Assembly (NCBI RefSeq): GCF_007671685.1
Contig: NZ_VCNL01000003.1
Location: 284,131-348,130 of the forward strand
Origin: Halorubrum salsamenti
GTDB lineage: Archaea; Halobacteriota; Halobacteria; Halobacteriales; Haloferacaceae
DNA: 64,000 nt
Direction: 5' to 3'
Positions 1 to 64,000 of this stretch are shown here, in pieces. The position numbers were made by a program, and so were the translations under genes. Numbering within the stretch: position 1 is the stretch's first letter; the number at the start of each line of letters is the position of its first letter. The notes under the pieces are model-generated. The model made no database searches. It saw only the letters and a list, made by a program, of their open reading frames with translations, and had not been told where the DNA came from.

Positions 1-537
1 GGGACCGTCACGATGGAGGTGACTCACAAGGGCGAGACGAAGGTGATCGAGGTCGACCGCGCCGAACTCAAGCGCGGCGGCGGCGTCGGCCTGCTCGGCG
101 GCACTCCCGACGGCGACGTGGAGACGCAGACGAACCGGCGCGACGGGAGCGGCTCCGGGTCCGGCTCCCCCTCGGGCTCCGGATCGGGTTCGTCCGGGAC
201 CTCCGGCTCCCCCGGCTCGACCGGATCGTCTCTCCCGACCGGGTCGGCGGACGGATCGAAGCCCGCCGGCGTGAGCGACGGCGGCGCGAGCGCGACGGAC
301 ATCCGCTCTCCGCTCGACGGGAACGGCAATGACGGCTCCGACGGCCCGTCCGGACCGAGCGGCTCGGTCGCTCCCGGCGCCTCGCCCGCCGCACGCGACG
401 GCCCGGGAGACACCTACTGCGGGAATTGCGCGCAGTTCGACTACGTCCGCACGGAGCAGGGGATGCAGCCGTACTGCGGCCATCACGACGAGCTGATGGA
501 CGACATGGACGCCTGCGAGGAGTGGACGCCGCGGTGA
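1..537 (+). CDS. C-terminal part of a haloarchaeal zinc-binding protein (DUF7139-like), 5' end cut by window
   Basis: The reading frame is open from base 1, and the first in-frame ATG is at 13, so the real start probably lies upstream. The visible part has a short ordered start, then about 100 residues of low-complexity Gly/Ser/Pro/Asp linker, and a compact C-terminal module with CGNC and a later PYCGHH/DAC pattern that looks like a small metal-binding knuckle ending in EEWTPR. From memory this tail resembles haloarchaeal DUF7139 proteins, whose N-terminal part holds membrane helices. That part would be outside the window. Function unknown. It converges on the DUF373 gene. Confidence 0.6.
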   Translation, partial: GTVTMEVTHKGETKVIEVDRAELKRGGGVGLLGGTPDGDVETQTNRRDGSGSGSGSPSGSGSGSSGTSGSPGSTGSSLPTGSADGSKPAGVSDGGASATDIRSPLDGNGNDGSDGPSGPSGSVAPGASPAARDGPGDTYCGNCAQFDYVRTEQGMQPYCGHHDELMDDMDACEEWTPR

Positions 538-560
538 GCGAGTTGGGGACGAGCGCTGTC

Positions 561-572
561 TTATTATTTTTA
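561..572 (+). terminator. T-rich putative terminator
   Basis: A T-rich tract (ttattatttttaa) lies 24 bases after the stop of the first gene and overlaps the stop codon of the facing DUF373 gene. Archaeal RNA polymerase stops at U-rich tracts, so this is a plausible 3' end for the plus-strand transcript. No hairpin is needed or evident. Confidence 0.4.
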
Positions 573-1679
573 AGCCGGGTCCGCCGACGGGAGCTGTGAC
601 TCCGCGACCGCGAACGCGAGCGTGCTCAACACGGCGGTGAGCGTCCCGGCCGCGAGCGCCATCGCGAGATCGGGGAGCCCGAGCGAGGTCACGCCCGGGG
701 CCGCCGGCAGAAAGAACCCGGAGACGGCGTACAGCACGACGGCGATCGAGAGCACGTAGAACGGCGCGTTGAGGTACCGCCACCGGAACCGACTCGCGAG
801 GTACTCGTCGGTGATCTGGCCGAGGCTGGAGGTGATCCCGGCGACCGCGAGCCACTGGACGAAGCCGTGGACGAACGCCGCGAGCGCGACGCCGGCGGTG
901 ACGCCTCCCCCGCGGACGCCGCGGACGGTTTCGACCGTCTCCATCCCCTGTACCCCGCCGACGACGATCAGCGCGAGCGCGACGACGTAGGTGACGAGCG
1001 TCACCCGCCCCGTGTAGAGCACGTTGCGCACGGAGGCGGCCGCGCCGTCGACCGTGTCTTCGAGGCCGAGCCCGCGGAACAGCGAGTAGAGCCCGAGGAG
1101 CCCGGAGAGGATCCCGAGGACGGCCGCGCCCGCGACGTCGAACAGGTTGGCGACGACGACGAGCGGGTATATCAGGAGGAGCACGCCGAGCGGCACCAGG
1201 ATCGTACCGCGGGTCTCCGGGTCCGCGAGCACCTGCTTGATCGTGTAGTAGAGCGACTCGAGGTCCTGGGCCTGCCGGACGACCACCCGGCGCATCCCGT
1301 CGATCGGCATCCGTGAGCGGATCACCGGGAGGACCGACTCGTCCTGCGCGCCGTCGGTGATGACGACCGCGGAGACCTCCTCTCCGGTCGACAGCTCCGC
1401 GAGCACCCGGTCGACCTCTTGGCCCACCGCGCGATTCGCCCGCACGTCGGAGCCGTCGACGCCGGTGACCGCCGCGACTTCGACCGCCTCGCCGCCGGCC
1501 GCCAGCTCGTCGTAGACGTTAACGCCCTGAAAGAGGACGTTCACGTCGGAGTCCTCCGGGTCGGCGGTCGCGAGCGCGACCGCGGCCTCGGTGACCTCGT
1601 CGGCGCCGATGACGGGGGTGGGGATCCCCGTCTTCCGACCGAGGTCGTCGTCGAGGTCGACGCAGAGGACGAGTAGCAT
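570..1679 (-). CDS. DUF373 family integral membrane protein
   Basis: A 369-residue protein starting MLLVLCVDLDDD, with an N-terminal soluble half (about residues 1-155) rich in Asp and containing a VITDGAQDES segment, followed by about six hydrophobic helices from residue 158 onward. This two-part layout matches the archaeal DUF373 family. Its role is unknown; the N-terminal half looks like a nucleotide- or metal-binding fold but I cannot assign a ligand. A TATA-like aaaacatatg on the minus strand lies about 27 bp before the ATG, suggesting a leaderless mRNA. Confidence 0.85.
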   Translation of the reverse strand: MLLVLCVDLDDDLGRKTGIPTPVIGADEVTEAAVALATADPEDSDVNVLFQGVNVYDELAAGGEAVEVAAVTGVDGSDVRANRAVGQEVDRVLAELSTGEEVSAVVITDGAQDESVLPVIRSRMPIDGMRRVVVRQAQDLESLYYTIKQVLADPETRGTILVPLGVLLLIYPLVVVANLFDVAGAAVLGILSGLLGLYSLFRGLGLEDTVDGAAASVRNVLYTGRVTLVTYVVALALIVVGGVQGMETVETVRGVRGGGVTAGVALAAFVHGFVQWLAVAGITSSLGQITDEYLASRFRWRYLNAPFYVLSIAVVLYAVSGFFLPAAPGVTSLGLPDLAMALAAGTLTAVLSTLAFAVAESQLPSADPA

Positions 1680-1774
1680 TACGCGACGCTAGGCGAGGGG
1701 TCGGCATATGTTTTCGGCTCGGGCCGGCGGCGCGCGGAGGTGTTTTTAAATCGCGGCTCCCCGATCGCGTCTCC

Positions 1775-2485
1775 TCAGTCGTCTTCCGACGCGGGCTCGT
1801 GCTCGATCCCGTTCAACATCCGGCGGACGTTCTCGCCGTCGCCGAACGAGGTCGGGTACGCGGCCAGCGGGACGACGTAGTCGTCGCCGGCCTCGACCGC
1901 CTCGGCGACGTGGAACTCGAGCTCGACGCTCACGCCGGTACCAGCGATCTCCCCCTCGGCCGTGTACACCGTCACCGACGCGTCGGTGCCGAGGACGTCA
2001 GTCGTGTACTCCGAGCCGCGTTCGAGGTCGCTGACGCCCTCGTAGCGGTCAACGATCAGCTGCGCGCGCTCGGCGTCGTCGAGCTCCCCGACGGGGTTGA
2101 ACGCCTGCCCGAGCACCTCGACGCGCGGGGTCGCCAGCACGGCGAACACCGCCGCCTGATACCGCTCGCCGAAGAGTTCGACGGCCTTGTCGTACTCGGC
2201 GATCCGACTCGTCACCCGCACTTCGCGGGTCGATCCGGCCACGTCGAACTCGCGAGTCTGCGTGTTCTCGGTGACCTCGTTGAGCTCGTACCCGCTTTCG
2301 TCGAGCGTCGCGTCCGCGACCGTCGCGGTGCCCGACGAGAACTCGGCCGGCTCGCCCGTGGCGATGTCGAGCGCGGTGCAGCCGGCGAGCCCGGCGAGCG
2401 CGACCCCGCCCGCGGCGGCGAGCGCGCGGCGGCGGGTGAGCGCGTCGGTGTCGGTCGCCTCGTCGGCGGTCGGCTCTCTGGTCAT
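1775..2485 (-). CDS. Tat-exported lipoprotein, DUF6517-like
   Basis: The chosen start (MTREPTADEATD) gives 236 residues and places a twin-arginine lipobox signal near the N terminus: TRRRALAAAGG, a hydrophobic run, then LAGC. The longer open frame to 2575 would add 30 residues ahead of the signal and is unlikely. The mature part is acidic, has repeated beta-strand-like stretches and no recognised catalytic motif, consistent with the haloarchaeal DUF6517 lipoproteins. Predicted to be lipid-anchored on the outer face of the cell membrane. Divergent from the radical SAM gene; 164 bp between the two starts. Confidence 0.75.
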   Translation of the reverse strand: MTREPTADEATDTDALTRRRALAAAGGVALAGLAGCTALDIATGEPAEFSSGTATVADATLDESGYELNEVTENTQTREFDVAGSTREVRVTSRIAEYDKAVELFGERYQAAVFAVLATPRVEVLGQAFNPVGELDDAERAQLIVDRYEGVSDLERGSEYTTDVLGTDASVTVYTAEGEIAGTGVSVELEFHVAEAVEAGDDYVVPLAAYPTSFGDGENVRRMLNGIEHEPASEDD

Positions 2486-2649
2486 ACCCGTCGTCTCGCG
2501 GGCGGAGGTACATACTTTGTGTTCGTTTCGGAGACCGGAAGCGACGCGGGGATCTGCGGAACGCCCCCGTGACAACGGATCTCCCGGGAGCGCGCGGTTC
2601 GGACCCTTTTCGGACGCTTTTTGAGGCCGCGGCCGGTAGAAGGGGGTAG

Positions 2650-3648
2650 ATGATCTCCAAGGGCTGCGAACAGTGCGCCAAAGGCGGCAAGATGGTGCTG
2701 TTCGTCTACGGCTACTGCGACCAGCGGGACTGCTTCTACTGCCCCCTCGGAGAGAACCGGAAGAACGTCACCGACGTGTACGCCAACGAGCGGAAGGTCG
2801 AGTCCGACGAGGACGTGATCGCGGAGGCCAAGCGCATGAGCGCGCTCGGCACCTCGATCACCGGCGGCGAGCCGCAGGAGGCGATGGCGAAGACGACCCG
2901 GTACCTCGAACTGCTGAAAGACGAGTTCGGCGAGGACCACCACACGCACCTCTACACCGGGATCACGGGCGGCCGCGAGAACATGCGTCGCCTCTCGGAG
3001 GCGGGCCTCGACGAGATCCGCTTCCACCCGCCGCTGGAGATGTGGGGCGACATGCACGGCACCGAGTGGGAGGAGATCCTCCACATCGCCCGCGAGGAAG
3101 GGCTCACCCCCGCCTTCGAGATCCCCGGCATCCGCGCGGAGCCGGAGTTCCTGGAGTTCTTAGACGAGGGCGCCGCCGAGTTCTGCAACATCAACGAGTT
3201 CGAGATGTCCGACGGGAACTACCGCCGGATGCAAGAGGAGGGCTTCGAGCTGCAAGAGGGCCACATGTCCGCCGTCGAGGGGTCGAAGGACGACGCGATC
3301 GTCTCCGAGATGGCGAGCCACGAGAAGGTGTACTTCTGTACGTCCGTCTTCAAGGACGCCGCCCAACACCGCAACCGCCTGAAGCGGATGGCGAAGAACA
3401 TCCGGCGCGAGTTCGACGAGGTGACCGACGACGGCACCCTCGTCTACGGGAAGGCATTTGCCGACGCCGACCGCTTCGAGGCGCTCGGCGTCCCCGAGGA
3501 GTTCTACACCGTCAAGTCCGACCACGTCGAGGTCGCGTGGTGGCTCCTCGAGGAGATGGTCGAGGACGGCGACTTAGCGGAGGGCGAAATCGTCGAGCAG
3601 TACCCGACCGTGAACGGTACGGTCGTCGAGCGCACCCCGGTCGCCTGA
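2650..3648 (+). CDS. Radical SAM protein (COG2108-like, archaeal)
   Basis: A 332-residue protein with three N-terminal cysteines in the order Cys23-x4-Cys28-x2-Cys31 (YCDQRDCFYC), followed by an SITGGEPQ segment that matches the GGE SAM-binding motif, and a TIM-barrel-like body. Two further cysteines precede it (Cys6 and Cys9). The spacing CX4CX2C differs from the usual CX3CX2C of radical SAM enzymes. The family resembles archaeal proteins once described as related to pyruvate-formate-lyase activating enzyme; the substrate is unknown. A ctttttgagg box sits about 27 bp before the ATG. Monocistronic by context. Confidence 0.85.
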   Translation: MISKGCEQCAKGGKMVLFVYGYCDQRDCFYCPLGENRKNVTDVYANERKVESDEDVIAEAKRMSALGTSITGGEPQEAMAKTTRYLELLKDEFGEDHHTHLYTGITGGRENMRRLSEAGLDEIRFHPPLEMWGDMHGTEWEEILHIAREEGLTPAFEIPGIRAEPEFLEFLDEGAAEFCNINEFEMSDGNYRRMQEEGFELQEGHMSAVEGSKDDAIVSEMASHEKVYFCTSVFKDAAQHRNRLKRMAKNIRREFDEVTDDGTLVYGKAFADADRFEALGVPEEFYTVKSDHVEVAWWLLEEMVEDGDLAEGEIVEQYPTVNGTVVERTPVA

Positions 3649-3758
3649 ACGGGGTTTCTGAGTGTGGGCCGCTCCCCGTGGCCTCAAATCGATTCGCAGG
3701 TGTCGTGTTACAAGTTCACATACCACACTTATGAGGGATCGGTGCGTACCCCCCGCAC

Positions 3759-4055
3759 ATGGCCTCCGAAGAACCCGTATTCGCCGACGTGAGTATCGGG
3801 CAAGCCGTGTACGACGAGGAGGGCGAGAAGCTCGGGTCGGTCCGCGGCGTCGACGACGACGGCTTCTACGTCTCGGCACCCTCCGGCTCGGAGCCGCTGA
3901 CGCTCACGGACGCCCGCGACGTGTTCGGCACCGCCTACGTGATGTGGCGCTGTTGGGAGTGCGGCGAGATGGGCGAGATCGGGAAAGAGCTCCCCGAGAA
4001 CTGCCCGAACTGCGACGCGCCGCGGGAGGAGCTGTACTACTGGGCCGAGGACTGA
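3759..4055 (+). CDS. Rubredoxin-like zinc-ribbon protein (DUF7130-like)
   Basis: A 98-residue protein with an N-terminal PRC-barrel-like stretch (GQAVYDEEGEKLGSVRGVDD) and a C-terminal CWECGEMG ... CPNCDAP pair of CxxC knuckles, the arrangement of a rubredoxin or zinc ribbon. It probably binds one iron or zinc. No partner is adjacent. A cacttatgag box lies about 27 bp before the ATG, so the mRNA is probably leaderless, and a T6 tract follows the stop at 4088-4093. Confidence 0.8.
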   Translation: MASEEPVFADVSIGQAVYDEEGEKLGSVRGVDDDGFYVSAPSGSEPLTLTDARDVFGTAYVMWRCWECGEMGEIGKELPENCPNCDAPREELYYWAED

Positions 4056-4087
4056 CGGGGAGCGAGCGACGTCGATCGGTGTGTCAA

Positions 4088-4093
4088 TTTTTT
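4088..4093 (+). terminator. T6 putative terminator
   Basis: Six consecutive T residues lie 33 bases past the stop of the rubredoxin-like gene, before the facing gene ends at 4130. This is a standard archaeal U-tract stop candidate. Confidence 0.4.
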
Positions 4094-4129
4094 GCGAGCG
4101 ATCGAGAGCACGGCGACCGCCTCGTACGT

Positions 4130-4405
4130 TTATAAGCGATCGTCGCCGTCGCGCTCGCCGCCGCGGGCGGGGTCGCGCTCGCCGGGCTCGTCGTCCACCT
4201 TCTCGCGGAGCCGTTCGACCTCCGCCTCCAGCTCCGCGAGACGGTCGGCGTCCGCCTCCTCGCTCTCGGAGCGCAGTTTGAGGAACAGCACTCCCGCCGC
4301 GATGAGGACGATGGGAACGCCGAAGAGGAGCACGAAGATTATCAAAATAATCACGAGTTCGGGACCGGCGGGGATGCCGCCGAACGCGGGAATCGGAGGG
4401 ACCAT
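4130..4405 (-). CDS. Small single-helix membrane protein with coiled-coil tail, weakly TatA-like
   Basis: 91 residues: a short N-terminal lead, one long hydrophobic helix (about residues 17-42, GPELVIILIIFVLLFG...), then a charged heptad-like coiled coil (LAELEAEVERLREKV) and an acidic/basic tail. The GPELVIILIIFVLLFG stretch resembles the TatA transmembrane segment, but the following part lacks the usual TatA amphipathic helix and the helix is longer. It may be a TatA-derived scaffold or an unrelated membrane anchor. It faces the rubredoxin-like gene and ends in the codons Asp-Arg-Leu-stop encoded by a TTATAAGCGATCG motif that recurs elsewhere in the window. Confidence 0.7.
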   Translation of the reverse strand: MVPPIPAFGGIPAGPELVIILIIFVLLFGVPIVLIAAGVLFLKLRSESEEADADRLAELEAEVERLREKVDDEPGERDPARGGERDGDDRL

Positions 4406-4474
4406 GCGCCACCCACTCGGCGGGGCAACTAAAACGGATCGGGCGCGAGGAGCGGTCTCCTCGCCGAGCCGTCC

Positions 4475-5800
4475 TCATCCGACGTCGACGAAGTCGCCGA
4501 GGTTCGCCTGGAGCCCGGCCGCCATCGTCGACTTCCGCCGGAGGCGGCCCAGCGGCACCGGGAGGTGTTCGGCGACGCCCCGAACCGCCTCGCCGAACGT
4601 CTCGGCGGTCCCGAACTCGCCCTCGAAGGCGTTCCGGACCGCCTCGCGCACCTGCCAGACGCCGACCGGACCCCAGTAGTCGTCGGAGACGTGCCGAAGG
4701 ACGAGCGCCTTCGCCTGTCGGCCGCGGTCGTCGAGGTGCTCCAAGACGCCGATCCGGGCCGCGTAGTAGGCGCCCGCGGTCTCCTCGACGTAGCCGGTCC
4801 GCCCCTCGCGCCCCTCGCTCGCGGCCGAGAGGTACACCCCCGCCTCGGGATCGGGGTTCCAGATCGAGCCGGGCGACTTCATCTCGACGAGCTCGTACTC
4901 CCACTGTCCGGGGACCAAGATCACCCAGAAGGCGTTCCCCAAGTACTCGTTGCGGTGGACCTCGATCCGGTCGACCGTCGGACTGTCGCGGATCGACCCG
5001 CGGAGGAACTGTCCGACCGTGTCGTCGACGGCCGTGATCGACCAGCGCGTCGGGACGAGCCGGCGGTTCTCCCCCCGTCCGAGCGCGCCCGCGGAGAGGA
5101 TCGTGTTGATCTCGTACACGTCGAACCCGCGGCGGTAGAGGTACGTCATCGCGCCCTCGGCGCGCCAGTCGTCGTCTTCGAGCGTCTTCTTCACCGGGCG
5201 CGGGACGTGCGGATTCTCGCCCAGATCGGCGGACCGGGCCGCGGCGCGCGGGCCGGTCGGCGTCTTGATGTCCTCTGTCCCGATATCGAAGTCGAGGTCG
5301 GGGGCGCCGTCGAGGCCGATCTCCACGTCGACCGGGCGGTCCGCGATCGCGACCTCGCGTTGAACGCCGAGCCACCCGTTCCACGCGTCGTGGACGCTCT
5401 CGGCCGGGCCGCCACCGCCGACCGACTTCACCCCGCCGGTCGCGCCGGCGTCACCGACGTCGACCCCCCGCGTCGAGTTGAGCAGGCTCGTCCGGCGGTC
5501 GAACACGTCGCTGATGGAGACGCCCTCGTCGTACCACGCCGCGGAGGTCTCGAAGCGCGCGGCATGCTCCTCGCGGCCGACCGGCGAGAGCAGCCCGGTC
5601 GAGACGTTCGGGTAGTTCGAGCGCCCGACGAAGATGGAGGGGGAGACGCTGCCGACCACGGCGTCGTCGGAGACGTGCTCGTCGAAGCGCCGCTCGAAGG
5701 AGTCGAGGTGGTCGAGGATTCCGTAATCCTTCTCGGCGGCGAGGCGCCGCCGCTCGGCGCGCTCGTTCGCCTCGAACTCGATGAACTCGTCGAGCCGCAT
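4475..5800 (-). CDS. nreA: DNA repair protein NreA
   Basis: A 441-residue protein that matches the archaeal Nre family: the conserved YPNVSTGLLSP segment near residue 62, the EDIKTPTGPR region, the KSPGSIWNP stretch, and a C terminus LQANLGDFVDVG. That tail fits the PCNA-interacting consensus Q-x-x-hydrophobic-x-x-aromatic. Archaeal NreA acts in repair of DNA damage such as mitomycin C lesions and binds PCNA; this is family knowledge. No N-terminal zinc finger is seen here, unlike NreA of some other archaea. A 26-bp imperfect tandem repeat lies just upstream of the start (5831-5882). Confidence 0.9.
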   Translation of the reverse strand: MRLDEFIEFEANERAERRRLAAEKDYGILDHLDSFERRFDEHVSDDAVVGSVSPSIFVGRSNYPNVSTGLLSPVGREEHAARFETSAAWYDEGVSISDVFDRRTSLLNSTRGVDVGDAGATGGVKSVGGGGPAESVHDAWNGWLGVQREVAIADRPVDVEIGLDGAPDLDFDIGTEDIKTPTGPRAAARSADLGENPHVPRPVKKTLEDDDWRAEGAMTYLYRRGFDVYEINTILSAGALGRGENRRLVPTRWSITAVDDTVGQFLRGSIRDSPTVDRIEVHRNEYLGNAFWVILVPGQWEYELVEMKSPGSIWNPDPEAGVYLSAASEGREGRTGYVEETAGAYYAARIGVLEHLDDRGRQAKALVLRHVSDDYWGPVGVWQVREAVRNAFEGEFGTAETFGEAVRGVAEHLPVPLGRLRRKSTMAAGLQANLGDFVDVG

Positions 5801-5830
5801 TCGGCGAGACGTTGGCGGCGCGGCGGCTTG

Positions 5831-5882
5831 AACGTTGCTGGAGGTCGGGGAGGCGGAACCTTGCCGGAAGTCGGGGAGGAAG
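5831..5882. repeat. Imperfect 26-bp tandem repeat
   Basis: Two adjacent 26-bp units (5831-5856 and 5857-5882) differ at five positions and share the core gtcggggagg. They lie in the short gap between nreA and the TFB gene, upstream of nreA. Probably slippage; a regulatory role is not shown. Confidence 0.6.
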
Positions 5883-5929
5883 TGACGGAACGGCGTGGGA
5901 AAGGCGAAGAGAGAGCGCGTCGACGACGC

Positions 5930-6937
5930 TTAGCTGTGGATCCCCATCGCTTCGATCTGCTCTTGGTACCGGTTGCGGATGGTGACCTCGGTCACCTGCG
6001 CGACGTCGGCGACCTCGCGCTGCGTCTTCTTCTCGTTACACAGCAGCGACGCGGCGTAGATCGCGGCGGCCGCGTATCCGGTGGGGGACTTCCCCGAGAG
6101 CAGTCCCTGGTCGGCCGTGGTCTCGATGATCTCGTTGGCCTTCGACTGGACCTCCTCGCTCAGCTCGAGCTCGGAGGAGAAACGGGGGACGTACTTCTTC
6201 GGGTCGACGGGTCGCATCTCCAAGCCGAGCTCCTGAGAGATGTAGCGATACGTGCGTCCGATCTCCTTGCGGTCGACCCGCGACACGTCGGAGATCTCCT
6301 CGAGCGAGCGCGGGATCCCCTCCTTGCGACAGGCGGCGTAGAGGGCGGCGGTGGAGACGCCCTCGATCGAGCGCCCGCGGATCAGGTCCTCGTTGAGCGC
6401 GCGTCGGTAGATGACTGAAGCCACCTCGCGTACCGAGCGGGGGACGCCCAGCGCGCTGGCCATGCGGTCGATCTCCGAGAGCGCGAACTGGAGGTTGCGC
6501 TCGCCCGCGTCCTTCGTCCGAATCCGCTCCTGCCACTTGCGCAGCCGGTGCATCTGCGACCGCTTCTTCGAGGAGATGGAGCGGCCGTACGCGTCCTTGT
6601 CCTTCCAGTCGATCGTCGTCGTCAGCCCCTTGTCGTGCATCGTCTTCGTCGTCGGGGCGCCGACGCGCGACTTCTCCTGTCGCTCGGAGTGGTTGAACGC
6701 GCGCCACTCCGGGCCGGGATCGATCTGCTCCTCCTCGATGATAATCCCCGTCTCCTCGTGTATCAGTTCTCCGTCGGCCGTCCGAGTGAGTTCCTCCGGA
6801 TCGAAATCCTCTGGGTCCAGTTCGTCGGGGTCCAACTCGGCCGCGTCGACCCCCTCGGCGTCGGTTTCAGTCTCGTCGGCGTCCTCGTCCCGCACACGCT
6901 GCCGGTCGTGATCCCGTTGCCGGGTTGGCCGTGTCAT
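5930..6937 (-). CDS. tfb: Transcription initiation factor IIB (TFB), no zinc-ribbon cysteines
   Basis: 335 residues. The core is typical TFB: the GPEWRAF linker at about residue 75, the B-finger, and two cyclin-like repeats (about 135-230 and 235-330) with the recognition segment [23 protein letters not shown] bridges TBP-bound promoters and RNA polymerase. The N-terminal 70 residues are acidic, and the place normally taken by the four-cysteine zinc ribbon reads [21 protein letters not shown] with no cysteine. The only cysteines in the protein are in the cyclin core. Haloarchaea carry several TFB paralogues; this one probably contacts polymerase differently or is a stabilised no-zinc variant. 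Confidence 0.92.
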
Positions 6938-6961
6938 CGCATTTATATAGTATCCAAACGG

Positions 6962-6974
6962 ATTGACTTAAAAG
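6962..6974 (-). promoter_or_regulatory. Promoter of tfb
   Basis: The minus strand reads cttttaagtcaat, a TATA-like box centred about 30 bp before the tfb ATG. A second AT-rich block (actatataaatg) sits directly before the start, too close to be the TATA box but possibly helping melting. Confidence 0.5.
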
Positions 6975-7133
6975 TTCGTTAGGGTGTTGGTGTGTCACAC
7001 AGGAACAGTAGCGGCGAACGCTCGGCTCGAACGACGGCCCCGCCCGTCTTGTCGACTACCCCATCTAGCCGGCACTGCGGATCGGCGCGGCCGACGGACA
7101 GCCCTTTGTCCCGCGAGCGCGGAACCCGATCGA

Positions 7134-7730
7134 ATGCCGACGATCGACTGCGATCCGGCGACCGCGCGGTCCCGCTTGACGGACGCCGGCGTCCCGATCG
7201 ACGAGGGGAACACCGCCCACGAGCGGTGGCGCGCAGAGCGGGAGGGCGCCGTCGCCGTCGCGTACGACGACAAGGTCGTCGTACAGGGGAGCGACCCGAC
7301 TCGTCTGACGGCCCTGCTGAACGAGGGCGGCGGGCGCGCGCACGTCTACTTCGACGGCGCCTCCCGCGGGAACCCCGGCCCGGCCGGGGTCGGCTGGTGT
7401 CTGGTCACGGCGGACGGGATCGTCGCCGAGGGCGGCGAGCGGATCGGTCGCGCCACCAACAATCAGGCCGAGTACGCCGCGCTGATCCGGGCGCTGGAGG
7501 CCGCCGACGAGTACGGTTTCGACGAGATCGACGTCCGCGGCGACTCCCAGCTGATCGTCAAGCAGGTGCGCGGCGAGTGGAACGCAAACGACCCGGAACT
7601 CCGCGAGCGACGAGTCCGCGTCCGGGAGCTGTTAGAGCGGTTCGACCGGTGGTCGATCGGCCACGTTCCGCGAGAGATAAACGAACGCGCCGACGATCTG
7701 GCGAACGAGGCACTCGATGACGCGAACTAA
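7134..7730 (+). CDS. rnhA: Ribonuclease HI
   Basis: Start chosen at the ATG giving MPTIDCDPATARS; the frame upstream to 6984 is untypical. 198 residues: an N-terminal haloarchaeal domain (about 1-65) and an RNase H fold with the four acidic residues Asp74 (YFDGASRGNPGPAG), Glu113 (NNQAEYAAL), Asp137 (RGDSQLIVKQV) and Asp187/188 (ERADDLAN). It cleaves RNA in RNA-DNA hybrids (R-loops, primers). The stop overlaps the next gene by 14 bp, so the two are translationally coupled. Confidence 0.93.
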   Translation: MPTIDCDPATARSRLTDAGVPIDEGNTAHERWRAEREGAVAVAYDDKVVVQGSDPTRLTALLNEGGGRAHVYFDGASRGNPGPAGVGWCLVTADGIVAEGGERIGRATNNQAEYAALIRALEAADEYGFDEIDVRGDSQLIVKQVRGEWNANDPELRERRVRVRELLERFDRWSIGHVPREINERADDLANEALDDAN

Positions 7731-8409
7731 CGACGAGCCCCCGGAGTGGGCAAAGGAACGAGCGCGCGAAGTGATGGCTGCAGAGGAACCGAACGAGGAC
7801 GGGGAGGCGGACGGAGCCGACAGCGAGGGCGCAGGGGGCGACGACGCCGATCGCATCCCGGACGTGCCGGCCGAGGTCGTCGACGAGGCGGAGCGGCTCA
7901 CCCGACTCGCCCGGCAGACCGAGGACGAGGCGGCCGCCGCGTTCTACCGCGATCGCCGCGACGGGCTGGTCGAGGGGCACGACTACGTCCCGCGGCTGCG
8001 CGACGAGGACGACACGCTCGTGTTGTACCCCGACGAGTGGATGGACGACGGGACGGTCCGACTCGACCGGATCGAGACCACCGACCGTGCCGTCGAGGTG
8101 TCGCTGTCGGGGCCGGGCGACGCCGACCGCTATCGAGAGATCGCCGCGTACAACGACTCTGTCGCCGACGCGGTCGCCGACGCGCACGGCGAGCCGCACG
8201 CCGACACCGCCCGGAGCTTCGCGGCGTTCATGAGCAACCACTACGTGCGCGCGGTCGACGACGCGACCCCCGACGTGCGCGAGGAGTTCCGCGAGGAGTA
8301 CTTCCCGCGGAACGGCTGGCCGACCGACGAGCAGCTGGCGGTCGTCGACGAGTCGCTGGACGTGATCGAGTCGGTCGCGGCGGACGTGGACGGTCCCGAG
8401 GAGTCGTAA
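7717..8409 (+). CDS. rnhA operon protein (DUF7108-like)
   Basis: 230 residues, very acidic, no membrane segment and no known catalytic motif. Its start lies inside the end of rnhA (14-bp overlap), the arrangement that gave this haloarchaeal family the name rnhA operon protein. It contains a compact central region (EVVDEAERLTRLARQTEDEAA ... YVPRLRDEDDTLVLYP) that looks globular between an acidic N terminus and a helical C terminus. It may assist RNase HI or simply be co-expressed; function unknown. Confidence 0.8.
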   Translation: MTRTNDEPPEWAKERAREVMAAEEPNEDGEADGADSEGAGGDDADRIPDVPAEVVDEAERLTRLARQTEDEAAAAFYRDRRDGLVEGHDYVPRLRDEDDTLVLYPDEWMDDGTVRLDRIETTDRAVEVSLSGPGDADRYREIAAYNDSVADAVADAHGEPHADTARSFAAFMSNHYVRAVDDATPDVREEFREEYFPRNGWPTDEQLAVVDESLDVIESVAADVDGPEES

Positions 8410-8560
8410 GCGGAGGTCGGCGGAGACGTGGATAGCAGCCCGCGGAGGTCCGCAGAAGGCCCACAGAGCCGCCGCTCGGCGATCGAGCGTGCGCGGCTTT
8501 CACCGCGCGCGTGTGCCAAAATGTTGGTTGCCGCCCGGGACGCCTGCGACGCGGACGTCG

Positions 8561-8920
8561 TTACTCGTCGAGCAGGGCGCGGACCTCGTCCGCGCGCTCC
8601 TCGTCGGTGACGAACCGGTCGAGGACCCACTCCAGCTGACCGAGGACGGCGTCGTGGCCCGCCTCGGTGAGCTCGTACTGGTTGGTCCGCTTGTCGAGTT
8701 CGCTCTTCTCGACGAGCCCGTCCTCGACGAGGTCGTCGAGATTCGGGTAGAGCCGCCCGTGGTTCACCTCGGAGCCGTAGTACGACTCCAGTTCGCGTTT
8801 GATCGCGAGCCCGTACATGGGCTCCTCCGCGAGGATCGCGAGGATGTTCTGTTGGAACGCGGTCAGGTCCGCCGCCGTCCGTGTCGTTGGGTCATCAGTG
8901 ACTGATTGTGCCTCTGACAT
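8561..8920 (-). CDS. PadR-family transcriptional regulator
   Basis: The start MSEAQSVTDDP gives 119 residues; the frame extends 13 residues further to 8959, but the promoter box at 8942-8950 would then be inside the gene. The body is a winged helix: ILAILAEEPMYGLAIKRELES, GRLYPNLDDLVEDGLV and a C-terminal dimer helix. PadR proteins are usually dimeric repressors that act on a nearby gene or on themselves. The divergent neighbour across a 397-bp gap is pyrophosphatase, but inverted repeats in the gap are equally good candidate targets. Confidence 0.85.
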   Translation of the reverse strand: MSEAQSVTDDPTTRTAADLTAFQQNILAILAEEPMYGLAIKRELESYYGSEVNHGRLYPNLDDLVEDGLVEKSELDKRTNQYELTEAGHDAVLGQLEWVLDRFVTDEERADEVRALLDE

Positions 8921-8941
8921 AGTTAGGTGAAGGGAACCCGA

Positions 8942-8950
8942 ACTTATAAC
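8942..8950 (-). promoter_or_regulatory. Promoter of the PadR gene
   Basis: The minus strand reads gttataagt, a good haloarchaeal TATA box, centred 26 bp before the chosen ATG at 8920. This supports the shorter start and a leaderless transcript. Confidence 0.6.
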
Positions 8951-8959
8951 CTTTCTCAA

Positions 8960-9317
8960 GATTCACGAACGTTTAAATACTTCATCAGCCCTCAAACCAG
9001 CTATTCGTGCCGATACCTGTGAGAACAGGTTTGAGCGCTCCGATTCATCGATCTCTCGTTATCGAATGATCAACCACTGTAAGCGCGGATACACGACAAT
9101 TCATCGACGAAACTGGGGCGTTTAGACGAGATGTGTCATCCGATATACCGGTGTATCTCGCCTGAAACAACGGCGCGAGAGTAACCGAAAACAGGTGCAC
9201 TAAGCGGTATCGAACCGGAGAAGAGGCCATCCCGGGCGGAAGACAGAGAGGTCGGCGACGTCGGTCGCGGCGGAAACCCGAAAGGACTTTGCGACCGATG
9301 GACGGAGTATCCCGTAC
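8960..9317. other. 358-bp gap with inverted repeats and a plus-strand TATA box
   Basis: The gap lacks a convincing gene. It holds a plus-strand tttaaata box at 8972-8979, a perfect inverted repeat acctgt-gaga-acaggt at 9015-9030, and an imperfect palindrome gatataccggtgtatc at 9142-9157 nested in a cgagat ... atctcg stem (9128-9160). Base composition is less GC-rich than the flanks. A 19-codon frame (9066-9125) is the only short reading frame after the box and is too small to trust. The repeats could be PadR operators or parts of a small RNA. Confidence 0.45.
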
Positions 9318-9851
9318 ATGGCAAACCTCTGGGAAGACCTCGAGACGGGACCGAACGCGCCGGACGAGATCTACGCCGTCGTGGAGTGTCTCAAGGGCGA
9401 GCGGAACAAGTACGAGTACGACAAGGACATCCCCGGCGTCGTCCTCGACCGCGTGCTTCACTCGAACGTCCACTACCCGTACGACTACGGCTTCATCCCG
9501 CAGTCGTACTACGACGACGAGGACCCCTTCGACGTGATGGTGCTGGTCGAGGACCAGACGTTCCCCGGCTGCGTGATCGAGGCCCGTCCCGTCGCGCTGA
9601 TGAAGATGGACGACGACGGCGAGCAAGACGACAAGGTGATCGCGGTGCCCACTGAGGACCCGCGGTTCGACCACATCGAGAATCTGACGGACATCCCTCA
9701 GCAGACGCTCGACGAGATTGACGAGTTCTTCTCGACGTACAAGAACCTCGAAGCAGGCAAGGAGGTCGAGACCCTCGGGTGGGAGGACAAGCAGGCCGCG
9801 AAGGACGCGATCGAACACGCACAGGACCTGTACGACGAGAATTTCCAGTAG
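9318..9851 (+). CDS. ppa: Inorganic pyrophosphatase (family I)
   Basis: 177 residues, normal length for family I soluble pyrophosphatases. The signature Asp cluster is present: YPYDYGFIP, DEDPFDVMVLVE and the later DDKVIAVP stretch with Lys. It hydrolyses pyrophosphate from nucleic-acid and other syntheses, in the cytoplasm, using Mg2+. Monocistronic by context, followed by a stem-loop at 9860-9883. Confidence 0.95.
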   Translation: MANLWEDLETGPNAPDEIYAVVECLKGERNKYEYDKDIPGVVLDRVLHSNVHYPYDYGFIPQSYYDDEDPFDVMVLVEDQTFPGCVIEARPVALMKMDDDGEQDDKVIAVPTEDPRFDHIENLTDIPQQTLDEIDEFFSTYKNLEAGKEVETLGWEDKQAAKDAIEHAQDLYDENFQ

Positions 9852-9859
9852 GTCCGACT

Positions 9860-9883
9860 GAGACCTCGAAACGCTTCGGTCTC
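9860..9883 (+). terminator. Stem-loop after ppa
   Basis: gagacc pairs with ggtctc six bases each, with a cgaa/ttcg-like inner pairing, eight bases past the ppa stop. No strong T-tract follows, so this could be an mRNA 3'-end structure rather than a terminator itself. Confidence 0.35.
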
Positions 9884-9982
9884 GTCGCATGAATAACCCT
9901 TGGACATACCCGGCCTCATCGCGGATGCGTTATGCCTATGGGTAATTTTTAGAGGGTGGATCGTCTACGTGTCGGTAGAGCC

Positions 9983-10138
9983 ATGAGCGCACACAGCCAA
10001 CCGTCCGTCGGTATCGACCATCCCACGGTCGTCCCGGCCAACTTCGATCCCGAGGAAGACATCGATTCCGAGGACGACATCGACGCCGACGGCGACGAGT
10101 CGGCGAATCCGGCGGACGACGGACGGGAGCAACGGTGA
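9983..10138 (+). CDS. Small acidic haloarchaeal protein, 51 residues
   Basis: Start at the ATG of MSAHSQPSVGIDHPTVVPAN; the longer frame from 9956 is less likely. The first 22 residues look ordered, and the rest is Asp/Glu-rich and probably unstructured. Codon use is typical of the genome, with strong GC bias at third positions, supporting a real gene. It ends 5 bp before the facing regulator gene. Function unknown. Confidence 0.55.
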   Translation: MSAHSQPSVGIDHPTVVPANFDPEEDIDSEDDIDADGDESANPADDGREQR

Positions 10139-10143
10139 CCGTT

Positions 10144-10941
10144 TCAGGCGTTCTCGACGACCGCGGAGAGGCGTCTGGCCTCGTCGACGAACGACTCGAA
10201 TCGGTCGTCAACCCACTCGATAACCGCTGAGTCTGTCGATTCGAGCACGCATCGAGGGTTGTTTCTTCGGTCGTAGGCCGTCACGCACGCGAGGTCGTCG
10301 CACCGAAATATCCCGTACTCGATCGGTTCGGGGGAGACGTACACCGTCGCGTCGTCGTCGTGGATCGCTCGGTCGGTCGCCGGACCGAACTCCGCGATCG
10401 ACTCCGCGACCACGTCTTGGTCGATGACGAGCTCGACCTCGGCGCCCGCGTCGAGCGCCTCCGCCGCCGCGTCGTTGAACTGCTGGATGACGATGGGCGA
10501 GACCGCGCGGATCTCCGAGCCGCACCCCTCGCGCAGGAGTTCGGTGAGTCGGTCGACGGCGGCGAGGGGGTTCCGGTCGGCCGCGACGGTCAGCTCTCCG
10601 GCGTCGAGCGCCGAGGGCGGGAAGTCGGCGCCGACGCGTTCGAGGTCGGCGGCGAGCCGCCCGTACCGGTCCGCGAGTTCGACCTCGTCGAGCAGCGCCT
10701 CGTACGCGTCGTGGACCCGTTCCCCGGTCGGCGTCACGTGGTAGGCCGCATCGCGCTTGACGACCCAGTCGCGCTCGCTGAATCCGGAGAGAATGCGTTG
10801 GATCGTCGTCCGCGTCGCGTCGACCGCATCCGTGAGGCCCGCCGGGCGGCGCGGCTCATCTCGGAGCGCACGGAGCATCGCGACCCGGACAGGGGACCCG
10901 GCGAGGTACTGTGCGCCGTCGTGTCCGTCGTCGACCGTCAT
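10144..10941 (-). CDS. Winged-helix regulator with FilR1-like C-terminal domain
   Basis: Start chosen at MTVDDGHDGAQYL (265 residues); a GTG 24 bp further up would place the cgattaagcg box too close. The N-terminal wHTH has VRVAMLRALRDEP and TRTTIQRILSGFSERDWV. The C-terminal domain (about 90-260) contains ELVIDQDVVAESIAE and DATVYVSPEPIEYGIF, the layout of haloarchaeal regulators with the FilR1 (PF08350) sensor domain. Ligand unknown. It is monocistronic and convergent with the small acidic gene. Confidence 0.8.
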   Translation of the reverse strand: MTVDDGHDGAQYLAGSPVRVAMLRALRDEPRRPAGLTDAVDATRTTIQRILSGFSERDWVVKRDAAYHVTPTGERVHDAYEALLDEVELADRYGRLAADLERVGADFPPSALDAGELTVAADRNPLAAVDRLTELLREGCGSEIRAVSPIVIQQFNDAAAEALDAGAEVELVIDQDVVAESIAEFGPATDRAIHDDDATVYVSPEPIEYGIFRCDDLACVTAYDRRNNPRCVLESTDSAVIEWVDDRFESFVDEARRLSAVVENA

Positions 10942-11066
10942 CGTGTGATCCTTGTGTACGGACACCGAACGCTTAATCGTACCGCGTTACGCCCCGGCGA
11001 GACGTTCCGAGCGCTTCGGAACGAGCCGCGTCGCCCGGCGCTGCGTCGATCAGTCCCGCGACCCGT

Positions 11067-11315
11067 TCACGGCTGGTACCGGAACGAGACGACGGTACCG
11101 ATGGTGTCCTCGCCGTCGATTGCCTCGGTGGTGACGGTCGCCGCGACGACAGCGTCCGCGCCGAGCGCCTCCTCGATCACCGCGGTGAGCGCGTCGGGGT
11201 CGGCGCCCTGCTGGAGCACCGGCACCCGGACCTGCCGCCGGTTGACGGCGACGTCGCCGAGGTCGTAGTCGGTGTGCTCGAACGCGTCGCGGATGGCCGC
11301 GTTGACATCGGTCAT
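11067..11315 (-). CDS. Conserved haloarchaeal protein of unknown function, 82 residues
   Basis: A compact acidic protein (MTDVNAAIRDAFEHTDYDL ... GTVVSFRYQP) with predicted alpha-beta order and a run VVAATVTTEAIDGEDTIGTVV. No metal site, signal or membrane segment. Not recognised beyond a general haloarchaeal look. It is followed on its 5' side by the AT-rich region 11,390-11,520. Confidence 0.6.
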   Translation of the reverse strand: MTDVNAAIRDAFEHTDYDLGDVAVNRRQVRVPVLQQGADPDALTAVIEEALGADAVVAATVTTEAIDGEDTIGTVVSFRYQP

Positions 11316-11521
11316 GGTACCAACTCCGCCGGGAGGACTGAAAAAACGGTGGGCCGAGCCCCGAAATTCCCTTGTCGACGCCGATCGCAGATGTACGATC
11401 GAACGGACGGGTCGACATCTCGGAGCGTGTCATTAATTTATTATCTATTTATATTCAAATATCTAAGAATAGTTACCGCAAAACGGTTTTGATGTTAATA
11501 TCACGCGATATTCTGTGTAAT
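11316..11521. other. AT-rich intergenic region upstream of a small membrane peptide gene
   Basis: From about 11,430 the sequence is strongly AT-rich (for example cattaatttattatctattt), unlike the surrounding genome. It carries several possible TATA boxes, including tatttatattc near 11,446 and gttaatat at 11,495-11,500. The latter overlaps an inverted repeat just before the ATG at 11522. No gene is seen here. Confidence 0.6.
11497..11512. promoter_or_regulatory. Inverted repeat at the start of the small peptide gene
   Basis: aatatc-acgc-gatatt is a perfect 6-bp inverted repeat ending 10 bp before the ATG at 11522, where polymerase would start in a leaderless promoter. It could be an operator for a dimeric repressor. 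No regulator is assigned. Confidence 0.4.
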
Positions 11522-11653
11522 ATGCACGAAAGTGTTGCAGACTACGTGGCAGAGCACCCGAAGATGGCCGGCGTCCTGTTCACCGCGCTCCTCCTGCTGA
11601 CGCAGGCGGCGCCCGCATCGGCGAACGCGATGGCGTCAACTCCTGGGCCTTGA
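11522..11653 (+). CDS. 43-residue single-helix membrane peptide (DUF7503-like)
   Basis: MHESVADYVAEHPKMAGVLF followed by a hydrophobic helix (TALLLLTQAAPASANAMA) and a short polar end. The EHPKMAGVLF-helix layout fits small haloarchaeal peptides filed as DUF7503. It could be a membrane-spanning peptide or, given the ASANA-like end, an uncleaved or cleaved signal peptide. Its last 18 bp overlap the end of the facing CHAT gene. The immediate upstream region is AT-rich with an inverted repeat, unlike most genes in the window. Confidence 0.6.
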   Translation: MHESVADYVAEHPKMAGVLFTALLLLTQAAPASANAMASTPGP

Positions 11654-13789
11654 TTTAAGTTCTAGCCGGTCACTCCAATGGAGTTCACCGTGAAAAAACA
11701 CTGGTAGTGTTTCTAAATTAATAAATTTCTTCACAGACTCTCCAGACACATCAGCAATTAAAATTTCCTTTGGCACGTAATAATTTAATTCGGAAGTAGA
11801 GAGATTAGCGAGAGTCATGGTTCCAAGACCATATGGCCCATTCGGAAATGCTTCAATACTAACATTGTATTGTCCTGCGTTCGTCTCTTTTAGTTCTACA
11901 ACAGGCGCGATCCCACTCCGACTCTGACAGATCGTCGTCCCGCCGTCTCCGACGACGATGTACTGGTGGCCGGTGATCAGCTCTCGCTTGGCGACGTGGA
12001 GCGCGGTGCGGAGGTTGAAGCCGCTGTTCATCAGTCGGGCGATGATGCGGCCGAGCTGGGTCGCCGGCGAGTTCGCCACGTCGGAGAGGGTGACGATGCC
12101 GCCGCGGGAGCCGCGGTGGACGAGGGCCTCGCCCTGCTGGTACGACTGGCAGGCGTTGAGCAGGAAGGCGCTCACGCCGACATCGAGGTCCTCGGCCGTG
12201 AGATCGAGGTAGTCGTCGGTGCACTGCATCCCGCGGTCGTCGACGTGGCCGACGTAGTGGAGGAAGTCGACGTCGGACTGGAGGGTCTCGCGCATCTCCT
12301 CGCGGGTGAGGTCGTGGCGCACCTCGATGTCGAACTGGACCATATCGCGGAGCCCGTACAGGTCCGCGACCTCACCCTCTTCGCGCATCTGCTCGTCGTT
12401 ACAGACGACGAGCACGGAGATCCGCGACTGCTCGACCGCGCCGGCCTCCAGACGCCGGTGGTACGCGTCGAGGGTGGCCTTGTTGGCGTCGAGGGGGACG
12501 CCGGCGCCGACCCACGCGTGCTCGACCGTGTCGACGGGCTCGGGCCGCACGAAGTCGGCGTCGGTCGGCACCGCGCCGCGCTCCGCCGAGGCGTCGGTGC
12601 CGCGAGTGGGTTCGGTCCCGGCGGCGCCGCCGCGAACGAACTCGTCGGGACCGAGGGATGCGGCGTCAGTCGGAGTGCGGCCGGCGCCGGCCCGCGGCCC
12701 GCGGAAGAACCCGAGCCCGCCGCCCTCGCCGGCCGTCGCGGGAGTCACCGTCTCCGGCGACCGGACGATCGACAGCTCGCCGGCCACGAACGGGAGCATC
12801 TCCACGTTCTCGGGGTCGGGGCGGACGTCGGTCGTCAGCGTCCACTGGGGGAGCTCCGGCTCGACGCGTTCGAAGGGGACGGCGAGGTACTCGCCGAGTC
12901 GCTCCGCGAGCGGGAGGTCGTACAGCCGGCCCCAGTCGAGGTCGAGGTCGGTGGTCTCGCGCTCGTGGAGATCGACCGGGTAGAACCCCTCCGTGCGCGC
13001 GAGACAGTCGAAGTGGAACGCCTGTCGAAGGGCCTCGGCGGTACGCCGCTCGAAGTCGGGCTCTAAGGGGTGCATCCAGCCGTCGCCCTCGATCCGGGGG
13101 GCGTCGCCGGGGACCACGTCGGCGGCGAGGTAGTACGCCAGCGAGACCACCGGGTAGAGGTAGCGGTACTCCGGGGGGACGACGATCCGGACGCCGGAGT
13201 CGACCGGCTCGACGCGGTCGGGAACGCGGAACTCCTCGCCCGGTTCGATCAGCGGCGGGTGCCCCCGAAGGGTGGGGAACGACCGCTCCGGGCTGGTCGT
13301 CTGGAGCGCGGAGCCGAGCAGCGACACGGCGTCCATCAGCGACTCGGGGTCGGTCGGGGTCTCGATCGTCCCGGCGGGAACCTGGTGGAGCGATCGGAAC
13401 CCGAGCGTGACCTCGGCGGGTGCGTCGAGGTCGATCCGGGTCGTCCGCTCCGTCGTCGACACGGAGAACGGCGACGCGAACGCGAGGTACAGCTTCGTCG
13501 GGGCGGGGTCGATCCCCACGTGGTACGTCCCCGCCGGCATCGCGTAGGAGTCGCCGCGGGTGAGCAGCGTCCCGTCGCCGGAACGGGTTTCCACGACCGC
13601 GACGCGGGGGATCTCGATGGACCCGGTCTCGACGGTCACGCTCGCGTCGACCGGGAAGTAGTGATCGTCCCCGGGACTCGCGGTCGGCTCGACCGGCCGG
13701 TCGGTGTACACCTCGAACTGCGTGTTCTCGATGTGATCGGTGACGGTGAGCCCGGCCGCGCCGGACAGCGGATCGATGTCGATGCTCAT
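11636..13789 (-). CDS. CHAT-domain protein (caspase-like peptidase)
   Basis: Start MSIDIDPLSGAAGL gives 717 residues; the frame above it is a shadow of the next gene. Residues 1-440 are a beta-rich, acidic region of unknown fold with a short disordered linker (about 370-420). A CHAT domain follows: His515 in LHYVGHVDDRG and Cys547 in LLNACQSYQQGEAL form the expected dyad, and GGIVTLSDVANSPAT and YIVVGDGG complete the fold. CHAT proteins are caspase/separase-related cysteine peptidases, often in signalling or self-killing systems. The last roughly 98 residues, encoded by 11,640-11,930, have very different base composition and are probably acquired. No TPR repeats were seen. Confidence 0.8.
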   Translation of the reverse strand: MSIDIDPLSGAAGLTVTDHIENTQFEVYTDRPVEPTASPGDDHYFPVDASVTVETGSIEIPRVAVVETRSGDGTLLTRGDSYAMPAGTYHVGIDPAPTKLYLAFASPFSVSTTERTTRIDLDAPAEVTLGFRSLHQVPAGTIETPTDPESLMDAVSLLGSALQTTSPERSFPTLRGHPPLIEPGEEFRVPDRVEPVDSGVRIVVPPEYRYLYPVVSLAYYLAADVVPGDAPRIEGDGWMHPLEPDFERRTAEALRQAFHFDCLARTEGFYPVDLHERETTDLDLDWGRLYDLPLAERLGEYLAVPFERVEPELPQWTLTTDVRPDPENVEMLPFVAGELSIVRSPETVTPATAGEGGGLGFFRGPRAGAGRTPTDAASLGPDEFVRGGAAGTEPTRGTDASAERGAVPTDADFVRPEPVDTVEHAWVGAGVPLDANKATLDAYHRRLEAGAVEQSRISVLVVCNDEQMREEGEVADLYGLRDMVQFDIEVRHDLTREEMRETLQSDVDFLHYVGHVDDRGMQCTDDYLDLTAEDLDVGVSAFLLNACQSYQQGEALVHRGSRGGIVTLSDVANSPATQLGRIIARLMNSGFNLRTALHVAKRELITGHQYIVVGDGGTTICQSRSGIAPVVELKETNAGQYNVSIEAFPNGPYGLGTMTLANLSTSELNYYVPKEILIADVSGESVKKFINLETLPVFFHGELHWSDRLELKSRPRS

Positions 13790-13921
13790 GAGGGGGGCCG
13801 CGTTCAGTGGGCAGCGGGGATCGCCGCGGAAGTGGTGCGGCGGCGACGAGACGCGGCCGTGGTTACCGACTTCTGGAGCGATACGGCGATAAAGCTTGTG
13901 TCGAGGACCGCCGCGGACCGA

Positions 13922-13931
13922 ACGGATAAAG
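13922..13931 (+). promoter_or_regulatory. Promoter of the aspartoacylase-like gene
   Basis: cggataaagg is centred about 29 bp before the ATG at 13956, so the transcript is probably leaderless. Confidence 0.4.
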
Positions 13932-13955
13932 GGGCGGCCGGTCCACGTTCGCGTA

Positions 13956-14912
13956 ATGATCACGCTTGGAACGGCTCGCGCCTCGCCGGGGGAGTCGGAC
14001 ACGGGCCGTCTCGAGGTCGGCGAGACGCGGGACGGGAGTCCCGTCCGACTGCCGGTGGCGGTCATCAACGGCGCGGAAGACGGCGAGACGCTGTACATGC
14101 AGGCGGTCAGTGACGGCGACGAACTCAACGGACTCGGCGTCGTCAACCGCGTCGTTCCCCGGCTCGATCCGGCGGAGCTGTCGGGGGCGGTCCTCGTCGT
14201 CGGCGTCGTCAACTACTTCGGATTCCAGGTCGCCGAACACCGGAACCCGATCGACGACCGGAAGATGAACCGCGGATATCCCGGCGACGAGAAGGGGACG
14301 ACGAGCGAGCGGATCGCCCACGCGACGTTCCAAGCCGCGAAGCGGGCGGACCTCATCCTCGATCTCCACCAGGGATCGACCAGCCGGATGATAAACGAGA
14401 CGCGGGTCCGCTGCGGGATCCGCCACCACCTCCACGGCGACTGTCTAGAGCTGGCGAAGGTCTTCGGCTGCGGCCACGTCCTCGACATCAAGGGACCGGA
14501 CGGACAGCTCGCGCGCGTCGGCCCGGAACACGGCATCCCGACCATCGATCCCGAGCTCGGCGGCTGCGTCGGCTGGGACGAGGAGTCGGTCCGGTACGGC
14601 GTCGAGGGCGTGTTCAACGTGCTCCGCCACTACGGCTTCCTCGACGGCGACGTCGACCTCGAACAGCAGGTCAGGGCGCGCGGCTTCGACCAGTACGGGT
14701 CGCCGGCCGGCGGGCTGGTTCGGTTCGAGCGCGAGCTCGGCGAACGCGTCTCCACCGGAGACCCCCTCTACGAGGTGACCGACGTGTTCGGCGAGCTGAA
14801 AGGGCGGGTGACCGCCGACGACGACGGGATCTTCTGGCGCACGCGCCGGCTCCCGCAGGTCGCCGCCGGCGAGTACGTCTGCTCGGTCGGCACCAACGTC
14901 GACAAGTACTGA
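13956..14912 (+). CDS. Succinylglutamate desuccinylase/aspartoacylase family hydrolase
   Basis: 318 residues from MITLGTARASPGESD. Family features: the ELNG turn, the HRNPIDDRKMNRGYPG region, and LDLHQG with a likely zinc ligand His138. The usual first zinc motif HxxE (GxHGDE) reads SDGDELNG here, with Asp53 where His is expected and Glu56 kept. The C-terminal third is a beta-barrel with ERVSTGDPLYEVTD. The enzyme would hydrolyse an N-acyl amino acid or a related amide; substrate unknown. Its stop overlaps the threonine-synthase-like ATG by one base, so the two are co-translated. Confidence 0.85.
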   Translation: MITLGTARASPGESDTGRLEVGETRDGSPVRLPVAVINGAEDGETLYMQAVSDGDELNGLGVVNRVVPRLDPAELSGAVLVVGVVNYFGFQVAEHRNPIDDRKMNRGYPGDEKGTTSERIAHATFQAAKRADLILDLHQGSTSRMINETRVRCGIRHHLHGDCLELAKVFGCGHVLDIKGPDGQLARVGPEHGIPTIDPELGGCVGWDEESVRYGVEGVFNVLRHYGFLDGDVDLEQQVRARGFDQYGSPAGGLVRFERELGERVSTGDPLYEVTDVFGELKGRVTADDDGIFWRTRRLPQVAAGEYVCSVGTNVDKY

Positions 14913-16117
14913 TGCCCGGCGACCGCGACCGGAGCTCGATCCGAGACCTCACCTGTCCCGAGTGCGGCGCGACCGTGAGAGACCGGTGGCGCTGCGAGTG
15001 CGGCGCTCCGCTGGAGTTCGCCGATCCGCCGATTCCGGAGGAGGCCACTCCGCGGGAAAGAGACGCCCGCGACGGGCTCTGGGCGTTCGAGCCGTTCCTC
15101 GCCGTCGGCGACGACGCCGGAGATCGGGTGACGCTCGGCGAGGGGATGACGCCGCTGGTCGACGCGGACGCGGGGGCGGACGGGGGCGACTCATCCGACG
15201 CCGACGGGTGGAACGCCGCGTTCAAGCTGGAGTACGTCTTCCCCACCGGCTCGTTCAAGGACCGCGGCGCGACGACGACGCTCACGCGGGCCCGCGAGCT
15301 GGGCGTCGAGCGCGTCGTCGAGGACTCCTCCGGCAACGCCGGCGCCGCGATCGCGACGTACGCGGCGCGCGCCGGGATCGACGCCGCGGTGTACGTCCCG
15401 GCCGACGTCAAGGAATCGAAGCTCCGCGCGATCCGGCGGGCCGGCGCCGAACCGATCCGGATCGAGGGCTCGCGCGCAGACGTGACCGAGGCGTGCGTGG
15501 CCGCGCTCGGGGAGGGCGGCGGAAACGAGCGCGAGAAAAGCGGGAGCGACGGCGACACCGGAGATTTCCCGTGGTACGCCAGCCACGCGTGGAACCCGGC
15601 CTTCTTCGAGGGGACCGCCACCGTCGCCTACGAGATCGCGTTCCAACGCGGCTGGGAGGCCCCCGACGCAGTCGTGACCCCGCTCGGACACGGCACCCTC
15701 TTTCTCGGCGCCTACCGGGGATTCCACCGGCTGAAACGCGCGGGCTGGATCGACGAACTCCCTCGCCTGTTCGGCGCGCAGGCGGCCGGCGTCGCGCCGA
15801 TCGTCCGCGAACTCCACGGCGCAGATGCGGCCGACCCCGAGGGGCGCGTCAACGCGGCCGCCGACGGGATCCAGATCGCCGAGCCGGTCCGGAAGCGGCA
15901 GATACTCGACGCGATCGCCGACACCGACGGCGACGCGCTCGCGGTCACGCAGGCGGCGGCCGAGCGCGAACTCGACCGGCTGCACGCCGCGGGCTTTTAC
16001 ACCGAGCCGACCTGCGCCGTCGCGCCGGCGGCCCTGCGCGAGCTTCGCGAGCGCGGCGTCATCGCGTCCGACGACGACGTGGTCGTCCCCCTGACCGGGA
16101 GCGGACTGAAGGGCTGA
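14912..16117 (+). CDS. Threonine synthase-like PLP enzyme with N-terminal zinc ribbon
   Basis: 401 residues. N-terminal Cys15, Cys18, Cys28 and Cys30 (CPECG ... CECG) form a likely zinc ribbon, as in archaeal threonine synthases. The PLP lysine is Lys116 in PTGSFKDRG, and DSSGNAGAAIATYAARAG binds the cofactor phosphate. It would convert O-phosphohomoserine to threonine if a true ThrC, but related enzymes use other substrates. It is coupled to the aspartoacylase-like gene ahead of it, which is not a usual ThrC partner. Two 23-bp tandem repeats follow the stop. Confidence 0.8.
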   Translation: MPGDRDRSSIRDLTCPECGATVRDRWRCECGAPLEFADPPIPEEATPRERDARDGLWAFEPFLAVGDDAGDRVTLGEGMTPLVDADAGADGGDSSDADGWNAAFKLEYVFPTGSFKDRGATTTLTRARELGVERVVEDSSGNAGAAIATYAARAGIDAAVYVPADVKESKLRAIRRAGAEPIRIEGSRADVTEACVAALGEGGGNEREKSGSDGDTGDFPWYASHAWNPAFFEGTATVAYEIAFQRGWEAPDAVVTPLGHGTLFLGAYRGFHRLKRAGWIDELPRLFGAQAAGVAPIVRELHGADAADPEGRVNAAADGIQIAEPVRKRQILDAIADTDGDALAVTQAAAERELDRLHAAGFYTEPTCAVAPAALRELRERGVIASDDDVVVPLTGSGLKG

Positions 16118-16119
16118 GC

Positions 16120-16165
16120 GCGGCGGCCGAGGAAAGCTGACCGCGGCGGCCGAGGAAAGCTGACC
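16120..16165. repeat. Two perfect 23-bp tandem repeats
   Basis: Two identical 23-bp units (16120-16142 and 16143-16165), starting gcggcggccgaggaaagc, follow the threonine-synthase-like stop directly, with the first six bases of a third unit. Likely a recent slippage event; copy number may vary between strains. Confidence 0.75.
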
Positions 16166-16226
16166 GCGGCGATCGAGCGGTCCCTCCACCGCCATCTCTT
16201 TTCAGTCTCGCCCCGTGAGAGGGCGT

Positions 16227-17156
16227 ATGGAGGTCCTCGTCTACGGCGCGGGCGCGCTCGGGAGTCTCGTCGGGGGATTGCTGGCGCGGACCCACGAGGT
16301 CACGCTCGTCGGGCGCGACCCGCACATGCGACGGGTCCGGGAGGACGGGCTCCGGATCGACGGCGAGGCCGACGCCCGCGTTCACCCCCGGGCGCTCACC
16401 GACGGGACGCACCGCTCCGCCGACCTCGCGGTGGTCACGACGAAGGCGTACGACACGGACGCGGCCGCACGGGCGCTCGCGACCGGCGAGTACGACGCCG
16501 TCTGCTCGCTCCAGAACGGCTTCACGGAGGAGCGACTGGTCGCGGCGCTCGACCCCACCGTGCTCGCGGGCACCGCGAGCTACGGCGCTCGGTTCGCCGA
16601 GCCGGGGCGCGTGACCTGCACCGGCGTGGGCGAGGTCGTCGTCGGGGCGCTTTCGGGGGGGACCGACCCCCTCGCGGAACGCGTCGGGAGCGCGTTCGAC
16701 GAGGCCGGGATCGAGACGACCGTCGCCGCGGACATGCCCCGGCGGCGGTACGAGAAGCTCGCGGTCAACGCGGGGATCAACGGTCCCTCGGCGCTCGCGC
16801 GGCTCTCGAACGGCGCGACCCTCGACGGGCCGGGAGGCGAGGCGGCCCGCGAGGCGGCGCGGGAAGTCGCGCGGGTCGCGCGGGCCGACGGGATCGGTCT
16901 CGGAGACGACGAGGCGGTCGAGGCCGTCGAGCGCGTCGCCGCCGACACCGCCGCCAACCGGTCGTCGATGTGCGAGGACGTGGCCGCCGGCCGCCGCACG
17001 GAGGTCGACGCGATCTACGGCGCCGCGACCGAGCGCGCCGACCGGTTCGGCGTGTCGGCGCCGACGTGCCGGACGATCGCGTCGCTGATCCGGGCGTGGG
17101 AGGTCGGTACCGGGGTCCGGCCCGCGACGGACGCCAGCGAAGCTGGCACGGAGTGA
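16227..17156 (+). CDS. panE: 2-dehydropantoate 2-reductase
   Basis: Start at MEVLVYGAGALG; a GTG 12 bp upstream would only add MRGR. 309 residues with the Rossmann GxGxxG (YGAGALGSLVGGLL) at the N terminus and the C-terminal domain around NAGINGPSALARL and the NRSSMCEDVAAGR stretch typical of KPRs. It reduces ketopantoate to pantoate with NADPH for coenzyme A synthesis in the cytoplasm. No other pantothenate gene is adjacent. Confidence 0.9.
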   Translation: MEVLVYGAGALGSLVGGLLARTHEVTLVGRDPHMRRVREDGLRIDGEADARVHPRALTDGTHRSADLAVVTTKAYDTDAAARALATGEYDAVCSLQNGFTEERLVAALDPTVLAGTASYGARFAEPGRVTCTGVGEVVVGALSGGTDPLAERVGSAFDEAGIETTVAADMPRRRYEKLAVNAGINGPSALARLSNGATLDGPGGEAAREAAREVARVARADGIGLGDDEAVEAVERVAADTAANRSSMCEDVAAGRRTEVDAIYGAATERADRFGVSAPTCRTIASLIRAWEVGTGVRPATDASEAGTE

Positions 17157-17203
17157 CTTCGAACGGGCAAAAAACGGAGAGGCCTACGCCTGATTGAGCG
17201 GGT

Positions 17204-17425
17204 TCAACACCACTCTTCGAGGACGGTGGCGTCGGTCTCGTCGACCGAGACCCACGCGTTCTCCCGTGAGACGTCCGCGATCACGAGCTCCGGTCGCGAC
17301 GCCGACGAGTCGATCGACGCCATCACGTCCGGGGAGTCGTCGGCGTCGAGCGCCGGATCCGTCGGCAGCGCCGTCCGGCGGTGATCGGGGTCCGGGTCGT
17401 CCCATGGAGTGGAACTCCGTGACAT
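17204..17425 (-). CDS. Small haloarchaeal protein (DUF7556-like), 73 residues
   Basis: Start MSRSSTPWDDPDPDHRR, chosen because the longer frame runs into an AT-rich upstream stretch. The C-terminal half (RPELVIADVSRENAWVSVDE) looks like a small beta domain; the family name is from memory and uncertain. Acidic, no membrane segment. Function unknown. It faces panE. Confidence 0.6.
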   Translation of the reverse strand: MSRSSTPWDDPDPDHRRTALPTDPALDADDSPDVMASIDSSASRPELVIADVSRENAWVSVDETDATVLEEWC

Positions 17426-17598
17426 GATTGTGAATTGTTCACAGTACGTATAAGCGTTCCGGACCGAGAGCGTCCGCCGTCGGCGGATCGGCGTTTCGAG
17501 GCGATGATCGGGGACGAGAGCCCCTGTCAGTCGTCGATCACGGGGTGATTGTCGGAGTAGACCGTCGATCCGACGAACAGATCGGTTCGTCGTCAGAT

Positions 17599-17640
17599 CT
17601 CTCGTCATCCTGCTCTCTCGTCATCCTGCTCTCTCGTCGT
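17599..17640. repeat. 16-bp tandem repeat, about 2.6 copies
   Basis: The unit ctctcgtcatcctgct occurs at 17599-17614 and 17615-17630 with a partial third copy. It lies 67 bp upstream of the CBS protein start, in the gap between divergent genes, and may influence promoter spacing. Confidence 0.7.
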
Positions 17641-17706
17641 CTTACCGGAAACGGCTCGCGAACCACCTTCGCAGTATACAAGAGGTGGCACGCTGAAAGA
17701 CGGTGC

Positions 17707-18555
17707 ATGAACGTATCAGACGCCATGACGCCGCGGTCGGATCTCGTCGTCGTCGAGATCCCGGGGAGCCGGAACGACGTGTTGGAGTATATCCAAGAGT
17801 ACGGCTTCTCGTCGGTGCCGGTCGTGAAAGACGTCGACGGCGACGAGGTGTACCGCGGTCTCGTCTCCCGCGACGACCTGATCGAGCAGCCGGACGAGGA
17901 CCAGCTCGCGCTGCTGATGCGGGAGGTGCCGACGGTGGACGCCGACGACGCGATCGGCGACGCCGCCGCCACGATAGTCGCCGAGAACTCGCGCCGGCTC
18001 CCGGTCGTCGACGGCGACCGACTCGTCGGTATCCTCACGGTCACCGACGTGGTGCGGGCCATCGCCCGCGGGGAGATCGACGGCGACACCGAGGTCGGCG
18101 GGCTCGCGACTCGCGCGGTCAACGCGACCCACACGGAGACTCCGCTACCGGTCGCGGAACGGGAGATCGGACTGGCGAACGTCCCCTACGCGGTGGTACT
18201 CGACGACGACGCCGGGATCGCCGGCATCCTCACCGAGGTCGACGTGCTGGAGGTCGCCCGCGTCGTCGAGGGCGAGGCCAGCACGGGCGACTCCATCGCC
18301 GAGCAGGACTCCGAGTGGTCCTGGGAGGGGATCAAGGCGACCGGCGCCCGCTACCTCCCGACCCGGAACGTGGAGCTGCCCGTGGGGGCGGTCCGCCACT
18401 TCATGACCGCGGACCTCGTCACGGTCAGCGGCACGCGGACCGCGAAGCAAGTCGCACAGGAACTCATCAGCAACGACATCGAGCAGGTGCCGCTGGTCAA
18501 CGGCACCGACCTCGACGGCATCGTGCGGGACGTGGACTTGCTGGAGGGCTTATAA
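17707..18555 (+). CDS. CBS-domain protein with four CBS motifs
   Basis: 282 residues from MNVSDAMTPRSDL, four CBS motifs in two Bateman modules (about 1-60, 75-125, 130-200, 220-282). Recognisable strands include SSVPVVKD, RRLPVVDGDRLVGILTVTDV, and FMTADLVTVSGTRT ... DIEQVPLVNG. CBS pairs bind adenosine nucleotides and report energy or ligand state. No effector domain is attached, so it probably acts on a partner. Its TAA is immediately followed by the ATG of glyS, with TTATAA spanning the last codons, so the two genes are strictly adjacent and probably co-transcribed. Confidence 0.88.
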   Translation: MNVSDAMTPRSDLVVVEIPGSRNDVLEYIQEYGFSSVPVVKDVDGDEVYRGLVSRDDLIEQPDEDQLALLMREVPTVDADDAIGDAAATIVAENSRRLPVVDGDRLVGILTVTDVVRAIARGEIDGDTEVGGLATRAVNATHTETPLPVAEREIGLANVPYAVVLDDDAGIAGILTEVDVLEVARVVEGEASTGDSIAEQDSEWSWEGIKATGARYLPTRNVELPVGAVRHFMTADLVTVSGTRTAKQVAQELISNDIEQVPLVNGTDLDGIVRDVDLLEGL

Positions 18556-20352
18556 ATGGCGTCCGAGGAGATCGTCGAGCTGGCGAAGCGACGCGGGTTC
18601 TTCTTCGGCTCGAACGGCGCGTACGGCGGCACCGCCGGCTTCTACACGTTCGGCCCGCAGGGCGCGGCGCTGAAGAAGAACGTCGAGGACGCGTGGCGCG
18701 ACCGGTTCACCATCCGAGAGGGGAACCGCGAGATCGAGGCGCCGACGATCATGCCGGAGCCCGTCTTCGAGGCGTCCGGCCACCTCGACACGTTCGACGA
18801 CATGCTCGTCGAGTGCCCGGAGTGCGGCGAGTCCCACCGCGCCGACCACCTCGTCGAGGCCGTCACGGACATCGAGGACGCCGAGGCGCTCCCCGGCTCG
18901 GAGGTCGAGGAGCTCATCGCCGACAACGACATCGCCTGCCCGTCCTGTGGCACCGCGCTCGCGGGCGTGACCGTCGAGGACTTCAACCTCATGTTCGCGA
19001 CCGACATCGGCCCCGGCGACGCCCAGCCCGGCTACCTGCGGCCGGAGACGGCGCAGGGGATCTTCGTGGAGTTCCCGCGGCTGAAGGAGTACGCCCGGGG
19101 GAACCTCCCGTTCGGGATCACCCAGATCGGCCCCGCCTACCGCAACGAGATCTCGCCGCGCGGCGGGCTCCTCCGGCTGCGTGAGTTCACGCAGGCGGAA
19201 CTGGAGCAGTTCATCGACCCCGAAGCGGACGAGCCGCCGCTGGACCGCGTGCGCGACGTCGAGGTCCGGCTGTACCCCGCGACGGAACAGCAGGCCGAGG
19301 ACGGCGAGTACGTCGAGACCACCGTCGGCGAGGCGGTCGACGAGGGGATCATCGGCTCCCCGTGGGTCGGCTACTACCTCGGCGTCGCGAAGCAGTGGTA
19401 CGAGCGGGTCGGCGTCGACCTCGATCGCTTCCGGTTCCGTCAGCACCTCGCGGGCGAGCGCGCCCACTACGCGTCCGACTGCTGGGACGCGGAGAGCGAG
19501 GTCGACGGCGACTGGATCGAGATCGCGGGCTTCTCGTACCGCGCCGACTACGACCTCTCGAAACACGACGAGTACGGCGACGACGCGTTCACCGTGTTCA
19601 AACGCTACGACGAGCCGAAGTCGGTCGAGCGCGCGACGGTCGATCCCGACATGTCCGTGCTCGGCCCCGAGTTCGGCGGGGACGCCGCCGCGGTGGCCGA
19701 GGCGCTCGAGACCCTCGCGGAGCGCGACCCCGACGCGTTCGACGGCGAGACGGTGACGGTCGAGGTCGGTGAGGGTGGCGACGCCGAGACCCACGAGGTC
19801 GACGCCGACGTGGCGAACTTCTCGGTCGAGACGGTGACCGAGAACGGCGAGCACCTCACCCCGCACGTCGTCGAGCCCTCCTTCGGCGTGGGCCGGACGG
19901 TCCAGACGCTGCTGGCGCACGCCTACAGCGAGGACGAGGTCGACGGCGAGGAGCGCACGTACCTCTCCTTGGAGCCCGAGATCGCGCCGCAGGACGCCGC
20001 AGTCTTCCCGCTGGTGACAAACGACGACCGGCTCACCGAGCTGGCCGACCGCGTCGCCGCCGACCTCCGCGAGGCGGGGCTGGCGGTCGCGTACGACGAC
20101 TCCGGCTCGATCGGGCGGCGCTATCGCCGACAGGACGAGATCGGCACCCCGTTCTGCGTCACGATCGACCGCGACGGGATCGAGGGCGACGGCCCCGAGA
20201 CGGTGACCGTCCGCGAGCGCGACTCGGCGGCGCAGGTCCGGGTCCCGGCCGCGGAGCTGGCCGAGGAGCTGGCCGCGCTCCGCGCCGGCGGCGAGTTCGA
20301 CGCGCTGGTGGACCGCTACGAGACCGTCGCCACCGACGTCGAGACCAACTGA
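18556..20352 (+). CDS. glyS: Glycine--tRNA ligase
   Basis: 598 residues, class II dimeric archaeal/eukaryotic-type GlyRS. The motif 1 region lies near FFFGSNGAYGGTAGFYTFGP; motif 2 is near IGPAYRNEISPRGGLLRLREF; and motif 3 is HVVEPSFGVGRTVQ. A zinc knuckle is likely at CPECG ... CPSCG in the insertion. It charges tRNA-Gly in the cytoplasm. The start directly abuts the CBS-protein stop. Confidence 0.95.
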   Translation: MASEEIVELAKRRGFFFGSNGAYGGTAGFYTFGPQGAALKKNVEDAWRDRFTIREGNREIEAPTIMPEPVFEASGHLDTFDDMLVECPECGESHRADHLVEAVTDIEDAEALPGSEVEELIADNDIACPSCGTALAGVTVEDFNLMFATDIGPGDAQPGYLRPETAQGIFVEFPRLKEYARGNLPFGITQIGPAYRNEISPRGGLLRLREFTQAELEQFIDPEADEPPLDRVRDVEVRLYPATEQQAEDGEYVETTVGEAVDEGIIGSPWVGYYLGVAKQWYERVGVDLDRFRFRQHLAGERAHYASDCWDAESEVDGDWIEIAGFSYRADYDLSKHDEYGDDAFTVFKRYDEPKSVERATVDPDMSVLGPEFGGDAAAVAEALETLAERDPDAFDGETVTVEVGEGGDAETHEVDADVANFSVETVTENGEHLTPHVVEPSFGVGRTVQTLLAHAYSEDEVDGEERTYLSLEPEIAPQDAAVFPLVTNDDRLTELADRVAADLREAGLAVAYDDSGSIGRRYRRQDEIGTPFCVTIDRDGIEGDGPETVTVRERDSAAQVRVPAAELAEELAALRAGGEFDALVDRYETVATDVETN

Positions 20353-20355
20353 CCC

Positions 20356-21000
20356 GTGCCCCTTCCGGCGGCGGAGTGGCGGGCGAAGGTGGAGTTCGAG
20401 CGGCGGCTGGTCCACGCCAGCGGTACCCTCTTTCCGGTCCCGTACCTGCTCGGGTGGCTCACGTGGACCGAGACGGCCGCGATCCTCGCCGTCGGCGTCG
20501 CCGTCGTCGCCCTGCTCGAGTTCCTCCGGCTCGTCGTCGGGCTCGATCACGCCGTCTACCGGCATCTCACGCGGGAGTACGAGTCCGACAGCGTCGCCGG
20601 CTACGCGATGTATCAGGTCAGCACCGCGACGGTCGCGGCCGCCGCGGTCCCCGCACTGGGCGTCCCCGGCATGACGCCGACGCTCGCGGTGCCCGCGATC
20701 TGGATGGTGTCGCTCGGCGACCCCGTCAGCGGCGCGCTCGGGGACAACGACGCGACCGAGTCGAAGCGGCCCGTCGCGTGGATCGCGATGTTCCTCGTCA
20801 GTCTCGCCCTCGCGCTCCCCTTCACCGTGCCGGCGTTCGGGACCGGCGCCGGCGTCGCCGTGGCCCTCGCCGGCGCGGTCCCAGCCGCGGTCGCCGACGG
20901 CCTCCCGCCGATCATCCGCGGCGTCGCCGTCGACGACAACCTCACCATCCCGCCCGCCGCGGCCGGCGGGATGCTCCTCGCGGCCACGGTGTTGGGGTAG
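20356..21000 (+). CDS. Dolichol kinase-like / CTP-dependent membrane enzyme
   Basis: Start is GTG 3 bp after the glyS stop; 214 residues with about six hydrophobic segments. The pattern SLGDPVSGALGDN, then ADGLPPIIRG and DDNLTIPPAAAG, matches the COG0170 dolichol kinase/phytol kinase family. It would phosphorylate a polyprenol or similar lipid with CTP in the membrane, feeding archaeal lipid-linked sugar synthesis. The substrate is not shown by sequence. Confidence 0.8.
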   Translation: MPLPAAEWRAKVEFERRLVHASGTLFPVPYLLGWLTWTETAAILAVGVAVVALLEFLRLVVGLDHAVYRHLTREYESDSVAGYAMYQVSTATVAAAAVPALGVPGMTPTLAVPAIWMVSLGDPVSGALGDNDATESKRPVAWIAMFLVSLALALPFTVPAFGTGAGVAVALAGAVPAAVADGLPPIIRGVAVDDNLTIPPAAAGGMLLAATVLG

Positions 21001-21108
21001 GGCGGGGAACGAACTCGAGCGACAGGCGGCCGAACCGGGTGCGAGATACGCAAACGCGGGTCCGGTACTGGGCTATTTATAAACGGACGGCGGTGGCGCG
21101 CCCTCCGA

Positions 21109-21129
21109 GCGGCCGCCCTCGGCGGCCGC
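21109..21129 (+). repeat. Perfect hairpin, 9-bp stem, 3-nt loop
   Basis: gcggccgcc-ctc-ggcggccgc. The same stem and loop lengths and the same ctccgag leader are seen at 50911-50931. Confidence 0.8.
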
Positions 21130-21152
21130 GAGTCAGCGCGTGCGAGGGAGTC

Positions 21153-21178
21153 GGGGCGGCGCTCATGAGCGCCGCCCC
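21153..21178 (+). repeat. Perfect 26-bp palindrome
   Basis: Arms of 13 bases meet at ctcatgag with no spacer; arms begin ggggcggcg. It may form a cruciform or an RNA hairpin once the loop opens. Confidence 0.8.
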
Positions 21179-21387
21179 GGCGAGGCTGGGGAGGCGTGAG
21201 GTTGCGGTGTCGTACCGTGCGTGTGGGGCGTTGGAGGCGTTCACCGCCGATCCGCGTCCGACCACTTATAAACAAACGGATGACGCGGCAGAGGGGCGTC
21301 TCACCGCGTCGTCGGCAGTGATCGCCCACAAACAGCCGATCCCGCCGCGATCCCGCAACCAACCGACCGACCGGTCCGCGTACCGAT

Positions 21388-24306
21388 CTAGTCCCAGAAC
21401 GACTGCGTTCGCGCGTACTCGCGCTCCTGTCGGAGCACGTCGCGGTAGAACTCGTCTTCGTCCTCGCGAAGCTTGTTGATGATCCGCGCGGCGTTGTGCG
21501 GTCCGACGCCGCGCGCCGCCAGCGCGATCACGGCCCGCTTCCCGTGCGTCTGGACGAGGCTCGCGGCGCGGTGGGCGCGCTCGGTGCGGCGCTCCTGTTC
21601 GTCGTCCTTCTCGGTCGCGCGCACCGCCGCGACCGTCTCCTCGTCCCACGGGTTCAGCGCGGCGATCCGCGTCGAGCCGCAGTCGGGACACTCCGGCTGG
21701 TCGGGGACGCGCCGCACCTTCGTCGTCCGTTGCCAGTCCGCGCAGTGGAGGCAGAAGAGGATCACCCGGTCGTTCCGGATGCGCTCGCGGATCGTCTCGA
21801 TCACGTCGGCGTCGGCGTTCTCCGGGACGAGGAACTCCGTGCCGGAGGATCGGCCGGCGGTTCCGAGGGAGGTGCGCTCGCGGGCGATCTCGACGGCGAT
21901 CGAACCGTCCCGCACGTCCTCCAGCAGCTCGGCGGTCTCCCCGACCGCGAGGTCGGCGTGGAACACCTCGCGGAGCGCCTCGTCGTAGACCGGCGTCCCC
22001 TCCAGCGCCGCGAGCAGCCGGTCGCCCCCGAACCGCCCTCGTCCCTCGCGGTAGCGCTTGACCGAACCGAACTTCGCGGCGACCTGCGCGAGCGTGAACT
22101 TGAGCGCGTCGGAGTTTTTTAAGGCGAGTTCGAGGTACGCCTCCAGTCGGTCGGGGTCGGTCGACTCCAACACCTCGCGGAACGTGCCGGGGTCGACTCC
22201 GTGGGGCACCTCGAACTCGATCCGGTACGGGTCCACGTCCATCCCGACCGACGACCCGGCGCGCTGGCCCACGAGCGCCGCGAGCAGGCGTGCGAGCGTC
22301 TCGTTGACTTCGTGGCCGAAGGCGGCGTTGACCGCGACGGTGCGCGCGCTCCCCTCGATCACGATCCGGCGGTCCGTGGGGACGGGGTGGCCGGCGTCGA
22401 CGTGGTCGACGACCGGTTTCAGGGCGGCCGCGATCGTCCCCTCGTCGGCGGGGTATCGGTCCGCGAGGTCGCCCGCGACCGCCTCGGGCGTCGAGCCCGC
22501 CGAAAGCGCCGCCGCGGCCTCGCCGCGAATGCGCCCGACCTCCTCGGCGACGGGCTTGGGAACCGGAATCTCCTGGCCGATCCACGAGGGCACCTCGCCC
22601 GCGGGGTCGGCGATGGGCGTGACGTTCACGCGCTCCTCCTCCTCGTCGACCTCGGTGATGCGCCACATCTCGCCGCGCTGGACGAACGTCTCGCCCGGTC
22701 CGGCGAAGTTGACGACGAACCGCTCGTCTAAGGTACCGATCCCGCGACGCGAGGACATGTCGTACACCTCGTAAGTGGACTCGTCGGGGATCATCGAGAG
22801 GTTCGCGTAGAAGTACTGCCACGTCCCGCCGGACTTCTCTAAGGCGTCCGACTCCTCGTCGAGCCACAGCAGGTGGTTGCCGTCGAGTTCGCGCACGATC
22901 TCCTGGAACGTGGGCTCGGAGAGGTCAGCGAACGGGTAGGCGCTCGTGACGATCTCGTACGCCTCCCGGGCGTGTACGTCGCCCTCGTCCATGACGACGC
23001 CGACGATCTGGTTCGCGACCGTATCGAGGCTCCCGTGGTGGATCGCGGCCGGCTCGACGAGTTCGGCGCCGGCGCGCCGGGCGATCGCCAGCGCTTCGAG
23101 GGTGTCGTCGCCGCCCTGCGTCACGACGGTCCCCTCCGACACGAGGTCGCGGCGGTGCCCCGCGCGCCCGACGCGCTGGAGCAGCCGAGCGACCTCGCGG
23201 GGGCTCCCGTACTGGACAACGTGGTCGACCCGGCCCACGTCGATCCCGAGTTCCATCGAGGAGGTGCAGACGAGCCCGTCGAGGTCGCCCGACTTGAACC
23301 GGTCCTCCACGTCGATCCGCACGTCCTTCGAGAGCGAGCCGTGGTGGACCTCGATCTCGGTGGGGTCAGTACTCCCCTCACCCTTCTCCTCCCGCTCCGC
23401 GAGCGTCTTGAACCGCGACCCGAGCGCCTCCGCAGTCTGTCGCGTGTTGACGAATATCAGGGTCGACTCGTTGTCGGCGACGATCCCGCGGATCGTCCGG
23501 ACGTGGCTCGCGGTCGTCTCGTCGACCGCCAGCTCCCCGGCGAGCGTCGCGTCGCGGTCCGTAATCTCGGGATCGAGCACCCGCACGTCGGTTCGCGTCC
23601 CGGCCGCGACCTCGACGATCTCGAACTCGCGGTCGCCGGGACGGTCGGAATCTCGTTTCCCGCTGCCGACGAGGAACCGCCCGACCTCTTCCGGAGTGCC
23701 CACGGTCGCGGAGAGCCCGACCCGCTGGAACGGCCCCGCCACCCGGCGGAGGCGTTCGAGCCCGACCGTGAGCTGGGCGCCCCGCTTCGCGGAAGCGAGT
23801 TCGTGGACCTCGTCGATAACGACGTGCTCGACGTCTTCGAGCGCGAGCCGCATCTTCGAGCCCGTCAAGATCGCTTGGAGGCTCTCCGGCGTCGTGATCA
23901 ACACGTCCGGCGGGTCGTCGGCCTGTTTACTGCGCTCGTACTGCGTGGTGTCGCCGTGGCGCACCGCGACCTCGACGCCGAGCCGGTCGCCCCACCACTC
24001 CAGTCTGTCCATCATGTCGCGGTTGAGCGCGCGGAGCGGGGTGATGTAGAGGGCCGAGATTCCCTCGCGAGGCTGGTCTCCGGGTGAGTCCCGGGCGTCG
24101 ACGATGGCGTCGAAGACGGGAAGCATCGCGGTCTCGGTCTTCCCGGTGCCCGTCGGGGCGAGGACGAGGGCGTTCTCCCCGTCGGCGAGCGGCGGGATCG
24201 CCTCACGTTGGGGCTCCGTCGGCGTCGAGAACCCCTGCTCGGAGAGCGCCTCGCGGAGTTCGCTCCCGAGGTGCGCGAACGCGTCCATGCCCGACGGTTC
24301 CGGCAT
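21388..24306 (-). CDS. Lhr-family ATP-dependent helicase (SF2)
   Basis: 972 residues. SF2 motifs in order: Walker A APTGTGKTE near residue 50, TPLRALNRD, DEVHELASAKRG, LSATVGTP, HHGSLSKDVR, LQRVGRAGHR. A C-terminal half beyond 430 carries Lhr-type domains, and a zinc knuckle FCLHC ... CPDC near residue 870 is typical of the haloarchaeal Lhr branch. Probably acts in DNA repair or recombination; aLhr proteins unwind DNA-RNA and forked substrates. The start at MPEPSGMDAF could instead be the second Met. A minus-strand box lies upstream. Confidence 0.87.
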   Translation of the reverse strand: MPEPSGMDAFAHLGSELREALSEQGFSTPTEPQREAIPPLADGENALVLAPTGTGKTETAMLPVFDAIVDARDSPGDQPREGISALYITPLRALNRDMMDRLEWWGDRLGVEVAVRHGDTTQYERSKQADDPPDVLITTPESLQAILTGSKMRLALEDVEHVVIDEVHELASAKRGAQLTVGLERLRRVAGPFQRVGLSATVGTPEEVGRFLVGSGKRDSDRPGDREFEIVEVAAGTRTDVRVLDPEITDRDATLAGELAVDETTASHVRTIRGIVADNESTLIFVNTRQTAEALGSRFKTLAEREEKGEGSTDPTEIEVHHGSLSKDVRIDVEDRFKSGDLDGLVCTSSMELGIDVGRVDHVVQYGSPREVARLLQRVGRAGHRRDLVSEGTVVTQGGDDTLEALAIARRAGAELVEPAAIHHGSLDTVANQIVGVVMDEGDVHAREAYEIVTSAYPFADLSEPTFQEIVRELDGNHLLWLDEESDALEKSGGTWQYFYANLSMIPDESTYEVYDMSSRRGIGTLDERFVVNFAGPGETFVQRGEMWRITEVDEEEERVNVTPIADPAGEVPSWIGQEIPVPKPVAEEVGRIRGEAAAALSAGSTPEAVAGDLADRYPADEGTIAAALKPVVDHVDAGHPVPTDRRIVIEGSARTVAVNAAFGHEVNETLARLLAALVGQRAGSSVGMDVDPYRIEFEVPHGVDPGTFREVLESTDPDRLEAYLELALKNSDALKFTLAQVAAKFGSVKRYREGRGRFGGDRLLAALEGTPVYDEALREVFHADLAVGETAELLEDVRDGSIAVEIARERTSLGTAGRSSGTEFLVPENADADVIETIRERIRNDRVILFCLHCADWQRTTKVRRVPDQPECPDCGSTRIAALNPWDEETVAAVRATEKDDEQERRTERAHRAASLVQTHGKRAVIALAARGVGPHNAARIINKLREDEDEFYRDVLRQEREYARTQSFWD

Positions 24307-24366
24307 TACGTGATCGCCGAACGTTGGGCGCTCAGGCGATTAAGGTCGTCGCTGTGCGAAGTTTGC

Positions 24367-24372
24367 TTATAA
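24367..24372. promoter_or_regulatory. TTATAA box between lhr and ilvA
   Basis: TTATAA in the sequence cttataaatag, about 60 bp upstream of the helicase start. It is palindromic and could serve the minus strand with a leader, but the direction is not clear. Confidence 0.35.
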
Positions 24373-24463
24373 ATAGGGTGGCGCGATCGCCGGTCGATTC
24401 TCGACTGCTGTCGGTGAACCGGCGATGAGCACTTCCAAGGCCCGCCCCGAACGGCACCGCGCC

Positions 24464-25726
24464 TCACCCTTCCTGTGCCGTCCACTCCACTTCGTAGCCC
24501 GCCTCGCGCACCGCCTTCAGGACCCGATCGACGTGGGCCGGGCCGTTGGTCTCGACCTCGAACACGAGGTCGGCGTCGCCGACCGGGAGGTCCGGCCGAC
24601 TGCGCTCGTGGCGCACCGTCCGGATGTTCGCGCGCTCCGCGCCGATCAGAGTGCTGATCTCCCCCATCGTGCCGGGCGTGTCGTCGATCCGGACGGACAG
24701 CTCGATCAGTTGGTCGCGGTCCACGAGGGCGTGCGTCACCACCTCCTTCAGCGTCGTGACGTCGATGTTGCCGCCGCAGAGCAGCGGGACCACTGTCTCG
24801 CCGGCCAGATCGAGTTCGTCGCGTGCGTCGTCGTTGAGGAGCGCAGCCGCGGCGGTCGCGCCCGCGCCCTCGACCATCTGCTTGGCGCGCTCCAAGAGCA
24901 GCAGGATCGTACTCGCCACGTCGTCGTCGCTCACGACGACCACGTCGTCGAGATGCTCTTTCAGGAGGCCGAAGGTAAGCTCGCTCAGCCCGCCGGTCGC
25001 GATCCCGTCGGCGATGGTGTCCGGCTCCTCGCGTGTCACGAGTTCGCCCGCCCGCAGGCTCTCAGAGAGCGTGGAGGCGCCCTCGGTCTGGACCCCGATC
25101 ACCCGCGTCTCGGGCGATCGAGACTTGATCGCGGTCGCGACCCCACCCGCCAGCCCACCGCCGCCCACCGGGACGAGCACGGTGTCCACGTCGGGCACCT
25201 GATCGAGTACCTCCAGCCCGAGCGTCCCCTGTCCGGCGACCACGTCCGGGTCGTCGAAGGCGTGGACGAACCGCGTCCCGGGGTCGTCGACAAGCGTCTG
25301 CGCGTGCGCCATCGCCTCCGGGAACGCGTTTCCGCGGAGCACGACCTCGGCGCCGTACCCGCGGGTCGCCTCGATCTTCGCCGCCGGCGCCGACTCCGGC
25401 ATCACGATCGTCGCGTCGATTCCCGCGCCCGACGCCGCCAGCGCGACCCCCTGCGCGTGGTTGCCCGCGCTCGCGGCCACCACCCGGTCGATCTCGGACT
25501 CGTCGGTCCCGTCTCCGGACCCGTCGACGGCCCGCGAGATCGCGTTGTACGCGCCACGCGTTTTAAACGAGCCGGTGCGCTGGAGGTGCTCCATCTTCAG
25601 GCGCACGTCTGCGCCGCACCGCTCGCTCAGAGACCGACTCCGCTCGACGGACGTGCGCTGGACGATCGCCGCCGGTTCGAGCCGGTCGGCGGCGGCCTCG
25701 ACGTCCGCTATCGTGACGGAAGACAT
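24464..25726 (-). CDS. ilvA: Threonine ammonia-lyase (threonine deaminase)
   Basis: 420 residues with the PLP lysine Lys55 in QRTGSFKTRGA, the SAGNHAQGVA loop, the glycine-rich VPVGGGGLAGG, and a C-terminal ACT domain (about 335-415) starting QLIELSVRIDDTPGTMG. It converts threonine to 2-oxobutanoate for isoleucine synthesis; the short ACT region suggests regulation by an amino acid. The nearby ilvE at 51,131 is in the same pathway but far away. Confidence 0.93.
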   Translation of the reverse strand: MSSVTIADVEAAADRLEPAAIVQRTSVERSRSLSERCGADVRLKMEHLQRTGSFKTRGAYNAISRAVDGSGDGTDESEIDRVVAASAGNHAQGVALAASGAGIDATIVMPESAPAAKIEATRGYGAEVVLRGNAFPEAMAHAQTLVDDPGTRFVHAFDDPDVVAGQGTLGLEVLDQVPDVDTVLVPVGGGGLAGGVATAIKSRSPETRVIGVQTEGASTLSESLRAGELVTREEPDTIADGIATGGLSELTFGLLKEHLDDVVVVSDDDVASTILLLLERAKQMVEGAGATAAAALLNDDARDELDLAGETVVPLLCGGNIDVTTLKEVVTHALVDRDQLIELSVRIDDTPGTMGEISTLIGAERANIRTVRHERSRPDLPVGDADLVFEVETNGPAHVDRVLKAVREAGYEVEWTAQEG

Positions 25727-25836
25727 GGGCGCGGTGTTCTCGGGAACTCACAAAAGGACTCGGTTACGAAACGGTGTCTGATCGGTCGCGCCGCGACCGG
25801 AACCGCTTCAGCCGCTACGGCGTCGAGCGCCCAATT

Positions 25837-25844
25837 GCTTATGC
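25837..25844 (+). promoter_or_regulatory. Promoter of the 123-residue membrane protein
   Basis: gcttatgc is centred about 26 bp before the ATG at 25866; leaderless transcript expected. Confidence 0.45.
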
Positions 25845-25865
25845 CCACGGAACCGAAGTGGGCGT

Positions 25866-26237
25866 ATGCAGCCGCTCGTCGCCGCCGTCCTCGTCGGCAT
25901 CCCGCTCGCGTGGCTCGTCGGCTTTGCGGCCTACGCGTACCTCGACGCGCCGAAGCACGGGATGGATCCGCAGAAGTGGGCGCTCATCGCCTTCTTCGTC
26001 CCGCTCTTCGGCTTCTTCGCGTACGTGTTCGAGCGCGGCGAGCGCGACTACGACCCGTCAGAGGATCCCTACGCGGCGGGGAACGACGCACGCACGGCCG
26101 GCCTCGCCGTCCACGAGCGGCGGCGCGGGGAGAAGCGGCTCGGTCCGGCCGGGACCGAAGCCGACGACGGGGACGAAGCGGACAGGGAAGACGAGTGGAA
26201 CGATCCCGACGGGGTCGACATCGACGGCGAGCGCTGA
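25866..26237 (+). CDS. Small membrane protein with PLDc_N-like helices
   Basis: 123 residues: two hydrophobic helices (about 3-28 and 40-57) around a short DAPKHGMDPQKW loop, then a charged, acidic tail. The helix-loop-helix layout is like the PLDc_N membrane anchor. No catalytic part is present, and the function is unknown. Its stop lies at the start of a 15-bp tandem repeat. Confidence 0.65.
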   Translation: MQPLVAAVLVGIPLAWLVGFAAYAYLDAPKHGMDPQKWALIAFFVPLFGFFAYVFERGERDYDPSEDPYAAGNDARTAGLAVHERRRGEKRLGPAGTEADDGDEADREDEWNDPDGVDIDGER

Positions 26238-26264
26238 GACGGCGAGCGCTGAGACGGCGAGCGC
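26223..26264. repeat. 15-bp tandem repeat, 2.8 copies
   Basis: Unit gacggcgagcgctga repeats three times, the first covering the last four residues (GER-stop) of the membrane-protein gene. Each copy carries an in-frame TGA, so expansion keeps the protein end unchanged. Confidence 0.75.
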
Positions 26265-26273
26265 AGGACTCGC

Positions 26274-26669
26274 TTACAGCATGTCGAGCAGCGCCGACCG
26301 CCGTCGTTCGAGGTCGAACGCGGCGTCTGGGGCGTCGATCCGCTCGAAGAAGGCGAAGGCGTCCGCCCCCGACCGCTCCGCGTGCTCGACGAGCGCCTCG
26401 ATCGACGCCCGGTTGAGCGCGAGCGACTCCAACTGGCCGCAGGCGAGCGCGAGGGCGACGCCCGCCTCTCCGTCGGGGAACGCGGGATCGACGGCGGAGA
26501 GGTCGGCATCGTCCGTGGTCCGCTCGTCCGGCGTGATATCGGCTTCGGCCGCCGGAAACGTCCGGAGGCAGCGGGTACAGATCGCGGTCAGCGGGTCCGG
26601 CGCGCGCTCACGGAGCACGGGCGGAACGGCGAACGCGACGACGGTAGCGTCGCAGTGAGGACACGGCAT
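26274..26669 (-). CDS. DUF6276 family zinc-ribbon protein
   Basis: 131 residues starting MPCPHCDATVV, with a second knuckle CTRC near residue 31, giving a likely four-Cys zinc site. The C-terminal half is helical (VALALACGQLESLALNRASIE). Matches the haloarchaeal DUF6276 family; no function known. 50 bp upstream of the ATP synthase D gene. Confidence 0.8.
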   Translation of the reverse strand: MPCPHCDATVVAFAVPPVLRERAPDPLTAICTRCLRTFPAAEADITPDERTTDDADLSAVDPAFPDGEAGVALALACGQLESLALNRASIEALVEHAERSGADAFAFFERIDAPDAAFDLERRRSALLDML

Positions 26670-26719
26670 GGAAACGAAGCGATGGAGCTGTCAGGTTCGA
26701 GAACGAGCGCTTCGAGACG

Positions 26720-27412
26720 TCAGTCCGCGGGCTCCGGCTCTTCGGCCGCGGCGGCAGCCTCGGCGGCGGCCTCGGCCTCTTTCTCCTCTTCCTCCTTCTT
26801 GGCCTTGATCTTTTTCAGACGGAAGATCTCCTCGCGCTCCTGTTCCTCCAGTTTCTGCTCGATGTACTCCTGATTCTCGTACAGGGTCGGGAGGAGCGTG
26901 AACTCCAGCGCGTTCACGCGGCGCTTGGTGGTCTCGATCTCCGTGAGCATCTTCTTCATCGCCGTCTCGACCTCGGCGGCGAGGATGACCTTCTCCAACA
27001 GCTCCTCGTAGGCGTCCGCGGCCTCGTCGATCCGCGCGGAGGAGCCGAGCAGCCCGTAGCCCCGCTCGTCGATGCTCTTTTTCACCTTCGAGGACTCGAT
27101 CTGCGGGACCACGACGCCCATGATATTCTTCGACTGGGTCGTGATCTCGGGGTGTTCTTTCAGCGCCGCGGCCGCGCCGCGGACGGCGACGTCGCCCTCC
27201 ATCGCGCGGGCCATGTCGATCTTGCGCTGGGCCGTCTCGTAGTTCTCGGACACGTCCGAGCGGACGTCCTGCGCCTGATCGAGGATGTCCATGAACTCCA
27301 TGATGAGGCCGTCACGCTTCTGTTCGAGCGTGTCGTGACCGCGCTCGGAGAGCTCGATGCGGTCCTCGATCGCCATCAGATTCTTGCGTGTCGGTTTGAC
27401 GTCCTTGGCCAT
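26720..27412 (-). CDS. atpD: A-type ATP synthase subunit D
   Basis: 230 residues, the central stalk subunit: N-terminal [13 protein letters not shown] helix, long coiled coil through [15 protein letters not shown] and [24 protein letters not shown], and the conserved [20 protein letters not shown] near residue 170. The C-terminal tail is Ala/Glu-rich and longer than in non-halophiles. It turns inside the A3B3 head and links it to the membrane rotor. The 122-bp gap after atpB contains a minus-strand T-rich stretch and an aattat box, so atpD may have its own promoter. Confidence 0.95.
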
Positions 27413-27534
27413 CTTGTTGGGAAACGGTTCCGCTCCGAGGCGGATAATTCTTTTCAGTCGTGACGTGTCGCGCGAGCGGCGCCCGCCAGCGCAGCCGCTG
27501 TTTGAGGGCGAAAGAGTGGAAAGAAAACGCTGCG

Positions 27535-28956
27535 TCAGTCGGCCGCTTCGACGACTTCGCGCTCGGAGTCGTCCTCGCGGTAGTACTCCTCGATGAACTC
27601 CTCGTCGATCCGATTGAGGGCGTCCTTCGGGAGCATCGAGAGCAGGTCCCAGCCGATTTCCAGCGTCTCCTCGATGTCGCGGTTCTGGTCGAAGCCCTGG
27701 TCGACGAACTCCGACTCGAACGCGTCCGCGAAGTCGAGGTACTTGTTGTCGAGCTCCGACAGGGCCTCGCGACCGACGATGTTCACGAGGTCGCGCAGGT
27801 CCTCGCCCTCCGCGTACGCCGCGAACATCTGGTCTTTCACGTCGGCGTGGTCCTCGCGGGTGAGCCCCTCGCCGATCCCGTCGTCCATCAGCCGCGACAG
27901 GCTGGGGAGCACGTTGATCGGGGGCTGGAGACCCTGACTGTTGAGGTCGGGATCGACGTAGATCTGCCCCTCCGTGATGTACCCGGTCAGGTCCGGGATC
28001 GGGTGGGTGTCGTCGTCGCCCGGCATCGTGAGGATCGGGATCTGCGTGACCGAGCCCTCACGGCCCTGGATCCGCCCGGCTCGCTCGTACAGCTGCGCCA
28101 GGTCGGTGTACATGTATCCGGGGTAGCCGCGTCGCCCCGGGACCTCCTCGCGGGCCGCCCCGATCTCGCGGAGCGCCTCGCAGTAGTTGGTCATGTCCGT
28201 CAGGATGACGAGGACGTGGTAATCCTTCTCGAAGGCAAGGTACTCGGCGGTGGTGAGCACCATCCGCGGAGTGACCGTCCGCTCGACGGCGGGGTCGTCC
28301 GCGAGGTTCATGAAGACGACGGAGCGCTCCAGCGCGCCGGTGCGCTCGAAGTCCTGCATGAACTCGTTGGCCTCCTCCTGGGTGATCCCCATCGCGCCGA
28401 AGATGACGGCGAACTCGGAACCCTCCTCGTCGTCGCCCTCCTCCTCTTCGGGCACGCTGGCCTGGCGGGCGATCTGCATCGCCAGCTCGCTGTGCGGCTG
28501 GCCGGAACTGGAGAAGATCGGGAGCTTCTGGCCGCGGACGAGCGTGTTCATCCCGTCGATGGCGGAGACGCCCGTCTCGATGAACTCCTCGGGGTACTCC
28601 CGGGAGTACGGGTTGATCGCCGCGCCGACGATGTCCTGTCGCTCCTCGGGGACGATCTCCGGACCGTCGTCGATCGGGCGGCCGGAGCCGTCGAGGACCC
28701 GCCCGAGCAGGTCCTCGGTGACGGGCATCTTCATCGTCTCGCCCAGGAAGCGGACGGACGCGTTCTGGTCGATACCGGAGGTGCCCTCGAACACCTGGAT
28801 GGCGACGACGCCCTCCGAGGATTCGAGCACCTGTCCGCGCAGCGTCTCCCCCTGTGCCGTCTCGATCTCGACGATCTCGTCGTAGCCGATGGCCTCGTCG
28901 ACCTCGGCGTACACCAGGGGACCGCTGATCTCGGTGATGGTCTGATACTCTTTCAT
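27535..28956 (-). CDS. atpB: A-type ATP synthase subunit B
   Basis: 473 residues; no Walker A, as expected for the non-catalytic B subunit. Conserved blocks include [57 protein letters not shown] and the [19 protein letters not shown] region. It forms the A3B3 head with AtpA. One base separates its ATG from the AtpA stop, so translation is coupled. Confidence 0.97.
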
Positions 28957-28957
28957 G

Positions 28958-30736
28958 TTAGTAGAGGCTCCGGAGTTCCTCGGTGATGTCCGCTTTGAGC
29001 TCCTCGACGTACTCCTCGTAGTCCTCCTGGACGCCGATCCGGTTGATCCGGGGAGCGGCCTCGGTGTCGACGATCTCTTCGACGGGGACGCCCGCTTCGA
29101 GCGCCTTGAACGCCTCGTCGTTGAACGTCTCGATCGTCGTCAGCATGAGGTACGTCTTCTCCGGCGGACAGAACGTGTCCACCGGGTGGAACGCGTTCTG
29201 CTGGAGGTACGCCTCGCGCAGGTAACGGGCGACCTCCAGGGTGAGCTGCTGGTCGTCGGGCAGGGCGTCCTTCCCGACGAGCTGGACGATCTCCTGCAGC
29301 TCCGTCTCCTCGTCGAGCACGTCGACCGCCCACTGGCGCTTCGTCGCCCAGTCGTCGGCGACCTCGTCTTCGAACCACGGGTCGAGCTGGTCCTTGTACA
29401 GCGAGTACGACTCGTTCCAGTTGATCGACGGGAAGTGGCGGCGCTCCGCCAGGTCCGCGTCGAGCGCCCAGAACGTCTTCACGATGCGCAGCGTGTTCTG
29501 GGTGACCGGCTCGGAGAAGTCGCCGCCGGGCGGCGACACCGCGCCGATCGCCGAGACGGACCCCTCCGTCCCGTTGACGTTCTCGAAGTAGCCGGCGCGC
29601 TCGTAGAACTGCGCGAGCCGGGCGGCGAGGTACGCGGGGTACCCCTCCTCGCCGGGCATCTCCTCCAGCCGGGAGGAGATCTCGCGCATGGCCTCCGCCC
29701 ACCGCGAGGTGGAGTCGGCCATCAGCGCCACGTCGTACCCCATGTCGCGGTAGTACTCGGCGATCGTGATTCCCGTGTAGATACAGGACTCACGCGCCGC
29801 GACGGGCATGTTCGAGGTGTTCGCGATGAGCGAGGTCCGGGCCATCAGCGGGTTGCCGTTGGCCGGGTCCTCCAGCTCGGGGAAGTCCTCGATGACCTCG
29901 GTCATCTCGTTGCCGCGCTCGCCGCAGCCGACGTAGACGATGATGTCCGCGTCGGCGTACTTCGCGAGCTGGTGCTGCGTGACCGTCTTCCCGGAGCCGA
30001 ACGGCCCCGGAATCGCGGCCGTCCCGCCCTTCGCGATGGGGAACAGACCGTCGAGGATACGCTGCCCGGACACCAGCGGCGTCCGGGGCGTCTTCTTGTT
30101 CTCGGAGGGGCGCGCCTCCCGGACGGGCCACTCCTGGTGCATCGAGACGTCCGTCCCGTTGGCGAGCTCGGCCACCGTCTCGGTGACGTCGAACGAGCCC
30201 GACTCGATGGCGGTGACCTCGGTGGTCTCACCGTCGTCGAGGGCGTCCGGGGGTACCATCACCTTGTGGTCGATAGTGACCGTCTCCTCGACGACGCCGA
30301 CCACGTCGCCGCGGCCGACTTCGTCGCCGACCTCGACGGTGGGTTCGAACTCCCACTCCTTCTCGAGGTCGATGCCGGGCGCGTCGACCCCGCGATCGAG
30401 GTACGGACTGCCCATCTTGCCCTCCAGCACGTCCAGGGGACGCTGAACGCCGTCGTAGATGGCGTCCAGCATACCCGGACCAAGGTCGACCGACAGCGGC
30501 TCGCCCGTGTTCTCGACGGGTTCGCCGGGGGCGACCCCGGAGGTCTCCTCGTACACCTGAATGGTCGTGATGTCGCCTTCGATCTCGATCACTTCCCCCA
30601 TGAGGCCTTCGTCGCCGACGTAGACGACGTCGTTCATGCGGGCATCGAGGTCGCGGGCGCTCACGACCGGACCGCTCACGCTTTGGATTACACCGTCTTC
30701 GCTGATGGTGGTCTCCGTGGATTCTGCTTTACTCAT
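28958..30736 (-). CDS. atpA: A-type ATP synthase catalytic subunit A
   Basis: 592 residues. Walker A GPFGSGKT at 244-251, catalytic ERGNE ([16 protein letters not shown]), Walker B-like [20 protein letters not shown], and the A-specific insertion between the N domain and the P-loop. It makes ATP from ADP and phosphate, using the ion gradient, on the cytoplasmic face of the membrane. Lies between atpF and atpB with 1-bp gaps. Confidence 0.97.
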
Positions 30737-30737
30737 G

Positions 30738-31067
30738 TTAGTCGTCCTCCTCCATCAGGTCGATCCCGATGGCTCGTTTAATCTGGTCGCGCAGCCCGCC
30801 GCTGCCGGCGCCGGACCCGCCGAGGGTCACGAGCACGGGCTCGATACTCCCCTCAACCGTCTCGCGAGTCCCCCGCGAGAGGTGATCGAGGTCGTCGTCG
30901 TGCATCACGATGATGCCGGTGTCCTCGTCGTCGAGGGTCCGTTCGACGGCGTCGTCGAGCCGCTCGTCCTTCTCGTCGTCCGGTACGTTCTCGAACTTCC
31001 GCACGCCGGCGAGCCTGAATCCGGTGGTGAACTCGGGGCTCCCGACGACGGCGATCTCCTGGCTCAT
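30738..31067 (-). CDS. atpF: A-type ATP synthase subunit F
   Basis: 109 residues: [21 protein letters not shown], a Rossmann-like fold with a [10 protein letters not shown] core and an acidic C-terminal helix. Part of the central stalk with D. Its ATG overlaps the atpC TGA (ATGA), and it is 1 bp from atpA. Confidence 0.93.
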
Positions 31068-32110
31068 GTTATCACCAGCTCCGATTCGATCTCGTCGGCC
31101 GACAGCCCGGCCTCCTTCCCGCGGGCGATCGCCCGGATGTTCTCCACCTCGCGCTCCTTCGCGAGGATGTAGGAGATGATCGGGGTGATCGACACCGGGT
31201 GGATCGTGCCGAGCCGGTCGCCGTACGCCAACAGCGCGGCGTCGGTCGCGTGCTCGAACGCGATGAGGCTGTCCGCCTCTTCGAGTTCGCGCAGTGCCGG
31301 GCCGAGCTCGTCGCCGTACTGGCTGTCCGCAATGTACTCCACGAGTTCGTCGAGGTTCCGCGCGAGCCGCGCGAGCGACCCGCGGGTGAACAGCTCGCCG
31401 CCCTCGATGAAGTACGCCGCGGGGTCGATGTCCGCGCCCGACCGGGCGAGCCGGAGGGCGTTCGTCGCGTTCCGAAAGTCGACCTCCGCCTTGAGGAACG
31501 CCTCGTACTGTTGGGTCGGCTCGTCGTTGCCGAGCCCCGACAGGAGCCGCTCGTAGAACGCGCGGTCGACGGCATTCTCCAGCGGTACGAGCGTATCCGT
31601 CTCCTCGTACTCGGCGTACGCCTCCCGTAGCGGGTCCCCGTAGATGGTGTCTTCGAGCACCTCGACGACCGCGTCGATCGAGTCGGCCTCGAGCAGCCGT
31701 CGGATCCGGCGGTCGTCGAACTCGCCGGCACGGATCAGGTCGACCTCGATCGACGACTGGTCCGCGTCCGTGTAGGCGCCGCGGATAACCGTCTTTACGT
31801 TCCACGCGTCGAACTTCCGAAGGTATCGGGCGATCAGGTCGTACAGCTCGCCCTCGCTCCAGTCAAGGATGTCGTCGAACTGCTCGGCGAGGTTCCGGTT
31901 CAACGCGTACTCGATCAGGTCCACGCCGCCGTGGCGACTCCCGAGGGCGTTGATCTCCGCGCCGTAGCTCGACTCCTCCATGAACCGGGCGATCTCCGCC
32001 GGGCCCATCCGGGTCAGCTTTCGGTACTCCTCGTCGCCGTAGAGGCTGCCGCGGCGGGCACGAACCCGCGCGACGACGTACTCTGGGTTCGAGCTCCCGA
32101 CGGCGCTCAT
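31064..32110 (-). CDS. atpC: A-type ATP synthase subunit C
   Basis: 348 residues, helical, with the repeated three-fold structure of subunit C (d-like): VVARVRARRGSLYGDEEYR at the start and AFLKAEVDFRNATNALRLAR in the middle. It sits under the central stalk and couples it to the rotor ring. Overlaps atpE and atpF by 4 bp at ATGA junctions, so it is tightly coupled. Confidence 0.93.
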   Translation of the reverse strand: MSAVGSSNPEYVVARVRARRGSLYGDEEYRKLTRMGPAEIARFMEESSYGAEINALGSRHGGVDLIEYALNRNLAEQFDDILDWSEGELYDLIARYLRKFDAWNVKTVIRGAYTDADQSSIEVDLIRAGEFDDRRIRRLLEADSIDAVVEVLEDTIYGDPLREAYAEYEETDTLVPLENAVDRAFYERLLSGLGNDEPTQQYEAFLKAEVDFRNATNALRLARSGADIDPAAYFIEGGELFTRGSLARLARNLDELVEYIADSQYGDELGPALRELEEADSLIAFEHATDAALLAYGDRLGTIHPVSITPIISYILAKEREVENIRAIARGKEAGLSADEIESELVIT

Positions 32111-32682
32111 TGGTCGAACAGTCGCTCCGAGATGTTCTTCAACTCGTCGTCCCAGACGGACTCCAGGATCGAGTCGAACGTGTTGTTCACGCGAACGCGA
32201 GAGGTGTCGCTCTCCGCGACGACGCCGCCGAGACAGTCGACTTCGCCGTCGACCTCGGCGTTGCGGCCCTCGACGAGCTCCTCGACGAGGTCGACGTCCT
32301 CTGCGCGGGTGTAGACGGCGACCTCCTCGTCGTCGAACTCCGCGAGCGTCGCGTCGAGCAGCGTCTCGGTCAGCTCGCGGCGTCGGTCGCCGTCGAGCCC
32401 CTCGATGGCGGCCTCGACGTCGTCGTAGACGTCCTCTAAGACGTCGCGACGGGCGCCGAGCCGCTCCTGCTTGGCCTCGAGTTTGGCCGAGGAGAGCGTC
32501 TGCTCGCGCTCCTGATCGATCTGTCGATCGACCTCTGCGAGCCGCTCTTCGCGGATGCGCTCGGCATCGGCCTCCGCCTCGGCGACGATCTCGTCCGCCT
32601 CGGACTCCGCCGCCTCACGGATTTCCTCTGCACGCGCGCGGGCTTCGTCTCGAACGTCCTCAACGACAGTGTCCAAACTCAT
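32107..32682 (-). CDS. atpE: A-type ATP synthase subunit E
   Basis: Start MSLDTVVEDVRDEARAR gives 191 residues; the frame extends 20 residues higher, but those are a Ser-rich artefact over the atpK-E gap. The first 90 residues are a long helical coiled coil (peripheral stalk), and the C-terminal 100 form the head-binding domain with DGEVDCLGGVVAESDTSRV. It pairs with AtpH as the outer stalk. Confidence 0.93.
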   Translation of the reverse strand: MSLDTVVEDVRDEARARAEEIREAAESEADEIVAEAEADAERIREERLAEVDRQIDQEREQTLSSAKLEAKQERLGARRDVLEDVYDDVEAAIEGLDGDRRRELTETLLDATLAEFDDEEVAVYTRAEDVDLVEELVEGRNAEVDGEVDCLGGVVAESDTSRVRVNNTFDSILESVWDDELKNISERLFDQ

Positions 32683-32704
32683 TGGTGTGGAAAGGGGGTG
32701 CCGC

Positions 32705-32956
32705 TCAGACGATGAAGACGACGACGAGTGCGAGAATGACAATCGTCTCGGGGAGGACCGTCAGAATGAGCCCGTTGACGAACAGATCGTCGTCTTCGGC
32801 CATCGCGCCGACGGCCGCGGAACCGATTCCCCGCTCGGCGTATCCCGCGCCGAGCGCCGCCAGCCCGACAGCGAGTGCTGCCGCGGCGTTGGCGTCAGTC
32901 AGCGTTCCACCGGCCTGCAGTGCGACGTTCCCGAGTTCGTTGGTAGCTTCAAGCAT
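32705..32956 (-). CDS. atpK: A-type ATP synthase rotor ring subunit K
   Basis: 83 residues, two transmembrane helices: AALAVGLAALGAGYAERGIGSAA and GLILTVLPETIVILALVV. The ion-binding carboxylate is Glu70 in LPETIVIL. Several copies form the ring turning against AtpI. It is preceded by its own TATA-like box and a T-tract that could end the atpH-atpI transcript, so it may be made in excess. Confidence 0.95.
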   Translation of the reverse strand: MLEATNELGNVALQAGGTLTDANAAAALAVGLAALGAGYAERGIGSAAVGAMAEDDDLFVNGLILTVLPETIVILALVVVFIV

Positions 32957-33010
32957 TGGTAGTAGTTACGGTTGCTCGTCTCCGAACAGGTGCTAGTTGC
33001 CGCCACAGTG

Positions 33011-33022
33011 GTCATAAAGCTT
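33011..33022 (-). promoter_or_regulatory. Internal promoter upstream of atpK
   Basis: Minus strand aagctttatgac is centred about 60 bp before the atpK ATG, which would give a 5' leader near 33 nt. Together with the T-tract at 33058-33064, it suggests a transcript starting at atpK. Confidence 0.45.
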
Positions 33023-33057
33023 CCCAAAACGACCGAATAGAGCGCCCCTGACACGGG

Positions 33058-33064
33058 AAAAAAA
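33058..33064 (-). terminator. T7 tract after atpI
   Basis: Seven A residues on the plus strand give a T7 run on the minus strand, 73 bases past the atpI stop. It would stop the atpH-atpI transcript before atpK. Confidence 0.5.
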
Positions 33065-33136
33065 TACGACTAACGACGGCGATTTTCGGACTCCGCGGGA
33101 TGACCGAGAGGTGGGCCGCGGATCAGACCGCGCCCG

Positions 33137-35323
33137 TCACTCCTCGTCGGCGGTGTACTGCCGGTCGTACCCGAACGGCAGGTAGCTGTCGCCGCCGCCC
33201 TCGTAGAAGTTCCCGAAGAACTCCACGTACTCGAGACGCACCGCCTGAATGCCGGCGGAAGTGACCCCGAGCGCGAGGACGACGATGTGGCCGACGACCG
33301 CGACGACGATCCCGCCCACGAGCGCGAGGACGCCGACCGCGCCGATCGAGGACGGGTCGAACGCGGTCGTGATCCCGGCGAAGACGAGCTCGTACTCCTC
33401 CGGGTGGTTCCGGATGTATTCGAGGTACTCGGCGGAGAAGATGAAGTGGAAGCTCCCCTCGCCGCCCTCGCCGATGTACGCCCCGAACGCCAGCAGGTTC
33501 ACGGCGAGCGCCATCCCGCCCTTCGCGAGCAGCACCGCCATGATCCGGGCGTACGAGATGACGTTGACGATCGGCGAGAGCACCTCGGCGAGCTCCGGCG
33601 GCTCGCCGATCGCGAGCAGGACGATCCCGAGCAGGATGGCCGCGATGGCGGCGTACCCGACAGCGACCGGGAAGCCGGCGAACGACACCGCCCCGAAGGT
33701 GAGTATCGAGAACGAGTCGAACAGGAAGTCCGGCTTCGGACCGGGGAGATGCTGGCTGAAGATCCAGATCCACGCGCCGTTGAGGATCAGCAGCCACGAG
33801 CCGCCCTCGTACAGCGCGTGTTTCAGGTCGTGCTGCTGGTAGTTGCTCACGAACGAGAGGATGTGCCCCACGTTCAGGTGCACGAGCCCGAACAGCACGC
33901 TGGCGACCAGGAACGACAGCGCCCAGTCGATGTCGGCCGGCGAGAGGCCCTTCCCGTCGACGGGCCAGTGGACCTCGCCCGGTAGCAGCTGGTAGGCGTG
34001 GTAGCCGAACACGTCGATCCCGAAGTAGATCCCGAACAGGATCGTGAAGCCGCCGGCCCACAGCGCGACGGCGCCCAGTTCGCGGAACGTCCCGTCGTAC
34101 CTGCTGTACAGGAAAGCGCCGATGGCGCCGTACAGCACGCCGTACCCCACGTCGCCGATCATGAAGCCGAACATGAGCGGGAACGTGAGGAAGACGAGAA
34201 GCGTCGGGTCGAACTCCGAGTACTTCGGCCGGCCGAACCCCTGCACGAGCAGCTCGAAGGGGCCGGCCGCGCTCCCGTTGTTCTGGACGACCGGCGGGTC
34301 GTCGCCGCCGTGGGTCGCGTGGCCGCCGTCCGTGGCCGCCTCGCGCACGTCGCTGTCCGCAGCACCGCCGTCAGCGACCGCCTCAGTGTGGTGGTCTCCG
34401 TCGGGGGTGAACGACGCGCGCTCCAGCTCCTCGACCTCGGCGTGGTCGCCGACCGCGTCGGCGATGGCCGCCTGCAGGTCGGGGAACGTCTCTGTCGGGA
34501 CCCATCCCTCGGCGATGAAGGCGTTCTCGGTGGTCGCGAAGGAGAGCGGCGCCTGCTTCTTCTCGGCCTCGATGGTGAGCTGCTCTTCGGCGCGCAGCAG
34601 GAAGCCGGCTTCCTCCTCTTTCACCGCCGCGAGTTCCGCTTCGACCTCGTCGAGGTCGCTCCGAAGCTCTTCGCGTTCGCGTTCCAGCTCCGCGACGTAC
34701 TCGCTCGGGCTGGCGTCCGCGTCCGGCACTTCGAGCAGCGCGATGTCGACGCCGACGAGCGAGTCCTGCAGGACGCCCTCCTCGGCCCCGTCGGCGGGAC
34801 GCGCGAAGATCGCGACGACGTCGCTCCCGGCGAACACCTCGAACGCGTCTATCCCGTCCGCGTCGGCGAGCGTCGCCTCGACCGCGTCCGGCTTCGCCTC
34901 GCCGACGACGACTTCGAGCGAGTCGTAGCCGCCGAGCAGGTCGAGCTCGATTCCCAGGTCCGCGAACGGCTCCATCCGATCGATCTCCTCCTCTCGGTCG
35001 CGGATCTCGGCCTGCAGATCGTCGCGCCGGTCGTTGAGTTCGTTGACGCGCTCGCGCACGTCGTCGAGCTCCGCCTCGAGCTCCTCGTCGCCGAGCGGAC
35101 GGGCCCCGTCGACCTCGTCGCCCTCGATATCGAGGATGCTCTCGAGCGAGCGCACGGTGACGAGCTTCTCGTTGACGGTCTCCGCGCCGTCGAGCGATTC
35201 GCCGGGCGCGAAGCCCTCGTAGCGCTCGTCGTAGTCCGTGACGTGTAGGGAGTGGTGTTCGTACGTCGCCTCGATCACGTCGTCGATGACGCGCTTCGAA
35301 CCCGTCACCGACACCTTGCTCAT
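33137..35323 (-). CDS. atpI: A-type ATP synthase subunit I (a subunit)
   Basis: Start MSKVSVTGSKRVIDDVIE (728 residues); the upstream six residues are not needed. Residues 1-385 are a cytoplasmic arm with a coiled coil and an acidic, His-rich linker. The rest is a membrane domain of about eight helices: FPLMFGFMIGDVGYGVLYG, LIVNVISYARIMAVLLAKGG and HFIFSAEYLEYIRNH. It is the static channel through which ions pass to the K ring. 4 bp downstream of atpH. Confidence 0.95.
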   Translation of the reverse strand: MSKVSVTGSKRVIDDVIEATYEHHSLHVTDYDERYEGFAPGESLDGAETVNEKLVTVRSLESILDIEGDEVDGARPLGDEELEAELDDVRERVNELNDRRDDLQAEIRDREEEIDRMEPFADLGIELDLLGGYDSLEVVVGEAKPDAVEATLADADGIDAFEVFAGSDVVAIFARPADGAEEGVLQDSLVGVDIALLEVPDADASPSEYVAELEREREELRSDLDEVEAELAAVKEEEAGFLLRAEEQLTIEAEKKQAPLSFATTENAFIAEGWVPTETFPDLQAAIADAVGDHAEVEELERASFTPDGDHHTEAVADGGAADSDVREAATDGGHATHGGDDPPVVQNNGSAAGPFELLVQGFGRPKYSEFDPTLLVFLTFPLMFGFMIGDVGYGVLYGAIGAFLYSRYDGTFRELGAVALWAGGFTILFGIYFGIDVFGYHAYQLLPGEVHWPVDGKGLSPADIDWALSFLVASVLFGLVHLNVGHILSFVSNYQQHDLKHALYEGGSWLLILNGAWIWIFSQHLPGPKPDFLFDSFSILTFGAVSFAGFPVAVGYAAIAAILLGIVLLAIGEPPELAEVLSPIVNVISYARIMAVLLAKGGMALAVNLLAFGAYIGEGGEGSFHFIFSAEYLEYIRNHPEEYELVFAGITTAFDPSSIGAVGVLALVGGIVVAVVGHIVVLALGVTSAGIQAVRLEYVEFFGNFYEGGGDSYLPFGYDRQYTADEE

Positions 35324-35327
35324 CCGC

Positions 35328-35684
35328 TCAGGCCTGAGCATCCACCGCCTCCTCGGCCTGTTGGTTCACCGCTTCTTCGAACCGTTCGACGGCGTAGTCG
35401 ACGGCCGAGTCCACGCGGTCGCGGGCCTCGCGTTCGAGCTCGTCGCGGTCGGCACGACCCGATTCGAGGATCTCCTCGCGGCGCTCCTCGATCTCCTCGC
35501 GGGCCGCCGCCAGCCGGTCGTCGGCCTCGGAGTCCGCCTCTTCCTCGGCCTCCGCGCGGATCTCCTCCGCGCGTTGTCGAGCCTCGGCGAGGCGCTCGTC
35601 GGCGTCCGATTCCGCCTCCGCGATGATCTCGTCCGCCTCCGTTTCAGCCTCCTTGATCCGGTCGAGCACCTCTGGTCTCGCCAT
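35328..35684 (-). CDS. atpH: A-type ATP synthase subunit H
   Basis: 118 residues, almost entirely helical coiled coil rich in Ala, Glu and Arg (MARPEVLDRIKEAETEADEI ... VNQQAEEAVDAQA). Forms the peripheral stalk with E. First gene of the cluster; a good TATA box lies about 35 bp upstream (35715-35723), diverging from the MinD-type gene. Confidence 0.92.
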   Translation of the reverse strand: MARPEVLDRIKEAETEADEIIAEAESDADERLAEARQRAEEIRAEAEEEADSEADDRLAAAREEIEERREEILESGRADRDELEREARDRVDSAVDYAVERFEEAVNQQAEEAVDAQA

Positions 35685-35714
35685 GCTACTAATCGCCTGA
35701 AACTCCACAAGCGA

Positions 35715-35723
35715 CGTATAAGG
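35715..35723 (-). promoter_or_regulatory. Promoter of the ATP synthase cluster
   Basis: Minus strand ccttatacg centred about 35 bp before the atpH ATG, predicting an 8-nt leader. Confidence 0.6.
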
Positions 35724-35810
35724 TGTTTGCGAAAGTGCGCGCACGGTTCCGGCAACTCGGGCGGTCGATCGCGCCGAAACGCCGACGCGATCGCTCCGTC
35801 GCCGCCTACA

Positions 35811-35818
35811 TTTAAGTA
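35811..35818 (+). promoter_or_regulatory. Promoter of the MinD-type gene
   Basis: tttaagta lies 26 bp (centre) before the ATG at 35841; leaderless transcript expected. Confidence 0.6.
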
Positions 35819-35840
35819 CCAGTCGCCGGACCCTCACCGT

Positions 35841-37412
35841 ATGGCAACGGTGTATGCGGTCGCGTCGGCGAAAGGTGGGGTCGGGAAGACCACCACGACC
35901 GCCGCGGTGGCGACGCTCCTGGCCGACTCGGGCGCCGACGTCGTCGCGATCGACGCCGACCTCGGCATGGCGAACCTCGCGGCGGCCGTGGGTGTGCCCC
36001 CCGGCGGGATCACCCTCCACGACGTGTTGGCGGGCGCGGCCGAGCCCCACGACGCGGTCCACGAGGGGCCGGCCGGCCTCCGCGTCGTTCCGGGTGCGGC
36101 GGATCTCGACGCGTACGCGGCGGCCGACCCCTCCGAGCTTCGGGGGGTCGTCGACGCCTTCGACGACGCCGACTACGTGTTCGTCGACGCCGGCGCGGGG
36201 CTCTCGCACGACTCCACGCTCCCGCTCGGGCTCGCCGACGAGACGCTGCTCGTCTCCACGGCGGAGCAGAGCGCCCTCGGCGACACCGAGAAGACGCGCC
36301 AGGTGACCGAGCGGATCGGCGGCTCCGTCGCGGGCGCCGCGATCACCCGCCTCGACCCCGCGACCGCCGCGAGCGACGACCCGATCGACGCGGTCGAGCA
36401 AACGCTCGACGCCCCCGTGATCGGACGGATCCCCGAGGACGACGCGGTGTTGCGCGCGGTGGAGTCGTCCAAGCCGCTCTCGGTCTTCGCCTCGGACGCC
36501 CCGGCGACCCGCGCGTACCGGGACCTGACACGGGCGCTGACCGGCGCGTCGATCGACGGTCCCGGGCTCGCCGCCGGCGACGCGACAGTTGACGACGAGA
36601 CGGCGGACGGCGACACCGAACCCGACGAGACGGTGCCCGGCGACGCGGGGGCCGACGAAGAGACGGCCGCGGGCGAGGATGACGACCCGACGGAGACCGA
36701 CACCGAAGGGCCAGACGAGGGGGCCGAACCGGACGACGCGGGTGAGACCGGCGGTTCCGAAGTGACGGACGTTGCGCTGGACGAGGAGGATATCATCGTC
36801 GCCGACTCCGAGCGGGCCGGTCTCGGCGATCCGGGCGACGAGGAGGATATCATCGTCGCCGCGGAATCACCCGTCGAGGACATCGAAGACGCGGAGGACG
36901 TCGAAGACGCGGAGGACACCGAGGACGGCGCGGCAGACGCGACGGGGGCGACGGACGCGGCCTCCGAGAGCGCCGACGACGTCGCGAGCGGTCCGGCGGC
37001 GGCCGAGGTCGACGCCGTCGACGGCGAGACGGAGACCGTGGGCGAGGGGCACGTCGACGGGGACGACCTCGAAGAGATGATCGAAGAGGACCTCGAACCG
37101 GAGACGTTCGACGACGGGGACGACGAGACTCCTGAGTCGACCGCGGACGGTCAGTCGACGAGCGACGAGCCGGCAGACGTCGGGGTCGGCGGCGACGGCC
37201 CCGGATCAGACGAAGAACCGGACCCCGCGCCGGGAGCGGAACCGAGCGAGGAGACAGAACCCGATCCGGACGACGAGCTCGCCGGCAGCGTTCCGTTCCG
37301 GGACGACGACACCGGGACGATGAGCACCTCCCTCTCCGAAGAGGCGAAAGGCGACGACGAGGACGATAGCGATGAGAGCGGCGGCTTCTTCAGTCGACTG
37401 CTCGGTCGGTAG
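35841..37412 (+). CDS. MinD/ParA-family ATPase with long acidic C-terminal tail (MinD4-like)
   Basis: 523 residues. Residues 1-255 are a MinD ATPase: deviant Walker A KGGVGKT at 11-17, DADLGMANLAAAVG and VFVDAGAGLSHD. From about 260 it is an acidic disordered tail with an octapeptide DEEDIIVA that occurs twice, from two identical 24-bp DNA stretches (36780-36803 and 36837-36860). It ends GGFFSRLLGR, an amphipathic tip like a membrane-targeting sequence. In Haloferax, MinD4 has such a tail and affects polar assembly of archaella and chemosensory arrays; the ATP-synthase neighbourhood also suggests MinD4. Assignment is inferred, not proven. Confidence 0.8.
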   Translation: MATVYAVASAKGGVGKTTTTAAVATLLADSGADVVAIDADLGMANLAAAVGVPPGGITLHDVLAGAAEPHDAVHEGPAGLRVVPGAADLDAYAAADPSELRGVVDAFDDADYVFVDAGAGLSHDSTLPLGLADETLLVSTAEQSALGDTEKTRQVTERIGGSVAGAAITRLDPATAASDDPIDAVEQTLDAPVIGRIPEDDAVLRAVESSKPLSVFASDAPATRAYRDLTRALTGASIDGPGLAAGDATVDDETADGDTEPDETVPGDAGADEETAAGEDDDPTETDTEGPDEGAEPDDAGETGGSEVTDVALDEEDIIVADSERAGLGDPGDEEDIIVAAESPVEDIEDAEDVEDAEDTEDGAADATGATDAASESADDVASGPAAAEVDAVDGETETVGEGHVDGDDLEEMIEEDLEPETFDDGDDETPESTADGQSTSDEPADVGVGGDGPGSDEEPDPAPGAEPSEETEPDPDDELAGSVPFRDDDTGTMSTSLSEEAKGDDEDDSDESGGFFSRLLGR

Positions 37413-37472
37413 GACCGCGTCGCTCTCGGCGGTCAGGTAGACGGTTGATACGGACGGTGAGTCGAGGGCCGA

Positions 37473-38444
37473 TCAGGCTTCGGACGGCGCCTTCGCCCGG
37501 TCGCGGATGAGTTCGCGGATCTCCTCGGGGTCGGAGATGCCGGCGAGCTCCTCGCAGGAGACGAGGGCGGTGCCGTCGACCGACTCGCGCTCTTCGTCCT
37601 CCTCGGTGAAGTACACCGAGCGGGTCTGCGCCACCTCGCCGATCGAGGACATGATCCGGGCGCGCTTCTCGGCGGCCGGAGTGAACGTCGAGTGGCCGGT
37701 GAGCACCCGCGTCACGGCGCTCCCTTCGTCCTCGGAGACGGCCTTAAACGGCGCGCGGGCGGTCGGGTGAACCGTGAATCCCGCGTTCGTGAGCACGTGG
37801 AGGACGTGCTCGTCGTCGGGGTCGGTCTCGGGCGCCGAGGGAGTGGGGTCGGCGTCGCGGACCTCGTCGGCGCCCTCGAGCACGTTGACCGGACTGGAGA
37901 ACGGCTCGTTGAACAGCTCCTCCAGTTGGATCGCCACCTCGATGGAGGCGTTCATCCCGTCTTCGTACTTCGAGACGGTGCGCCGGGAGACGCCGAGTTC
38001 GGTGGCGAGGCGGCCGAGCGACCAGCCGCGCTCCTCGCGCTCGTCGGCCAGCAGGTCGCCGTCGAGGCTGACGTAGAGGCCGCCGGGCGCCGCGTAGATG
38101 AGCGGGGGCATCCCCTCGACGAACAGGTCGTACCCCGTGTCGGGGTTGATCACCGGGACGCCGTGCCGGAAGTAGACGACCCCCGGCTTCAGCTCCTCGT
38201 CGCGGGTCCGGACCCCGATCACCATCGGGGTCGCCTGCAGGTACTCGCCGAGCCGGCGCATCTCCGCGCCGGTCTCCGCGTCGAGCGCGTCGACGTTGCC
38301 GAGGATCTTCAGGAGGACGAGATCCTCGCCGCGCCGGGCCGCCACGTCGAAGCTCTTGGGCCGGACCGCACACCGGTCGCTGACGAGGAAGCCCGCGTCC
38401 TCCAGCATCGCGGTGACGTTCTCGATCAGCGCAGTCCGGGACAT
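37473..38444 (-). CDS. Archaeal HTH-type transcriptional regulator (COG1395-like)
   Basis: 323 residues from [19 protein letters not shown]. The N-terminal domain (1-115) is alpha-beta without DNA-binding residues; a central helix-turn-helix of the XRE/Cro type lies near 125-185 ([21 protein letters not shown]). The C-terminal part resembles the N-terminal one ([21 protein letters not shown]), suggesting duplication of a ligand domain. Matches the archaeal-wide MJ0568-type family. Target unknown. Divergent from tiaS with a TATA box on the minus strand at 38466-38475. Confidence 0.85.
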
Positions 38445-38465
38445 AATCGAGATTAGCGGCTCGCC

Positions 38466-38475
38466 GTATATATGC
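38466..38475 (-). promoter_or_regulatory. Promoter of the HTH regulator
   Basis: Minus strand gcatatatac, centred about 26 bp before the ATG at 38444. Confidence 0.6.
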
Positions 38476-38631
38476 GTTGTGTCAGTCGCACGCGCTCGAA
38501 ATCGCCGCCCGCCTGCGATTTCGCCGATCGGGACGGCGATGCAGTTATATACTCGTTCGTCGGCTCCGACCCGCTCTGTCCGCTTCATCCCGCCCCGAAA
38601 CCGGTTTGTCCGGGAACGCGAAAGGGCGCGT

Positions 38632-40080
38632 ATGCCCATCGTCGCCGTCGACGACACCGACTCTCGCGAGCGCGGGATGTGCACGACGTACGTCGGCGCG
38701 CGGCTCGCCGAGCGGCTCGAATCGGCCGGCGGGCGGGTCCGCCGCCGGCTCCTCGTCCGGCTGAACCCCGCCGTGAAACACAAGACGCGAGGGAACGCCG
38801 CGGTCGCGCTCCACGTCTCCGCTATCGACGCCGAAGCGGCCTTCGACCTCGCCGCGGCGACCGTCCGGGAGTTCGCGGCGGCCGACGACCCCCGGACCTC
38901 GCCCGGCGTCGTCGTCGCCGACGTCGACGTGGCCGATATCGACGTGGCCGACCCCGCCGACGCCGGCGACTCCCTCGGAGCGAGCGCGATCGGCCCGTCA
39001 CCCCCGAGCGCGGCGACGATTCCCCCCGACGTGACCGAGTTCGCCCGCCGCGCGCTCCGACACCGCCTCTCGCTCGACGAGGCCCTCGAACTCGCCGACG
39101 AACACGGCTTCCGGCACGCGGCGTTCGGGTCCGGCGGGGAGACCGAGGCGGACGCCGTCGCCGGCCGCGGCCGGATCGGCGCGCTCGCGGCGGTCGGCGC
39201 CCCCGCCGCGTTCGACGACTGGACCGTCGAGCGCATCTCCTACCGCGAGCTGGACCGCTGCGGCACGCCCCGCGACGTCGACGTCGAGAGCGTCTTCGCG
39301 GCCGCCGATCGGGGGTACCCGACCGTCTGGGACACCGTCGACCGCGGAACGGGCGAGGCGGTCTGCGTGCCGAACGCCCCCGGCCCGATCCTCCACGGGA
39401 TCCGCGGCGACGACGCCGACGCGTGCCGCGAGGTCGCCGAGGGGATCGCCTCCGAGCCGGTCGAGCGCGCCGCGACGTTCGTCACGAACCAGGGCACCGA
39501 CGCGCACCTCGCGCCCGGGGCGATCGGCGACCTCCGCGACGGCGCGGGCTACCGCGTCGCCGGCGTCGTCGCGAGCGAGCCGGAGACGAGACGCGGGGGA
39601 CACGTCCACGTCGACGTGGCGTCCCCCGACGATGATCCCCTTCCCCACCTCCGGTGCGTCGCGTTCAAGCCGACCGGCCGGTTCCGCGACCGCGTGCGCG
39701 CACTCCGTCCCGGCGACCGGGTGACGGTGTGCGGCGAGCACGAGGTCCGGGCGGTCGAGGGCGACGCCGACCGCGACGGATCGGACGGCGATCTGCCGAC
39801 GGCGACCCTGAAACTGGAGAAGTTCGCCGTGCGCGACCTCGTCGAGACGGAGCCCGCCGTGCCGATCTGCCCCGACTGCGGGCGGTCGATGTCCTCGGCG
39901 GGGCGGAATCAGGGGTACCGCTGCCGCGACTGCGGCACCGACGCGCCCGGGAAGGTCGAGGAGCCGGTCGAGAGGGGGCTGGACGTCGGCTGGTACGAGG
40001 TCCCGCCGAGGGCCCGGCGACACGTGGCGAAGCCGCTGGTCCGCGGCGGGTTCGACGCGGCGATCCACCCGGAGCGGTGA
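38632..40080 (+). CDS. tiaS: tRNA(Ile2) 2-agmatinylcytidine synthetase
   Basis: 482 residues from [20 protein letters not shown], the family hallmark N terminus with VDDTDS. It contains the kinase-like domain, a [20 protein letters not shown] segment, an OB-like region, and a C-terminal zinc ribbon CPDCGRSM ... CRDCGTD. TiaS attaches agmatine to C34 of tRNA-Ile(CAU) using ATP so that it reads AUA. The long frame to 38296 is unneeded. It contains a short internal repeat [16 protein letters not shown]. Monocistronic. Confidence 0.93.
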
Positions 40081-40124
40081 GTCGGTGACGGCCGGATCGG
40101 CTTAGCGAACAGGGAGAGGCCCCG

Positions 40125-41462
40125 CTACTCGCTCGCGACCAGCTTGTAGCACATCCCGGCCTCGTCGGAGTTCTCCGGGGCGCGCTCCGCGTAGTAGATC
40201 CCGTCGTCGGTGACGGTGGGCGCGCTGGTCACGTCGCCGCGACCCTGAGCGGCCCAGGTGACCGAGCCGTCGTCGCGGTCGAGCGCGTACAGCTTCGCGT
40301 CGTACGAGCCGACGAGCACGTGGTCGTTCGTGGCGACCGCGCTCCCGGTGATCCAGCCGCCCGTCGCGGTCGACCACAGCTTCTCGCCGCTTTGGAGGTC
40401 GATCGCGTAGGCGTTTGTGTCGTGGCTCCCGACGTACACCTCGCCGTCGTGGACCGCAGGCGCGCACATGACGCCGCCCGTGTCAGCCGGGCTGGGGTCG
40501 TCCTTCGACGTCTCGCCGCCGTCGGTCTCGAACTCCCACAGCATGGAGCCGTCCTCGATGTCGAGCCCCGTGACGGTCCCCGCCCACGAGGGGACGACCG
40601 CGATCCCCTCGCTGATCGCGAGGGGGACCTTCACCTCCCCGCCGGTGTCGTAGGCCCACTCGCGCTCCAGCTCCGGGAACGACCAGGCGTAGCAGTGGCC
40701 GTCGTTGGAGCCGAAGATGAGGCGGCCGTGCTCGCGGTCGATCGCGACCGTCGAGTGCGGATGGTCCGTGGGGCGTCTGTCGCGCCACTCCACCTCGCCG
40801 GTCTCCGCGTCCATCTTGACGACGCTCCCGTCCGGGGGCGCGTGCTCGACCGCGACGTAGAGCTTCCCGTCGAGGTAGGTCGGGCTGGCGGCGGCCGAAC
40901 CGCCGACCGTGTTCTGCCACAGGATCTCGCCGTCGTCGAGCGCCAGCGCCGAGACCACGCCGTCGTAGGTGCCGACGTACAGGCTCCCGTCCGCGATCGC
41001 CGGGGTCCCGTGGCTCCCGCGGTCGTCGTCGCTGATCGAGGTCGCCCAGTTCACCGACCCGTCCGGCGCGATCGACTGCACCCGGCCCGTGTCGTCGGCG
41101 AGGACGATCGCCCCGTTCGGGGCCGCTATCGGGCTCCCCTTCGAGGCCGAGTGGTCGCCGCGGTTCGCCGGCACCTCCCACGCGGTCTCGGCGGTCTCGG
41201 GTATCGTCGCGTCGATGTACCCGGTGTTCCGGAGCCCCTGCCGGAACTGCGTCTTCACGCCGTCGTCGGGCGCTTCGGTCGGACGGTCGCTCCCGTCTGA
41301 GCTCCCGCCGTCGCTCCCGTCTCCGGAGCCCCCGTTCTCGGGCGTGTCGTCTCCGGCCGGCCCGCCGGAGTCGAGGGCGGAGCATCCGGCCAGTCCCGCG
41401 GCGCCCGCGGTGCTCGCGGCACCGAGGGCCCGCAGCCAGTCGCGACGCGTTCGTTCGGTCAT
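40125..41462 (-). CDS. Tat-exported PQQ-like beta-propeller lipoprotein
   Basis: 445 residues from MTERTRRDWLRALGAAST. A twin-arginine lipobox signal (RRDWLRALGAASTAGAAGLAGC) is followed by a Gly/Ser/Asp linker. From residue 80 come PQQ_2/BamB-type blades with DGEILWQNTVGGSA, DGSMLWEFET, SGEKLWSTATGGW and DGSVTWAAQG at regular spacing. Probably a cell-surface scaffold; the C-terminal blade ends CYKLVASE. Binding partner unknown. Its start overlaps nothing; the next gene starts 78 bp away. Confidence 0.85.
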   Translation of the reverse strand: MTERTRRDWLRALGAASTAGAAGLAGCSALDSGGPAGDDTPENGGSGDGSDGGSSDGSDRPTEAPDDGVKTQFRQGLRNTGYIDATIPETAETAWEVPANRGDHSASKGSPIAAPNGAIVLADDTGRVQSIAPDGSVNWATSISDDDRGSHGTPAIADGSLYVGTYDGVVSALALDDGEILWQNTVGGSAAASPTYLDGKLYVAVEHAPPDGSVVKMDAETGEVEWRDRRPTDHPHSTVAIDREHGRLIFGSNDGHCYAWSFPELEREWAYDTGGEVKVPLAISEGIAVVPSWAGTVTGLDIEDGSMLWEFETDGGETSKDDPSPADTGGVMCAPAVHDGEVYVGSHDTNAYAIDLQSGEKLWSTATGGWITGSAVATNDHVLVGSYDAKLYALDRDDGSVTWAAQGRGDVTSAPTVTDDGIYYAERAPENSDEAGMCYKLVASE

Positions 41463-41539
41463 GGTGGCCCCCTTCCCGCAGCGAGAATAAAAAGCCCCGC
41501 TCCTCGGCGTACGCTCGCGAGGCGGTCCGGCGGCGGCGA

Positions 41540-41770
41540 TCAGTCGTCGATGTCGCGCTCCTCGCGCCACGTCGCCGCGCGGTCGAGCGCGGCCTCGCGG
41601 TCGTCGAACCGCTCGCGCTCGTAGGCCGACTCGTCGTCGGCCTGCTCCATCACGTCGAGGCGGGCGACGAACCCGCCGTCGCCGCGCTCGCGGATCCGGA
41701 CCGTCGCGTAGCCGTCGGAGCGCTCCCACTCGGTGATCACGTCGTCCTCGCGTCCCAGTGACCAGGGCAT
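41540..41770 (-). CDS. Small haloarchaeal protein (DUF7543-like), 76 residues
   Basis: MPWSLGREDDVITEWERSDG ... AATWREERDIDD. Acidic, with a predicted alpha-beta fold and repeated charged pairs (WERSDGYATVRIRERGDGGF). No metal site or signal. The family name is from memory; function unknown. Confidence 0.65.
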   Translation of the reverse strand: MPWSLGREDDVITEWERSDGYATVRIRERGDGGFVARLDVMEQADDESAYERERFDDREAALDRAATWREERDIDD

Positions 41771-41840
41771 ACCGGAGAGCGCGCGCGGCGCGGCTAAAGC
41801 GGCGCGGTTCGCGGTCGGCGACGGGGGAGAGCCGTTCCGA

Positions 41841-41984
41841 TCAGTCCCCGCCGCTCACCGGCGCCGTCGCGTGCGAACAGACCGGACAGACCGCGTAGCC
41901 GAGGGCGTCGTACGGCACCGACGCCGAGGGGGCGGTCACGCCGCACTCGGGGCAGTCGAACGTCGACCCCTTCTGAATGCTCAT
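41841..41984 (-). CDS. 47-residue zinc-ribbon protein
   Basis: Start MSIQKGSTFDCPECG fits a TATA-like gcataacgatat 27 bp upstream (42007-42018); an upstream ATG at 41993 is possible. Two knuckles, CPECG and CPVCSHA, form a four-Cys zinc site. Small single-ribbon proteins are common in haloarchaea; role unknown. Divergent from the M24 peptidase gene. Confidence 0.7.
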   Translation of the reverse strand: MSIQKGSTFDCPECGVTAPSASVPYDALGYAVCPVCSHATAPVSGGD

Positions 41985-42048
41985 ACGCGCCATGCGAACG
42001 CTCCGCATATCGTTATGCGCCGCTTGCGGCCCGCTCAACGCATCCCTA

Positions 42049-42056
42049 CTTATAAG
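42049..42056 (+). promoter_or_regulatory. Promoter of the M24 peptidase gene
   Basis: cttataag is centred 27 bp before the GTG at 42080, the right spacing for a leaderless GTG start. It belongs to the 13-bp TTATAAGCGATCG motif. Confidence 0.65.
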
Positions 42057-42079
42057 CGATCGGCGGTCCGAGCCCGACC

Positions 42080-43216
42080 GTGACCGAAGGCGTCCACGCG
42101 GAACGGCGCGAGCGCGCGGCGGCGCGGCTCCGGGAGACCGGCGCCGACGGGCTCGTCTGTTTCCCCGGTCGGAACCTCCAGTACCTCACCGGCTTCGCCG
42201 AGGAGCCGGGCGAGCGACACCTCCTGCTCGTCGTGCCGGCGGGCGACCGTCCCACGGGCGGGGCCACCGCCGCCGAACCGACCCTCCTCGTGCCGTCCCT
42301 CTACGAGACCCAGGTCAGGGAGGAGACCACGGTCGACGCGGTGCGGACGTGGGCCGACGGCGACGACCCGACCGCGGCCGTCCGGGACCTCCTCGGCGAC
42401 CTCGGGCTCCGCGGGGGGCGGCTCCTCGTCGACGACACGATGTGGGCGACGTTCACGCAGGACCTCCGGGCCGCCGCGCCCGACGCGGAGTGGGGGCTCG
42501 CGAGCGAGGCGCTCGCCGACCTCCGCGTCCGGAAGGACGAGGCCGAGCTGGACGCGATGCGCGCGGCCGCGGCGGCCGCCGACGAGACGGTCCGGGACCT
42601 CCGTGACCTCGGCGCCGACGCGGTCGGGACGACCGAACGCGACCTCGCCGACTGGATCGCCGACCGGCTGGCCGCCCACGGCGGAGAGGGCGTCTCCTTC
42701 GAGACGATCGTCGGGTCGGGCCCGAACGGGGCGAAGCCCCACCACGGGCACGGCGACCGCGAGGTCCGGGCGGGCGAGCCGGTCGTGCTCGACTTCGGCA
42801 CCCGGGTCGACGGCTATCCCTCGGACCAGACGCGGACGCTCGTCTTCGACGGCGAGCCGCCGGCCGAGTACGAGCGCGTCCACGAGACGGTCCGGGCGGC
42901 GCAGACGGCCGCGGTCGAGGCGGTCGGACCCGGCGTCGCCGCCGAGGCGGTCGACCGGGCCGCCCGCGAGGTCGTCGAGGACGCCGGGTACGGCGAGGCG
43001 TTCGTCCACCGCACCGGTCACGGGGTCGGGCTCGACGTCCACGAGGAGCCGTATATCGTGGCCGGCAACGACCGGGCGCTGGAGCCGGGGATGGCCTTCT
43101 CGGTGGAGCCGGGGATCTACCTCGACGGGCGGTTCGGCTGTCGGATCGAGGACCTCGTCGTCGTCACCGAAGACGGGTGCCAGCGGCTGAACGACACCGA
43201 CCGCGGCTGGCGATGA
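42080..43216 (+). CDS. M24-family Xaa-Pro dipeptidase-like peptidase
   Basis: 378 residues starting with GTG, supported by the TATA box. N-terminal creatinase-like domain, then the pita-bread domain with metal ligands in VDGYPSDQTRT (two Asp), HRTGHGVGLDVHE (His), VEPGIYLDG (Glu) and RIEDLVVVTED (Glu). A dinuclear metal peptidase that removes an amino acid ahead of proline, or a related family member. The following ATG overlaps its stop but starts no convincing gene. Confidence 0.87.
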   Translation: MTEGVHAERRERAAARLRETGADGLVCFPGRNLQYLTGFAEEPGERHLLLVVPAGDRPTGGATAAEPTLLVPSLYETQVREETTVDAVRTWADGDDPTAAVRDLLGDLGLRGGRLLVDDTMWATFTQDLRAAAPDAEWGLASEALADLRVRKDEAELDAMRAAAAAADETVRDLRDLGADAVGTTERDLADWIADRLAAHGGEGVSFETIVGSGPNGAKPHHGHGDREVRAGEPVVLDFGTRVDGYPSDQTRTLVFDGEPPAEYERVHETVRAAQTAAVEAVGPGVAAEAVDRAAREVVEDAGYGEAFVHRTGHGVGLDVHEEPYIVAGNDRALEPGMAFSVEPGIYLDGRFGCRIEDLVVVTEDGCQRLNDTDRGWR

Positions 43217-43459
43217 AGACGAACCTCCTCGAAAAATCGACGCGGGAACCCCACGCGCCGGTCCGGCACGCGGTCGCGGGAGTCGTGTGCGCGATCCCAA
43301 CCCGAGATTTGCTGTCGGAGCGTATAGTCGTAACACCGGATTATTTCGGGTGCACCGGTCGCTTCGCACGAGGCGCCCCCCGTGGGACGGCACCGGTTCG
43401 GCCCGACGCCACCGATTCGCATCGAAACCATTAGTGTCGCCGGTGCGAAAGCGCGGGGC
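43217..43459. other. 243-bp gap upstream of the DUF5789-like gene
   Basis: No credible gene. It contains a cgtatagtcg stretch near 43,321 and a cattagtg box near 43,430 that could serve the next gene. A 73-codon frame starting at 43213 has unlike codon bias and was rejected. Confidence 0.5.
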
Positions 43460-43756
43460 ATGAGCGACAACGACGAGGCCGAGGCGGAGGAGGCGGAGGA
43501 GCCGGCCGTCGAGCTGGGCGAGGGGCCGGACGTGGCGGGCGAGCCGATCGCCCGCGTCGCGTCCCGGCTCACGTGGCCCGCGAAGCGCAGCGACCTGCGC
43601 GCCCAGGAGGGCGACGCGACGATCCGCACCCCGGAGGGCCCCCGCGACCTCGACGACGTGCTCGCTGAGTCGGAGGTCCCGCTGTTCGAGAGCCGGAGCG
43701 AGTTCGTGACCGAGGTCGAGGAGGTCGTCGGACGCGGCCCGGTCGCGACCGAGTAA
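43460..43756 (+). CDS. DUF5789-like haloarchaeal protein
   Basis: 98 residues from MSDNDEAEAEEAEEPAVELG. Acidic N terminus followed by a compact domain: IARVASRLTWPAKRSDLRAQEG and TIRTPEGPRDLDDVLAESEV. The pattern fits DUF5789. Function unknown. Followed by a 21-bp tandem repeat and a structured gap. Confidence 0.75.
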   Translation: MSDNDEAEAEEAEEPAVELGEGPDVAGEPIARVASRLTWPAKRSDLRAQEGDATIRTPEGPRDLDDVLAESEVPLFESRSEFVTEVEEVVGRGPVATE

Positions 43757-44020
43757 CGGCCCGGTTCTCGCTCCCGTCGGTTCGGTTTCGTTCCTCTCTC
43801 CTCCGTTTCCGTTCCTCTCTCCTCCGTTCCCCTCGCTGCCGTCGCGAGCCCGTTGTCCGGACGACGCGGGCCGCGACCGCTACGACGTCCTCGGCGCCTG
43901 CACCCCGAGACGGCGACACCGCAAGGGGCGTTAGCGACTGAGTGAGGAGCGAAGCGAGTCGCGCGAGTCGTCGACGGCCGGGGCTTTGGAAGTGTCCGCC
44001 GTCGATCTGCTGGCAGCGGT
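43757..44020. other. 264-bp gap between facing genes with repeats
   Basis: No gene. It holds two 21-bp tandem units (43789-43830), pyrimidine-rich sequence, the phrase gagcgaagcgag near 43,953 and a TTATAAGCGATCG starting at 44021 on the antiporter stop codon. The gap faces both genes, so no promoter is needed. Confidence 0.55.
43789..43830. repeat. 21-bp tandem repeat, two copies
   Basis: Units 43789-43809 and 43810-43830 (cgttcctctctcctccgtt) differ only near the last two bases. Pyrimidine-rich; could act as a U/C-rich transcript end. Confidence 0.7.
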
Positions 44021-45262
44021 TTATAAGCGATCGGCCCCGCCATCGCCCGTGTCTCGATCCAGCCACGAGGTCGCGATCGACTCGAACGGCCCGGAGTACT
44101 GCATCAGCGTCGTCCCGAGGATCGCCATCACGAGCACGTAGCCGACCGCGAACGCGTTGATCGTCGCCGCGAGCGCCGGATCGAACGCGCCGGCCTCGCC
44201 CGCGGTCACCGCGATCGTCGCGATGATCAGCGAGAACTCCCCGCGGGTGGTCATCCCGAGCGCGACCCGCGTCGACCGACGGGCGTCCAGGTCGAACGCG
44301 CGCCCGGCGAGGAAGCCGGTGACGATCTTCGTCGGGGTCGTCACGACCACCGCGAGCGCGACCAGCGCCGCCACCCCGCCGAACAGCAGCGGGTCGGTGA
44401 CGAGCCCGATCCAGAAGAAGAACACCGCCGCGAACGTGTCGCGGACGGGTTCGAGCAGCGCCTCGATCTCGTGGGCGTACTCCGTCGAGGCGAACGCCAT
44501 CCCGACGAAGAAGGCCGCGACCGCCTCGCTGACGCCGAGCGCGAGCGCCCCGCCCGCGACTAACACCACGGCCGCGATCGAACGGAGCGCGACGAACTCC
44601 CGGTTGTCGGTCTCGACGAGCTTGGCGAACGCGGGCGTGCCGAACCAGACGAGGGCCAGGAGCCCGAGGATGAACCCGATCGCGATCGCGATGTCGACGG
44701 CGGCCGCGCCGGCGTCGCCGCCGCCGAGCGCGATCGCGGACGCGACCGCGAGATACACCGCGATGAACAGGTCCTCGTAGACGAGGGTTCCGAGCATCGG
44801 CTCCGCCTCGTCGTTGGCGATCCAGCCGAGGTCGATGAGCGACTTCGTGATCACCGCCGACGAGGAGATGTACACGATACCGGCGATCAGGAACGCCGGC
44901 AGGAACGCGCCGAAGACGAGCCAGCCGAGGACGAACCCGACTCCGAAGTTCGCCAGGTCGATCGTCCCCGCCGTTCCGATCTGGCGCCGCCGCGCGATCA
45001 GGCGGTCGATGTTGAACTCCAACCCGAGGAAAAACAGGAGGAAGACGATTCCGAGCTCCGCGCCGATCGCGATGAACTCCGACTCGGCGATGTACGCGGT
45101 CCCGAGCACCGGCAGCGCGACCCGGCCGAGCACGAACTCGCCGAGCGCCATCCCGATCACGATGTAGAAGGGGATCACCGACTGGCCGAGCCGGTCCGCG
45201 AGCGCGCCGACGCCCGCGATCGCCGCGAACATGATCCCCAGTTCGAGGAGGGCCTCAGCCAC
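44021..45262 (-). CDS. Cation:proton antiporter, CPA2 family
   Basis: 413 residues with about 12 hydrophobic helices: MAEALLELGIMFAAIAGVGAL at the N terminus, FLLFFLGLEFN, YISSSAVITKSLIDLGW, GMTTRGEFSLIIATIAVTAG. The paired negatively charged site in the helix near EDLFIAVYLAVAS is typical of KefB/KhtU-type transporters. It would exchange K+ or Na+ for H+ across the cell membrane. 48 bp downstream of a small regulatory gene, together a KhtT-KhtU-like pair. Ends Asp-Arg-Leu-stop. Confidence 0.88.
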   Translation of the reverse strand: MAEALLELGIMFAAIAGVGALADRLGQSVIPFYIVIGMALGEFVLGRVALPVLGTAYIAESEFIAIGAELGIVFLLFFLGLEFNIDRLIARRRQIGTAGTIDLANFGVGFVLGWLVFGAFLPAFLIAGIVYISSSAVITKSLIDLGWIANDEAEPMLGTLVYEDLFIAVYLAVASAIALGGGDAGAAAVDIAIAIGFILGLLALVWFGTPAFAKLVETDNREFVALRSIAAVVLVAGGALALGVSEAVAAFFVGMAFASTEYAHEIEALLEPVRDTFAAVFFFWIGLVTDPLLFGGVAALVALAVVVTTPTKIVTGFLAGRAFDLDARRSTRVALGMTTRGEFSLIIATIAVTAGEAGAFDPALAATINAFAVGYVLVMAILGTTLMQYSGPFESIATSWLDRDTGDGGADRL

Positions 45263-45310
45263 CGACGCTCACCTCGCCGCCGGTCGAGGAACTCACGCCA
45301 TGTCGGCCGC

Positions 45311-45790
45311 TCATCCGGTGAGGATCTCTTCGAACGCCTCGCAGTTCTCCGGCGTCCCGACCCCGATCAGCGTGTCGCCCTCGCGGAGGGTGGTCTCGGC
45401 GCCCGGGCTGTCGATCACCTCCTCGCCGCGCTGGATCGCGACGACCGCGAGGCCGGTCCGGTTCCCGATGTCGGCGCTCTCGAGCGTCTCGCCGACGAGT
45501 GGGGACCCCGGAGGGAGCTCGTACCACTCGAGGAGGATCCCGCCCGGAAGCGTCGTCTCTTGAGTGTCGGGCTCGACCGGCTGGAAGTACGCCCCCTCGA
45601 TGATCGACCCGATCTTCCGGGCGAGGTCGTCGCCGAACTCGAACACCTTCTCGGAGTCGGCGTCCGAGTCGGGTCGACGGAACACCTCGCGTTTCCCGGT
45701 GTTGTGGATGACGACGACCATCTCGCCGTCGCCGAGTTCGATCTCGAACTTCTTCCCGACGCCCGGGAGGTCGGATTCCGTGATCGGCAT
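45311..45790 (-). CDS. Antiporter regulatory subunit, KhtT-like (TrkA-C domain)
   Basis: Start MPITESDLPGVGKKFEIELG gives 159 residues; the frame upstream to 45898 is not needed. An N-terminal KhtT-like domain is followed by a TrkA-C (RCK_C) domain: YELPPGSPLVGETLESADI and ETTLREGDTLIGVGTPENC. Such subunits bind a nucleotide or metal and gate the partner antiporter. Adjacent to the antiporter gene in the same direction. Confidence 0.88.
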   Translation of the reverse strand: MPITESDLPGVGKKFEIELGDGEMVVVIHNTGKREVFRRPDSDADSEKVFEFGDDLARKIGSIIEGAYFQPVEPDTQETTLPGGILLEWYELPPGSPLVGETLESADIGNRTGLAVVAIQRGEEVIDSPGAETTLREGDTLIGVGTPENCEAFEEILTG

Positions 45791-45930
45791 ACCGGAGGCA
45801 AACGCGGCCACGCTAATAGTTGTGTAGTTCGATCCCGGATCGATCGCGTTCGGGCGGACCCGCAAATCTCCGTCCGACGGGCGTCTGCCGCGCACCAAAC
45901 GCTAAGTACGCACGGTCCGAGGGGTCGGAC

Positions 45931-46239
45931 ATGTGGCGCTCCCGGAAAAGCCGGGACCGGCGGACGGTGATCTGCATCGCGTGCGGCGACTCCGTGCTGC
46001 GCGAGGACGCGCGCGAGTACGACAAGGAGGGAGACCGCTGGAACCGGCGCGACAAGGAGTTCGAGTACCTCTGTACCGACTGCGACGACGAGATCTGCCA
46101 CCAGCCGCGGGACGGGCTCGAATCGCTGATCCTCTCGATCGAGTCGGACGGGCTCTCCCGCGAGGAGTTCCTCGACCGCTACGCCGACGCGGTCGACGAC
46201 GCCGGCGGATCGCCTGAGCGATCCGAACGCGACCGGTAA
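45931..46239 (+). CDS. Haloarchaeal zinc-knuckle protein (DUF7562-like)
   Basis: 102 residues from MWRSRKSRDRRTVICIACG. CIACG at 15-18 and CTDC at about 48 suggest a zinc site; the rest (EYDKEGDRWNRRDKEFEYL ... EFLDRYADAV) is charged and helical. Family name from memory. The frame above 45931 is not needed. Confidence 0.7.
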   Translation: MWRSRKSRDRRTVICIACGDSVLREDAREYDKEGDRWNRRDKEFEYLCTDCDDEICHQPRDGLESLILSIESDGLSREEFLDRYADAVDDAGGSPERSERDR

Positions 46240-46285
46240 CGCGACCGACACGCCTTCCTCACCGCGTTCGAAACCCGAGTGACGC

Positions 46286-47182
46286 ATGCCCCTCCGCTCG
46301 ACGCCCGCCGTCCATCCGGCTCCGCTCCAGACCGCGATCGATCCCCTCCCGACGCTGATCGGCGTCGCCGCGCTGCTCGTCGGCCTCGCGTTCCTCGTCC
46401 ACGGCGGGCGAGGCTCCCTCGACGCGCTCCGCGTCGCCCGCGCGACCGCGACCGATCCCCGATCGCTGCAGGCCGGCGATCGCCGGGTCCGGATCACCGG
46501 ACGCGCCGAGATCGCGCCGGACGCTCACGGGGAATCCGGTGGCTGGGGAGACGGCGGGGAGGAGGGCGGTGACGCGGAGAACGACGACCCCGAGACCCTC
46601 CCCGCCCCGTTCACCGACGAGCACTGTCTCTGTTGCACCTACGACGTGTCGGAGTACCGCAGCCAGGGGAAGGGCCGGTCGTGGGTGTCGATCGACTCCG
46701 GCGAGGCCGGGGTCCCGTTCCGCGTCGTCGCCGACGGCGTCGGCGTCCGCGTCGACCCCGCGGCCGCCGACTTCGCGTTCGGCGTCGACGAGGACGTCGA
46801 GGTCGCGGCCGACGAGACGCCGCCCGAGCGCGTCCGCCGGTTCACGGACGCGGTGGAGTCCGTCGACGAGTCGGAGACCGGGTGGACGCTCGGCCCGCTC
46901 ACCGTCGGCAACGACCCCGAGCGCCGATACCGCCAGCGGGTCCTCCGCCCCGGTGACGACGTGACGGTCGTCGGCGACGCGACCGCCTTCCCGGGCGCAC
47001 CGGTCGGCGAGGTGAAAGCGCGGATCGACGGCGGCTCCCCGTTCGTCGTCGGCGACGCGGGCGCGCGCCGGACCGCGCTCCGGCTGGTGGGGCGGTCGGC
47101 GGTACCGGTCGTCCTCGGGCTCGTCTCCCTGACGGTCGCGGCGCTCGCGCTCTCGCCGGTCCTCGGTGTGGTCGGCGGGTGA
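46286..47182 (+). CDS. Membrane protein with BAM/GIDE-like domain
   Basis: 298 residues: one N-terminal helix (about 20-40), a cytosolic or external beta domain, and a C-terminal helix (about 270-295). The middle has GRAEIAPDA, a disordered insert, DPETLPAPFTDEHCLCCTYDVSEY and SGEAGVPFRVVADGVGVRV; this order matches the BAM/GIDE domain found in mitochondrial MUL1 and in prokaryotic relatives. No RING finger is present. Function unknown; a cell-envelope stress role is only a guess. Confidence 0.7.
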   Translation: MPLRSTPAVHPAPLQTAIDPLPTLIGVAALLVGLAFLVHGGRGSLDALRVARATATDPRSLQAGDRRVRITGRAEIAPDAHGESGGWGDGGEEGGDAENDDPETLPAPFTDEHCLCCTYDVSEYRSQGKGRSWVSIDSGEAGVPFRVVADGVGVRVDPAAADFAFGVDEDVEVAADETPPERVRRFTDAVESVDESETGWTLGPLTVGNDPERRYRQRVLRPGDDVTVVGDATAFPGAPVGEVKARIDGGSPFVVGDAGARRTALRLVGRSAVPVVLGLVSLTVAALALSPVLGVVGG

Positions 47183-47273
47183 GCGATCGACCGAACGAGA
47201 GACGGCGCGGTCCGCACTGACGTCGTCTCCCCTCCCCGACAGGCCTTTCTAACGGACACGCGTTGGTCACCGT

Positions 47274-48575
47274 ATGTCAGACGACGAGCCGAAACCGGGG
47301 TCCGCGGAGGACCAGGGTCCCGTGACGATCACGCCGGAGCTCGCCGACCGCCTCGCCGAGAAGCGGGAGGAGCTGTTCGAGGAGTTCGAGATCCGCGACG
47401 AGTTCCCGAGCGAGGTCCTCCGCGAGGCCGAGGCCCGGACCGAGGACGTGTACGAGGAGATCGAGGCCGAGATCGACGAGCGGGAGGACCTCCGCGACCT
47501 GACGACGTGGACCACCGACCCGGTCGACGCGCAGGACTTCGACGACGCCATCTCGATCGAACGGGAGGAGGGCGCCTACCGGCTGTGGGTCCACATCGCC
47601 GACGTGACCCACTACGTCACCCCCGACACCGCGATGTGGGAGGAGGCGGTCGAGCGGGCCAACACCGTCTACCTGCCCGACTACACGATCCACATGCTTC
47701 CCCCGGTGCTCGCGGAGACCGTCTGCTCGCTCGTCCCGAACGAGGACCGGCTCGCGCACACCGTCGAGATGGAGATCGACGACGAGACGCTCTCGTTCGA
47801 GGACATCGAGATTTATAAGTCCGTCATCAACTCCGACGAGCGGCTCACCTACAACGAGTGCGAGGAGCGGCTGGAGGACCCCTCCCTGCCCCTCGGCGAG
47901 GAGAACGCGCTCGCGTTCGAACTCGCCGACCGCATGCACGAACAGCGCAAGGAGGACGGCTCGCTCGTGTTGAATCCCCGGCGAGACCGCGCCCACACCA
48001 TCATCGAGGAGTCGATGCTGAAGGCGAACAAGGCGGTGACGCACACGCTGATGTGGGACCGCGGCGTCGAGGCGATGTACCGCGTCCACCCGCAGCCGAC
48101 CCCCGACCAGTGGAACGAGGCGTTAAAAGAGATCCAGGAGCTCGACTCCGTCTCCATCCCCGGCGACGCGTGGGGCGACGACCCGCGGAAGGCCGTCAAC
48201 GCCGCCTTGGAGGAGTCGCCCGGTCGCCAGCTCAACAAGATCCAGCGGGCCGTGCTGAAGGTGATGCCCCGCGCGAAGTACATGAACGACCCGTTCGGCG
48301 GCCACCACGCGCTCAACTTCGACATCTACGGCCACTTCACCTCGCCCATCCGCCGGCTCTCGGACACGATCAACCACTGGATCGTCCACGAGAACGACGT
48401 GCCGGAGAACCTCATCGAGCTGTGCGACCACGCCAGCGACAAGCAGAAGGACGGGGAGACCGCGGAGCGCCTTTATAAGCAGTTCCTGCAGGAGGTCGGA
48501 CTCGATCCCCACGCCGTCAACAACCGCGGCGTCGAAGTCGTCGAGGACCCGGAGGAAGCGAAGCATACCGCCTGA
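47274..48575 (+). CDS. rnr: RNB-domain exoribonuclease (RNase R-type), catalytic domain only
   Basis: 433 residues. The RNB signature is DAQDFDDAIS with the Mg-binding Asp residues, HIADVTHYV, a PPVLAETVCSLVPNEDRLAHT stretch, and GGHHALNFDIYGHFTSPIRRLSDTINH. Cold-shock and S1 domains seen in bacterial RNase R are absent, as reported for haloarchaeal RNase R. Haloarchaea lack the exosome ring, so this is probably the main 3'-5' exonuclease. It contains two internal TTATAA-like strings (tttataag). Confidence 0.93.
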   Translation: MSDDEPKPGSAEDQGPVTITPELADRLAEKREELFEEFEIRDEFPSEVLREAEARTEDVYEEIEAEIDEREDLRDLTTWTTDPVDAQDFDDAISIEREEGAYRLWVHIADVTHYVTPDTAMWEEAVERANTVYLPDYTIHMLPPVLAETVCSLVPNEDRLAHTVEMEIDDETLSFEDIEIYKSVINSDERLTYNECEERLEDPSLPLGEENALAFELADRMHEQRKEDGSLVLNPRRDRAHTIIEESMLKANKAVTHTLMWDRGVEAMYRVHPQPTPDQWNEALKEIQELDSVSIPGDAWGDDPRKAVNAALEESPGRQLNKIQRAVLKVMPRAKYMNDPFGGHHALNFDIYGHFTSPIRRLSDTINHWIVHENDVPENLIELCDHASDKQKDGETAERLYKQFLQEVGLDPHAVNNRGVEVVEDPEEAKHTA

Positions 48576-48634
48576 AGGGCGGCGATTTCCGATTACCCCT
48601 CATCGTTCCCCTCTCGCTTTCGACCTCTCGTCGG

Positions 48635-48763
48635 CTACGTCGACGCCGTGTACAGCAGCAGCCCGACGGCGACGAGCGAGACGAGCAGGATCCACCCGAC
48701 CATGATAATCCCCATCTGACGGTGCGTGAGGTTCTGGCCCTCAAGGATCTCGGAGATGCCCAT
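48635..48763 (-). CDS. 42-residue single-helix membrane peptide
   Basis: MGISEILEGQNLTHRQMGII followed by a 23-residue hydrophobic helix and SerThr end. A perfect leaderless promoter gcttatatactc lies 25 bp before the ATG, which is the main support for a real gene. The N-terminal half is amphipathic. Not recognised. It faces the RNase R gene. Confidence 0.65.
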   Translation of the reverse strand: MGISEILEGQNLTHRQMGIIMVGWILLVSLVAVGLLLYTAST

Positions 48764-48782
48764 ACGTCGCCAAACTGACTCG

Positions 48783-48794
48783 GAGTATATAAGC
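48783..48794 (-). promoter_or_regulatory. Promoter of the 42-residue peptide
   Basis: Minus strand gcttatatactc centred 25 bp before the ATG at 48763; one of the strongest TATA boxes in the window. Confidence 0.65.
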
Positions 48795-48984
48795 GGTCTG
48801 GGTCGGGAGACGGCGTCCCTTCTCACGGCTGAACACCTCGCCTTTCCTTCGCCAGACGCGGGGGGATGAAGCGGCCGCCTCTGTCACTCGGATCGGTGAT
48901 CGACTTGGTCTCCTCCGCTCCGGAGTGAGACGGAATAGGCGGCTCCCCTCCTTGTCGACTGGGTACCTTCGCAAAAGTCGCCTA

Positions 48985-48997
48985 TGGACTCGCGGGG
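48985..48997. repeat. Short copy of the tRNA-Ala 3' end (attachment-site-like)
   Basis: The plus strand reads tggactcgcgggg, identical to the 3' end of the tRNA-Ala gene as it appears at 49064-49076. It is followed by a stem ggtcccgt ... acgggacc (48997-49023). A short direct repeat of a tRNA 3' end is what an integrated element leaves behind or uses as att site. Only about 66 bp separate the copies, so any element is gone. Confidence 0.5.
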
Positions 48998-49063
48998 GTC
49001 CCGTGAGTGAAACGAACGGGACCAAGCGAGGGAGCCACTGAACGTACGAAGTGAGTGAAGAAG

Positions 49064-49135
49064 TGGACTCGCGGGGATTTGAACCCCGGGCCTCTTCCTT
49101 GCGAAGGAAGCGATCTGCCGCTGATCTACGAGCCC
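49064..49135 (-). tRNA. tRNA-Ala (CGC)
   Basis: Minus-strand 72-nt cloverleaf: acceptor GGGCTCG/CGAGTCC with the G3-U70 pair typical of tRNA-Ala, D stem GATC/GATC, anticodon stem CTTCC/GGAAG with loop TTCGCAA giving anticodon CGC, T stem CGGGG/CCCCG with loop TTCAAAT. No intron; CCA is not encoded. Reads GCG codons. Confidence 0.95.
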
Positions 49136-49400
49136 GCACCCGGAACCAATCGCCGTTCGTATTTGTACCTTACCTTTCGGCGACCCGCACGCGGGTAGTT
49201 CTCACTCTTGTGCAGGCGCGACGGCGTCACAGCTCGCGACGATGACCACCGATACCGACGGGATTAGGTACGGGGCCCCACGACGGTTACGTGACTTCGG
49301 GGGTGTCGTACCCGCGGTTCCCACTCGCAACCCGATTAACGTTTCTGGGACGCATCTCACTTCCGTTACCCTTTTGCGTGCGGACGACCCAGATCCGCGT

Positions 49401-50153
49401 ATGGCAGAAGCGACGTCGACGGCGGACCCCGACCCGGCCGCGATCGCGGCCCTGAAACACGTCGGGCTCGTCGGCGGCCTGACCGAGACGAAGGTGTCGT
49501 GTGCGGCCCTCGGCGACCGGCTCGACGCCTCGACGCAGACCGCCTCTCGGCGACTCCAGACGCTCGAATCAGCGGGGTACATCGAACGCGACGTGGTCGG
49601 CGACGGGCAGTGGGTTCGCGTCACCGACGCGGGCGAGGCGGCTCTCCGCGCCGAGTACGCCGACTACCGCCGGCTGTTCGAGACCGACGTGGATCTCGTG
49701 CTCCGCGGCGCGGTCACCGGGGGCATGGGCGAGGGACGCCACTACATCACCCTGCCCGGCTACGCCGATCAGTTCCGATCCCGGCTGGGCTACGAGCCGT
49801 TCCCGGGCACGCTCAACGTCGATCTCTCGGAGGAGAGCGTCCGCCGGCGCGGCGAGATGGCCGGCATCGACGCGGTTCCGATCGACGCGTGGGAGGGAGA
49901 GGACCGCACCTACGGCGCGGCCTCGTGTTACGGCGTCACGCTCGTCGCCGGCGACGAGCGCTACGAGGAGGTCCACGCGATCGTGCCGGACCGGACCCAT
50001 CACGACGACGACCAGCTCGAACTGATCGCCCCCGAGCGGCTCCGCGACGCGCTCGACCTCGACGACGGCGACGCGGTCGAGGTCCGCGTGGCCGCCACGA
50101 GCCGGGCGGACACGCCCGACAACGAGGCGGAGATGGAGACGGAGGTCGCCTGA
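49401..50153 (+). CDS. ribK: CTP-dependent riboflavin kinase with N-terminal wHTH (RbkR-type)
   Basis: 250 residues from [15 protein letters not shown]. Residues 1-90 are a winged helix ([20 protein letters not shown]). Residues 95-230 are the archaeal CTP-dependent riboflavin kinase: [20 protein letters not shown] and [12 protein letters not shown], with [12 protein letters not shown]. The fusion is the RbkR type, which both makes FMN and represses riboflavin genes. It overlaps ribB by one base and so is co-translated; it probably regulates its own operon. Confidence 0.93.
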
Positions 50154-50878
50154 TGCGCGCCGACGCCGACACCGAGGTCGAGGCCGATGCCGCCGGATCC
50201 GCACCGGACGCTGAGGTCGATCCGGTCGGACGCGCGCTTGAGGCGTTCCGCGCGGGAGACCCGGTCTGCGTCCACGACTTCGCGGACCGCGAGGGCGAGA
50301 CGGACATCGTCTACCCGGCCGGCGCCGTCGACGAGGCGGCCGTCGCGCACATGCGCAACGACGCGGGCGGACTGATCTGCGTCGCGGTCGGGGACCCCGT
50401 CGCGGACGCGTTCGGGCTCCCGTTCCTCGCGGACGCGCTCGATCACCCCGCGGTCGACGACGACCCCGAGTACGACGACCGCTCCTCCTTCTCGCTGCCC
50501 GTGAACCACCGCGAGACGTTCACCGGGATCACCGACGAGGACCGCGCTCGAACCATCGTCGAGCTGGCGGCGTCCGCCGCCGCGGTCGACGCCGACCCCG
50601 CGGGGTACGGCCCGGAGGACTTCGCCGCAGAGTTCCGCGCGCCCGGCCACGTCCACGTGCTGCGGGGCGCCCGCGACGGGCTGCGCGGGCGGACCGGCCA
50701 CACGGAGCTCGGGCTCGCGATGGCCGAGGCGGTCGGCGCCGCCCCCGCCGCCGTGGTCTGCGAGATGCTCGACGACGAGACGGGCGCCGCGCTGGCGCCC
50801 GCGGACGCCGAGGCGTACGCCCGCCGGCGCGGGATCCCCTACGTCGAGGGGGCCGCGCTCGTCGAGGCGCTCGAGTAA
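50153..50878 (+). CDS. ribB: 3,4-dihydroxy-2-butanone 4-phosphate synthase
   Basis: 241 residues, starting at the ATG overlapping the ribK stop. After an acidic lead the fold shows FADREGETDIVYPAGAV, HMRNDAGGLICVAV, VNHRETFTGITDEDRA, PGHVHVLRG and GHTELGLAMAEAVG, matching RibB. It makes the four-carbon precursor of riboflavin from ribulose 5-phosphate using Mg2+. Confidence 0.93.
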   Translation: MRADADTEVEADAAGSAPDAEVDPVGRALEAFRAGDPVCVHDFADREGETDIVYPAGAVDEAAVAHMRNDAGGLICVAVGDPVADAFGLPFLADALDHPAVDDDPEYDDRSSFSLPVNHRETFTGITDEDRARTIVELAASAAAVDADPAGYGPEDFAAEFRAPGHVHVLRGARDGLRGRTGHTELGLAMAEAVGAAPAAVVCEMLDDETGAALAPADAEAYARRRGIPYVEGAALVEALE

Positions 50879-50910
50879 CCGGCCGCCGGACCGCCGGCGT
50901 GCGCCTCCGA

Positions 50911-50981
50911 GTGGCCGCCGAGGGCGGCCACGAGTAGTGAGGGACCTCCGGTCCCTCATGTAGCCGGCGCGAAGCGCCGGC
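50911..50981 (+). repeat. Three tandem perfect hairpins
   Basis: gtggccgcc-gag-ggcggccac (9-bp stem), tgagggacc-tcc-ggtccctca (9-bp stem) and gccggcgc-gaa-gcgccggc (8-bp stem), each with a 3-nt loop. The first matches the hairpin at 21109-21129 in size and leader (ctccgag). Confidence 0.8.
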
Positions 50982-51099
50982 GACGAAGCGAGCGGCTTGG
51001 CCTTTGGCGGTGGTTACCGTTTCACAGCACCGGGACAGAGGCTCAACCACGCACCGATCCAACGCCGACCGTTCCGGCAGCCGCCGTCCGGTTGTTACA

Positions 51100-51107
51100 G
51101 TTTTAAG
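51100..51107 (+). promoter_or_regulatory. Promoter of ilvE
   Basis: gttttaag is centred 27 bp before the ATG at 51131; leaderless transcript. Confidence 0.6.
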
Positions 51108-51130
51108 CCCGCCGACCGCAACCTCCCTGT

Positions 51131-52060
51131 ATGGGATTCGACGAGATGGACGTCGACACGATCTGGAAGAACGGTGAGTTCCTCGACTGGGAGGACGCGA
51201 CCACTCACGTTCTGACCCACGCGCTCCACTACGGGAGCGGCGTGTTCGAGGGCGTCCGCTGTTACGACACCGAGCAGGGACCCGCGATCTTCCGCTGGGA
51301 CGAGCACCTCGACCGGCTGTTCGACTCCGCGAAACTGTACGACCTCGACATCGAACAGTCCCGCGAGGAGATCACCGAGGCGACGCTGGAACTGCTCGAC
51401 CGGCAGGACCTGGAGTCGTGTTACATCCGGCCGATCGCCTACTACGGGTACGACTCGCTCGGCGTCTCGCCGAAGGACTGCCCGACCGACCTCGTCGTCG
51501 CCGCGTGGCCGTGGGGCGCGTACCTCGGCGAGGAGGCGCTCCGGGACGGCGTCGACGTGATGGTCTCCTCGTGGCGGAAGCACGCCTCCTCGCAGGTGCC
51601 CACGAACGTCAAGACCACCGGGCTGTACGTCAACTCCATGCTCGCAGGCGAGGAGGCTCGCCGCAACGGCTACGTCGAGGCCATCGTCCTGAACAAGGAG
51701 GGGAACGTCGCCGAGGGGCCGGGCGAGAACATCTTCATGGTCAACGACGGCGAGATCTACACCACCGGCCTCGCGCAGTCGATCCTCGAAGGGATCACTC
51801 GCGACACCGTCATCGAACTGGCTGAGGAGCGCGGCTACACCGTCCACGACGAGGCCGTCATCTCCCGCGGCCAGCTGTACACCGCCGACGAGCTGTTCTT
51901 CACCGGCTCCGCGGCCGAAGTGACCCCGATCCGGTCGGTCGACGACACCGAGATCGGCGCGGGCACCCGCGGCCCGGTCACCGAGGAACTGCAGAGCGCC
52001 TTCTTCGATCTGGTGGAGCGCCGGACCGACGCCCACGACGACTGGTTCACCTACTTATAA
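51131..52060 (+). CDS. ilvE: Branched-chain amino-acid aminotransferase
   Basis: 309 residues, class IV PLP fold: HALHYGSGVFEGVRCYDTEQ, the PLP lysine in NVKTTGLYVNSMLAGEEARR, VAEGPGENIFMVNDGEI and the TRDTVIELAEERGY region. It adds the amino group in the last step of Ile, Leu and Val synthesis. The stop overlaps a TTATAA, and the gene faces DUF502. Confidence 0.93.
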   Translation: MGFDEMDVDTIWKNGEFLDWEDATTHVLTHALHYGSGVFEGVRCYDTEQGPAIFRWDEHLDRLFDSAKLYDLDIEQSREEITEATLELLDRQDLESCYIRPIAYYGYDSLGVSPKDCPTDLVVAAWPWGAYLGEEALRDGVDVMVSSWRKHASSQVPTNVKTTGLYVNSMLAGEEARRNGYVEAIVLNKEGNVAEGPGENIFMVNDGEIYTTGLAQSILEGITRDTVIELAEERGYTVHDEAVISRGQLYTADELFFTGSAAEVTPIRSVDDTEIGAGTRGPVTEELQSAFFDLVERRTDAHDDWFTYL

Positions 52061-52082
52061 ACCGCGACGCGGTCGTCCTCGA

Positions 52083-52793
52083 TCAGCTCCCGTCGCTGCC
52101 CCCGTCCGTGGACGGGCGGTCGGACTCTCCCGGGGTCCCGTCGGTACGGACGCCGCCGACGCCGCCGGGCTTCCCGGAGGCGCCCTCGGGCGGCCGCTCC
52201 TCCTCGACGGGGACCTGATGCGCGGACTCGGCAAAGCCGGCCGAGAGGACGCGCGTCATCCCCTCCTCGACGGTCTCGCCGGTCTCCTCGATGCGCTCCG
52301 GTTCGACCTCGATGACGAAGCCGGTGGTGATGTTCGGCGCGGTCGGCATGAACAGGACGATCTTCCCGTCCCGGGTCTTCTTCCCGGTGCGGAACGCGGT
52401 CATGCGGATCCCCGGCCACGTCTCGATGTACACCGGGCTCTGTAGCTCGTCGGTCCCGGAGACGGCCGTCTCGATCGCGAGCTTCGAGGCGTTGTACACC
52501 ACGCGCAGCGCCGGGATCCGGTTTATCGCGCCGTCGACGGCCGACTCCGCCAGTCGGCCGAGCGTCGTCCGCATGAAGTAGCCGACGGCGAGGACGACCG
52601 TCGCGAACACCGCCAGCGCGATGATCACCCGGGACACCGGCTCCAGCGGAGCGGGAATGACCGCCGGCTGAAGCCCCTCGATCAGCGGGATCGACGCGAT
52701 GTACCGGTAGATCCACTGGAGGACTAAGAGCAGCACCAACAGGGGGGCCAGCACGATGAGGCCGCTGGCGAAGTCGCGTTTCCACGTGGACAT
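52083..52793 (-). CDS. DUF502 family membrane protein
   Basis: 236 residues: two N-terminal transmembrane helices (about 8-30 and 55-75), a short periplasm-facing stretch, and a conserved cytosolic region INRIPALRVVYNASKLAIETAV and AFRTGKKTRDGKIVLFMPTAPN. The last 35 residues are disordered and Gly/Ser/Asp-rich. Matches DUF502; proposed as a membrane scaffold; role unknown. Confidence 0.85.
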   Translation of the reverse strand: MSTWKRDFASGLIVLAPLLVLLLVLQWIYRYIASIPLIEGLQPAVIPAPLEPVSRVIIALAVFATVVLAVGYFMRTTLGRLAESAVDGAINRIPALRVVYNASKLAIETAVSGTDELQSPVYIETWPGIRMTAFRTGKKTRDGKIVLFMPTAPNITTGFVIEVEPERIEETGETVEEGMTRVLSAGFAESAHQVPVEEERPPEGASGKPGGVGGVRTDGTPGESDRPSTDGGSDGS

Positions 52794-52882
52794 CTATCGA
52801 GTCGATGTCTGTCGGCAATCCTTAAAGGGGCTTCTACGTACCGGGGAGCCTCGGCGGGCGCTCGCCGGTCCGCGATCCGCCG

Positions 52883-53722
52883 TCACCGACCCGCGACCGC
52901 TCGCAGCGCGAACGTCAGGTTCTGCTTGCGCTCGCGGACCCGCCGGTAGAAGTACGAGAGCCACTTGGTCCCGTACGGGGCGTACTGGACCACGTCGATC
53001 CCCTGCGCGGCGAGGTCGCGCTGGGCCTCGTCGCGGACGCCCATCAGCATCTGGACCTCGTAGTCGGTCCCGTACTCTCGGGCGAGCCGGTCGGCGAGCG
53101 CGATCATCGCCGGGTCGTGGCTGCCGACGGCGACCCCCCGATCCCGGTCCTCGAACAGGAAGCGGAGATCGTCGCGATACGCCTCGTTGACCCGGAACTT
53201 CTCCTCGTACGCGATCGACTTCGGCTCGTCGTACGCGCCCTTCACGAGTCGGATCTCCCCGGGCACGTCGCTGAGGCGGTCGAGGTCCTCGCGGGTGCGC
53301 TTGAGGTTCGACTGGACGCACTGCCCGACGCTCCACGGGTACTCCGCGGCGATCGACTCGAAGGCGTCGAGGGTCGCGTCGGTGGTGTCGGCGTCCTCCA
53401 TGTCGCACCAGACGAACGCGTCCAGCTCGTGGGCGCGGGCGACGATCTCGCGGTAGTGCTCCTCGAACACCTCGTCGGACACGTCGAGACCGATCTGAGA
53501 GGGCTTCACCGAGACGCAGGCGTCGAGCCCGCTGTCGGCGATGTCCGCCAAGAGCGCGAGGTACGCGTCGGTGTCGGCGCGGGCGTCTGCGGGGTCGTCG
53601 TAGTGCTCGCCGAGCAGGTTCAGGATGACGGCGACGCCGTCCTCGTTGCGCGCTCGGGCGTGTTCGAGGGCTTCCGGGACGCTCTCGCCCGCCACGAACC
53701 GCCGAGCGATCGGAGGGATCAT
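52883..53722 (-). CDS. putA: Proline dehydrogenase
   Basis: Start MIPPIARRFVAGESVPEALE gives 279 residues, monofunctional PRODH with a beta-barrel. Conserved CVSVKPSQIG, DMEDADTTDATL, LVKGAYDEPKS and the YFYRRVRERKQN motif that closes the active site. It oxidises proline to P5C with FAD and passes electrons to the respiratory chain. No P5C dehydrogenase is adjacent. Confidence 0.92.
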   Translation of the reverse strand: MIPPIARRFVAGESVPEALEHARARNEDGVAVILNLLGEHYDDPADARADTDAYLALLADIADSGLDACVSVKPSQIGLDVSDEVFEEHYREIVARAHELDAFVWCDMEDADTTDATLDAFESIAAEYPWSVGQCVQSNLKRTREDLDRLSDVPGEIRLVKGAYDEPKSIAYEEKFRVNEAYRDDLRFLFEDRDRGVAVGSHDPAMIALADRLAREYGTDYEVQMLMGVRDEAQRDLAAQGIDVVQYAPYGTKWLSYFYRRVRERKQNLTFALRAVAGR

Positions 53723-53849
53723 GATTCTTACTCGCGGCGGTAGCGACTTGATTGTTGTCGAGCCGAGCGGTCGCGGGAGCGGCTTCGGAACGCCGGCCAC
53801 CGACCGCCGGCTGCCGGCCGGCAACTGCGGACCGGAGTCGGATCCGGGA

Positions 53850-53857
53850 TTTATATA
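53850..53857 (+). promoter_or_regulatory. Promoter of carS
   Basis: tttatata is centred 27 bp before the ATG at 53881, the strongest TATA match in this region. Confidence 0.65.
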
Positions 53858-53880
53858 CCCCAGACGGGCGACGGTCGGGT

Positions 53881-54423
53881 ATGATCGGTTCGCTCGTCGC
53901 GACCGCGTTCTGGGCGATGTTGCCCGCCTACGTGCCGAACAACGCCGCGGTGCTCGCGGGGGGCGGCCGCCCCATCGACGGCGGCCGCGAGTGGCGCGGC
54001 GCCCGCGTGCTCGGCGACGGGAAGACGTGGCGCGGCACCGCGGTCGGCACCCTGACCGGGGTCGTCCTCGCGCTCGCGCTCAACGCCCTCGCGGACCCGG
54101 CGAGCGCCGCGCTCGGCGTCGGCCTCCCGACGTTCGCGCTCCCGGCCGCGTTCGCGCTCGCGTTCGGCGCGATGTGCGGCGACATCGGCGCCTCCTTCCT
54201 CAAGCGTCGATCGGGCCGAGAGCGCGGAGCGTCGTTCCCGGGGCTCGACCAGCTCGACTTCGTCGTCGTCGCGCTCGCCGCCGTCTTCGTCGTCGACACC
54301 GACTGGGCGCTCTCGGTGTTCACGCCGTCCGTCCTCGCGGTCGTCCTCGTGATGACGCCGATCCTCCACGTCGTCACGAACGTCGGCGCCTACGCGCTCG
54401 GGCTGAAGAACGAGCCGTGGTAG
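53881..54423 (+). CDS. carS: CDP-archaeol synthase
   Basis: 180 residues from MIGSLVATAFWAMLPAYVPNN. Five hydrophobic segments and the signature NNAAVLAGGG ... RVLGDGKTWRG ... GDIGASFLKRR ... PGLDQLDFV. CarS makes CDP-archaeol from CTP and archaeol phosphate in the membrane, the branch point of archaeal phospholipid synthesis. Promoter is leaderless. Confidence 0.94.
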   Translation: MIGSLVATAFWAMLPAYVPNNAAVLAGGGRPIDGGREWRGARVLGDGKTWRGTAVGTLTGVVLALALNALADPASAALGVGLPTFALPAAFALAFGAMCGDIGASFLKRRSGRERGASFPGLDQLDFVVVALAAVFVVDTDWALSVFTPSVLAVVLVMTPILHVVTNVGAYALGLKNEPW

Positions 54424-54524
54424 GCGCGTCGCCGCCGTCCCGTCACCCGGATCTCCGACACGCGTTCACAGGGTACATCCGCTTGCTGTAGGTTTTTGCG
54501 GCGATAGACACAACCGATCGACGG

Positions 54525-55538
54525 ATGACACCCGAACTCGACGAGATCGACCTCGATACGGTCCCGCTCGGCCGAACCGGTCTCCGGACGAGCGAGCTCC
54601 AGCTCGGCACGTGGCGGTTCGGCCGCGTGACCGAGGCGGGGAACGTGGAGATCGACGAGGCCCGCGCCCACGAGCTGCTCGACGGGTACGAGGCGGCCGG
54701 CGGGCGCTACATCGACACCGCCGACGTGTACGGCGGCGGCGACTGCGAGCGCTGGATCGGCGACTGGCTCGCCGACCGCGACCGCGAGCGCTACACGATC
54801 GCGTCGAAGGTGTACTGGCAGGTCCGCGACGGCGACCCGAACAGCCGCGGCACGAACCGCAAGAACGTCCGCCACCGCGTCGACGCCCTGCTCGACCGGC
54901 TCGACACCGACTACGTCGACGTCCTCTACATCCACCGCTGGGACGACGAGACGCCGGCCCGCGAGCTGATGAAGACGCTCAACGGGCTCGTCGAGTCCGG
55001 CAAGGTCCACTACCTCGGCGCCTCCACGCTCCGCCCGAACGCCTGGAAGGTCGCCCGCGCCAACGAGATCGCCCGCAACGAGGGGTGGGAGCCGTTCACG
55101 GTCCTCCAGCCGCGCTACAACCTCGTCGACCGCGAGGTCGAGGGCGACTACCTGGAGTTCGCGCGCCAGCAGAACCTCGGGGTCTCCCCGTGGAGCCCGC
55201 TCGGACAGGGCTTCCTGACCGGGAAGTACGACCGCGACGAGGACCTCCCCGAGGAGTCGAAGGCCGCCGAGTCGAGCCGCTTCCAGGAGGCGTACCTCAC
55301 CGAGGCGAACTTCGACGTGCACGACGAGCTCGACGCCGTCGCCGACGAGGTCGACGCCACGCCCGCACAGACCGCGCTCGCGTGGCTCGCTCATCGCGAC
55401 GGCGTCACCGCCCCCATCGTCGGCGCGCGCACGACCGACCAGCTCGCGGAGAACCTCGCGGCCGCGCAGATCGACCTGTCCGACGAGCAGGTCGACCGGC
55501 TCACGGCCGCGAAGCCCGGCCCGTACGACGGGCTGTAA
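54525..55538 (+). CDS. Aldo/keto reductase
   Basis: 337 residues with the AKR core: DTADVYGGGDCERWIGDWLA (catalytic Asp and Tyr), ASKVYWQV (Lys) and YIHRWDDETP (His). The N-terminal acidic extension of 12 residues is haloarchaeal. NADPH-dependent oxidoreductase; substrate unknown. Followed 9 bp on by the facing hydantoinase B stop. Confidence 0.9.
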   Translation: MTPELDEIDLDTVPLGRTGLRTSELQLGTWRFGRVTEAGNVEIDEARAHELLDGYEAAGGRYIDTADVYGGGDCERWIGDWLADRDRERYTIASKVYWQVRDGDPNSRGTNRKNVRHRVDALLDRLDTDYVDVLYIHRWDDETPARELMKTLNGLVESGKVHYLGASTLRPNAWKVARANEIARNEGWEPFTVLQPRYNLVDREVEGDYLEFARQQNLGVSPWSPLGQGFLTGKYDRDEDLPEESKAAESSRFQEAYLTEANFDVHDELDAVADEVDATPAQTALAWLAHRDGVTAPIVGARTTDQLAENLAAAQIDLSDEQVDRLTAAKPGPYDGL

Positions 55539-55547
55539 GGCGCGCCG

Positions 55548-57257
55548 TCAGTTCCCTTCCGCCGACCGCTCTCTCTCCTCCCCCGACTCCCCCGTCGCTT
55601 TCCCGTCCGCGCGGTCCCGCTCTCTCGCCGCCGGACCGCGCTCTGCGGGGTCGCCGTACCCGCCCCCGCCCGGCGTCAGAATCGTCACTGTCGTCCCCGA
55701 GTCCACGTCGACCGTCGCCTTCGCGGGGACGGGCTCGCCGTCGATCAGGTTCTCACCGAGCGCGCCCGACTCGCCGCCCTCGCGGCCCGCGGGAGCGTGT
55801 CGCCGCCGCTCCGTCAGTAGCGAGACCGTCGCCGCGGTCTCGACGCGGACGCTCCGCTCCAGTCCGAGCCCGCCCCGGTGGCGCCCGTCGCCGCCGCTGT
55901 CCGGGCGGAAGGCGTACCGCTCCACCCGGAGCGGGTACGCCGCCTCCAGCGCCTCGACGGGGGTGTTAAGCGTGTTCGTCATCCCGACCTGCACGCCGTC
56001 CATCCCGTCGGCGTCGGGGCGCGCGCCGAACCCCCCGCCGATCGTCTCGTAGTAGGTGAACGACGCGGACTCGGTGCTCTCGCCGCGGTCGCCCCCATCC
56101 CCGCCCCCGCCCCGATTCCCGATCGTGAGATTGTTCATCGTCCCCTGGCTCCCGGCGGTCACCCGATCGGGAGCCGCCTCGCCGAGCGCCGCGAGCACCA
56201 CGTCGACCGCGCGTTGGCTCGTCTCGACGTTCCCGCCGACGACCGCCGCCGGCGGCTCGGGATTCAGGATCGACCCCGCGGGCGCCGACACCGACACCGG
56301 CTCGTAACAGCCGTGGTTCGGCGGGATCTCCGGGTCGGTCACGCAGCGCACGGCGAAGTAGACCGCGCTCTTCGCCACCGCGAGGGGAGCGTTGCAGTTC
56401 CCGTCGACCTGATCGGCGCTCCCCGCGAAGTCGACCGCGAGCGACCCGCCGTCGACGGTCACCGCCGCGCGAATCGGGATGTCGGCGTCGGTGACGCCGT
56501 CGCCCTCCAAGACGTCCTCGGCCTCGTAGGTCCCGTCAGGCAGGTCCCGGAGCGCGGCGGTCGTCCGCTCTCGGGAGTAGCCGATCACGGCGTCGAAGGC
56601 GGCTTCGAGCCGAGCGCGGCCGTGTTCGTCGGCGAGGTCGCGGAGCCGCTCGCCGGCCCGCTCGTTGGCGGCGATCTGCGCCTCGAAGTCGGCGCGCCGC
56701 TCCGCCGGGTTCCGCACGTTCGCGAAGACCAGATCGAAGACGTCGTCGACCCGGTCGCCGCACTCGACGAGTCGGAGCGGCGGGATCCGCAGCCCCTCCT
56801 GGTAGATCTCGCGGGCGCCGGCCGGCATGCTCCCGGGGGTCATCCCGCCCACGTCGGCGTGGTGCGCGCGGGAGACGGCGAAGCCGACCACGTCGCCGTC
56901 GAGCGCCAGCGACGAGACGAGCGTCACGTCGGGGAGGTGCGTCCCGCCGGTGAACGGGTCGTTGAGGACGAACACGTCGCCGGGGGCGGGGTCCCGATCG
57001 CGGACCGCGGCGACCGCCTCCGGCATCGCGCCGAGGTGGACCGGGATGTGCTCCGCCTGCGCGACCATCCGTCCGTCGGCGTCGAAGAGAGCGGTCGAGC
57101 AGTCCCGCCGCTCCGTGATGTTCGGCGAGTACGCCCCGCGGATCAGCACCGTCCCCATCTCCTCGGCGACGCCCTCCAACTGGTTGCGGAGGACCTCCAG
57201 CGTCACCGGGTCGATTTCGGGGTCCGGGGTCTCCGCCCCGCTCTCGTCGCCGGTCAT
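55548..57257 (-). CDS. Hydantoinase B / oxoprolinase family protein
   Basis: 569 residues. The family markers are [59 protein letters not shown] and [19 protein letters not shown]. It contains a low-complexity insert of Gly/Asp residues near 395. It pairs with HyuA to open a 5-oxoproline- or hydantoin-like ring using ATP. Its ATG overlaps the HyuA stop by 4 bp. Confidence 0.9.
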
Positions 57258-59371
57258 CGCCCGTCACCTCCCGTCCGTCCCGCGGATCCCTCGTCCCGTT
57301 CCAGCACCAGCGTCCCGTCCCGCCGGACGCGACCGCCCCACGCGGGCGGGACGACGGTCGTGCTCTCGGTCCCCGCGAGCACCGCGGGGCCGTCGAGGGT
57401 CGCTCCGGGAGCCAGCGCGTCGCGGTCGTAGACGGTCGCCTCGACCGCGCCGGCGTCGGGGAAGACGACCTCGCGAGCCCCTCGTTTCGCGTCGAGCGCG
57501 CCCGTCCGCGAGACGGTCGGAGCGTCGACCCCGACCGTCGCCGTGGCCCGGAGCGTGACCGCCTCCACCGTGGCGTCGAGCCGGTAGCCGTAGGCGCGCT
57601 CGTGGGCCGCCGCGAAGCGTTCGGCGAGCGCGTCGGGGTCGACCGGGGAACCCGGATCATCCCCTCCACCCCCGGCGTCGACGGTCAGCTCGAAGCTCTG
57701 TCCGGCGTACCGGCAATCCGCGGCCAGTTCGATCCGCGCCGCCTCGGGGTCCGAGACGTCGGCGAGAGCGCGGTCGGTGAGCTCCGCGAAGGCGTCGGAA
57801 AGCTCCCCACTCGTCGCGCTCCCCAGCGAGAGCCGAACCGTGCGGGCCGCGTCGTGCGTCTCGTCGGCCGCGAGCAGCCCGTAGGCGGACAGCACGCCGG
57901 CCGGCCCCGGGACGAGCACGCGCTCCATCCCGAGGCGGTCGGCGAGCGCGGCCGCGTGCATCGGTCCCGCGCCGCCGAAGGCGACGAGGTCGAACGCGCG
58001 GGGGTCCCGGCCGCGCTCGACGGTCACCGACCGGATCGCCCGCGCCATCGTCGCGTTGGCGACGCGGTACACCCCCCGCGCGGCGGTGGTGGGAGCATCG
58101 AGGCCGTCTTCCCCTTCGATCCCGGCCTCCTCGGCGAGCCGTTCGAGCGCCTCGCGGGCGGCGTCGACGTCGAGCGAGAGGTCGCCGCCGAGCGCCGCGT
58201 CCGGGCCGATGTAGCCCAAGAGCACGTCGGCGTCGGTGACGGTCGGAGCGGTCCCGCCCTTCCCGTAGCAGGCCGGCCCCGGCTCCGCGCCGGCGGACTC
58301 CGGGCCGACGCGGAGCGCACCGCCGGCGTCGGTCCACGCGACCGACCCGCCGCCCGCGCCGACCGTCTCCACGTCGACGGTCGGGGTGCGAAGGGGAACG
58401 CCGGCGATCGTCGTCTCCGCGGCCCGCTCGGCGCGCCCGTCGCGCACGAGGCTCACGTCGCTCGACGTGCCGCCCATGTCGAAGGTGACGGCGGCGGTGC
58501 GTTCGCCCGTCTCGTCGCCCTCGGCGGCGCCGCGGAGGGTCGCGCCGCCCGCGACCGCGGCCGCGCCGACGACGCCGGCGGCGGGGCCCGACAGCACCGT
58601 CGTCACGGCGCTCTTTCGGACCGTCTCCGCGTCGGCGACGCCCCCGTTCGAGCGCATCACCCGCGGCTCGGGGAGCCCGAGGTCCTCGGCGCCCGCGACG
58701 ATCCGCCCGAGGTAGTCGTCGAGCTCCGGCGTCAGGTACGCGTCGGCGGCGGTCGTCGCCGTGCGCTCGAACTCGCGGAACTCGGCGAGCACGTCGTGAG
58801 AGCCGGAGACCGGAACGTCGAGTTCCTCGCGGAGGACCTCGGCCACCGCGGTTTCGTTCTCCGGGTGCGCGTACGCGTGGAGCAGCGAGACAGCGACGCT
58901 CTCGACGTCGCTCTCGGCGATCTCGGCCGCCAGATCTCGGACTTCGTCCGGGTCGACCGCGCGCTCGATCCCCTCGGTCGTCGCGCGCTCCTCGACCTCG
59001 AACCGCCGTCGGCGGGGAACGAGCGGGACCGGCTTCGCCGCGCCGAGGTCGTAGAGGGCGGGGCGGGCCTGCCGGCCGATCTCCAGTACGTCCCGGAAAC
59101 CGGCGGTCGTCACGAGCGCGGTCCGGGCGCCGTCGCGCTCTAAGAGGGCGTTGACGGAGACCGTGGTCGCGTGCGCGAAGGCGTCCACGTCGGTCGGGGC
59201 GACCCCGGCCGCGTCGCAGGCCTCGCGGACCCCGCCGAGGACGCCGGCGTGTTGCGGGGTCGTCGTGGGCACCTTCGCGGTCGTGAGATCGCCGTCGGCG
59301 ACGAGCGCCACGTCGGTGAACGTGCCGCCGACATCGACGCCGAGCCTGACGGTCGGGCTGTCGTCAGCCAT
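57254..59371 (-). CDS. Hydantoinase A / oxoprolinase family protein
   Basis: 705 residues. The N terminus has RLGVDVGGTFTDVALV, the ASKHA-type phosphate loop; then VNALLERDGARTALVTTAGF, MRSNGGVADAETVRKSAVTT and LSGPAAGVVGAAAVAGG, and FDMGGTSSDVSLV. ATP-dependent amidase partner of HyuB. No transporter for a hydantoin or 5-oxoproline is adjacent, so the substrate is open. HisH follows on the same strand, 9 bp away. Confidence 0.9.
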   Translation of the reverse strand: MADDSPTVRLGVDVGGTFTDVALVADGDLTTAKVPTTTPQHAGVLGGVREACDAAGVAPTDVDAFAHATTVSVNALLERDGARTALVTTAGFRDVLEIGRQARPALYDLGAAKPVPLVPRRRRFEVEERATTEGIERAVDPDEVRDLAAEIAESDVESVAVSLLHAYAHPENETAVAEVLREELDVPVSGSHDVLAEFREFERTATTAADAYLTPELDDYLGRIVAGAEDLGLPEPRVMRSNGGVADAETVRKSAVTTVLSGPAAGVVGAAAVAGGATLRGAAEGDETGERTAAVTFDMGGTSSDVSLVRDGRAERAAETTIAGVPLRTPTVDVETVGAGGGSVAWTDAGGALRVGPESAGAEPGPACYGKGGTAPTVTDADVLLGYIGPDAALGGDLSLDVDAAREALERLAEEAGIEGEDGLDAPTTAARGVYRVANATMARAIRSVTVERGRDPRAFDLVAFGGAGPMHAAALADRLGMERVLVPGPAGVLSAYGLLAADETHDAARTVRLSLGSATSGELSDAFAELTDRALADVSDPEAARIELAADCRYAGQSFELTVDAGGGGDDPGSPVDPDALAERFAAAHERAYGYRLDATVEAVTLRATATVGVDAPTVSRTGALDAKRGAREVVFPDAGAVEATVYDRDALAPGATLDGPAVLAGTESTTVVPPAWGGRVRRDGTLVLERDEGSAGRTGGDGR

Positions 59372-59380
59372 CCTCGGACG

Positions 59381-60040
59381 CTACCGGTCCGCGCAGTACT
59401 CGACGAAGTTCCGTAAGATCCGGAGCCCCGTCTCTCCGCTCTTCTCGGGGTGGAACTGCGTGCCGAACACGTTGCCCGCCTCGTTGGCGACGACGGCGGG
59501 GAAGTCGACGCCGTAGTCCGCGGTGGCGACGACCGCGTCCGGGTCGTCGGGCTCGGCGTAGTACGAGTGGACGAAGTAGGCGTACTCGCCCTCCACCCCC
59601 TCGACGATCGGGTGCTCTCTCGCGATTTCGAGCTCGTTCCACCCCATGTGCGGGATCTTGCGGTCGACGTCGAACCGGACGTTGGTGCCGGGGACGAGAT
59701 CGAGGCCGGTCACCTCGCCTTCCCCCTCGTGGTCGGCCTCCTCGCTGGAGGTGAGCAGCATCTGCATCCCGAGACAGATCCCGAAGAGGGGACGACCGGC
59801 GTCGGCGTGGTCGGTCAGCGCCTCGCGAAGCGGACCGGCGTTCTCCATCCCCTCGCGGAACGCGCCGACGCCGGGGAGGACGACGCCGTCGGCGGCCGCG
59901 AACGCCTCGGGGTCGTCGGTGATCTCGACCGACGCGCCCGCGCGCTCTAACCCGCGGGTCGCCGACCGGAGGTTCCCGAGGCCGTAGTCGACTAAAACGA
60001 CGTCCGCCAGCGTCTCCGCGGGCGGTTCGAAGGTGCTCAT
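59381..60040 (-). CDS. hisH: Imidazole glycerol phosphate synthase, glutaminase subunit
   Basis: 219 residues from MSTFEPPAETLADVVLVDYG. Class I glutamine amidotransferase: LFGICLGMQMLL with the active Cys, GTQFHPEKSGETG with His and Glu, and VLPGVGAFREGM. It releases ammonia for HisF in histidine synthesis. HisF is not in the window. Confidence 0.95.
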   Translation of the reverse strand: MSTFEPPAETLADVVLVDYGLGNLRSATRGLERAGASVEITDDPEAFAAADGVVLPGVGAFREGMENAGPLREALTDHADAGRPLFGICLGMQMLLTSSEEADHEGEGEVTGLDLVPGTNVRFDVDRKIPHMGWNELEIAREHPIVEGVEGEYAYFVHSYYAEPDDPDAVVATADYGVDFPAVVANEAGNVFGTQFHPEKSGETGLRILRNFVEYCADR

Positions 60041-60161
60041 ACGTCCCCTCGGAGGGGGACGGAAAAGTCGGTTTCCCTTGTGGCAGTTCGGTGGACGGCC
60101 GTTCACTCCGACGGCCGCGGCCCGCCTCGAACGGGGCGCGGCGGGCGGAGCGCTCCCGCGT

Positions 60162-61250
60162 TCACTTCATCGCCGATTCCATCATCCGGCGCGGGAAGCC
60201 GGTGATGAGCTCCCAGATGCCCATCTCCACGTCGTCGGAGCGCAGCCGCGACCGGAGTCGCTGGCTGAACAGCTCGACGGAGATGATGAGCAGGAAGATG
60301 GCGAGCAGCGTCGCCATCATCTCGGTGAACCGCAGCAGGTTCTGCTGGGAGGTGAGGACGTAGCCGAGCCCCCCGGCGCCGATGACGCCGACGGTGACGG
60401 CGGCGCGGACGTTGATCTCGAAGATGTACAGCGTCCACGCGATGAACGCGGTCCGGACCTGACTCAGCATGCCGAAGAAGACGATCTGCGGCTTGCTCGC
60501 CCCGGTCGTGCGCATCGCCTCGATCGGTCCGTCCTCGATCTCCTCCAGCTCGTCGACGAACAGCCGGCCGAGGTTCCCGATCGTGTCGAACGCGATCGCG
60601 ATCGCGGCGGAGGCGGGCCCGAGCCCGAGGAACGGGATGAAGATGAGCGTCCAGATGATCGCCGGGATCGCCCGGATGAACGACATCGTTCCGCGGAAGA
60701 TGAAGTTGAAGGGGAACGGCGTGACCCGCTCCGAGCCGAGCGTCCCGAACACCAGGGCGAACGGGAACCCGAGGATCGTCCCGACGAACCCCATCGCGAG
60801 GGTAATGCCGGCCTCCCCGAATATTTGGAAGATCCCGAGTTCCTGGAAGAAGAACGCGTAGATGTCCGTCGGGTCCGGGGGGAACTGGAACAGTAGCCCG
60901 CCGATCTCGGGGTCGTACAGCAGGTTCTCCTGTCTGATGAAGCTGGTGTACTGGCGGACGTCGAGGAACGGGATCACGCCGAAGTGGTTCGTGATCGGGA
61001 AGAAGCCGGTCAGCGACTCGGTGAACGTGTCCAGCCTCGCGTCCGGGTTCAGAAGCTCCGTCGCGGCGAACGCCTGCAGCGTCGTGAACGCCAGGAAGGT
61101 CGCGAGCCCGACCCACCCGAGCGCCCGGCGGCGACGCGTCCGCTTGATGTTCTCGAACTGTTCTGCGATACGGTCCGGAACGTCGGAGGCGTCGTCGACG
61201 CCGACCGCCTCTGAGCGCGTCCCGTCGGAGTCCGTGGTGTCTGTTGTCAC
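60162..61250 (-). CDS. phnE: Phosphonate/phosphite ABC transporter permease
   Basis: GTG start at 61250 chosen (362 residues, MTTDTTDSDGTRSEAV) because the longer ATG frame at 61313 would overlap phnC by 41 bp. Six or more helices, and the ABC permease EAA-like loop EEIEDGPIEAMRTTGASKPQ. It has an unusually long hydrophilic N-terminal part and an external loop after helix 1 (about 90-170) absent in bacterial PhnE. Forms the channel for PhnD cargo. Confidence 0.88.
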   Translation of the reverse strand: MTTDTTDSDGTRSEAVGVDDASDVPDRIAEQFENIKRTRRRRALGWVGLATFLAFTTLQAFAATELLNPDARLDTFTESLTGFFPITNHFGVIPFLDVRQYTSFIRQENLLYDPEIGGLLFQFPPDPTDIYAFFFQELGIFQIFGEAGITLAMGFVGTILGFPFALVFGTLGSERVTPFPFNFIFRGTMSFIRAIPAIIWTLIFIPFLGLGPASAAIAIAFDTIGNLGRLFVDELEEIEDGPIEAMRTTGASKPQIVFFGMLSQVRTAFIAWTLYIFEINVRAAVTVGVIGAGGLGYVLTSQQNLLRFTEMMATLLAIFLLIISVELFSQRLRSRLRSDDVEMGIWELITGFPRRMMESAMK

Positions 61251-61272
61251 TCGTGGATCAGCTCCGTTCTCG

Positions 61273-62058
61273 TCACGTCGTCGCGACCTCGTCGGTCTCG
61301 CCGTCGGCGTCACCGTCGTCGCGGACGAACATCCCCTCGGTGTCGATGTCGCCGTAGAGGTCGTCGATGACGTCGATCGTCAGATCGTCTCGGTACCCGT
61401 CGAACACCTTCTCGCCGTCCCTGAGGCCGATGAACCGGTGTCCGAACTTCCGGGCGATGTTCACCTGGTGGAGGCTACAGAAGGTCGTCAGATCGCGGTC
61501 GTCGGAGGCGGTTCGGAGGTACTCCATCACGCTCTGTGCGCTGCCGGGATCCAGGCTCGCGACCGGCTCGTCGGCGAGCAGTACGTTCGGCTGCTGGACG
61601 AGCGCGCGGGCGATCCCCACGCGCTGCTGTTGGCCGCCGCTCATGCTCCGCGCCTTCTGTTCGGCCTCCTCTAAGAGGCCGACCGTGTCGAGCGCGTCGA
61701 GGGCGCGGTGCTTCTCGTCGGGGTCCTGTAGCTGGAGGACGCTGGAGACGAACCCGGAGCGGTGGACGCCGCCGGAGAGCGAGTTCGAGTACGCCGTCAT
61801 GTCGCCGATGATGTTGTGCTGCTGGAAGATCATCGCGACCTCCGGTCGCGGCTCGATCATGGGCTCGCCGTCGATCCGGATCTCGCCCTCGGTCGGCGAG
61901 AGCAGTCCGCTCAGCGTCCGCAGCAGCGTCGACTTCCCGGAGCCCGAGACGCCGAGTACGATGACAAACTCGCCGGCGGGGACCTCGAAGGACACGTCGT
62001 CGAGCGCGACCGTGTCGCCGAACCGTTTCGTGAGGCCGTCTACTTCGATGTAAGTCAT
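61273..62058 (-). CDS. phnC: Phosphonate ABC transporter ATP-binding protein
   Basis: 261 residues. Walker A GVSGSGKST, signature RSMSGGQQQRVGIARALV, Walker B VLLADEPVASLD and the H-loop FCSLHQVNIA. Powers uptake of phosphonate, phosphite or related anions. 22 bp before the phnE GTG and 29 bp after phnD. Confidence 0.93.
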   Translation of the reverse strand: MTYIEVDGLTKRFGDTVALDDVSFEVPAGEFVIVLGVSGSGKSTLLRTLSGLLSPTEGEIRIDGEPMIEPRPEVAMIFQQHNIIGDMTAYSNSLSGGVHRSGFVSSVLQLQDPDEKHRALDALDTVGLLEEAEQKARSMSGGQQQRVGIARALVQQPNVLLADEPVASLDPGSAQSVMEYLRTASDDRDLTTFCSLHQVNIARKFGHRFIGLRDGEKVFDGYRDDLTIDVIDDLYGDIDTEGMFVRDDGDADGETDEVATT

Positions 62059-62087
62059 AGAGAAAGCGTTGTAAGTAGCCGCTCAGC

Positions 62088-63248
62088 CTACAGCGTGCTC
62101 CACTCCAAGCCGAGCTCCTGACCGAGCTCCGCGACGGGGTCGTAGTCCTCGACGCTCGCGTCGACGACGCCGCTGAACCAGAGCGAGTGGGCCTCGACGA
62201 GCTCCAAGTCGTCCCGCTGTTCCTCGCTGAGCTCGGACTCGTTCATCTCGAGGATCTCCGGGTCGATGCTGAGCGCCTCGGCGATGTCCGCCTGCGACTC
62301 GTGTTCGAACGCCTCCTGCGGCGCGTCGATCATCAGCTGGCGGAGGTCGTCTTTGAGCGACTCCTCCCACGCGGCGTTGCTCACGATCGGCGCGCGCGGG
62401 ATCGGGTCGGAGACCGCGAGGAGCTGCAGCTCGGGGTCGCTTTCGCCGGCGCCCTCGTACTCCGCCGAGATGTCGACGAAGTCCTGCGACATCTCGTCGA
62501 ACTGCTCCTGCGGCACGTGCGCGGCGGTGGAGAACGCGCCGGTCCCGGCGGCCGCGATCCGGTCGTCCTGAATGAGCTGTTCGCGGGCCGTCGTGTGGTC
62601 AGAGGTCCGGAGCTCGAAGTCCTCGGGCGAGCCGGAGGGAGCGCTCCCGATGTCGAGCCCGGCGTTACTGAGCATGTACAGGGGGAACAGCGTCCCGGAG
62701 ACCGACGTGGGCGCGGCCGACGCGACGACCTCGCCCTCCAGGTCCGAGAGCGACTCGATGCCGCTGTCGGGCGTCGTCGTGATGAGCGAGAAGTACTGCT
62801 CCGCGCCGTACGCCACCCGCATCCCCGTTACGTCGAGCTCGCTGGGGATCTGCGCGACCGCGCCCGGCGACACGTCAGCGAAGAGCCGGTCGCCCTCCGC
62901 GGCGCGCCGGAGCTCCTGTGCGGTGCCGGAGTAGCTCGCGGTCGGCTGTTCGACGATCTCCACCTCGGCCTCGGACTCCAGGTACTCGAACAGCGGCTGG
63001 TACTGCACCTGAATGTCGATCTCCTCTTCCGCGGGGTTCAGCACCCACGTGACCTCCGTCACGGAGTTCTCGGAGTCGCCCGCCGTGCCGCCGTCCGAAC
63101 CGTCGCTTCCGTCACCCGATCCGCCGTCGCTGCCGTCGCCACCGTCCCCGCCACCGCTGTCGGAACAGCCGGCGAGCCCGACTACCCCGGCCGCACCGGC
63201 CGTCTTGACAAATGTTCGCCGATCCGCCGACCACCTGTTGTCGGACAT
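62088..63248 (-). CDS. phnD: Phosphonate ABC transporter substrate-binding lipoprotein
   Basis: 386 residues. Tat lipobox signal DRRTFVKTAGAAGVVGLAGC and an acidic Ser/Gly linker, then the PBP fold with VTWVLNPAEEEIDIQVQYQP, SVSGTLFPLYMLSNAGLDIG and AGTGAFSTAAHVPQEQFDEM. It captures the anion outside the membrane. First gene of phnD-C-E; the promoter aaaataatatac is 27 bp upstream. Confidence 0.9.
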   Translation of the reverse strand: MSDNRWSADRRTFVKTAGAAGVVGLAGCSDSGGGDGGDGSDGGSGDGSDGSDGGTAGDSENSVTEVTWVLNPAEEEIDIQVQYQPLFEYLESEAEVEIVEQPTASYSGTAQELRRAAEGDRLFADVSPGAVAQIPSELDVTGMRVAYGAEQYFSLITTTPDSGIESLSDLEGEVVASAAPTSVSGTLFPLYMLSNAGLDIGSAPSGSPEDFELRTSDHTTAREQLIQDDRIAAAGTGAFSTAAHVPQEQFDEMSQDFVDISAEYEGAGESDPELQLLAVSDPIPRAPIVSNAAWEESLKDDLRQLMIDAPQEAFEHESQADIAEALSIDPEILEMNESELSEEQRDDLELVEAHSLWFSGVVDASVEDYDPVAELGQELGLEWSTL

Positions 63249-63267
63249 ACGGTTGTGGGTTCGACTC

Positions 63268-63282
63268 GCATGGTATATTATT
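63268..63282 (-). promoter_or_regulatory. Promoter of phnDCE
   Basis: Minus strand aaaataatataccat, centred about 27 bp before the phnD ATG; leaderless start expected. Confidence 0.55.
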
Positions 63283-63350
63283 TTCTATGTTTCGTATGCA
63301 GAGCTACTGTTACGGACGTTCGCACGGCTTTTCCCGCCGATCCGTTCGTT

Positions 63351-64000
63351 TCAGAACTCCCCGAGCCGCGACTGACCGCCCGACTCGCCGCCGGCGGCCC
63401 CGCTCAGTTCGCCGGCCCGCGCGATGGTCTCGAAGAACCCGTCGCGCTGGCTCCGGTCGTACAGCGTCGCCGCCGGGTGGACGGAGAGCAGCACGCGCCG
63501 GGACGCCCCCGCGATCCGCGCGTCGACGACCTCGCCCGACTCCGAGGTGATCGCCACCGACCGGTCGAGGAGATGCTCGCTCGGCACCTTCCCGAGCGTG
63601 ACGATCAGGTCGGGAGCGAGCCGGTCGATCTCGGCGTCGAGGTGGCCGCGGCAGTTCGCCAGCTCCTCGGTCGTCGGGTCCCGGTTGTCCGGCGGGCGGC
63701 ACCGCACGCAGTTCGTGATTCGCACGTCCGCCCGCGCGAGGCCGGCGTCGCGGAGCGCCTCGTCGAGCACGTCGCCCGAGCGCCCCACGAAGGGCTCGCC
63801 CTCCTCGTCCTCCCGTGCGCCCGGTCCCTCGCCGACGAACAGCAGGTCCGCGTCCGTCGGGCCGACGCCGTCGACGATCCGGCTCCGTGACTCGACGAGC
63901 GCCGGACAGCGCTCGCAGGACGGCACTCGGAGCTTCTCGTCGAGCGCGCTCTCGTTGGGGGCCTCGTCAGATCCTCCATCGATCGCGTCCCCGTTCTCGG
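63351..64000 (-). CDS. Uracil-DNA glycosylase family protein, 5' end outside window
   Basis: The frame stays open to the right edge, so the start is probably beyond 64,000; an internal GTG at 63926 is possible. Motifs of the iron-sulphur UDG superfamily are visible: CERCPALVESRSRIV, LLFVGEGPGAREDEEGEPFV, TNCVRCRPPDNRDP and SVHPAATLYDRS. It removes uracil from DNA. The last residues QSRLGEF fit a PCNA-binding box. The cysteines at the N terminus and near TNCVRC probably hold a 4Fe-4S cluster. Confidence 0.87.
   Translation of the reverse strand, partial: ENGDAIDGGSDEAPNESALDEKLRVPSCERCPALVESRSRIVDGVGPTDADLLFVGEGPGAREDEEGEPFVGRSGDVLDEALRDAGLARADVRITNCVRCRPPDNRDPTTEELANCRGHLDAEIDRLAPDLIVTLGKVPSEHLLDRSVAITSESGEVVDARIAGASRRVLLSVHPAATLYDRSQRDGFFETIARAGELSGAAGGESGGQSRLGEF

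What the first reader, a model, noticed from the sequence alone, without database searches (positions are those of the whole stretch)
11522..13789. CHAT-domain protease paired with a tiny membrane peptide: possible undescribed two-gene system
A 717-residue protein carries the CHAT dyad His515/Cys547 (LHYVGHVDDRG, LLNACQSYQQ) after a 440-residue beta-rich region with no TPR repeats, unlike the best known TPR-CHAT proteins. It faces a 43-residue single-helix membrane peptide, and the two coding regions share 18 bp at their ends, inside a small AT-rich patch. CHAT peptidases elsewhere control membrane-active or toxic partners (for example gasdermin-like proteins), so the peptide could be a cleavage target or membrane effector. 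The pairing as a system is inference.
Basis: partly seen in the sequence, partly recalled or inferred. Interest (0 to 1): 0.7.

Follow-up and report, generated by a model that had tools for sequence, protein, structure and literature searches.

The report
CHAT protease paired with GP-tailed peptide
Across salt-loving archaea, a caspase-like protease gene almost always faces, tail to tail, a tiny gene whose peptide has a near-constant front, a variable stretch and a fixed Gly-Pro end; the pair is real, recurrent and apparently undescribed, and it could be an archaeal peptide-controlled protease switch.

Summary
The 717-aa protein (11636-13789, -) is a CHAT/separase-like protease with His515/Cys547, and it overlaps by 18 bp a convergent 43-aa peptide gene (11522-11653, +), which is Pfam DUF7503 (no function, no paper found). 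The pairing is not chance. All 90 sampled DUF7503 sites, from about 45 genera, have a convergent CHAT neighbour. Over 292 haloarchaeal genomes: both 250, CHAT only 21, DUF7503 only 0, neither 21. His and Cys are each kept in 103/107 diverse CHATs; the four that lost both have no partner. The Gly-Pro C-terminus, not the membrane helix, is the constant element. DUF7503-negative CHATs often face other peptides ending in GP, including, in one genus, a soluble array of 4-13 repeats (TADGNGGGISGPY) resembling the tails of sister lineages. Upstream of GP, 4-6 residues vary between species and between paralogous pairs in one genome. The CHAT has an N-domain without a close PDB match and a disordered linker enriched in F-x-R motifs (84 copies, 11 expected), candidate self-cleavage sites. 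Best reading: an Arg-type protease zymogen controlled by its peptide partner through the GP tail. Function is untested; secreted signal, substrate and toxin-antitoxin remain open.

The parts
11522..11653 (+). 43-aa peptide gene, DUF7503 (PF24335): MHESVADYVAEHPKMAGVLFTALLLLTQAAPASANAMASTPGP
   Evidence: Pfam E=1.9e-19; 250/292 Halobacteria genomes carry the family
11555..11563 (+). His12-Pro13-Lys14 box just before the hydrophobic segment; [HN]P[RK] in 132 of 142 GP-ending peptides
11543..11584 (+). codons 8-21 of the peptide: extreme synonymous conservation (pS 0.067 in Halorubrum; CHAT 34-codon windows 0.22-0.83)
11624..11650 (+). C-terminal tail NAMASTPGP after the AxA-like site: variable middle, near-invariant final Gly-Pro (11645-11650)
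   Evidence: 137/142 unique DUF7503 end in GP; variability
11440..11521 (+). AT-rich promoter region of the peptide gene, with blocks conserved across Halorubrum (TTCAAATATC, ACCGCARAACA, TATTTAT/TTAATAT)
11636..13789 (-). CHAT protease gene, 717 aa
11636..11653 (.). 18-bp tail-to-tail overlap of the two coding regions
12749..13789 (-). N-terminal domain, aa 1-347: beta-sandwich plus alpha/beta, no significant PDB fold match; Arg169 invariant
   Evidence: pLDDT 96.0; Foldseek best E 3.2e-3
12524..12748 (-). disordered interdomain linker, aa 348-422
   Evidence: pLDDT under 50 for 361-399
12701..12709 (-). linker motif Phe361-Phe362-Arg363 (F-x-R), candidate self-cleavage site
12632..12640 (-). 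second linker motif Phe384-Val385-Arg386
11915..12523 (-). CHAT protease domain, aa 423-625
12245..12247 (-). catalytic His515 codon (103/107 homologues)
12149..12151 (-). catalytic Cys547 codon (103/107 homologues)
11639..11908 (-). small C-terminal beta domain, aa 628-717

Best explanation
A haloarchaeal two-gene protease-peptide module. SHOWN: the genes are near-obligate convergent neighbours; the CHAT keeps its dyad; its sensor-like N-domain joins the protease through a disordered linker enriched in F-x-R motifs; the constant part of the partner is its C-terminal Gly-Pro tail, on variable carriers (signal-sequence-like helix, other helices, soluble repeats). INFERRED: the CHAT is an Arg-type zymogen, like separase and gingipain; it binds the partner's tail, the residues before GP set pair specificity, and that binding gates activity (holding it off, or turning it on with self-cleavage after F-x-R in the linker). 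The signal-sequence-like carrier places the peptide at or across the membrane, so the module would report on export, envelope state or neighbouring cells.
For: Pairing: 90/90 DUF7503 sites have a convergent CHAT; genome table 250/21/0/21 (Fisher p about 1e-20, relatedness not corrected). GP tail: 137/142 unique DUF7503 end in GP; convergent GP-ending frames at 153/200 CHATs against 3/429 control ORFs, and at 19/54 CHATs without DUF7503. Genus g13 has arrays of 4-13 GP-ending repeats, and its CHAT falls among CHATs whose peptides end GNHVGISGP or GNNSVIYGP. Tails differ in every pair of one genome. Dyad 103/107, with all four losses partnerless (p=0.0018). Linker F-x-R: 84 copies, 11 expected, most 22 in 1000 shuffles; in 61/83 partnered and 8/23 partnerless CHATs. 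Fold matches to separase, RgpB, SAVED-CHAT, TPR-CHAT.
Against: No binding, cleavage or expression data. A signal-sequence-like peptide would put its tail outside, while the CHAT has no visible signal or membrane segment, so the meeting place is unexplained. About 20 CHATs kept the dyad without a detected partner, though several are second copies in tandem and some have missed peptides (L198). Invariant Arg169 is also kept in partnerless CHATs, so it is not evidence of tail binding. Tail pN/pS is 0.57 at saturated synonymous divergence, compatible with a loosely constrained spacer before GP.
Confidence: 0.45

Rival explanations
1. Secreted peptide signal, like Phr-Rap or AimP-AimR in logic: the leader is a Sec signal, cut at AxA, releasing an 8-10 residue peptide ending in Gly-Pro that is re-imported and read by the CHAT N-domain; the variable residues give species or pair specificity.
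For: Hydrophobic core plus small-x-Ala site 5-12 residues from the end in 147/147 peptides (permissive pattern); near-constant leader with variable tail and fixed end; all-different tails among paralogous pairs; repeat arrays look like multi-copy precursors.
Against: The array proteins and two other lineages have no export signal; no conserved transporter or receptor gene appeared beside the pair; cleavage and secretion untested.
Confidence: 0.2
2. The peptide is the CHAT's substrate: the protease cuts at the conserved Pro-Arg/Lys before the helix, or in the tail, freeing a membrane-active fragment, as CHAT proteases do for gasdermins.
For: [HN]P[RK] box at the cytosolic edge of the helix in 132/142 peptides, with similar boxes in unrelated partners; Arg preference fits the nearest folds.
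Against: The box and the helix are absent from the soluble and repeat partners, which keep only the GP end.
Confidence: 0.17
3. Toxin-antitoxin-like pair: a small membrane toxin restrained or cleared by the CHAT, or by antisense transcription across the convergent ends.
For: Small hydrophobic peptide; convergent overlap; CHAT copies also on plasmids.
Against: Near-universal presence in the class with synteny within Halorubrum; catalytic loss goes with loss of the peptide; soluble partners; no virus or phage copies found.
Confidence: 0.08
4. The peptide gene acts mainly as nucleic acid: convergent transcription or an embedded element regulates CHAT expression.
For: Synonymous sites in codons 8-21 are nearly frozen and go against codon usage across genera.
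Against: The Gly-Pro end is conserved as protein while its synonymous sites are saturated; replaced carriers keep GP; no RNA fold or Rfam match.
Confidence: 0.07

Closest known systems
DUF7503 (Pfam PF24335)
   Same: The window peptide is a member (E=1.9e-19)
   Different: Pfam gives no function; the CHAT pairing, the GP tail as the constant part and the non-DUF7503 replacements were worked out here
TPR-CHAT / Craspase (Csx29 with Csx30)
   Same: CHAT fold with a His/Cys dyad, and a genetically linked partner
   Different: No TPR, no gRAMP/CRISPR context seen; partner is a 43-aa peptide; different N-terminal domain
SAVED-CHAT (PDB 8tl0)
   Same: Foldseek match in the protease part (E 1.3e-5); weak profile match (E 0.21)
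   Different: No SAVED domain recognised; N-domain has no significant PDB match
Separase and gingipain R
   Same: Best fold matches of the protease domain; both cut after Arg (established knowledge), compatible with the F-x-R linker motif
   Different: Different accessory domains; specificity of this protein untested
Phr-Rap, PapR-PlcR, AimP-AimR (RRNPP) peptide signalling
   Same: Small pro-peptide with signal-like leader and short variable C-terminal segment beside its putative receptor
   Different: Receptor is a CHAT protease, not a TPR protein; convergent genes; export, cleavage and re-import not shown

Membership tests
CHAT proteases (PF12770) | caspase/separase-like fold | tested here: met
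   AlphaFold model and Foldseek; Pfam hit itself below cut-off
CHAT proteases (PF12770) | His/Cys dyad conserved in homologues | tested here: met
   103/107 each
CHAT proteases (PF12770) | proteolytic activity | not testable with these tools
   needs biochemistry
TPR-CHAT (Craspase) | N-terminal TPR repeats | tested here: not met
   beta-sandwich plus alpha/beta N-domain, no TPR match
DUF7503 | profile match over curated cut-off | tested here: met
   69.4 bits, cut-off 27
Gasdermin-type CHAT systems | gasdermin-fold pore protein as partner | tested here: not met
   partner is a 43-aa single-helix peptide
RRNPP peptide signalling | pro-peptide with export signal and short variable C-terminal peptide | tested here: inconclusive
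   signal-like pattern in DUF7503, absent in soluble and array partners
RRNPP peptide signalling | TPR-type receptor | tested here: not met
   CHAT protein has no TPR
Known anti-phage defence systems (PADLOC) | match to a PADLOC model | tested here: not met
   only a marginal hit, E=0.047

The most novel reading that the evidence does not exclude
A peptide-based recognition system of archaea in which each cell makes a short, species- and pair-specific peptide ending in Gly-Pro that is read by a dedicated caspase-like protease receptor, giving kin sensing or a self-guard over regulated proteolysis, with up to about a dozen pairs carrying different tails in one genome.
Probability: 0.2. Interest if true: 0.95.

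Novelty: new variant of a known kind. Interest (0 to 1): 0.74.

Why it matters
CHAT proteases are known from CRISPR-linked and gasdermin-linked cell-death systems, but no haloarchaeal CHAT system turned up in the papers searched. A module present in about 86% of sampled haloarchaea with a strict peptide partner is a tractable target in Haloferax volcanii, which carries DUF7503. The constant Gly-Pro end with variable residues before it makes direct predictions about recognition and specificity, and could open peptide signalling or regulated proteolysis in archaea to test.

Tried and rejected
Chance adjacency: rejected. Mobile or viral cargo: no match in viral contigs or phage records; plasmid copies of the CHAT exist, 25 records, mostly annotated hypothetical. 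Defence family: PADLOC only marginal. Structured RNA in the peptide gene: no fold better than shuffles, no Rfam hit. A conserved third gene: DUF7504 lies directly upstream of CHAT on the same strand in 42/123 non-Halorubrum cases from 20 genera, but not in Halorubrum, so it is optional. Arg169 as tail-binding residue: not supported, since it is also invariant in partnerless CHATs. An early DUF7503 profile included wrong-strand frames and was rebuilt.

Full report
Observation. The window lies on a Halorubrum-type chromosome. The 717-aa ORF at 11636-13789 (-) and the 43-aa ORF at 11522-11653 (+) are as described, converge, and share 18 bp including both stops. The small protein is Pfam DUF7503 (E=1.9e-19) and the large one a weak Pfam CHAT match below cut-off. 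An AlphaFold model (pLDDT 89.7, pTM 0.90) matches separase, gingipain R, SAVED-CHAT and TPR-CHAT, so the CHAT assignment is sound. No paper in the held open-licence library mentions DUF7503 or DUF7504; that library is incomplete.

Pairing. DUF7503 was found in 250 of 292 genomes of the class and CHAT homologues in 271: both 250, CHAT only 21, DUF7503 only 0, neither 21. I fetched 90 DUF7503 sites by DUF7503 alone (31 best-scoring, 59 more spread over about 45 genera); all 90 have a convergent CHAT homologue, most within about 270 bp and one at 998 bp. Sites were drawn from the better-scoring matches, so very divergent DUF7503 are under-sampled. Of 200 non-redundant CHATs with 3' flank, 146 have DUF7503.

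The constant element is the Gly-Pro end. Among 142 unique DUF7503 peptides 137 end in GP. CHATs without DUF7503 often face a different convergent peptide ending in GP: other helix peptides (TTTTPGP, SSIADVSPGP, SSTNSGP), short soluble ones (DGSSSPYTGP, RVSTYGGP), and in genus g13 a soluble array of 4-13 copies of TADGN[GS]GGISGPY ending in GISGP. A convergent GP-ending frame within -30..100 bp occurs at 153/200 CHATs, 19/54 CHATs without DUF7503, and 3/429 control ORFs (the control is rough, being long ORFs of the same loci). In the CHAT tree the g13 sequence sits with CHATs whose peptides end GNHVGISGP, GNNSVIYGP and GNSTYIYGP, so the repeat unit probably derives from such a tail (inference). 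Of the 21 CHAT-only genomes, 11 have such an alternative GP peptide by my count; the soluble one in G118 is weak.

Variable tail. In 41 Halorubrum peptides the leader (codons 2-35) has pN 0.045, codons 36-40 pN 0.45 and PGP pN 0.02, the last two at saturated pS. In genome G274 the paralogous pairs all have different tails. In a clade of several genera many tails are SQ[VIM]GP, so tails are not always fast-changing. This fits pair specificity, but a loosely constrained spacer is not excluded.

The protease. His515 and Cys547 are each kept in 103 of 107 diverse homologues; the four that lost both, one of them the paralogue in this genome (L003), have no detected partner (Fisher p=0.0018). Residues 1-347 fold confidently (pLDDT 96.0) but have no PDB match at E<1e-3. 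The linker 348-422 is disordered, yet across homologues it is enriched in F-x-R, often [DE]F[TFVL]R[SGD]: 84 copies against 11 expected, in 61/83 partnered and 8/23 partnerless CHATs. In an Arg-type clan CD protease that suggests self-cleavage (inference).

Setting. DUF7504 is directly upstream of CHAT on the same strand in 42/123 non-Halorubrum cases from 20 genera. Four genomes of another class in the phylum carry CHAT relatives without a GP peptide, so the pairing looks specific to Halobacteria.

Mechanism. I commit to an Arg-type CHAT zymogen gated by its GP-tailed partner (0.45). What is shown is the pairing, the dyad, the GP end and the linker motif; binding, direction of control and biological role are inferred. 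The main difficulty is topology: a signal-like peptide would carry its tail outside, away from a cytosolic CHAT, whereas the array partners appear cytosolic. Rivals are a re-imported secreted signal (0.2), substrate/effector (0.17), toxin-antitoxin (0.08) and a nucleic-acid role (0.07).

Noticed in passing
window 11543-11584; other genera by alignment: Peptide codons 8-21 are nearly frozen at synonymous sites and use codons against background (Pro13 CCA 41/85 against 13%; Leu19 CTG 77/85 against 27%), implying nucleotide-level constraint of unknown cause.
   Followed up: partly
L063, L068, L101, L104, L113 and others, upstream of CHAT: DUF7504 gene directly upstream of CHAT on the same strand in 42/123 non-Halorubrum cases, 20 genera.
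   Followed up: partly
L003, L210 (G000:C1:749392-751386): Second CHAT homologue in this genome has lost both catalytic residues and has no peptide partner.
   Followed up: partly
L191-L199 (genome G124), L241-L251 (G274): CHAT family expansion in single genomes, each partnered copy with its own divergent tail.
   Followed up: partly
L123, L135, L140, L141, L153: Two CHAT genes on the same strand at one peptide; the second has no own peptide detected.
   Followed up: no
window 10144-10965 (-): HVO_A0261/FilR1-type regulator gene beside the pair, conserved at this place in Halorubrum.
   Followed up: no
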